Shown here in pieces: positions 1 to 25,228 of a stretch of 25,228 nucleotides of DNA. The number at the start of each line of letters is the position of its first letter. Position 1 is the first letter of the stretch. The stretch covers positions 1 through 25,228 of the IMG/VR virus record IMGVR_UViG_3300023222_000163. One strand, written 5' to 3'. Position numbers and translations under genes: made by a program. The stretch comes from a virus. The notes beneath the pieces were generated by a model that did no database searches, had not been told where the DNA came from, and saw only the letters and a list, made by a program, of their open reading frames with translations.

Positions 1-19
1 CTATAGTGAAATGCGGCAT
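1..19 (-). CDS. Partial start of next late gene (gp16-like ejection protein by position)
   Basis: Six codons and one base are visible, starting M-P-H-F-T-I, before the window ends. The ATG lies one base downstream of the stop of the gp20-like gene. In P22 the gene after 20 is 16, which encodes an ejection protein that enters the cell envelope with the DNA, so that is the expected product here. No clear Shine-Dalgarno is present, and the six residues carry no information about family. The call rests only on gene order. Confidence 0.4.
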
Positions 20-20
20 A

Positions 21-1349
21 TCATTGCTCGAACAATGCTCGTTGTTCAGGTGTCATAAATTCGAGTAGCGATGGATCAAAGGCTTCTGTTTCTGGCACGA
101 CTTGTTGTGCGTCAGGCGAGAGTCGAAACTCTCTAGCCTCTTTAATTTGCTGTGCAGCCTCAAAATCCTCAGCATCAATTGCTGATTTCAGACCACGATC
201 AATTGCACGATTCATCATGCGCTCTGCCCGTTCAAGCAAGCGGCGGTTACCTGCCGTAGACTTACCAAAGCCGGCCTCAATATCTTGGAGTAACTGGCCT
301 TCTTGAGCAGTGAATGCAGCTCCGAATGTGGCCCTTAATTGAGTCAGTACCGCTTTTCCAAGTTGATTTGAAAGTTCCGCCTCATCAGCACTCTCAATAC
401 CGAACCTTTGCTTGGCCGCTAAACTAGCCTGTGCAAATCCGCCTGTTTCCACTGAATCAAGCAACTCCAAAGAACGGGTAATAATTGGCAGGGCATCCGC
501 CACAGTAATGGCGTTATTGATATTTGTCTGCCGACGTTTTGCCTGTCCGGTTTCTGTCGATGCGGGCTCAATTGCTGCAATTCGTGCTGTTTCCTCGGCT
601 GATCGCCTACCACCAGCTGTCTCAATTTCGCGTGCTTGACGCTGTACCGTGGTTTCACCAAGCGTTGAAAGAACATCGCCCTCAAATGGTGATTCCGTCA
701 ATGTAGTTTGTCCGGTTTGTGGATCAAAAGTCGGTGTCAGAACAAATTTCTGACCGTCACGCTCGATAATCCTCGGTGTTGATTTTTGCAATGGCGTGCC
801 CCTCGCCGCTTTCACGCGATCTTCAGGTGATAACGCCAACAATTCAGTCACACGCAACGGGATGTCTTGCTCTTCTTCAGATAAGCTCGTCAAACTGGCC
901 GTGTGCTGTGGATCTCGGCCTTCAGAGGCCAGTTTGGCTACACGCTGATCAATCAGCGGTTGTCGGTTTTCGAATAGCGTATTCCTGAGCCGCAACGCAA
1001 AATCAGCCGCTTCATTTTTCTGCCCCTGTGTAAGTAAACCCATACTTTCGGCCGTCTGTTCAAATTGTTCTGGAAATTCAACAGACAATTGTGCAAGCGC
1101 TTGAGTCCTTTGTTCGGGATCACCGCTAGATATAATTCCAACCAATTCTTGTTGCCGTTGCTGTTGTTTGATAGCCGCCTGATTGGCTTCAATTTCCTGC
1201 TGTCCAATCTGGGCCTGATTAGCCCTAATATCGCGCTCAGATCGAATCGTATCGATCTGCGAGCTCGGCACACCCGCCCCAAAGGCAACAATACCCTGTC
1301 CAACACGTGACAAAAGACTGCGCTTTACCTCTTCCTCTGGAGTAGCCAT
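21..1349 (-). CDS. Ejection (DNA transfer) protein, P22 gp20-like by position
   Basis: A 442-residue protein, close to the 471 residues of P22 gp20. It has a glutamine-rich probable coiled coil near residues 40-70 and a conserved-looking C-terminal block near residues 320-375 (NQLGKAVLTQLRATFGAAFT, followed by a GFGKSTAGNRRLLERA stretch). I associate that block with ejection or DNA-transfer proteins of P22-like podoviruses. It has no signal peptide or membrane segment. Its ATG shares one base with the stop of the gp7-like gene (TAATG), so the two are translationally coupled. Such proteins are carried in the virion and leave it before the DNA to help form a conduit across the envelope. The role is inferred from gene order and composition. 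Confidence 0.7.
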   Translation of the reverse strand: MATPEEEVKRSLLSRVGQGIVAFGAGVPSSQIDTIRSERDIRANQAQIGQQEIEANQAAIKQQQRQQELVGIISSGDPEQRTQALAQLSVEFPEQFEQTAESMGLLTQGQKNEAADFALRLRNTLFENRQPLIDQRVAKLASEGRDPQHTASLTSLSEEEQDIPLRVTELLALSPEDRVKAARGTPLQKSTPRIIERDGQKFVLTPTFDPQTGQTTLTESPFEGDVLSTLGETTVQRQAREIETAGGRRSAEETARIAAIEPASTETGQAKRRQTNINNAITVADALPIITRSLELLDSVETGGFAQASLAAKQRFGIESADEAELSNQLGKAVLTQLRATFGAAFTAQEGQLLQDIEAGFGKSTAGNRRLLERAERMMNRAIDRGLKSAIDAEDFEAAQQIKEAREFRLSPDAQQVVPETEAFDPSLLEFMTPEQRALFEQ

Positions 1350-1918
1350 TAGATAAATGCCCCTGCAACACGCGCCAAACCACTGCGCCGGGCTGCTGCC
1401 ACGTTCTCAATACCTTGACCCTGGGCCTCACCACGTCCTGCTAACAGATTGGCAATATTGGCCGATATATTGCCGCCAATACCAGCCTGTTGACCAACGG
1501 CTCTAAGTCCACCAGTCGAAAGTCTTTCCAAACGATCCTTGCGCTCTCCCAGCTGTGTCGATGCAATACCAGCGGCTTGTTCTTGCAGTGCAGTCAGTAC
1601 ATTACCACCGCCAAGCCCGCCAACTGCCGCTTCATTGCGTAACAAGGCTCGTTCCTGACGTTGGCGTAGAAATGCCTGACCCGGAGATTCCTGAAAACCT
1701 GCAATAGCCGCCGACTCAGCCTCTGAACCACGCAAACCAATCAATTCAAGCAATCTTTCCCGACTAACATCGCCAGCTTCAATACCGGGCGCAAAATCGC
1801 CTCGTGTCAGATCGAATTGACGGCGTTGCTCGCCAATACCCTCAGTAATACCGCGTTCACGAGCTTGTGCAGCTCGATCTTCGGCACCTCCCGCGAACAA
1901 ATCTGTGATAAAGCTCAT
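1349..1918 (-). CDS. Ejection (DNA transfer) protein, P22 gp7-like
   Basis: A 189-residue protein (P22 gp7 has 229). The N-terminus begins MSFITDLFAGGAEDRAAQ. It is followed by a region rich in Gln, Arg and Glu with an FxPGIEAG motif, then an ESPGQAFLRQRQERALLRNE stretch and a glycine-rich segment (VGGLGGGN) near residue 100. This layout is typical of gp7-type DNA-transfer proteins: an amphipathic Ala/Gly-rich body without a signal peptide. It sits between the gp14-like and gp20-like genes exactly as in P22. It overlaps the upstream gene by 4 bp (ATGA) and the downstream gene by 1 bp. The family call is fairly secure; its detailed role as one of three ejected proteins is inferred from P22. 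Confidence 0.75.
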   Translation of the reverse strand: MSFITDLFAGGAEDRAAQARERGITEGIGEQRRQFDLTRGDFAPGIEAGDVSRERLLELIGLRGSEAESAAIAGFQESPGQAFLRQRQERALLRNEAAVGGLGGGNVLTALQEQAAGIASTQLGERKDRLERLSTGGLRAVGQQAGIGGNISANIANLLAGRGEAQGQGIENVAAARRSGLARVAGAFI

Positions 1919-2343
1919 GAGTGCAGCCTTCGTCTGATAAATAAGTCCTTAATCCCCGAGTCAAGCAACCGATATCCCAATTGCCTTGCAAACATCACAA
2001 CATGTCGCAATTGTTGGTCAATTTCAGCGTAAATGCATGGGCATCCCTCATCGAACATGCATTGAATCGCATCCTCCACCGCAATATACGCTAGTCGGCC
2101 ACGTTTTGAGGGCAAAATATTAGGATGAATCTTGAGGCCATCTCTGAACTCGTGAAACATAATTACGCCATCGCCATCATTGACCAGAAAGTACGTCACG
2201 CCCAGCAAATACGGCGTATCGAACGGCGCAGGATGTTCTGGCGCTATATCCTTCCAGATATCGGGGTGTGTGAGCACCATATTGACCGCGACCATATCAA
2301 ATGTTTGCCTGATCACGTCAGCTGCTGACCTCGTATCTTCCAT
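1915..2343 (-). CDS. P22 gp14-like head assembly protein (GNAT-like, DUF2824 type)
   Basis: A 142-residue protein with alternating beta strands and helices. A central strand ends in an acidic turn (LVNDGDGVIMFHEF), and a later helix-strand pair (ARQLGYRLLDSGIKDLFIRR) resembles the C-terminal half of acetyltransferase (GNAT) folds. P22 gp14, annotated as a head assembly protein, lies in the same place between 26 and 7 and belongs to such a family (DUF2824). There is no clear acetyl-CoA loop (R/QxxGxG/A), so enzymatic activity is doubtful. It overlaps the upstream gene by 31 bp and the gp7-like gene by 4 bp. The gp14 assignment depends on synteny plus fold impression. Confidence 0.6.
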   Translation of the reverse strand: MEDTRSAADVIRQTFDMVAVNMVLTHPDIWKDIAPEHPAPFDTPYLLGVTYFLVNDGDGVIMFHEFRDGLKIHPNILPSKRGRLAYIAVEDAIQCMFDEGCPCIYAEIDQQLRHVVMFARQLGYRLLDSGIKDLFIRRRLHS

Positions 2344-2747
2344 TCAGTGGCCGTGACTTTACGAAATTCCGCCGAACCTTTGGGGCCAATAGTTCGGGTT
2401 CCTGTAGTGCCGTCGGCTTCACTGGTCAATGTGTCCGTGATAATAGCTACTGACATAGCAACACTGCCATCATTTTGCACTTCAAAGCCTGTTCCTATGT
2501 CGAACTCGACTACAGCATTGGCAGGTATCGTGTAAACCTGATTGGTTATACTACTGGTCTTACGAATAATGCTGCCGGCATCCTCGATCACCAGCGTATA
2601 ATCGTTGTTTTGAGTATTGATCGGCAAAACCCCGAGATCGTTTACATCCTCAACCAGATCCTCGATTACCTGGGCAAAACGCAGATTAGCTCTGCCGTCT
2701 TTATCGACCAGCGCATCATTTCTGTTTGGTGCTGATCGTCTGGTCAT
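2313..2747 (-). CDS. Short virion protein in the tail-needle (gp26) slot
   Basis: A 144-residue protein starting MTRRSAPNRNDALVDKDGRA. A short helical N-terminus (residues 15-40) is followed by a beta-rich domain containing YTLVIEDAGSIIRKTSS, YTIPANAVVEFDIGTGFEV and GPKGSAEFRKV. The Y-T-L-V-x-x-D-A-G-x-x-I-R pattern followed by T-I-P-x-N recurs in receptor-side or distal domains of many phage tail proteins. In P22 this slot encodes the 233-residue trimeric tail needle gp26. Here the long coiled-coil shaft is missing, so it may be a short plug or knob rather than a true needle. ATGA overlap with the gp10-like gene. The product is virion-associated by context; the exact role is inferred. Confidence 0.6.
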   Translation of the reverse strand: MTRRSAPNRNDALVDKDGRANLRFAQVIEDLVEDVNDLGVLPINTQNNDYTLVIEDAGSIIRKTSSITNQVYTIPANAVVEFDIGTGFEVQNDGSVAMSVAIITDTLTSEADGTTGTRTIGPKGSAEFRKVTATEWKIRGQQLT

Positions 2748-4201
2748 ATCTGCGGTACATTTGAGGAGGTGGAAAATTCAGCATCAAGCCGCAGTAATAC
2801 GCTTTTGACGGGCTCTGTTGTTGTAAATCGTAAGACCCGGTCTCTTGGTATTTGCCCCTGACGGCACCATGATGGAATCCGTTTACGATTACCAATCTCG
2901 CCATAGGATCGTAATCCAGCAATGCGGAAAATACCAGCCTGATCGTCTGAATACTCCATCTTGATCTGAGGATCAACACCCGCAATGGTGCCAACACCGG
3001 CCTTCATCGTCAGCATTAACTTGCTCACCGTCAACGGGAAGCGATCGACATTAAACGGTTGCGACGTCTTTTGCCGTTTGATGGTATTGCCATATTCGGT
3101 GTGTGTGTCCTTGTTTAGAGTACCAACACGACCATCAACAGAATCTGCAACTATCAGATCACCATAGACGCTCACTATCTCGGTGACACGCCATTTATCA
3201 TCGTCAATACCCGACTGGCGCTCGTGCCAGACATTTTCTCCTGTCAGCGCGCTAGTAGTTGCATCGTAGACCAACGTGCGCGACGGAATATTTATCGAGG
3301 TAAAAGTAAAAGCAACAAAAAAGTTCCCGCCGTAAGCGTAAGTGAACGCAAAGGCATCTGCAATCTCATCCTCGGTGTATTCCTGAATCGCATTATCAAT
3401 AGCCGACGTGCTGATCTTGCGCACACCGCCTTCAAAGCGCCACACAGCAGTCAATTCATTTGGTGCGCCACCGAGAAATACAAAAGAGTTATCAAAATCG
3501 ACAATTGAGTGCTTCGCACGTAAACCCTTTTGTATGTCCCCGCCTGGTACTCGCTTAAATGGGAAACCTGAGCCACCAACATTCTGAAATAGTTCGCCAG
3601 TATCCTCACCCCAAATACGAAGTTCATTGAGATTGACATTGCTGGCAACAATCTTATCTGGCCGTACTTCAGCTGAGCCAAAGTCAAGCGCATCATAGAC
3701 CAGTGGTTGATTCAAATTCGAAATAAAGAACTGCTCGCCGTCAGAAGCCGTGAAGATGAAAAAACCATCTTTAAACGACACGGTGTCCGATACCTGAAAA
3801 TCAATATCTGTGATTTCGGTCAGCGTAGAGTCAGCATTGTTGAATGCATAACCGGTAACACTAGGTACAACAATGACCAGATACTGACCGTTGTGTGCCA
3901 GCGATACGCGGCCGGAACCGATAATCTCGCCATGATCAGTAACAACATTATCGGAGTCGAACGAATACAGCGTGCGTTCATTGATGAAGTACGGCACACC
4001 ATTGACTACCTGCGCGCCGCGGTTAATGCCAATAATGGTCGATCCTGTCAGCGTTCGGGTATCGATGCCATAAACATCACGCAGCGCACGCTGCGATAAA
4101 GCGGCAGCCTGCGGAACTATTGGTTCCCAATTAACGCAGCGCTGCGCTACAAGCGGCAGTGAGTCCGATTGATAGAAGCCTGTTGCAATTTCTAGCTGCA
4201 T
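2744..4201 (-). CDS. Packaged DNA stabilization / tail hub protein, P22 gp10-like
   Basis: A 485-residue protein (P22 gp10 has 472) starting MQLEIATGFYQSDSLPLVAQ. It is rich in beta strands with a propeller-like rhythm. The segment near residues 230-300 (SFVFLGGAPNELTAVWRFEG followed by KISTSAIDNAIQEY) is the hallmark of the P22 gp10 family. In P22 this protein binds below the gp4 ring, closes the portal channel after packaging and anchors the needle and tailspikes. It lies between the gp4-like gene (10 bp overlap) and the gp26-slot gene (4 bp overlap), matching P22 order. No truncation is visible. Confidence 0.88.
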   Translation of the reverse strand: MQLEIATGFYQSDSLPLVAQRCVNWEPIVPQAAALSQRALRDVYGIDTRTLTGSTIIGINRGAQVVNGVPYFINERTLYSFDSDNVVTDHGEIIGSGRVSLAHNGQYLVIVVPSVTGYAFNNADSTLTEITDIDFQVSDTVSFKDGFFIFTASDGEQFFISNLNQPLVYDALDFGSAEVRPDKIVASNVNLNELRIWGEDTGELFQNVGGSGFPFKRVPGGDIQKGLRAKHSIVDFDNSFVFLGGAPNELTAVWRFEGGVRKISTSAIDNAIQEYTEDEIADAFAFTYAYGGNFFVAFTFTSINIPSRTLVYDATTSALTGENVWHERQSGIDDDKWRVTEIVSVYGDLIVADSVDGRVGTLNKDTHTEYGNTIKRQKTSQPFNVDRFPLTVSKLMLTMKAGVGTIAGVDPQIKMEYSDDQAGIFRIAGLRSYGEIGNRKRIPSWCRQGQIPRDRVLRFTTTEPVKSVLLRLDAEFSTSSNVPQI

Positions 4202-4656
4202 GGGCGGCGAGTATTCGATGGATAAAATCTGGAATCGCGCAGTGTCTGTGGTGAATCGCCATCGGCCACAAAGTTATTGTCTTCATTGCCGCTGCCGATT
4301 GGCAACGTGTCTGGATATTGCGAGCTGTTAAGTGGAATAGATGCGCGCAAAGAACGCTTGCTGCGTTTTGCACGGGCCTCCAATGAGGTGCTTACTGTGC
4401 GACCGTATTCCGGCGCAATATACACGGCCAGATTAGCCTTGATCGCACCGATCGATCCCAATTTGACGAACAATTCGTCCTCAACGCTATCGAGCGCTTC
4501 ATAGCCAACATCGATACCGTCGACGTTCCACTCGTTCATCATGTCGTTGAGTGCAGTGAGGCCGTCTTCGGCCTCGGGTGCCTCAATGGCTGACTCTGCT
4601 ACATTAACTTCTAGTAATTGCAGCGCACCCGTTACAATGTCAGTGACCGTTGCCAT
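4192..4656 (-). CDS. Tail accessory factor / head completion, P22 gp4-like
   Basis: A 154-residue, largely helical protein (P22 gp4 has 166). The first 110 residues fit the gp4/head-tail connector pattern: an initial helix (VTDIVTGALQLLEV), an acidic turn, a second helix with LNDMMNEWNVDGIDVGY, then a long helix through AIKANLAVYIAPEYGRTVS. In P22, twelve gp4 copies form a ring under the portal. The start is well defined: AAGGAGG lies nine bases before the ATG. It overlaps the preceding small gene by 17 bp and the gp10-like gene by 10 bp. The C-terminal 40 residues look disordered. Confidence 0.85.
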   Translation of the reverse strand: MATVTDIVTGALQLLEVNVAESAIEAPEAEDGLTALNDMMNEWNVDGIDVGYEALDSVEDELFVKLGSIGAIKANLAVYIAPEYGRTVSTSLEARAKRSKRSLRASIPLNSSQYPDTLPIGSGNEDNNFVADGDSPQTLRDSRFYPSNTRRPCS

Positions 4657-4846
4657 CCTGTAGTGCCTCCTTGATCAGGAACGCCATGAACGAGAATGCG
4701 TCGTCTGTTGTCATGTCAAGGAGCGCCTCTCTGAAATAAACGAGACGCTCGTCCTGATTCATCTCCGCAACCGAGCACTTGTGCCACGACAGGGAGCCGG
4801 GCGTACCGCACCCGACATCCCCGTCCTGAACATAAGCTTTTCTCAT
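4640..4846 (-). CDS. Small unknown protein between coat and gp4-like genes
   Basis: A 68-residue protein with no recognised family. Two Cys and a His in the first half (C13, H22, C24) precede an acidic helical C-terminal half (ERLVYFREALLDMTTDDAFS). It starts two bases after the coat stop and overlaps the gp4-like start by 17 bp, so it fills the space exactly as a real gene in this packed operon would. There is no strong Shine-Dalgarno, so translation may depend on coupling to the coat gene. P22 has no gene in this spot. It could be a minor head protein or assembly helper, but nothing in the sequence decides this. Confidence 0.6.
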   Translation of the reverse strand: MRKAYVQDGDVGCGTPGSLSWHKCSVAEMNQDERLVYFREALLDMTTDDAFSFMAFLIKEALQDGNGH

Positions 4847-4848
4847 TC

Positions 4849-6129
4849 TTACGCTACACCGTAACCATGTCCGGCAAAGAACGGATTAAGCGTGGCAAAT
4901 GCCGGCAGTAAGTCAAATCTGACCTTCTGCACGTTGGCATCACCGTCTGCGTACTTGCTAACCCGGAGGCTAAAGCCATCCTCAGTGGTTACTGTCGTAT
5001 CCGTCGAGAACAGCTTCGGCAGTTTGACACTGGCGAGGCTGAACGCTTGTGGGTGATAGAACAGGTTCGGCTGGAAGGTAGTGGAATCTGCACTCAGAAC
5101 ATCGACGACATCGCCGTCCACGAGCGCCGCTACTACTGTGTCGTAAGCGCTGTCACGCGAACCTGTGGTTTCCTTGACCGCAGGAGACGAGAAAACGAAA
5201 TCGCCTTCATTTGTCGCCGTCAAAACATCCGCATTCAGAACACCGCGCCAGGGGATATTCGCGCCAGCAGCATCTAAAGCAGGTTCTCTCGTTGCCTGAT
5301 TCAAGATAGATCGTGTCGGAATCTCGAAAACCGTTCCAGCCACATACGTTGCCGCTGCTGCCAGCGTATCGATGTGAATAGTCTGTTGCATCGTGTCTTT
5401 AACAGAAACATACGTTGCAGTCGGTGTTCCATCTATCACGCCAGCTACATCACCTGTTGCGTTGGTGGTGTAGCTTGCTAAAGCCTGAGAGGTTAGTGCT
5501 TGCATGCCGCCAAAGTCACGACTGATCTGTGCCTTCTCCCATGCGGTCTGTACCAGTTGACTAACACTCGTCAATTGGTTTTGCAGATTCGCCATTGCGA
5601 CCTGAGAGAACGGATTCATGATGTAGTACCACGGCATATCACCGGGGACACCAGTCGATGCCATCAAGGCCCCTGCATTAGCGACTTCTGTCCATGTATC
5701 AATCGCCTGACCAGGAGTGCCCTGAACTAATCCAGAATTTTTCATCATAAAGCCCGCGAAATCGACTTCCAGGTCAGTAACGATACGTCGTGCCATTGGT
5801 GCAATGATCTTATCCAGCTGATCAAGTTCCAATGCCTCCTCGACATTGTCCCAATCGACCGACGCAGTGAAATAGTCCTGCACCGTTGCGGTTGCCTTAC
5901 CGGCCGTGATGCTGTCCTTGGTCTCACCCGAAATATCACCACCTGAAGTCCGGATCGAGGTGTAATCGTGCGGACGTTTAATGTCCACCGTGGTACCCGA
6001 TGCCGGTGTGAACTTACCCTCGAATAACTGTGTATCTACAGTTTTCGTAACAACTCGATTTGCCTCAAAGTGCTTTAAAAACACACGCATCAGTTGTCGG
6101 GTGACGTTACTGGTTAAATTGTTAGCCAT
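4849..6129 (-). CDS. Major capsid (coat) protein, P22 gp5-like
   Basis: A 426-residue protein, nearly the same length as P22 coat gp5 (430), starting MANNLTSNVTRQLMRVFLKH. Features of the family are the N-terminal helix and arm, the GTTVDIKRPHDY strand, a central insertion-type beta domain (about residues 220-340) and the C-terminal LLPAFATLNPFFAGHGYG. It has the HK97-type coat fold with P22-style inserted domain by family knowledge, and assembles the head around the scaffold. An AGGAG Shine-Dalgarno stands 14 bases after the scaffold stop. It is flanked by scaffold upstream and gp4/gp10 homologues downstream. Confidence 0.92.
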   Translation of the reverse strand: MANNLTSNVTRQLMRVFLKHFEANRVVTKTVDTQLFEGKFTPASGTTVDIKRPHDYTSIRTSGGDISGETKDSITAGKATATVQDYFTASVDWDNVEEALELDQLDKIIAPMARRIVTDLEVDFAGFMMKNSGLVQGTPGQAIDTWTEVANAGALMASTGVPGDMPWYYIMNPFSQVAMANLQNQLTSVSQLVQTAWEKAQISRDFGGMQALTSQALASYTTNATGDVAGVIDGTPTATYVSVKDTMQQTIHIDTLAAAATYVAGTVFEIPTRSILNQATREPALDAAGANIPWRGVLNADVLTATNEGDFVFSSPAVKETTGSRDSAYDTVVAALVDGDVVDVLSADSTTFQPNLFYHPQAFSLASVKLPKLFSTDTTVTTEDGFSLRVSKYADGDANVQKVRFDLLPAFATLNPFFAGHGYGVA

Positions 6130-6143
6130 GCCCTAGCTCCTAA

Positions 6144-6893
6144 TTATTCGTACTTGGCCCCCCTTTCCCAGTCCTCTTTCGATTCAGGAGCGCCGCCACC
6201 ACTTGGTGTGATAGGCGGGTCGGGCGCCGTACTAGTTTGTGGTTTCAGTAAAGAGGCTTTCGCTCTGATATCACCGTTCAAGTGATTTACCAGCTGTAAC
6301 GGACTCATCTCATTAAGCTTTTCCAGTTCAATGGGATTCTGCGACAAGTAGGCTACAAACAACGGGCCATCCGGGTCCTCAAGGAGAATGTCCTCAAAGG
6401 TCTCCGATATTCCGTAATCGATAACCGCCTTTGCTGCTTTACTCGTTTCAGCAGGATTCAGACCGTGCGTAACCATATTGGTATCAAACGCCGCTACCTT
6501 TTCACGTTTGGCAGCGTCTTGCTTGGCTACGCGAGCCTCATCCTTTTTCGTCCGCTCATTCGCTATTTGCTGGGTTTCCGCATCCAAGTCCGCTTTAGCA
6601 ACGATGGCCTCGTCACGCTTACGCATATCTTCCGCGAAGCTATCCGAGTCTTGCTCCGGCACAGGCGGAATAATGACTTCCGCTTGCTTGGCCTTCAGTT
6701 CCTCAAGTTCTCGTTCGACCGTGCTTGCACGCTCCTCAGCTACTACTCGACCGCGTTCCTCATCTCTGTACTTCTTGTGCTGAACACCGATTCTTTCAGC
6801 GTGTTGTTTGTCGCTGACAAAACCTTCGTGCGTTTCTTCCGGTGGCGTTTCCTCGCCTGGTACTACCTCTTCACCTTCCACAGGATCTGGCAT
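6144..6893 (-). CDS. Scaffolding protein, P22 gp8-like
   Basis: A 249-residue protein (P22 gp8 has 303), highly charged. It has an acidic proline-rich N-terminus (residues 1-22), a long predicted coiled coil at about residues 40-140, and a short C-terminal region after a Pro/Ser/Gly linker ending DWERGAKYE. This composition and the place directly before the coat gene are typical for scaffolds, which fill the procapsid, direct coat assembly and exit before DNA entry. The P22 coat-binding hook is C-terminal and basic; here the last 15 residues contain K and R but no obvious equivalent. GGAG lies nine bases before the ATG. Confidence 0.8.
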   Translation of the reverse strand: MPDPVEGEEVVPGEETPPEETHEGFVSDKQHAERIGVQHKKYRDEERGRVVAEERASTVERELEELKAKQAEVIIPPVPEQDSDSFAEDMRKRDEAIVAKADLDAETQQIANERTKKDEARVAKQDAAKREKVAAFDTNMVTHGLNPAETSKAAKAVIDYGISETFEDILLEDPDGPLFVAYLSQNPIELEKLNEMSPLQLVNHLNGDIRAKASLLKPQTSTAPDPPITPSGGGAPESKEDWERGAKYE

Positions 6894-6946
6894 TACTAAT
6901 TACTCCGCTATTCCGCTATTTAAACTGTTTTAATCGCTGATATTAA

Positions 6947-7237
6947 TCAGATACTCTCTAGGTTACCAACGTGTTCTTCAATAGACTCTAACGATATGTC
7001 TATACCGCGAAGCGTCTGGCGTAAATCAGATAGCTCAGAACCGACTACTTCCTTAACCTTTGGTCCATCATCAGGACAATCATCCATACCAAGCAAACGG
7101 CGTCGCATGTCCCGCAAACGATTAGCAATACCACCGACTCTGTCGGCGATTGTTCTTGCACCTTCAATGATCGATTCAAGATCGCGCAATTGTCGATCTT
7201 CTGCAGGATTAGCCTGTCCTATTGCTGTTGTTTCCAT
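6947..7237 (-). CDS. Small helical protein between portal and scaffold genes
   Basis: A 96-residue, all-helical protein rich in Arg and Asp. A likely helical hairpin (IIEGARTIADRVGGIANRLRDMRRRLLG) is followed by a DDCPDDGPK turn and a second coiled segment with heptad-like leucines (LSDLRQTLRGIDISLESIEE). I do not recognise a family with a known function, though small proteins of this build are common next to phage portal genes. The start is supported by AGGAG seven bases upstream. It may assist portal or scaffold assembly, judged by position only. Confidence 0.75.
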   Translation of the reverse strand: METTAIGQANPAEDRQLRDLESIIEGARTIADRVGGIANRLRDMRRRLLGMDDCPDDGPKVKEVVGSELSDLRQTLRGIDISLESIEEHVGNLESI

Positions 7238-7250
7238 TTCTGATCTCCTA

Positions 7251-9329
7251 CTACAATTGTTCCGCTTGTGCCTCTCGTATTACGGCGCCTTGTTCAATAA
7301 ACGTTGCTACTCCGCTAGGTCCGCTGATGCTCTCAAGAGCCTTACCCATCTTCTCCCAACTGTCAGCATGTTTATTCAATACCTCGGCAGCTGCCATTAT
7401 CTGCTCCATCGCTTCTTTCATTGACTCCTGGCTTTTCTCGAACTCGAACTTCTGCTCGCTCAATTCGTGCTTCATACCATCGAGCGTGACCTTATCATCC
7501 TCATTGTCCGCTTGACGCCTAAGCGCCTCTTCTACCGGATCAGGCGGCGGCTCTGGCTGTGCTGCAAGGAACTCCTTTTCCTCATCCGACATCTGATCTT
7601 CCGGTATTTGACCGGATAGTAACATTTTTTGACGCACGCGCTCGGCTAATACATCAAACCCCGGTGCATTCACGTTCTTGTACAATACGTCCCGGCCTTC
7701 CTCAATAATAGTCGGATCAATAGCGGCGACCTCTACTATACCGGTGACTGTTTCGCTCTGACGGCTTTTGAACGATTTCGATACACTGCAGGTAACGTCA
7801 TACACGCCTTTGGACAAATCAATGACCTCTACCGGATCACCCGTCTGCTCATCAATAATTCGCTCATTCAGCATCACCATTTCAAACGACTTGTCTTCAT
7901 TGATAATGCGTACTTGTCGTGCAGTATCGTAGACCTTCGGAATAGCCCGCATCAGGATCTTGCCGGTATGACAAATGGCGACCTGTTTGGATTTGGTGTA
8001 CTTGAAGTTGCGGGTATCACCCCGTTCCTGCTTGAGTTCTACAGCCAGTCCTGACTGTAAGCCAAGCGGCTGCCCGGGCAACTGATCAATACCGGCTGTC
8101 GACTGTAAATTCTGCAGCATCGACTGCGAGGTAGACTCAAGGCCGGGGTTGATCTCTGCACCACCTATTTTGAACGGTGGCACACCAGCTTCTAGATCTG
8201 GCTCATATGGCAATACCGGATCAGCACTCACATTGAGACTTTCCCATGCCTCTTTTTCACCACCAATATGTGTTTTCGTGGCAAGAATCTTGGCCAAAGG
8301 TGCGAATGCGCCATCCTCGACCTTGCGTGATTCGGTGTAGTTATAAATGCGCTGCGCATCCATCTTCTTGGTAACAATACCCCAATAATTCGGCACTTTC
8401 TGTCGCACACCCCAATTAGCATATTCCGGCACAATCGGTATCAGATCGAATACAGTGTTCTGAACTGGCGTCAACCAATCGCTGCCATCAAAGATGCGCG
8501 TCTTCACCTCAGTCATCAGGCGCTTGCGATCACGCTTAACTTCAGCGCCTTCTTTGGCAAGTTCGTCTTGAATCTTTTGGAACTTGACATCGTCCACGTA
8601 CACGGCACCATTGGTAAGCTCAACTATGCGCCGTTCGACCTCAACCTTGTACAGAATCTCCCCGACTACCACAGTTTCGGGCATACGATCGGTCTGCGTA
8701 GTGTGGTCGCCGATACTGACTGACATGCCCTTACCATCAGGGAAATCCTTATCGTAGTCGGCTTTAATCAAGGTCGTCAGCACAAAAGCGTAGTTGGCAT
8801 CCTCCCTGGTCTGCAATACAGAGCCCGGATCAAACCACACGCGATCAACAAAGTCTGAAACCGTATCGATATACAGATCCTGATCAAAAGTATTGTTATC
8901 GCCCCAGCGTTGATTGACACGCCAGCCATCCATACCGGCACGTACCATAAACCGTGTCGAGGCATCGTAAATATCGGTTGCGTTCGACAAATTCTGGATG
9001 TTGCGAATCAGGCCGTCATAGGTCTTGGCCAAGTCCTTGGTCGCCTCCCCTCCCGCAGGCGATATCTGCAGGTCAAAGTCCTTCTGCTCAATAGCACCGG
9101 CAATGTCATCAACCAGATCATTGCACTTATCCAGGGTATAACGCGGTCTACCGGAGAATGCCTTCGCTGCATGAGCATCCCACTGCCCGTCCTTGTCATC
9201 GAGGAATGCGTGTACCTCGCGAACAATCTCACGAACATCCGTCTCGACGTCCTGTGCTTTACGCAATAGTCTGAGAACAGCACCGTGATTACCGAAGCCC
9301 TTCTCGGTGATATCGTCCTTGTCAGCCAT
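7251..9329 (-). CDS. Portal protein, P22 gp1-like
   Basis: A 692-residue protein (P22 portal has 725). The body matches the P22-type portal family: a wing/stem region with SGRPRYTLDKCNDLVDDIAG, an RWGDN-type block near residue 140, a GLQSGLAVELKQERGDTRNF tunnel-region segment, and a long charged C-terminal helix (about residues 590-665) equivalent to the barrel. Twelve copies form the DNA entry vertex. The ATG is placed so that it overlaps the large terminase stop by 8 bp; a TTG four codons earlier (9341) is an alternative start, and neither has a clear Shine-Dalgarno. Confidence 0.9.
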   Translation of the reverse strand: MADKDDITEKGFGNHGAVLRLLRKAQDVETDVREIVREVHAFLDDKDGQWDAHAAKAFSGRPRYTLDKCNDLVDDIAGAIEQKDFDLQISPAGGEATKDLAKTYDGLIRNIQNLSNATDIYDASTRFMVRAGMDGWRVNQRWGDNNTFDQDLYIDTVSDFVDRVWFDPGSVLQTREDANYAFVLTTLIKADYDKDFPDGKGMSVSIGDHTTQTDRMPETVVVGEILYKVEVERRIVELTNGAVYVDDVKFQKIQDELAKEGAEVKRDRKRLMTEVKTRIFDGSDWLTPVQNTVFDLIPIVPEYANWGVRQKVPNYWGIVTKKMDAQRIYNYTESRKVEDGAFAPLAKILATKTHIGGEKEAWESLNVSADPVLPYEPDLEAGVPPFKIGGAEINPGLESTSQSMLQNLQSTAGIDQLPGQPLGLQSGLAVELKQERGDTRNFKYTKSKQVAICHTGKILMRAIPKVYDTARQVRIINEDKSFEMVMLNERIIDEQTGDPVEVIDLSKGVYDVTCSVSKSFKSRQSETVTGIVEVAAIDPTIIEEGRDVLYKNVNAPGFDVLAERVRQKMLLSGQIPEDQMSDEEKEFLAAQPEPPPDPVEEALRRQADNEDDKVTLDGMKHELSEQKFEFEKSQESMKEAMEQIMAAAEVLNKHADSWEKMGKALESISGPSGVATFIEQGAVIREAQAEQL

Positions 9330-10815
9330 AAACGGATGCAAACTTGAGTTTCATATCTGCCTGGTTCGGCGATGGAGTAGCAAGGCTCATCATCATGGAA
9401 TCCGCCATGTTTGGGGACGCAATCGGCGGCTTCTGCCGTGCCATTTCTTCCTTGCTCATGATCTGGATAAGGCCCATACCGTTCGGTCTCCTCGGTATTC
9501 TACACACTTCGGCCCGCAATGCAGCCATGTTGGAGATCTCGGACGACAGGCTGATCATATCGTCAGGATCAATATACTTGTCTTTCACAACCGCCAGGTA
9601 GGTGTTGTGAAAGCGGTCACGCAGCATCCAATAGTACTGCGCACGCCTGTTCTTGAACGTCTCTTCATTGCTCTTCGACTTGGTATTCGAGTGTGAATCG
9701 ACCTTCTGATAAGTCTGTTTCGGGTTGTCGACACCCTTCGAACCTCTGAACTCAACATGCTGCATCTTCTTGCCAGCAATGGATTTCAGTGTCTGTCGGC
9801 GTAAACTGGCACCCAACCCATCACAATCCCAGATATAACAATCGGCCTGCACGTCAATCGCGTAGTCCAGTGCCCAATCACAGCCCTCATTGACATCCAG
9901 ACCAGTCTTTTCCTGTACGTCCAGTAACACTGAACCATGCCGATAGCACAGCCCCTTATCGTCTGGTCCCTTGTCAGACGGGTCGTGACTGACGACCTTC
10001 ACACCCTTTGGCTCAAAACCGAGCTTGATGTGTGCATCAATCGCTGCATCGAACCATTCGGTAGAAACAATGGCGTTGTCTACAGTATCCAAATAATGTC
10101 CAAGCCACTTGTGATCATATTGAGGTCTAGTAAGACACTCATAATCATCTAAACGCTCAGCTTCAAGACCTGACTGCAAAAACCAGTCCCTCGGCATGTC
10201 GGTGTAGTTCATTTCGACAACCATCAGCAGATCATCTTCATAATAACCGCATTTCTGGAGCGCTGATTCAGCACGAGCAAGCCACTTCTTAGCCACAGCA
10301 CCGGAACTGGAACCACGATTCATGGTGATGATGATCTCTGGCATTTTGACATCTTCACCCGCCATAGCCCGTTGAGTGTCAGTAGCGTTAAGACGCACAC
10401 AAGCTGTAAGCACACGCAGGGTGTTTTCGGATAGATCCTCACCCTCTTCTATCCACAGGCCATCAACACCAGTCAGGGTTGATTTTAGTGAGGTGATATT
10501 TCTTGCCAAGCCCTTATAGAACGCCCGGCCTCCCGATACATGGGTAATACTGGTCTTAGTGTCTTCAAAGCCAGGGATCTCAAGTCTGGATATCTCATCA
10601 AGAATTGTCCTATGCACAGACTCCTCAATAGAGTTCATATGCTCACGAGCGCAACACCATAAGGCACCACAGGATATTTTCCCTGTAACGTAATCGGCTA
10701 CTCCTGTGGATTTGGTGGAAGCTCGCCCACCAACAACAATCTTTATCCGCTTCGGCTTTGTATATACCGGATGCAGCTTGGAAACATACTCTATGTCGAT
10801 TTGTCGGGCGGACAT
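9322..10815 (-). CDS. Terminase large subunit (ATPase and nuclease)
   Basis: A 497-residue protein (P22 gp2 has 499). The N-terminal ATPase has a Walker A variant GGRASTKST at residues 29-37, Walker B GLWIEEGE at 119-126, and a coupling-type ITMNR motif near 163. The C-terminal RNase H-like nuclease shows acidic residues in SHDPSDKG (D278), WDCDGLGASL (D330/D332) and NMADSMMM (D472), plus the usual RRAQYYWMLRDRF stretch. It translocates DNA into the procapsid through the portal and cuts the concatemer. It overlaps the small terminase by 25 bp and the portal by 8 bp. Confidence 0.95.
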   Translation of the reverse strand: MSARQIDIEYVSKLHPVYTKPKRIKIVVGGRASTKSTGVADYVTGKISCGALWCCAREHMNSIEESVHRTILDEISRLEIPGFEDTKTSITHVSGGRAFYKGLARNITSLKSTLTGVDGLWIEEGEDLSENTLRVLTACVRLNATDTQRAMAGEDVKMPEIIITMNRGSSSGAVAKKWLARAESALQKCGYYEDDLLMVVEMNYTDMPRDWFLQSGLEAERLDDYECLTRPQYDHKWLGHYLDTVDNAIVSTEWFDAAIDAHIKLGFEPKGVKVVSHDPSDKGPDDKGLCYRHGSVLLDVQEKTGLDVNEGCDWALDYAIDVQADCYIWDCDGLGASLRRQTLKSIAGKKMQHVEFRGSKGVDNPKQTYQKVDSHSNTKSKSNEETFKNRRAQYYWMLRDRFHNTYLAVVKDKYIDPDDMISLSSEISNMAALRAEVCRIPRRPNGMGLIQIMSKEEMARQKPPIASPNMADSMMMSLATPSPNQADMKLKFASVYG

Positions 10816-11087
10816 ATTGGAATATAGTTGAGTTGTGCTTGCAACGGCTCACCATCAGGACCACCAACCTCAACAGCCTGTATAGGCTTACCGTCTAAGC
10901 GATCAATCATGTCTCGGATAGCCCACGACTCGCCATCACATGCAGCGCTCACGTATTCGTCCATGACCATATCCAGACCTTCACGATAAGTCTTGTCAGA
11001 CTTCCGCGATAATGCACGCTTCAAGGCCTGCCTGCACTCCATACCGCGCTTGGCATTACTATTACCTGGTTGTGCTCCGCTTTCCAC
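10791..11087 (-). CDS. Terminase small subunit (probable)
   Basis: A 98-residue protein with a GTG start preceded by AGGA ten bases upstream. The sequence starts MESGAQPGNSNAKRGMECRQ, a basic helical N-terminus, then a helix containing EYVSAACDGESWAIRDMIDR and the LDGKPIQAVE signature often seen in phage small terminases of this short type. It lies immediately upstream of the large terminase and overlaps it, the standard arrangement for the DNA-recognition subunit. It is shorter than P22 gp3 (162 residues) and is not evidently homologous to it. Confidence 0.7.
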   Translation of the reverse strand: MESGAQPGNSNAKRGMECRQALKRALSRKSDKTYREGLDMVMDEYVSAACDGESWAIRDMIDRLDGKPIQAVEVGGPDGEPLQAQLNYIPICPPDKST

Positions 11088-11121
11088 TTAATTCAAGTCC
11101 TATCTATTTGTTCCGCTTGTA

Positions 11122-11367
11122 CTATTTCCACCTCACGACACGGCGCTTGCGAATAGCTGACTTAGGTATCTGCATATCCCCAGACACATAATCTCCACCA
11201 TCGAGACTTGATGCCAACGTTACTGAATCAACGGTCTCTGCAATTACAAAACCAACAGTCTTGCATCGGCAAGGCTTGTTATTTTTTTTGACATCGTCTT
11301 TAAGCTTCCACACAGTACTGGCCATGCTTGAAGAATCGTCCCACTCAACATAGATAGCTTTGCTCAT
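11122..11367 (-). CDS. Small phage-conserved protein of unknown function
   Basis: An 81-residue protein predicted to be mostly beta. It contains a basic KDDVKKNNKPCRCKTVGFV segment, then ETVDSVTLASSLDGGDYVSG and the C-terminal DMQIPKSAIRKRRVVRW. The pattern of a small barrel ending in IPKxxIxKRR is a layout I associate with many phage early or packaging-adjacent proteins of unknown function. A GGAG lies upstream of the ATG, a little far (about 11 bases). It stands 34 bases before the small terminase gene and probably shares its transcript. Confidence 0.7.
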   Translation of the reverse strand: MSKAIYVEWDDSSSMASTVWKLKDDVKKNNKPCRCKTVGFVIAETVDSVTLASSLDGGDYVSGDMQIPKSAIRKRRVVRWK

Positions 11368-11434
11368 CTTCCACTGTTCTCCGCTAATTAATATTCCGCT
11401 TGGTCAGTATAGATCCATAATAACTGTTTGCTTG

Positions 11435-11812
11435 TTAAGGTATAGGAAATAATGGCATATGAATAACTGTCGCATTTTCCGTCAATAATGGCAAAAGATC
11501 GTGCATACAAATACTTGCGGCTTGGATACTTCCAAAAACTGCAGAAATTTGTATGAAAACACCGCTGTTACTCGGTTTCACTTGAATTGCTGCAAAACTG
11601 GCGATTTTGAATATCTCAATATCTCTGATATGCACGTGGTTATTATTGGTGTCAGAATTAATCACATGCACCTGACTAAGCCAGCCACCAACAATATGTA
11701 TTTCACCCTGTGGACCTCCCGTTATACAAGATGCTGGCAGCGGCGTTTCTCCAGCCCATGCAAATATCGGCAATAGGAGTACAAGCCATATAATCCTTTT
11801 CATTGTGTTCAT
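11435..11812 (-). CDS. Secreted small protein of unknown function
   Basis: A 125-residue protein. A clear Sec signal peptide occupies residues 1-20 (a basic MNTMKR start, then [14 protein letters not shown] and a predicted cut after AWA before GETPL). There is no lipobox. The mature part is beta-rich with two Cys (in PASCITGG and ASICMHD) that could form a disulfide in the periplasm. No family is recognised. It overlaps the stop of the basic 52-residue gene by 4 bp (ATGA); a second ATG three codons in (M4) is an equally good start. An export signal on a small phage protein hints at envelope action such as superinfection exclusion or lysis support, but this is speculation. Confidence 0.7.
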
Positions 11813-11967
11813 TTCCTTTTTCTGCGCTTCTTCTTTGACCTCTTCTTACCCCCTCTGGCTGTGCTGAGCGCGATCGCAACTGCCTGTTTCTGCGGCTTAC
11901 CCGATGCCTTTAATTCCCTGATATTAGCAGAGACGGTCTTTTTGCTGCTGCCTTTCTTGAGTGGCAT
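11809..11967 (-). CDS. Very basic 52-residue phage protein
   Basis: A 52-residue protein with the pattern [20 protein letters not shown], then a [21 protein letters not shown] motif region and a polybasic tail of Lys and Arg. The [25 protein letters not shown] signature recurs in a widespread group of tiny phage proteins of unknown function. The strong positive charge suggests binding to nucleic acid. It is the first gene after the divergent region, reading away from the plus-strand unit, and overlaps the secreted-protein gene by ATGA. Only a weak AGGT precedes the ATG. I am confident the gene is real because of the conserved motif; the function is unknown. Confidence 0.8.
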
Positions 11968-12014
11968 TATAAGTACCTGATTATCCTATGAATTTAATTA
12001 GTAAATATACTTGT

Positions 12015-12031
12015 TAGGTGCTTGACACCTA
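12015..12031. promoter_or_regulatory. Perfect palindrome, candidate operator
   Basis: TAGGTG and CACCTA form a perfect 6-bp inverted repeat around a 5-base centre. The right arm overlaps the -35 box of the plus-strand promoter. Size and position fit an operator for a dimeric helix-turn-helix protein. The second gene of the unit (12241-12414) encodes such a protein, so autoregulation is a natural inference. Confidence 0.5.
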
Positions 12032-12050
12032 GCCTGTATTCAGGCATTAT
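12022..12050 (+). promoter_or_regulatory. Sigma70-type promoter for the plus-strand two-gene unit
   Basis: A consensus TTGACA at 12022-12027 is followed 17 bases later by CATTAT (12045-12050, 4 of 6 to consensus). A start about seven bases on would leave a leader of roughly 20 bases before the ATG at 12077, with GGGAG as ribosome site. It is the best -35 box I found in the window. Confidence 0.6.
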
Positions 12051-12076
12051 ATACCTACTGAAACGGGAGACATGAA

Positions 12077-12244
12077 ATGACCCCCAAGCAAACTGAAGTA
12101 GGCCAAAAAGTAACAACTAGCGGATTCACTGGAACAATCATCAACATTTGCGAATGGTCACGCACTGAGACCGATGTAATGGTTGAAGTTAGACTGGATC
12201 GTGGCGATATCTGCGTAACCTGTCACGACCTAATCTCAGCATGA
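12077..12244 (+). CDS. Small 55-residue protein, first gene of plus-strand unit
   Basis: A 55-residue protein beginning MTPKQTEVGQKVTTSGFTGT, with a probable small beta-barrel character (VGQKVTTSGFTGTIINI, then VMVEVRLDRGDICVTCHDL). The pattern of a G-x-V opening followed by strands resembles little KOW- or SH3-like folds, but I recognise no family. GGGAG stands six bases before the ATG, and an upstream ATG five bases earlier is closed at once by a stop. It overlaps the next gene by 4 bp (ATGA). It lies on the strand opposite to all neighbours within 11 kb, so it is expressed independently of the late genes. Confidence 0.65.
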   Translation: MTPKQTEVGQKVTTSGFTGTIINICEWSRTETDVMVEVRLDRGDICVTCHDLISA

Positions 12245-12414
12245 ACCAAACCAAGTACCTCTCACAATCCGAAAAGTCTCTAGGGGTTGGGCCAGTTGAA
12301 ATGGCCCGACTCCTAGACACTCCCTATAATACCTATAAAGCATGGAAGTCCGGTAGAAATAAGCTGCCAGGTGTGGCTAAAGTAGCTATCACTTTGCTTT
12401 CTTCCGCTTCCTAG
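12241..12414 (+). CDS. Cro-like helix-turn-helix protein
   Basis: A 57-residue protein. Residues 15-53 form a compact helix-turn-helix domain: GPVEMARLLDTPYNTYKAWK, then SGRNKLPGVAKVAITLL. The first helix carries the hydrophobic spacing of XRE/Cro domains, the recognition helix would be PYNTYKAWKSG, and the Pro-Gly-x-x-K-x-A-x-x-L end is typical of single-domain phage regulators. It follows the 55-residue gene with an ATGA overlap. The palindrome at the promoter is a plausible target. Its stop overlaps end to end with the stop of a minus-strand 19-codon ORF. It could control either the small unit itself or the divergent late genes. Confidence 0.72.
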   Translation: MNQTKYLSQSEKSLGVGPVEMARLLDTPYNTYKAWKSGRNKLPGVAKVAITLLSSAS

Positions 12415-12470
12415 GCTTTGGTCACTCTCTTGGCCCGTTTACGACGTTCTGCTGGTGTATGAACTGGCAT
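12411..12470 (-). CDS. 19-residue basic micro-ORF
   Basis: ATG-started ORF encoding MPVHTPAERRKRAKRVTKA. AGGAGA lies six bases before the ATG, one of the better ribosome sites here, and the ORF begins 10 bases after the upstream gene ends. The peptide is helical and strongly basic, with the TPAERRKRAK pattern of short nucleic-acid-binding peptides. Its stop shares the CTAG tetranucleotide with the stop of the plus-strand helix-turn-helix gene. Real translation is likely given the ribosome site; function is unknown. Confidence 0.45.
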   Translation of the reverse strand: MPVHTPAERRKRAKRVTKA

Positions 12471-12480
12471 GACTTATCTC

Positions 12481-12810
12481 CTACGTGACTTCTGCAAAGC
12501 CCAGATTCTTAACGCCATAGAAATATTGTTCATAATGCTGTGTCGATAATCCATCATCCGTATTCACCGTGAATACCTTTTTCTCCGGCGCATTCAGGGT
12601 ATTATTCACAATGGCATTGAAACTACCCGCAATCGCCACCTGCATCGAGGTAGAAGGTACTGCTATCGCAGTCCAATCAATCAACTGATTGCCGGACAGG
12701 CAATCATCCAAACGATAACGGGCACTTGTCGGTGTGTAAGGGTCTCCACTCGTATCAAAAGGCGTAATAGTGATCGTGATTCCAGCCAATTCGTTGTGCG
12801 TCCGACTCAT
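12481..12810 (-). CDS. Small beta-rich protein next to the repetitive tail gene
   Basis: A 109-residue protein. The sequence opens MSRTHNELAGITITITPFDT and continues with PYTPTSARYRLDDCLSGNQL, IDWTAIAVPS and MQVAI. The P-x-D-x-x-G-x-P-x-T-P-T-S-x-x-Y-R-L-D-D order, followed by D-W-T and a strand ending in I, is what I associate with small Ig-like structural proteins of phages. No enzymatic motif is visible. AGGAG five bases before the ATG makes the start clear. It follows the 734-residue gene after two bases, so it is likely expressed with it as part of a tail or head decoration. Confidence 0.65.
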   Translation of the reverse strand: MSRTHNELAGITITITPFDTSGDPYTPTSARYRLDDCLSGNQLIDWTAIAVPSTSMQVAIAGSFNAIVNNTLNAPEKKVFTVNTDDGLSTQHYEQYFYGVKNLGFAEVT

Positions 12811-12812
12811 AC

Positions 12813-15017
12813 TTACTCCTGGGCAATATTGAGAGTGCCATTCTCTTGCACAATATTATCACCATCCTCGGTCAGAATAAATCCAAGCGGCACCGGTGTA
12901 TCCTTTATAGTGATCGTAGCATTGCTTGCAGATACAAAAGTAGTACGGCGTGCTGTCGAGACAAAAGTCATGCTGTGGGTCTGCGAACTAAAACTGACCG
13001 TATGGCTATCAGCCAGTATCTCTATAACAATAACACTCGGGATATTGCCAGTAACTGTCAAAGAGCCTGCAGGAACTGCAATAACCGATGATCCTGAAGA
13101 CAGCACCACCAGTGGTATTGCGCCCGCAAAAGTAGCATTTCCGACCCCAGGAACAGCTATATGAGACACCTCAACAGTCGGACTGAGTCCCGTGAAAACG
13201 CCTGAGCCAGTCGCGGGTACCGCTACATGGGAAATCTCAACACTGGGTATCAACCCTGAAAAGATGCCACTACCGACACCTGGGGCTTCAATAAAATCGA
13301 TTCTGACGGTTGGGACAAACCCAGTGAGCGTCAGAGTGCCTGTATTCGGACCTCGTACTACATCACCACCCGATTGTACGGTCGGTTGCAGCCCTACGAA
13401 GCTCGCGCTACCTGTGGCGGGTTCACGAACGTGTGTTATTTCAACACTTGGAGACAGGCCTGAGAATATTCCGGAACCAACCCCAGGCAATCTCACAATG
13501 GTAATGTTTACTGTGGGAACAAGACCTGTGAACGTGCCCGTGCCAAGCGGGGGTCCGCGGATATGATTATCTTCACGGGCAACCACCGGGATAAAACCCG
13601 CAAAGGTAGCATTGCCCACACCCGGAAGCGCTACGTGAGACTCTTCGACCGTGGGCGCAAAACCTGAAATCGTTAAACTACCGACCGGCACCTCAATCAC
13701 GAACCCGAATTGTAGTGTCGGTGCCAATCCTATGAAAGTGGCATTACCAACCGATACCTGTACACCGGTTGCAATAACCGGTACAACACCGGCAAATGTA
13801 CCCGTACCCAAACCAGGGGCGCGGGTAATACCACCTACCGGTGCATTCTTTAGATCAAGTACCTGAAATGAACGCTCAAGGGCGGTATCGGTTGATGAGC
13901 TGTTGGCAACATTTTCCCACTGCACAGCCAAGTCAACTGCAGATCCTGATTTTCCGGTAAGGCCATGAGCAAGACAAAATGATCCACCGTGGGTTGTAGC
14001 GTCAGTAAACCAAATTTGCTCCGCACCTATCCCTGTACCGGCATCAGCAAAGCGAAACTTGACAGCGTTATCAGTACCATAGGTCAGACAGCCAGCAGCA
14101 AGACAAAATACAACAGAGTCCGTACTATCAATAGCAATTGCCGCATCAGACAGGCCCGACATATCCGCATAAGTATTGGGATCGTTTTCACTGGCAGTCG
14201 AAATAAGATCGGTTTGCAGTGAGAAATTAGCCGTTATTTCTACGACCTGGAAGGTTCGTCTCTTACCATTATCATTACCGCTTTGCGGCGTGGCGTTGTC
14301 AATTTCCCACTGTACGGAAAAAGCCGTACTGGCCGCTGCGTTACCTGACGAAATATGCGCAAAACCAGTATCCCATTGCTCATTTGTTGCATCCGCCGAG
14401 TATTTAAGTTCCGGGCCTTCCTGCGTACCACCAACAGCCATACGAAACAAAGCCGTGTCATCTATCCCATCCTGAAGCGGGATATTCGCTATCATCAATT
14501 GCAGGGAACTGGCTGTCGGGGTGAATGTTGCCACCATTGACCCTATATCGGCATAGGTCGCCGGCGTAGTAACCGTATCCGTTGCGTTTTGATCGACCTC
14601 AATGCTTGCTCCAGATGTGATTTCGATGACTTGAAATTCAACAAAGAAATCAGCATCTACAGCCGGGTCATTTGCAATTATTTCGGCTTGTGCTGCAAAG
14701 GTCTGTGATCCAGATATGCCATCTAGCGCGTGAATGAGACAAAGACTATTGCTCTCATCGGCCGCATCAAGAAATCCCGACAGGATAGGGCTTCCAGTAA
14801 TTTCAGACCCGCCACGCGTAAAGCGAAACTTTGCCGTTTTGTCGTTATTGCCTTCATTGAGCTGAATTTGCAGGATAAGAATAACAACGCTGCCAGTACC
14901 GGCAATAGTGACGGTATCAGACATCTCATTCGCACCAGTACCGATATTTCCCCAAGTCGCCGGTATAGTAAACAGGGTATTCGTGCGAATGTCGGTGAGT
15001 AGATTACTGGTCGCCAT
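12813..15017 (-). CDS. Large repetitive surface/tail protein
   Basis: A 734-residue protein with three parts. Residues 1-389 are three tandem units of about 130 residues, each ending in a F-Q-V-[IVL]-[ED]-[IL] strand (131, 259 and 387 region) and each with a serine- or asparagine-marked LCLIHAL/GFAHISS/FCLAHGL strand. Residues 399-668 hold about twelve repeats of 20-26 residues with the core P-x-x-G-[ST]-[GA]-x-[FL]-x-G-[FL]-x-P-[TS]-V. The C-terminal 66 residues contain three short F-V-S repeats. It is beta-rich, with no signal peptide and few Cys. The context of virion genes and the repeat-built body suggest a tail appendage or head fibre. No receptor or depolymerase domain can be identified. 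The start is supported by GGTGG upstream; it overlaps the sulfotransferase-like gene by 14 bp. Confidence 0.7.
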   Translation of the reverse strand: MATSNLLTDIRTNTLFTIPATWGNIGTGANEMSDTVTIAGTGSVVILILQIQLNEGNNDKTAKFRFTRGGSEITGSPILSGFLDAADESNSLCLIHALDGISGSQTFAAQAEIIANDPAVDADFFVEFQVIEITSGASIEVDQNATDTVTTPATYADIGSMVATFTPTASSLQLMIANIPLQDGIDDTALFRMAVGGTQEGPELKYSADATNEQWDTGFAHISSGNAAASTAFSVQWEIDNATPQSGNDNGKRRTFQVVEITANFSLQTDLISTASENDPNTYADMSGLSDAAIAIDSTDSVVFCLAAGCLTYGTDNAVKFRFADAGTGIGAEQIWFTDATTHGGSFCLAHGLTGKSGSAVDLAVQWENVANSSSTDTALERSFQVLDLKNAPVGGITRAPGLGTGTFAGVVPVIATGVQVSVGNATFIGLAPTLQFGFVIEVPVGSLTISGFAPTVEESHVALPGVGNATFAGFIPVVAREDNHIRGPPLGTGTFTGLVPTVNITIVRLPGVGSGIFSGLSPSVEITHVREPATGSASFVGLQPTVQSGGDVVRGPNTGTLTLTGFVPTVRIDFIEAPGVGSGIFSGLIPSVEISHVAVPATGSGVFTGLSPTVEVSHIAVPGVGNATFAGAIPLVVLSSGSSVIAVPAGSLTVTGNIPSVIVIEILADSHTVSFSSQTHSMTFVSTARRTTFVSASNATITIKDTPVPLGFILTEDGDNIVQENGTLNIAQE
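13014..13823 (-). repeat. Twelve tandem 20-26-codon repeats inside the 734-residue gene
   Basis: Each repeat encodes a variant of PGVGSGIFSGLSPSVEITHV. Copies differ at most positions, so the array is old rather than a recent expansion, but neighbouring copies with GSGIFSGL are closest to one another (repeats 6 and 9). Because of the periodicity, long open frames also appear on the opposite strand; these are artefacts. Confidence 0.8.
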
Positions 15018-15432
15018 ACCAATCCACCGCGAACTGCATTTCTTTACCTACATCGGGATACTGACTGGGATCGCACACGCGCTCTGTCATACCGACCGGT
15101 TCCCAAGCAAAACCTTGCCGGTGCGGAATGTCAACAAAAGCACAGGCCGCCTTTTCAAGTTCTATATCGGGTTTTGTAATTGGGAACAAAAACGATTCGT
15201 GATGCTCTGCACGAAAAATAAGCTCTCGCCACGACGCAACAAAGCGGCCAAGCTGGCTCGCGTGTGAATAATAACACTCAATAGGATCGCGCTGCGGTAT
15301 GACTAGCAGTACGTCATCCGTTATAGATGAGCCGGTGTGTTGGTACTCCGGCACAAACCCATGATGTTTGAAAAACGACAATACAAACCGGGTTCCTGTG
15401 GATTGAACAGAAAAGACCCTAAAATGTCGCAT
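15004..15432 (-). CDS. Sulfotransferase-like protein (minimal P-loop)
   Basis: A 142-residue protein. Near the N-terminus VFSVQSTGTRFVLSFFKHHG matches the 5'-phosphosulfate loop of sulfotransferases (S/G-x-x-x-S/T-G-T-x-F/W), and VLLVIPQRDPIECYYSHASQ matches the 3'-phosphate motif (R-x-P-x-x-x-x-x-S/Y), with R48-D49-P50 and S56. A helix with W-R-E-L follows as in the family. The protein is about half the usual length, so it may be a reduced enzyme or a kinase-like relative. The likely role is transfer of sulfate from PAPS to a sugar or protein. The ATG overlaps the upstream stop by 14 bp; a GTG four codons earlier is an alternative. Confidence 0.55.
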   Translation of the reverse strand: MRHFRVFSVQSTGTRFVLSFFKHHGFVPEYQHTGSSITDDVLLVIPQRDPIECYYSHASQLGRFVASWRELIFRAEHHESFLFPITKPDIELEKAACAFVDIPHRQGFAWEPVGMTERVCDPSQYPDVGKEMQFAVDWYGDQ

Positions 15433-15880
15433 TGCGTTTCTCACGAATCACAACACGCGCCAAAACTTTCAGGAAATTATTTCGCTGAGTATCATTGAAC
15501 GAATCCCAATTAGGAAAATTGGCAACCAAAGTATTCCAATCCGTATCATCCTGTTCGATTCTCTGCTGATCAGCCGTCCTTTGTGTGGCATCATGAGCAG
15601 ATAACAAAGCGTCAAGGGCTGCGGCTTCGGCACTGGTTAACGCGATTGTAAATTCAAACCGCACTTCCCCAGGTTGTGCAAAATCTTCAAAATATGATCC
15701 ATCCCGTAGCCTTCTGCGGAGGATCAGCCTTGGTTCCGTTGCGGGAGCGCGGACGAATTGATTGATCTTTTCAAAGCCGGCCAAATGCACCTGAATAAAT
15801 GGCAGCGCCGATGATGTTAATTGCTCCGTCAGACGATCGCGATTAAAATTCTTTAGAACGGTTCTTGTATCGGAAACCAT
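15419..15880 (-). CDS. Unknown protein, possible tail-associated
   Basis: A 153-residue protein. The N-terminal third is helical, followed by beta-like GFEKINQFVRAPATEPRLIL and RRRLRDGSYFEDFAQPGEVR; the C-terminal half is helical with WNTLVANFPNWDSFNDTQRN. No family is recognised and there is no signal peptide. It shares one base with the stop of the secreted-protein gene (TAATG) upstream and overlaps the sulfotransferase-like gene downstream. The AGGGA ribosome site before the ATG is acceptable. Its position inside the tail-gene block suggests a virion or virion-modification role; that is context only. Confidence 0.65.
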   Translation of the reverse strand: MVSDTRTVLKNFNRDRLTEQLTSSALPFIQVHLAGFEKINQFVRAPATEPRLILRRRLRDGSYFEDFAQPGEVRFEFTIALTSAEAAALDALLSAHDATQRTADQQRIEQDDTDWNTLVANFPNWDSFNDTQRNNFLKVLARVVIREKRNATF

Positions 15881-16251
15881 TAATTGTCCCTTAGGTTACT
15901 AGGCGCCAGCGGTATCGGGATAAGGGTAGGTGACACGATAATTGTCAGAATGCCAGAGGGCTGTGACGTATCGCCAGTTTTAGGCACCGTTTTTGCAATA
16001 ATTTGATTCGTTCCCACTTGCAAATCGATATCGAGTTGAGTCGCGACACCCGGCGAAATAAATACAGACGGCGTAATCTCCGCATCCAGCAAAACTTCCA
16101 GTCTGATTTCTTCTTGCTCCATCGAAGCGTCGAACGAAGTACCATCTTCATTGAGCGTGGCATTCGTCCACGAGATAGTGTGAACCTCTGCCTGAGCAAC
16201 CGATGCCAGCATGACGATAACTAGAGTTAAACTCCAAAATGTCGTTTTCAT
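15880..16251 (-). CDS. Secreted protein with beta-sandwich-like mature part
   Basis: A 123-residue protein. A clean signal peptide covers residues 1-21 (basic MKTT, hydrophobic FWSLTLVIVMLASV, cut after AQA before EVH). The mature part has alternating strands (HTISWTNATLNEDGTSFDAS, IRLEVLL, TQLDIDLQVG, ILTIIVS) like fibronectin or Ig-like modules, and ends PSNLRDN. It has no Cys. GAGGA seven bases before the ATG is a strong start. Exported phage proteins of this kind may act at the envelope. I do not recognise a family. It shares one base with the next gene (TAATG). Confidence 0.7.
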   Translation of the reverse strand: MKTTFWSLTLVIVMLASVAQAEVHTISWTNATLNEDGTSFDASMEQEEIRLEVLLDAEITPSVFISPGVATQLDIDLQVGTNQIIAKTVPKTGDTSQPSGILTIIVSPTLIPIPLAPSNLRDN

Positions 16252-16271
16252 GGCTATTTCCTCTTTACCCG

Positions 16272-16706
16272 TTATGACAAAGTAAAAATACCAGCTGAGT
16301 TCATCTGAATTGTCATCGTGTTCGTGCCAGTAAGATCGAATCCAGAGGTACTAAGTGTTGAATAGCACAACAGAAACCCTGACGTTGCAGAAACCGATTG
16401 CATGATGTACGCATACTTGATACTGGCAATTGACCCAGTAACAATCCAGTCTGAACTGTCAAACTTGCCATTCTGACCTGAAAGGGCATATGTATTTGAA
16501 CTCAGCGTATTGCCACCAGCAGCATATCCGCCACCGGTAACCTGAGAACCTAACGAGGTGAATATAGATACAGCAGCCGTTAGGATGTTTGCCGATGCAC
16601 CAACTGATTGGAGCGTCAAATTAAAAATTGCACTCGCTAAGTCGAAGTCACCATTGCCAAGATGTATCTTAGCGTTGGGGTTAATTTTCCACGCGCCTGC
16701 TGCCAT
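16272..16706 (-). CDS. Virion-associated phage protein (MAAGAW family, unknown function)
   Basis: A 144-residue protein. The opening MAAGAWKINPNAKIHLGNGD, followed by DLASAIFNLTLQS, then a Gly/Ser/Thr-rich middle with GGGYAAGGNTLSSNTYALSG and the strand SIASIKYAYIMQSV, follows a pattern I recall from many phage structural clusters (A-G-A-W-x-x-x-x-x-A-K-x-x-x-G-N-G). Its role is not established; it is likely a small beta-rich virion component. GAGGA eight bases before the ATG overlaps the end of the methyltransferase fusion gene. It is flanked by genes for that fusion and a secreted protein. Confidence 0.7.
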   Translation of the reverse strand: MAAGAWKINPNAKIHLGNGDFDLASAIFNLTLQSVGASANILTAAVSIFTSLGSQVTGGGYAAGGNTLSSNTYALSGQNGKFDSSDWIVTGSIASIKYAYIMQSVSATSGFLLCYSTLSTSGFDLTGTNTMTIQMNSAGIFTLS

Positions 16707-16710
16707 TTTA

Positions 16711-18234
16711 CTATTCCTCTATTAGATCAAAACCAGCTTCAAGACAATGGGCAATAAGTCCGTCACCGTGAACCTTGATATCCAATTTCCTTATCAATCT
16801 TTGTCGCAAGTCCATAAATTCCTTGCATTGACACAACATCCAGCCATCAACAGCAAATGTCCTGCCGTTATTGGTAATGACTCCAACCCTGTTAATATTT
16901 GCCTTAGAGATGTCGTTCTCTGGCTGATCGTAAGCGTGATGCTCCCGATCACCCATGAAACAACTGTCAAATCCGTAAATTTCAATGTCCCTGAAACCCA
17001 GCATTTGTAAAGCAGGAAGACAACGAAGCATAACAGTTGACCCCCCAGGTATGGGATACCAGTCTTTATACATCTCTCCAACTAATTCATCACAGATTTT
17101 TGTTGAGCGTGGATCACAGTTAGCCTGAAATATGTAAGTCTTTTCTGGGGGTAGCTTATCAATCAAGCCCGGATAAACTTGGGATGCCATCATGTAAGTG
17201 TTCTGCTCATCAACTGGATCGACAAACCTTGAATTAAATTCCCTGGCATCGATCATGAACTGGTTCACAGGCCACAGATCGTGTTCTTTCGCCCACGCAT
17301 AGGTGCCGTTCATGGTGATTATCTTGGCGCCGTTCTTCTTGTGTTCTTGTATTTCATCAACAAAGTCGTTGAGAGATGGGCTTCCTCCAAGAACGACAAT
17401 CTTTTGATCTTGCTGTTCTTCAAACGGGCGTAGCTGTTTCAGGCCCTTACTCAGATTTGTCCTGATCTGACTGAACACTATATCCTCACTGGTGTTCATG
17501 TTCAGTTTGTCAAAAGCAAAGCCCTGATGGCCTGAGACAAGAAAAATAACGTGTTGCTTTAATTCAATAGAACGATGCACGATGACACCGTGCTCGGCAA
17601 ACCTCTTCAACCATTCAGAATAACTTAGGACGGTGAGATGTAGTTCGTCCTTGATGTCTGGATGCTGCCCAAAGTGATCTTTGACAGTAGAAATCTGAAA
17701 AAAGATATTCTCACAAGCCTCGAACATAGTATCCAAAGCATCATCAATCTCCGCCGGCGGTAAGTGCTCCATGACGTCGGTACAAAATCCCCAGTCCGCT
17801 CTCAGTGCTGTCTTCTTAGTGATATCATGTTCGACGAATCTATCGCCAAAATGCTCCTTAACGCCCTCGTCAAGACAGTTCCAGGCAAAATCCATTGGCA
17901 TGACATCAAGTGTCTCGTCCAGTCTCATTGCCGCTCTGCCAGTACCACATCCAAAGTCGATCAGGGACAAATCCTTATGTTCTGGCATGATGTCCCTGAC
18001 GGCCTCAAGAAACATATCAACGCATTCTTCACCGGGAGAAACGACACGATAAGCAGGGACATTCCACACCTTGAGATACTTTTGCTGCTCATCCGAAATA
18101 TCCAACAGTTTTGCAACCTGTCCGCCGTCGAGCTTTTTTATCAGTTTGTTTTTCTTTGTCGGCGTCTCTGACGCCGGGCGAATTAAAACCGTAGGTGAAT
18201 GTCCGACCATTCCAACCTTGCCAGTCTTAGTCAT
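16711..18234 (-). CDS. Fusion: SAM methyltransferase plus DUF115/MptE-like domain
   Basis: A 507-residue protein with two domains. Residues 55-240 are a class I methyltransferase with motif I LIDFGCGTGRAA (G95, G97, G99), a motif IV/post region DVMEHLPPAEID (153-164) and a strand DHFGQHPD. Residues 275-500 match the DUF115/6-hydroxymethylpterin-pyrophosphokinase-like (MptE/Maf) fold: VVLGGSPSL at 280-288, TMNGTYAWAKEHDLWP, FMIDAREFNS (D329), PGGSTVMLRCLPAL and a GFDSCF strand. Relatives act on nucleotide-linked sugars in flagellin or surface glycosylation. The likely role is modification of a glycan or small carrier. It overlaps the preceding 48-residue gene by ATGA and has no Shine-Dalgarno of its own. 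Confidence 0.8.
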   Translation of the reverse strand: MTKTGKVGMVGHSPTVLIRPASETPTKKNKLIKKLDGGQVAKLLDISDEQQKYLKVWNVPAYRVVSPGEECVDMFLEAVRDIMPEHKDLSLIDFGCGTGRAAMRLDETLDVMPMDFAWNCLDEGVKEHFGDRFVEHDITKKTALRADWGFCTDVMEHLPPAEIDDALDTMFEACENIFFQISTVKDHFGQHPDIKDELHLTVLSYSEWLKRFAEHGVIVHRSIELKQHVIFLVSGHQGFAFDKLNMNTSEDIVFSQIRTNLSKGLKQLRPFEEQQDQKIVVLGGSPSLNDFVDEIQEHKKNGAKIITMNGTYAWAKEHDLWPVNQFMIDAREFNSRFVDPVDEQNTYMMASQVYPGLIDKLPPEKTYIFQANCDPRSTKICDELVGEMYKDWYPIPGGSTVMLRCLPALQMLGFRDIEIYGFDSCFMGDREHHAYDQPENDISKANINRVGVITNNGRTFAVDGWMLCQCKEFMDLRQRLIRKLDIKVHGDGLIAHCLEAGFDLIEE

Positions 18235-18377
18235 CGCTGCAAATACTCAAGCAATAGCCAGTCGCCATCCCAACGTTCAGGCAAGGAGGTTTTCGATTCA
18301 ATTCGATGAATTTCACCGCAATGCAAACGGGTTTTGGGATAGACCGGGTTCAGCTTGCAAGCGTGTGTGGGCTTCAT
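18231..18377 (-). CDS. 48-residue unknown protein
   Basis: Short gene encoding MKPTHACKLNPVYPKTRLHC followed by GEIHRIESKTSLPERWDGDW and LLLEYLQR. Cys at 7 and 20 and His at 5, 19 and 24 could hold a metal. It fits the packed operon exactly, sharing one base with the stop of the Ref-type nuclease gene (TAATG) and four with the start of the methyltransferase fusion (ATGA). Tryptophans near the C-terminus suggest a folded domain. No family is recognised. Confidence 0.6.
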   Translation of the reverse strand: MKPTHACKLNPVYPKTRLHCGEIHRIESKTSLPERWDGDWLLLEYLQR

Positions 18378-18790
18378 TATTTCATGCTTATCCAAAGATC
18401 TGTCACCCTCCGGCGGCAGTCAGTTGAGATATCATAATCTAACCACGGGTGTTCGGCAAATTCTTTGATGAGCTGGTCTTGTACTGCTACCAGCACGTGT
18501 TCATGGCCGTACTCATCCTGGAAGGTCCGCTTGCCCATCGTCAGACTCGGCCCCAACAGCCCGGACATAGCCTGCCTGGACCATCCATTGGCTTTCACTC
18601 CCAGGTGGTGCCAATCGCACGATGCATAAGTCTTGTGATGACCCTCGCGGGTAAAGCCTGATGTAACGTGCTGTACGGTCGGCAGACGGGTGCGGTTCAA
18701 AGTGAGCAAACAGGGTATGCACGGCATATGCTCCTTGATGAGTGCCAGTCTACGCTTTTCTGCGGCTGTAGCAGTGGTTTTGCCAACCAT
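18377..18790 (-). CDS. Ref-type RecA-dependent nuclease
   Basis: A 137-residue protein. Cysteines at C24-x-x-C27 (MPCIPCLL), the QHVTSGFTREGHHKTYASC core (residues 40-58) and CDWHHLGV (58-65) reproduce the HNH-like active-site pattern of the phage P1 Ref family (recombination enhancement, RecA-dependent nuclease). Such proteins cut DNA at RecA-bound D-loops. The length is usual for short phage members that lack the P1 N-terminal DNA-binding extension. The ATG shares one base with the upstream stop (TAATG), and AGGG is present. It is flanked by another nuclease gene two positions upstream, so the region serves DNA recombination or processing. Confidence 0.82.
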   Translation of the reverse strand: MVGKTTATAAEKRRLALIKEHMPCIPCLLTLNRTRLPTVQHVTSGFTREGHHKTYASCDWHHLGVKANGWSRQAMSGLLGPSLTMGKRTFQDEYGHEHVLVAVQDQLIKEFAEHPWLDYDISTDCRRRVTDLWISMK

Positions 18791-18972
18791 TACTCACCCT
18801 TAATTTCTATCTGGGCACGATACTTAGTGAGCGTCGGCACCAACTCAACTCTAATTGCTATAGCTTCTGGCGATGGTTTGCTTCTGAGATGCAGAGCATC
18901 CCTGTTTGGCTCGGCCCAGTGGCAAAGACCAAAATCACACAACCATGCCCATCCATATGCTCGTTTACTCAT
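18790..18972 (-). CDS. 60-residue phage-conserved protein of unknown function
   Basis: A 60-residue protein. WLCDFGLCHWAEPNRDALHL is followed by RSKPSPEAIAIRVELVPTLT. The paired C-x-x-x-x-C with W-A-x-P and the KPSPEAIAIRVxLVP block recur in small phage proteins of replication/recombination clusters, without a known function. A strong AGGAGG lies six bases before the ATG, inside the end of the upstream nuclease gene, whose stop it overlaps (ATGA). It shares one base with the Ref-type gene downstream (TAATG). It may be a small beta-rich partner of the neighbouring nucleases, by context only. Confidence 0.7.
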   Translation of the reverse strand: MSKRAYGWAWLCDFGLCHWAEPNRDALHLRSKPSPEAIAIRVELVPTLTKYRAQIEIKGE

Positions 18973-19271
18973 GTCTGTCCTCCTACCTCATAAGATTTAG
19001 TCACAAGCTCTATGGCCTCTTCGGCGCTCGCCACAATTCGGACTTGGCCCTTCCACGAAGATATAAAGTCCTTTTGGGTCTTGGTGGAACGATTATGTTT
19101 GCCGTAGTCGGTGTTGGGGTTTTTGCATTCGATGTAGAAGTTTCTGCTTCGAAATCCAACAGAGAGGTCCACGGGAGATCCAACAACCAAGACGTCGCAT
19201 CCGATTTGTCTGAGCGCATCAATAATCTCCTGCTGGTTGTGGTCGGTCTGCAGTGCGAAGCGGGGTTTCAT
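18969..19271 (-). CDS. VRR-NUC-like PD-(D/E)xK nuclease
   Basis: A 100-residue protein with the order of a small restriction-endonuclease fold: an N-terminal helix with QQEIIDALRQIGCD (possible E15), G-S-P-V-D-L (D35) and Y-I-E-C-K (E48, K50), then KTQKDFISSWKGQVRIVAS with a Q in the next helix. This matches VRR-NUC / Holliday-junction-resolvase-type proteins common in phages. It likely resolves or trims branched DNA. It overlaps the upstream gene by 4 bp, starts after AAGG, and its end supplies the ribosome site for the 60-residue gene. Confidence 0.8.
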   Translation of the reverse strand: MKPRFALQTDHNQQEIIDALRQIGCDVLVVGSPVDLSVGFRSRNFYIECKNPNTDYGKHNRSTKTQKDFISSWKGQVRIVASAEEAIELVTKSYEVGGQT

Positions 19272-19594
19272 TCTGCTGCCTTCATCATGTATTTCTCGCT
19301 GCTCTTATCGGTTCTGTACTTTTCTACCGCAGCAAACAGTATCTGCATCTTTAAGCGTGCGGCCTCCCAGTCTCCATAACGGTTTTCTTTTTCCAGCACC
19401 GCGTCCGTATATCTGGTTTGTCTTTTAACCCACGCATCCCGTTCTGGAACGGTCTTAATGTGTTCTGGGGCATCAGGATAAAGCAATGCGTATACGCCCT
19501 TTACGTAATCATCTGCGGTCGCTTGTTTGCCTCTGAGGTTTCCATAATCGGCCCTTCGATTCAAGGCATCTTCAAGTTGTTTATCAATGTCCAT
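19268..19594 (-). CDS. 108-residue helical protein of unknown function
   Basis: The start MDIDKQ (19594) is chosen because its A is shared with the stop of the upstream 51-residue gene (TGATG); a longer frame from a TTG at 19696 would bury that gene. The protein is helical and charged: LEDALNRRADYGNLRGKQAT, DDYVKGVYALLYPDAPEHIK, then YTDAVLEKENRYGDWEAARL and KMQILFAAVEKYRT. The YGD and ENRYGDWEAARLKM motifs are familiar from phage early clusters but have no established function. It overlaps the VRR-NUC-like gene by ATGA. Co-expression with the nucleases is likely. Confidence 0.7.
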   Translation of the reverse strand: MDIDKQLEDALNRRADYGNLRGKQATADDYVKGVYALLYPDAPEHIKTVPERDAWVKRQTRYTDAVLEKENRYGDWEAARLKMQILFAAVEKYRTDKSSEKYMMKAAE

Positions 19595-19749
19595 CAGCGC
19601 GGCAGCCACCAAATGAATACGATAGTTGGGACTGGGCAGAAATACAAGAACCGTGACCGATGATCCCAATAGAAACCAATCCATAAATCGTACCAAACAA
19701 ACTTCACACCAATGAACCGTCGGCGTGGACGTTCGTCATAGTCACTCAT
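19594..19749 (-). CDS. 51-residue aromatic-rich phage protein
   Basis: A 51-residue protein beginning MSDYDERPRRRFIGVKFVWY, followed by DLWIGFYWDHRSRFLYFCPV and PTIVFIWWLPR. The D-L-W-I-G-x-Y-W-D and L-Y-x-C-P-V-P patterns recur in small phage proteins of unknown function. It is beta-rich and unusually aromatic, but shows no true membrane helix because charged residues interrupt it. AGAGG eight bases before the ATG decides the start; the frame is open for 13 more codons upstream. It shares one base with the next gene (TGATG). Confidence 0.7.
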   Translation of the reverse strand: MSDYDERPRRRFIGVKFVWYDLWIGFYWDHRSRFLYFCPVPTIVFIWWLPR

Positions 19750-19763
19750 TAGAATAACCTCTG

Positions 19764-20063
19764 CTATCCGCTCGGCAACGACCAACAATGCTCAGGGCGA
19801 TTGTGGGGACCATTGCGCTGCGTATTGAGCTTCTGTAACAGGCCGCGCTTGGTCAGGTTCGAAAGCGCACGGCGGATTGATGTAATCGGCCAATGCTTGT
19901 CATACATATACCGAACATGAGCTTCAATTTCTGATGGCGTCCAATTGATTCTCACGCCTAGCTTTATAAATGCCATAATCAGTTCATCCTGCGTTTTGGC
20001 CTTCCTCTCGTACTTATCCAGTACCTGGCCGCTAACCTCGGATGTATTGTGATAATGGTTCAT
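19764..20063 (-). CDS. Winged-helix-like DNA-binding protein (probable)
   Basis: A 99-residue protein. After a flexible N-terminus, helices containing TQDELIMAFIKLGVRINW, PSEIEAHVRYMYDKHW and the pair ITSIRRALSNLTKRGLLQKL build a helix-turn-helix, with a short basic wing after it (NTQRNGPHNRPEHCW). The TSIRRALSNLTKRGLL stretch is a good recognition-helix/second-helix pattern of winged regulators or replication adaptors in phages. It could control early genes or load a helicase. It overlaps the zinc-ribbon gene by 4 bp (ATGA). Its first codons MNH resemble the start of the micro-ORF at 20262. Confidence 0.65.
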   Translation of the reverse strand: MNHYHNTSEVSGQVLDKYERKAKTQDELIMAFIKLGVRINWTPSEIEAHVRYMYDKHWPITSIRRALSNLTKRGLLQKLNTQRNGPHNRPEHCWSLPSG

Positions 20064-20085
20064 GTCGTGTGTTCGTCGTGGTCTA
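20055..20085. repeat. Gene-edge repeat, copy 1 (3' edge)
   Basis: 31 bases with 27 identical to 20254-20284. It spans the last nine codons of the zinc-ribbon gene (V-D-H-D-E-H-T-T) and the first codons M-N-H of the next gene. The equivalent at the other copy is I-D-H-Y-E-Y-I-T followed by M-N-H. Confidence 0.6.
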
Positions 20086-20221
20086 CGTCGCTACAGTCCT
20101 GTTCAAACTCCAAAACCTCACCGCACTCACAAATCGTGTATGCGCCAATTCCTCCTGCTGCCAGCCCATATCCATGATAGTGCTTGTTACTTTTACATTT
20201 CACGCAGCACAAGTGACTCAT
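20060..20221 (-). CDS. 53-residue zinc-ribbon protein
   Basis: A 53-residue protein. MSHLCCVKCKSNKHYHGYGL has a C-V-K-C knuckle, and TICECGEV supplies the second Cys pair, so one zinc site is expected. The tail is acidic (EFEQDCSDVDHDEH). AAGGA eight bases before the ATG decides the start. It overlaps the winged-helix-like gene by 4 bp. Its 5' and 3' edges are nearly the same as those of the neighbouring 133-residue gene, although the bodies are unrelated. Function unknown; small zinc ribbons often bind nucleic acid or partner proteins. Confidence 0.7.
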   Translation of the reverse strand: MSHLCCVKCKSNKHYHGYGLAAGGIGAYTICECGEVLEFEQDCSDVDHDEHTT

Positions 20222-20262
20222 TCGCGTGGTCCTTTCTCGTCAGTCTGTCTTAAATGGTTCAT
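20218..20262 (-). CDS. 14-residue micro-ORF bridging two genes
   Basis: Encodes MNHLRQTDEKGPRE. It starts on the stop of the 133-residue gene (ATGA) and ends on the start of the zinc-ribbon gene (ATGA). It contains the AAGGA ribosome site of that next gene. The peptide L-x-Q-T-D-E-K-G also occurs in the micro-ORF at 20653-20715. It could serve to couple translation rather than to make a working peptide; a chance open frame over a conserved ribosome site is possible. Confidence 0.3.
   Translation of the reverse strand: MNHLRQTDEKGPRE
20229..20253. repeat. Gene-edge repeat, copy 1 (5' edge)
   Basis: 25 bases, 24 identical to 20667-20691. On the minus strand it reads TTAAG, one variable base, then CAGACTGACGAGAAAGGAC, ending in the ribosome site eight bases before the zinc-ribbon start. 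Confidence 0.7.
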
Positions 20263-20284
20263 GTGATGTATTCGTAGTGGTCTA
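20254..20284. repeat. Gene-edge repeat, copy 2 (3' edge)
   Basis: Partner of 20055-20085 (27 of 31 bases). It covers the last codons of the 133-residue gene and the M-N-H start of the micro-ORF, directly abutting the 5' edge repeat at 20229-20253. Confidence 0.6.
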
Positions 20285-20660
20285 TGGCATCGACCTTTTT
20301 CTGCCAGAGCTGCCAGTATTCTTCACGGACGCTGCGCCCAAAATCTGTGACAACAACATCAATGCTTGTGAATGGCCCGCCGTTCAGCATTCCTTTGCCC
20401 TGATGCCGATTAACTCCGTACTCGATAAGTCCAAGAGCGGCCAACTTATCGTAGTACCGCCGCCAATTGTCGGGCTCACACTCAGCTTTGCCCATTGATA
20501 TTACGCCGTTAGGGATGACCATCCCAGACTTAGTAGCGCCAGCAAACAAGCCAAGAAAACACGTTTTCAAACTGAAAGACTCGCCTTCATTCGGGAACTC
20601 ATTGATCTCTGTGAGTGCCTGGTCGGTCGTTTCGCATACATTAAGTTCTATGTCAGCCAT
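20259..20660 (-). CDS. 133-residue unknown protein, possible winged helix
   Basis: The sequence contains a helix EPDNWRRYYDKLAALGLIEY followed by a loop GVNRHQGKGMLNGGPF and a strand IDVVVTDFGRSVREEYW. Helix, then glycine-rich wing, then strand is reminiscent of a winged helix. AAGGA stands seven bases before the ATG. No named family is recognised. It follows the 20-codon micro-ORF (8 bp overlap) and precedes the 14-codon one (ATGA). The repeated 5' edge sequence and the 3' edge are shared with the next gene. Confidence 0.65.
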   Translation of the reverse strand: MADIELNVCETTDQALTEINEFPNEGESFSLKTCFLGLFAGATKSGMVIPNGVISMGKAECEPDNWRRYYDKLAALGLIEYGVNRHQGKGMLNGGPFTSIDVVVTDFGRSVREEYWQLWQKKVDAIDHYEYIT

Positions 20661-20715
20661 GATGCTGTCCTTTCTCGTCAGTCTGACTTAAGTTGTAACT
20701 CATGTCTTTATCCAT
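20653..20715 (-). CDS. 20-residue micro-ORF before the 133-residue gene
   Basis: Encodes MDKDMSYNLSQTDEKGQHHG. A GGAAGAG site lies upstream of the ATG, and the stop overlaps the start of the 133-residue gene by eight bases. It shares L-S/R-Q-T-D-E-K-G with the micro-ORF at 20218-20262 because both contain the same 25-base repeat in the same frame. Translation is plausible but unproven. Confidence 0.35.
   Translation of the reverse strand: MDKDMSYNLSQTDEKGQHHG
20667..20691. repeat. Gene-edge repeat, copy 2 (5' edge)
   Basis: Partner of 20229-20253, with one mismatch in 25 bases. It ends in the AAGGA ribosome site of the 133-residue gene. Confidence 0.7.
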
Positions 20716-20740
20716 AGTTATGACTCTTCCCTTATCGGTC

Positions 20741-21139
20741 TTATGGCCGGCTGTCTTGTTTGTTTTCCTGTTCGTTGTTAACAGATGCATGCCAATTCGC
20801 ACAACAAGCAGCAGTTGTAATTATGTGATGAAGATATTTGTCATGGTCGCCATACCTGTTGGCCTGTGTTGCCTTTACTGATACATAGGCAATCAGCCAC
20901 ATCCAGTCCTCTGCCGACTTTTGTGCATCGTGACCTTTCGGCCATTTCTCTCGTTGGTGTGCAGCCTCACGGACAACAGCGTCACGGAAGTTGTTTAGCT
21001 CCGGCGTATTCAACAACGTATCCAAACGCGAATGTTCAGCAAGCAATGTCTCAATACGACTAACCGCCCACTCTGGTTCGTTCACACAAAGTTCACGAAG
21101 CGAGCATGGATTGCCATCTAAATCTTGATATTCACTCAT
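20741..21139 (-). CDS. 132-residue phage protein of unknown function
   Basis: The start MSEYQDL is preferred because GAGGA lies five bases before its ATG and the upstream micro-ORF stop overlaps it; a start six codons earlier (21157) lies inside that micro-ORF. The protein is helical: RELCVNEPEWAVSRIETLL, a heptad stretch LAEHSRLDTLLNTPELNNFR, then REAAHQREKWPKGHDAQKSA, EDWMWLIAYVSVKA and the HHIITTAACCANWH end. The motif EDWMWLIxYxxxKA with a YLHHxxTxAAxxxNWH end is that of a widespread phage/prophage group without established function, sometimes compared with MazG-like helical proteins. No nucleotide-pyrophosphatase ExxE set is clear. Confidence 0.72.
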   Translation of the reverse strand: MSEYQDLDGNPCSLRELCVNEPEWAVSRIETLLAEHSRLDTLLNTPELNNFRDAVVREAAHQREKWPKGHDAQKSAEDWMWLIAYVSVKATQANRYGDHDKYLHHIITTAACCANWHASVNNEQENKQDSRP

Positions 21140-21170
21140 GACTGTCCTCATCCTCATTTGTCCTATTCAT
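21132..21170 (-). CDS. 12-residue micro-ORF before the 132-residue gene
   Basis: Encodes MNRTNEDEDSHE. It begins on the stop of the preceding 107-residue gene (TAATG) and ends overlapping the next start by eight bases. It contains the GAGGA ribosome site of that gene. Probably a translational bridge or a chance frame. Confidence 0.25.
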   Translation of the reverse strand: MNRTNEDEDSHE

Positions 21171-21493
21171 TACAGACATACCTCCCCCATTACCGGGAGG
21201 TTAGGCCCAGCAATTGACCGGTATGGTTCACGGTTGCCCGCGCCTCCCACCAGGTTGACAGGGGTCTTCAGTGCCTGGATTTGATTGCACACGCTTTCTT
21301 GAATGTCTGCCACGCGAAGGCAATATCTATCGGGATTCAGCCGCTGGTTGCGACTTAGGGGATTACTAGGCAGGATGTTTCTGTGATAGAATCTATCCTG
21401 TCTGGTGCTCGCCCAAGCATAAACCAGATTTGAGAGGCTGGTCCGTGCAATACGGGCTGGCCTTTCGTTCATTGAGTATGCGCTATTCATCAT
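21170..21493 (-). CDS. 107-residue basic protein of unknown function
   Basis: Starts MMNSAYSMNERPARIARTSL, followed by SNLVYAWASTRQDRFYHRNI, then ADIQESVCNQIQALKTPVNL and a glycine-proline-rich end (VGGAGNREPYRSIAGPNLPV). It is basic in the first half, with a helix pair in the middle. It overlaps the coiled-coil gene upstream by ATGA (a second ATG follows at once) and shares one base with the micro-ORF downstream. No family is recognised. Gene reality rests on overlap at both ends and normal amino-acid composition. Confidence 0.55.
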   Translation of the reverse strand: MMNSAYSMNERPARIARTSLSNLVYAWASTRQDRFYHRNILPSNPLSRNQRLNPDRYCLRVADIQESVCNQIQALKTPVNLVGGAGNREPYRSIAGPNLPVMGEVCL

Positions 21494-21651
21494 GCTTCAT
21501 CAAGGTCATAACGTGTAATTGCTTCCAGCATCGCCTCACGTGCAATTAACCTGTTACTTTTCGCTTCAACAAGATCTGCTTCGAGTTTGATAACAAGCTG
21601 ATCTTGTTCTTGAAATTGAGATGCAAGAATCTTTAAGTTTTGCTCACTCAT
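21490..21651 (-). CDS. 53-residue coiled-coil protein
   Basis: A 53-residue helical protein: MSEQNLKILASQFQEQDQLV, IKLEADLVEAKSNRLIAREA, MLEAITRYDLDEA. Heptad-like spacing of L, I and V predicts a dimeric coiled coil over most of its length. GGGAG lies six bases before this ATG, favouring it over an ATG two codons earlier. It overlaps the gene before by eight bases and the gene after by four. Function unknown. Confidence 0.65.
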   Translation of the reverse strand: MSEQNLKILASQFQEQDQLVIKLEADLVEAKSNRLIAREAMLEAITRYDLDEA

Positions 21652-21796
21652 CTCCATCTCCCTGTTGAGTTACACAAACTGCTTTTAGATATGTTATCTT
21701 TGTGTCTCTTCTGGTGTGAACTCCAACTCCCACCAAGTTTGACCCTCGCCACGCTTCGCAACGGGTGGGGGTCTTTTTTATACGTCTATTGTTCAT
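21644..21796 (-). CDS. 50-residue basic ORF overlapping an antisense terminator
   Basis: Encodes MNNRRIKKTPTRCEAWRGSN, LVGVGVHTRRDTKITYLKAV and CVTQQGDGDE. It fills the only sizeable gap in this operon, starting on the stop of the previous gene (ATGA) and ending on the start of the next (8 bp overlap). However, its first half is the complement of a strong plus-strand terminator hairpin, so selection on the DNA here may act on RNA structure instead. Its first codons resemble those of the previous gene (M-N-N-R-R-I-K against M-S-N-R-R-M-K). Confidence 0.4.
   Translation of the reverse strand: MNNRRIKKTPTRCEAWRGSNLVGVGVHTRRDTKITYLKAVCVTQQGDGDE
21741..21779 (+). terminator. Rho-independent terminator on the plus strand
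   Basis: GACCCTCGCC pairs with GGTGGGGGTC (ten pairs, two of them G-T) around a 13-base loop, followed by six T. Nothing on the plus strand upstream encodes a protein for several kb, so it would end an antisense or small non-coding RNA. A weak plus-strand promoter candidate (TTGAGT at 21665, TATGTT 19 bases later) lies about 75 bases before it. Confidence 0.6.
21780..21796. repeat. Gene-start repeat, copy 1
   Basis: 17 bases with 15 identical to 21995-22011. Each copy encodes the first residues M-x-N-R-R of a minus-strand gene. Confidence 0.4.
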
Positions 21797-22011
21797 GATC
21801 TGCAAGATCGAGCAGCAATCTTTAGTTCTCCGCTTGCAACTGCTTTTTTTGCTTTAGCACGAATTATATCGAAGCGTTTTTGCTGCTTTTTTGTCAATGG
21901 CGATCCCGGCTCAATTCCTAACGTTAGATAGATACATTGATCTATAGTCAATGTTGAGAACTTATTCCAGTGATCGTAATTTGCTGGGTATTTCATACGC
22001 CTATTGCTCAT
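21793..22011 (-). CDS. 72-residue phage-conserved protein
   Basis: A 72-residue protein: MSNRRMKYPANYDHWNKFST, then LTIDQCIYLTLGIEPGSPLT and a basic helix KKQQKRFDIIRAKAKKAVAS. The W-x-x-F-x-x-L-x-x-x-x-C-I-Y-L-x-L-G-I-E-P motif is typical of a small phage/prophage family of unknown function. The ATG five codons later (21996) is a possible start, with AGG close by. An overlapping 12-codon frame precedes it. It is probably cytoplasmic and co-expressed with the neighbouring small genes. Confidence 0.68.
   Translation of the reverse strand: MSNRRMKYPANYDHWNKFSTLTIDQCIYLTLGIEPGSPLTKKQQKRFDIIRAKAKKAVASGELKIAARSCRS
21995..22011. repeat. Gene-start repeat, copy 2
   Basis: Partner of 21780-21796 (15 of 17 bases), at the start of the 72-residue gene. 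Confidence 0.4.
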
Positions 22012-22039
22012 TGGATATAAACGGTTGTAGGTTGCTCAT
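22001..22039 (-). CDS. 12-residue micro-ORF
   Basis: Encodes MSNLQPFISNEQ. Its ATG overlaps the stop of the upstream gene (ATGA), and its stop lies 8 bases inside the start of the 72-residue gene. It would let ribosomes move between two genes that lack a ribosome site at the second start. Confidence 0.25.
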   Translation of the reverse strand: MSNLQPFISNEQ

Positions 22040-22251
22040 GGCTTGCTCTGCTTATTTTCGTCAGAACGCTCCCCGCCATTGGGAAATAAATGCCACCTCT
22101 CTGCTAGGCTGCTCTCATAGTCGTCCCGTACCGCGGCCATCGCGCCAGCAATACCAATACGGTCAAACCAACTAATTCTCTGTCTGAGGAGATGCACAAG
22201 CTCCATCTGTATGCGGCAATACTCACGCCCAAAATTATCAATCTGCGGCAT
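22036..22251 (-). CDS. 71-residue unknown protein
   Basis: The start MPQIDNFGRE is chosen because AAGGA lies seven bases upstream of this ATG; an earlier in-frame codon (22287) falls deep in the preceding gene. The protein is helical (CRIQMELVHLLRQRISWFDR), followed by GIAGAMAAVRDDYESSLAER and an unstructured polar tail. It overlaps the upstream gene by 14 bp. No family is recognised. The helical hairpin could be a small protein-binding module. Confidence 0.62.
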   Translation of the reverse strand: MPQIDNFGREYCRIQMELVHLLRQRISWFDRIGIAGAMAAVRDDYESSLAERWHLFPNGGERSDENKQSKP

Positions 22252-22450
22252 TCTTCTGTCCTTGTTCTGCAAACGGTAGCCACGCAATGAATTGCTTGTA
22301 GGCTGCCTGCTTATCGATCACACGCTGGTCCAGGTGGCCGTGATAGAAGGGCCATTTGTGGTCGCTCCAAAAGTTCCAGCGATAGCCACCACGAATAGCG
22401 AATAGATGCGCCCAGTAGCGTCGGCCTTTGTGGATGACTTCAAATTTCAT
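22238..22450 (-). CDS. 70-residue aromatic/basic unknown protein
   Basis: Begins MKFEVIHKGRRYWAHLFAIR, then GGYRWNFWSDHKWPFYHGHL and the helical end QRVIDKQAAYKQFIAWLPFA. It is rich in Trp, His and Arg, with paired strands in the first half and one helix in the second. The ATG overlaps the stop of the 103-residue gene (ATGA). Its 3' end carries the AAGGA ribosome site of the next gene. Function unknown; charge and aromatics suggest a soluble nucleic-acid- or protein-binding domain. Confidence 0.65.
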   Translation of the reverse strand: MKFEVIHKGRRYWAHLFAIRGGYRWNFWSDHKWPFYHGHLDQRVIDKQAAYKQFIAWLPFAEQGQKNAAD

Positions 22451-22758
22451 AACAATGCCTCACAACCTGCCTCTATGATTGCGCGAGGAGCGCTTTCATT
22501 TCTCGCCGTATATTCTTTTATCTGTCCAATAGGAACTACATGTGCTTCCCATTCGTCGCCCTTATGCACAGTATTAACCCCCCAACATTTAGCCTCCATC
22601 AATGCCCCTGCTACTCGCCAGTCACGGACGAAGTGAATCGGCTGTAAGCCCATGCTCATCGTGCGATTATTTAACCGATACCACTTCATGCCAAAAGCTC
22701 CCTGAGTATCTGCAACACCCAGCGCAACACACTTGTCTGCCAACTCTCGGTCATTCAT
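22447..22758 (-). CDS. 103-residue phage-conserved protein
   Basis: The start MNDRELADKCVALGV is used because its ATG overlaps the stop of the zinc-finger gene by 4 bp; a TTG four codons earlier is less likely. The middle has HFVRDWRVAGALMEAKC, and the C-terminus ends NESAPRAIIEAGCEALL. The R-D-W-R-V-A-G-x-L-M-E and N-E-S-x-P-R-A-I-I-E-A-x-x-E-A-L motifs are shared by many small phage/prophage proteins of no known function. Co-expressed with zinc-binding small proteins. Confidence 0.75.
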   Translation of the reverse strand: MNDRELADKCVALGVADTQGAFGMKWYRLNNRTMSMGLQPIHFVRDWRVAGALMEAKCWGVNTVHKGDEWEAHVVPIGQIKEYTARNESAPRAIIEAGCEALL

Positions 22759-22934
22759 ACTCTGCCCCAAGCTTGCAACATCCCCGCCCGCCAGCGATTC
22801 TCACGGCCAAGGTAGTAGATAGAATCACAATCCTTGCAGGATGCCTTGCGGCCACCAGGGCGATCACGATTACGATAGAACGCATCCACTGGCAGGTACT
22901 TGTCACATTTGCAGCAAGTTCTGTACTCAGTCAC
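22755..22934 (-). CDS. 59-residue zinc-finger protein
   Basis: A 59-residue protein with a GTG start and GAGGA six bases before it. MTEYRTCCKCDKYLPVDAFY, then RNRDRPGGRKASCKDCDSIY and YLGRENRWRAG. Four cysteines in two C-x-x-C pairs (C7 or C8-x-x/x-C10, C33-x-x-C36) form a treble-clef-like knuckle of the kind often preceding HNH domains, with K-x-x-P-x-x-x-F-Y after the first pair. It overlaps the previous gene by GTGA and the next by ATGA. It may bind DNA or RNA; no catalytic H-N-H set is present. Confidence 0.72.
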   Translation of the reverse strand: MTEYRTCCKCDKYLPVDAFYRNRDRPGGRKASCKDCDSIYYLGRENRWRAGMLQAWGRV

Positions 22935-23113
22935 TGTTTGTCCTCGTCACTGGTTGAGCTTGTTGCGATGTTGTGATGCGCACCACATGCCACATGCTGC
23001 CCGGTGTGACTTTCTGCTCTGGTGCATACAAACGACCATCCTCCGATCACTCTGATGCTCTGGCCGCAGATCGGCGTATCCATGTCGGGCGAACAGTACG
23101 GGCAATCGGTCAC
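22931..23113 (-). CDS. 60-residue zinc-ribbon-like protein
   Basis: GTG-started gene encoding MTDCPYCSPDMDTPICGQSI, RVIGGWSFVCTRAESHTGQH and VACGAHHNIATSST. The Cys/His ligands (C4-x-x-C7, C16, C30, H36, H40, C43, H46) would support one or two zinc sites. GGAG eight bases before the GTG supports this start. It overlaps both neighbours through GTGA joints, an unusual repeated use of GTG. Function unknown. Confidence 0.65.
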   Translation of the reverse strand: MTDCPYCSPDMDTPICGQSIRVIGGWSFVCTRAESHTGQHVACGAHHNIATSSTSDEDKQ

Positions 23114-23277
23114 TGTCTATCTCCGTCAGTATGCTTTGAGTCGATAGGTACTTTCACGGTGCAGTCTGCGCACAAGTAATCCACGCGCTTTATTTGTACG
23201 CCGACTATCATGCCGGCAGCACGGCCGAGTAAGGTGCGACCGATAATGCCTTCAAAGTCACATTTGGCACATTTCAT
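23110..23277 (-). CDS. 55-residue zinc-ribbon protein
   Basis: A 55-residue protein: MKCAKCDFEGIIGRTLLGRA, AGMIVGVQIKRVDYLCADCT, VKVPIDSKHTDGDRQ. C3-x-x-C6 and C36-x-x-C39 form one zinc ribbon, with beta hairpins between. Its ATG overlaps the end of the HNH-like gene by 4 bp, and its stop overlaps a GTG start. No family name is certain. It would be made together with the HNH-like protein and the two other Cys-rich proteins. Confidence 0.7.
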   Translation of the reverse strand: MKCAKCDFEGIIGRTLLGRAAGMIVGVQIKRVDYLCADCTVKVPIDSKHTDGDRQ

Positions 23278-23603
23278 AGCTTACGCATCTCCTTGCGGTG
23301 CAGTCGAATCAGGGCATCACCCGTCGTGAGCTTGAGTTTTGTGCGGTGGCAAATATTGTCGGCCTCAGTGAAAGGCAGTCCCGGCCCACGATGGTAGTTA
23401 CAAGATTTACACACTGGGTCAACCTCTAAGGGTTTACTATAATCACGGTGATCCCAACATTGCGCCCGTTTACCACAGTCAACACATTTAATTTTCGACC
23501 GCCGACGCCAACTACTGAAGGGCGGCAATAACCCATCGGTTTTGGCTTTTTGAATAGCAAAACGCGCCGCCTTGACTAGAGGATGCTTCTCGTCTACTGC
23601 CAT
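23274..23603 (-). CDS. HNH-type endonuclease-like protein
   Basis: A 109-residue protein read from MAVDEKHP, whose ATG overlaps the stop of the regulator gene by 10 bp. The core is K-I-K-C-V-D-C-G (C40, C43), then CWDHRDYSKPLEVDPVCKSC (D51, H52, D55; C65, C68) and NYHRGPG. This is a zinc-bound beta-beta-alpha HNH-like knuckle with D-H in the first strand and N-x-x-R-G in the helix. A basic tail follows. It may nick or cut DNA; the last catalytic His/Asn is uncertain. A GTG at 23648 would start inside the regulator gene and is less likely. Confidence 0.7.
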   Translation of the reverse strand: MAVDEKHPLVKAARFAIQKAKTDGLLPPFSSWRRRSKIKCVDCGKRAQCWDHRDYSKPLEVDPVCKSCNYHRGPGLPFTEADNICHRTKLKLTTGDALIRLHRKEMRKL

Positions 23604-23746
23604 ACTTTTTTGCGTTTGGCAGCGCGCCTGATTGCGTTCTTGACCCACTTGGACATCGTGACCCCCTCATATTCTGCAAGCTTTTCAAGGGCTTCCCGTT
23701 CTTGCTGATCCATTCGGAGATCAAACCGTTCGTATTGATTTGGCAT
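23594..23746 (-). CDS. Ribbon-helix-helix transcription regulator (Arc/CopG-like)
   Basis: A 50-residue protein: MPNQYERFDLRMDQQEREAL, EKLAEYEGVTMSKWVKNAIR, RAAKRKKVWQ. The strand YERFDLRM, helix QQEREALEKLAEYEG, the turn VTMS and helix KWVKNAIRRAAK are a textbook ribbon-helix-helix. It dimerises and inserts the paired strand into the major groove. It is the first gene of the long minus-strand operon and stands next to a divergent promoter with repeated TCCGTAC sites, so autorepression and control of the plus-strand operon are likely. The ATG follows a weak AGG. Confidence 0.85.
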   Translation of the reverse strand: MPNQYERFDLRMDQQEREALEKLAEYEGVTMSKWVKNAIRRAAKRKKVWQ

Positions 23747-23801
23747 GTACGGAAGCCTAGCATAATTTTATCCGTACGTCTATTGTACTTTCTTCCGTAC
23801 G
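23747..23801. promoter_or_regulatory. Triple TCCGTAC repeat, candidate operator
   Basis: Three copies of a TCCGTAC core: inverted at 23747-23755 (GTACGGAAG, reading CTTCCGTAC on the minus strand) right before the regulator ATG, and direct at 23771-23779 and 23794-23802 (TCCGTACGT, 23 bases apart, about two helical turns). The last lies in the spacer of the plus-strand promoter. Repeats of this size and spacing suit cooperative binding of ribbon-helix-helix dimers. Confidence 0.6.
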
Positions 23802-23812
23802 TGTGCTATCGT
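23783..23812 (+). promoter_or_regulatory. Promoter of the plus-strand right-end operon
   Basis: TTGTAC (23783-23788) and TATCGT (23807-23812) are separated by 18 bases. A start near 23820 gives a leader of about 35 bases with GGAG eight bases before the ATG at 23855. One repeat site lies between the two boxes. Confidence 0.5.
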
Positions 23813-23854
23813 CTGTCTGTAGCAACCCCTATCATCAAATCTGGAGAACACACC

Positions 23855-24145
23855 ATGAACTTAAGCGAAGAATCAAAGCAAGCCCTATATACTTGCGGTG
23901 TCCCTGAATATATGCATAGTGGGATTATTCGCTATTACGAGAACCATATTGAACCCGGTGATTTCCTAACTGCCATTATTGACAACGATCTTAAGGGGGC
24001 TTGTGTTCGTGCTGACGACACGAACAAGCATTGTCTATTAAATTACATAATGTGGTTCTACAGCCATGCGCCTAGCGGAACTTGGGGACGACAAGGAGCA
24101 GTGCATGATTGGCTCATGAAAGCAGCAAACACTGACCCATCATGA
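23855..24145 (+). CDS. 96-residue phage-conserved early protein
   Basis: A 96-residue protein read from MNLSEESKQA, preceded by GGAG. The body IIRYYENHIEPGDFLTAIID, NDLKGACVRADDTNKHCLLN and YIMWFYSHAPSGTWG follows the I-x-x-Y-x-x-x-x-x-x-P-G-x-F-L-x-A-x-x-x-N-D-L-x-x-A-x-x-R-A-D pattern of a widespread small phage family whose function is unknown. It is the first gene after the divergent promoter and probably early-expressed. It overlaps the next gene by ATGA. Confidence 0.78.
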   Translation: MNLSEESKQALYTCGVPEYMHSGIIRYYENHIEPGDFLTAIIDNDLKGACVRADDTNKHCLLNYIMWFYSHAPSGTWGRQGAVHDWLMKAANTDPS

Positions 24146-24291
24146 GCAACCTCATCCCTAAACCACAAACTCTAATGTTTCTAACCGAGATACTTGGCGT
24201 AGTAATGCGCCACGATCCGATCATAGCTGCGCGCACAACAGCGGCATATGATCGTCGCAGTGAGCCGCGTGTGCCTAAGGTAGCGACATGA
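24142..24291 (+). CDS. 49-residue unknown protein
   Basis: Encodes MSNLIPKPQTLMFLTEILGV, then VMRHDPIIAARTTAAYDRRS and EPRVPKVAT. A helical first half is followed by a basic, likely flexible tail. ATGA overlaps on both sides place it firmly in the operon. No family is recognised. Confidence 0.62.
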   Translation: MSNLIPKPQTLMFLTEILGVVMRHDPIIAARTTAAYDRRSEPRVPKVAT

Positions 24292-24566
24292 ACTGGAAAC
24301 CGGGAGATAGGGCAATTTGCATAACACCAGGGAGTCGAATATGCGGCTTAGAGGTAACGATTGTTAGTGGCCTGCGACATGGTGGTACCGAGCTTAATGG
24401 CCATTACCGTGGTCAGCATGACAAATACACGATTGATCCGGGGTTTCCACCACCATATAGAAACCATTGGTGTGCATGGCCGGAAAACCTCAAACCCATC
24501 TATGACGGTAACGAAACAGTCAGCTGGGAATCGTGCGTATGGAAACCCAATGTGGTGACGACATGA
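24288..24566 (+). CDS. 92-residue small-barrel protein of unknown function
   Basis: Begins MNWKPGDRAICITPGSRICG, followed by LEVTIVSGLRHGGTELNGHY; the middle contains DPGFPPPYRNHWCAWPENLK. The W-x-P-G-D-x-A-x-x-x start followed by G-x-x-x-T-I/V is typical of small SH3/KOW-like barrels in phages. Its ATG overlaps the stop upstream, and the next gene begins inside its stop (both ATGA). Function unknown; possible partner of nucleic acid. Confidence 0.68.
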   Translation: MNWKPGDRAICITPGSRICGLEVTIVSGLRHGGTELNGHYRGQHDKYTIDPGFPPPYRNHWCAWPENLKPIYDGNETVSWESCVWKPNVVTT

Positions 24567-24952
24567 ATATTTCATCAAAAGTTGACACAATATTTCTAGA
24601 TAGCCTATTCACTGATGAAGAAATTGATGGTAGTAACACGCCGCCAGAAGGTGCTGTATTGGTCGAAGGAATTGTCTCAAAATTTGGGTTTCACCCAGAA
24701 AGATTGGCTACCCACAAGGATCAAATATCAGACCTCATCAAATTAATGCCAGAAGAATTTAGTAAAGGCGGTGGCTGGTCATTTTTGAATCTCTGTATGG
24801 ACAAAGACGGCAATCAGTGGGGCGAACATCGCAATATGGAACAGTTAGTTGCATTGGCTATCGCGACCGAACAAGGTAAATACGTGATGCCGCGAGAAAT
24901 GTGGTCTGTGCTTCCAGGCGGAATGCCATACATCGCCTTTACCGCATCATGA
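24563..24952 (+). CDS. 129-residue phage/prophage-conserved protein
   Basis: Read from MNISSKVDTI, whose ATG overlaps the previous stop by 4 bp. The DSLFTDEEI, VLVEGIVSKFGFHPERLATH, GGGWSFLNLCMDKDGNQWGE and HRNMEQLVALAIATEQGKYV blocks, with PREMWSVLPGGMPY at the end, form a pattern I recall as highly conserved across phages and prophages, with no agreed function. No signal peptide or metal-binding cluster. It is likely an early accessory protein. Confidence 0.8.
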   Translation: MNISSKVDTIFLDSLFTDEEIDGSNTPPEGAVLVEGIVSKFGFHPERLATHKDQISDLIKLMPEEFSKGGGWSFLNLCMDKDGNQWGEHRNMEQLVALAIATEQGKYVMPREMWSVLPGGMPYIAFTAS

Positions 24953-25228
24953 GCAGCTTCTTCCCCATCTGCCCCACAGCATATCCCTACAAGCTGCCTA
25001 ATAAACGTGGGCCGAATAACTGGGACACGATTGTGCCTGAAGATTTTGCATTAACTTGGGACTACGAGCTTGAAAACCACATCAGTAAATGGATTATCAC
25101 ACCCGTGTCCGAGGCAGCTCTACAATGGCTGTATTGTCACCTACCCGAAGACTGCCCGCGATATGGGGCCAATGGATTCATTGTCGAAGCCAAATTTGTC
25201 AATCAGATAGTCAAACACATGACTGCAG
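24949..25228 (+). CDS. Unknown protein, truncated by the right edge
   Basis: At least 93 codons are open, beginning MSSFFPICPTAYPYKLPNKR, and reach the window end without a stop. Later visible parts are WDYELENHISKWIITPVSEA and LQWLYCHLPEDCPRYGANGF. It overlaps the previous gene by ATGA, so it is the next member of the same operon. No family is recognised; the Cys and Trp content suggests a folded soluble domain. Confidence 0.65.
   Translation, partial: MSSFFPICPTAYPYKLPNKRGPNNWDTIVPEDFALTWDYELENHISKWIITPVSEAALQWLYCHLPEDCPRYGANGFIVEAKFVNQIVKHMTA

Follow-up and report, generated by a model that had tools for sequence, protein, structure and literature searches.

Maf enzymes attach nonulosonic acids to serine or threonine residues of flagellin; their pfam01973 domain resembles Cst-II, and a weak similarity to methyltransferase motifs has been described for their N-terminal Rossmann domain (PMC11339370). 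The phage enzyme analyzed here shares its PF01973 domain with the central domain of the Maf flagellin glycosyltransferases (5mu5; Campylobacter, Aeromonas and Clostridium), and in both a Rossmann-type domain precedes the Maf domain from N to C terminus. However, unlike Maf, the phage enzyme has a complete SAM methyltransferase domain whose motif I is intact, and it lacks the Maf C-terminal domain. It is also phage borne, is encoded beside virion genes, and has relatives in which the order is reversed or the two domains are split. The closest virus analogue is A064R of chlorovirus PBCV-1, a single viral chain that adds sugars (rhamnose) and methylates the terminal one of the capsid glycan (PMC7019647). 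Such a design thus exists in viruses. The parallel is one of design, and the glycosyltransferase domains of A064R are rhamnosyltransferases from an algal virus, whereas that of the phage enzyme is Maf-like. Mycobacteriophages Che8 and Rita are cited in PMC11256854 as encoding glycosyltransferases and bearing glycans on their major capsid proteins; they are likened to our phage by that description, in which, as far as it deals with them, no fused methyltransferase appears. Overall, a Maf-like glycosyltransferase combined with a methyltransferase is of a known kind and not a categorically new system.

The window, i.e., the whole stretch of DNA that was analyzed, is a complete virus record of 25,228 bases. 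The features discussed below are the following.

16711..18234, minus strand: fused enzyme of 507 aa, SAM methyltransferase plus PF01973 (Maf/DUF115) domain.
17521..18099, minus strand: class I SAM methyltransferase domain, residues 46-238 (Pfam clan matches; fold Z 16-17).
17938..17958, minus strand: SAM motif I DFGCGTG, residues 93-99 (D93, G95 and G97 invariant in 29 relatives).
16735..17511, minus strand: Maf/GT42-like PF01973 domain, residues 242-500 (PF01973 59.7 bits; 5mu5 Z 20.6-20.9).
17371..17394, minus strand: VLGGSPSL loop, residues 281-288, equivalent to the GxGPS loop in Maf and MptE (pairs with GSGPS in 5mu5).
16912..16974, minus strand: GFDS...HHAYxQPEND, residues 421-441, conserved Asp/His/Gln region.
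16272..16706, minus strand: PHROG_644-family partner of 144 aa, proposed acceptor (start 4 nt after the enzyme stop; PHROG_644 E 3.1e-07).
12813..15017, minus strand: repeat-rich (PTV-type) putative fibre or decoration protein of 734 aa (homologues in 82 loci).
4849..6129, minus strand: P22-type major coat protein (PHROG_283 major head protein, E 1.5e-68).

The open reading frame of the enzyme starts with ATG, has zero internal stops and is intact on the minus strand, with exactly the span (16711-18234) that had been proposed in the initial annotation. The five motifs named there were all found at the residues given for them: DFGCGTG and VLGGSPSL as above, DARE at 329-332, PGGST at 396-400 and GFDS at 421-424. 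The central proposal, a methyltransferase fused to a DUF115 domain, was confirmed by the PF01973 match and a class I SAM methyltransferase fold within one 507-aa chain. Its placement in a phage tail cluster proved loose: the gene opens the late structural block and precedes the terminase, portal, scaffold and P22-type coat genes, all on the same strand. Just upstream of it lie genes for a Ref-type RecA-dependent nuclease (PF16786; 18377-18790, minus strand) and for a small nuclease similar to Holliday-junction resolvase PHROGs (18969-19271, minus strand).

We then considered the two halves of the enzyme separately. For the window protein, no named Pfam methyltransferase family scored above its cut-off, the best being Methyltransf_25 (22.9 bits versus 27), and the subthreshold matches cover residues 86-186. 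Methyltransf_25 is matched by all 29 aligned relatives (best 2.4e-10), and the methyltransferase of the window enzyme is a divergent subfamily. In a full-length model (mean pLDDT 78.8), residues 46-238 matched solved, SAM-bound methyltransferases with Z scores of 16-17 over about 175 residues, and the modeled domain has the Rossmann-type fold of class I methyltransferases. The residues of motif I are kept, as is the acidic one on the next strand (D93, G95, G97 and D115), and D153, E156 and H157 are likewise invariant in the 29 relatives, so that a loss of SAM-site residues among homologues, against which the initial annotation had to be checked, was not observed. The stretch FCTDVMEHIPP is nearly invariant, as is the SAM site.

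The C-terminal half, for which similarity to PF01973 had been predicted, matched this family, also named DUF115, MptE-like or MAF_flag10, at residues 259-427 with an E value of 4.1e-16 and 59.7 bits, above the curated cut-off of 34.6. The match was also significant in 61 of 61 aligned second halves, both domain orders included. We modeled the isolated domain from these 61 sequences (pLDDT 92.9), and its top fold match was Maf 5mu5 (Z 20.6, 227 residues, rmsd 3.0); residues 242-500 of the full-length model gave Z 20.9 against the same structure. Sialyltransferases followed at a distance (CstI, Z 9.5; CstII, Z 8.8; mammalian and Campylobacter enzymes, Z 7-10). One short relative (L015:7360-7983) matches PHROG_4603, "alpha-2,3-sialyltransferase" (3.5e-18).

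PF01973 also contains archaeal MptE/HPPK (8sd5), a 6-hydroxymethyl-7,8-dihydropterin pyrophosphokinase with the same fold. It is more distant from the phage domain than Maf and has another biological setting. The domain might have kept this pyrophosphokinase role, in which case the product would be a methylated pterin or another small molecule. We regard this as very improbable. The Pfam family name speaks for it, and 8sd5 is the second match both by fold (Z 14.4) and in a profile search of PDB sequences (0.0042). However, Maf is nearer by either measure (Z 20.6 and 4.7e-14, respectively), the sequence match to MptE ends before the conserved D...HxYxQ region, which does align with Maf, and a pterin role leaves the virion-protein partner described below without a reason. 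The domain is thus clearly closer to the Maf type than to the MptE type. Because its fold is nearest to Maf, ahead of MptE and the sialyltransferases, "MptE-like" is a misleading label.

The residues that are conserved in the Maf-like domain bear on whether it is catalytic. D423, H432, H433 and Q437 (window enzyme numbering) are invariant in alignment A1, and alignment A3, which holds 61 sequences of both orders, shows an invariant Asp, His and Gln toward the C terminus of the domain; in the profile alignment, these three residues pair with the same residues of 5mu5. The Maf C-terminal helical domain is absent, the enzyme ending at residue 507 and the alignment stopping at residue 503 of 5mu5, whose chain continues. 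The methyltransferase profile showed no sequence match to 5mu5. It is conceivable that catalysis is limited to the methyltransferase, which would directly methylate the partner or some other virion protein, the Maf-like domain being a docking module. The near invariance of the SAM site and of FCTDVMEHIPP would suit this reading, as against a predicted use of a donor site by the Maf-like domain. Nevertheless, we consider it quite unlikely, as the Maf-like domain has its own invariant Asp, His and Gln and a GxGPS-type loop across the 61 sequences of both orders, as expected of an active site. Furthermore, long and short subtypes of the Maf-like fold are both paired with the same methyltransferase.

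To describe the distribution of the enzyme, we combined searches with several queries. Viral contigs searched with the window protein alone gave no match, and its DUF115 half gave zero matches against 50,697 annotated phages, even at an E value of 1. The only good homologue among annotated phages was MW202621.1, in which a methyltransferase of 184 aa and a separate MptE-like gene, with overlapping stop and start, directly follow the major capsid gene. Searching the viral contigs with this split methyltransferase alone yielded 235 relatives. Among the best 80 of these loci, 75 had a Maf-like domain in cis, either in the same open reading frame (62 loci) or in a separate nearby one (13 loci); of the five others, three were cut by the contig end and two carried a different protein, with a GGGxTLW motif, two genes further on. 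The fusion suggested by the initial annotation thus recurs in homologues, and it does so in both orders: the methyltransferase comes first, as in the window, in 39 of the best 80 loci and the Maf-like domain in 22. With the adjacent genes, this makes three arrangements (MTase-Maf, Maf-MTase and split), and the coupling of the two activities is near-obligate in phages. When 72 methyltransferase domains were placed in a tree, sequences of either order fell mostly into clades of their own, and the reversed order had at least two origins. The nearest relative of the window enzyme (locus L083) is 54% identical to it.

A search with an alignment of fused enzymes gave at least 593 confirmed matches in viral contigs, compared to 6 loci in 84,980 prokaryote genomes. 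The fused family is widespread and almost phage specific. The top matches in a viral structure library were CDS of uncultured Caudovirales, for example A0A6J5PVH5 and A0A6J7X5Q0, which carry the automatic names "MptE-like" or "Methyltransferase domain containing protein" and probably belong to the same family. Our literature search turned up no description of a DUF115 or MptE-like family in phages. The family is real and large, and apparently undescribed. Several relatives deviate from the common layout. A reversed-order enzyme lies with capsid genes in a 649-kb contig of a planctomycete (Isosphaeraceae, L160), probably as part of a prophage, and a second, free-standing DUF115 gene is found downstream of the reversed-order fused enzyme in two loci (L026:3188-3892 and L049:7472-8176). 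In a Candidatus Thioglobus contig, a stand-alone relative (286 aa; L159:4122-4982) of the DUF115 domain of the window enzyme had no methyltransferase detected in the same open reading frame.

We next compared the genes surrounding the enzyme. Across several unrelated capsid lineages, the enzyme is encoded next to proteins of the capsid, decoration, adaptor or fibre type. In the 117 loci with the window-type arrangement, an SU10-type adaptor is usually at position -2, the repeat-rich protein at +2 and a tail-fibre-like protein at +3; the repeat-rich family occupies +2 in 71 loci and lies five genes downstream in the window. For reversed-order enzymes, the preceding genes encode the major head protein and a decoration-like virion structural protein. 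Split versions are found either after the major capsid gene or close to head-completion genes, in the latter case upstream of a confirmed sulfotransferase.

In six split loci (L012:1868-2467, L014:1582-2178, L016, L017, L018 and L020), the sulfotransferase directly follows the methyltransferase (PF13469/PF17784 in L012), and the Maf-like gene, the methyltransferase and the sulfotransferase form a three-gene module among the head-completion genes. Between sulfotransferase and capsid genes, two loci (L014:2151-2660 and L017:7770-8300) encode a Rossmann-like GGGxTLW protein of 170 aa with no Pfam match, perhaps a further offshoot of the Maf/sialyltransferase fold. In the window, a 146-aa gene (15004-15444, minus strand) has the stretches STGTRF and RDPIECYYSH, which are reminiscent of the 5'-PSB and 3'-PB sulfotransferase motifs. 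We take this as a likeness of motifs and did not assign the gene as a sulfotransferase: neither Pfam nor tblastn nor a pairwise comparison with the confirmed phage sulfotransferase gave a match.

In the clade of the window, a PHROG_644 protein of about 150 aa follows the enzyme within a few bases. Across the 117 window-type loci, a PHROG_644-type gene was found at -1 in 74 and at +1 in 97. When viral contigs were searched with the +1 protein alone, the enzyme lay directly upstream in 80 of 80 loci, which represent a close clade (78-100% identical) and are not independent. A more diverse +1 profile found the enzyme upstream in 46 of 49 usable loci, immediately so in 42. For the -1 paralogue, which served as a control, the enzyme came next in only 3 of 80 loci. 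Moreover, the +1 partner was the best conserved of three proteins compared in 16 distinct phages with all genes: the mean distance was 0.20 for the partner, compared to 0.40 for the adaptor and 0.46 for the -1 paralogue. In this clade, the enzyme has a dedicated partner in the +1 PHROG_644 protein, which is the likely acceptor.

The partner contains 26% Ser+Thr. We did not retain this richness as proof of an acceptor: 154 actinobacteriophage records contain PHROG_644 homologues but no enzyme, and the one homologue examined was equally rich in Ser and Thr. Reversed-order enzymes have no PHROG_644 partner and would thus need another acceptor. The -1 type (IMG/VR loci L164-L242) is very common after SU10-type adaptors in environmental phages. 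It is mostly followed by fibre-like proteins rather than by other enzymes, which led us to reject the notion that many different enzymes are carried as cargo at hotspots next to PHROG_644 paralogues.

With regard to other sugar-related genes, each of the 27 phage records of relatives with any PF01973 match had exactly one. No CMP-sugar synthetase was found in 31 records of relatives, most of which are fragments; the donor would therefore have to be host derived. GT2 genes occurred in 1 of 32 relatives (L126), which has two just upstream of the enzyme. In the nearest relative (L083:5194-9335), a TPR protein, two methyltransferases and a glycosyltransferase-like protein lie between the capsid gene and the adaptor and enzyme genes; neither Pfam nor a PDB search confirmed the last (L083:8319-9335) as a glycosyltransferase.

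Solo relatives of the methyltransferase are present in bacterial contigs. One of them, in a Rhodospirillales MAG (L162:9330-16495), lies beside FlgE, FlgK and FlgL as well as further methyltransferases, a layout like that of a flagellar modification island. Such relatives indicate that this chemistry exists on bacterial surfaces. The enzyme could modify a surface glycan or the lipopolysaccharide of the host late in infection, for instance to mask receptors against the loss of virions on debris or for superinfection exclusion, its location among virion genes reflecting late expression only. The sulfotransferase adjacent to some phage versions fits as well, sulfotransferases frequently acting on surface glycans. 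We nonetheless judge this explanation unlikely, because a host-surface enzyme would not be expected to pair so strictly with a small protein of the PHROG_644 family, which sits among virion genes; in addition, neither a membrane anchor nor a lipid-linked-sugar gene was seen beside the enzyme in the inspected loci. Of the two targets that the initial annotation had left side by side, virion or host, we favor the virion, since virion genes surround the enzyme gene in several capsid lineages that are unrelated, and since it has a dedicated partner. Its suggestion of two activities in one chain with a link to surface glycosylation is in good agreement with the fold, which is closest to the flagellin glycosyltransferase Maf, and with the near-obligate pairing in three arrangements.

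We infer a reaction, a sugar, an acceptor, an order of steps and an effect as follows, and give the scheme an even chance of being correct: the two-domain phage enzyme would glycosylate a virion protein and then methylate the sugar. The C-terminal Maf-like domain, of sialyltransferase-type fold, would transfer one nucleotide-activated sugar, most likely host made and of the nonulosonic acid type, to Ser/Thr of the virion protein encoded by the next gene, which in the clade of the window would be the PHROG_644 partner. The N-terminal SAM-dependent domain would next methylate the added sugar or, less likely, the protein. The outcome would be a methyl-capped particle glycan that may alter adsorption, stability or recognition. 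More tentatively, we propose an undescribed and widespread phage cassette of writer and substrate, in which one enzyme would attach and methyl-cap a sugar on a dedicated small virion protein (the PHROG_644 "+1 type"), and which would have arisen repeatedly, in several capsid lineages, through fusions that place Maf-like domains before or after the same methyltransferase.

Few phages have been reported to have glycosylated particles, and this family offers hundreds of candidate phages. As the enzyme and its likely acceptor are encoded side by side, the idea is testable with two genes. The annotation "hydroxymethylpterin diphosphokinase MptE-like" is attached to many phage proteins that probably are Maf-like sugar transferases. 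Finally, the family may bear on the origin of the degenerate, methyltransferase-like N-terminal domain of Maf.
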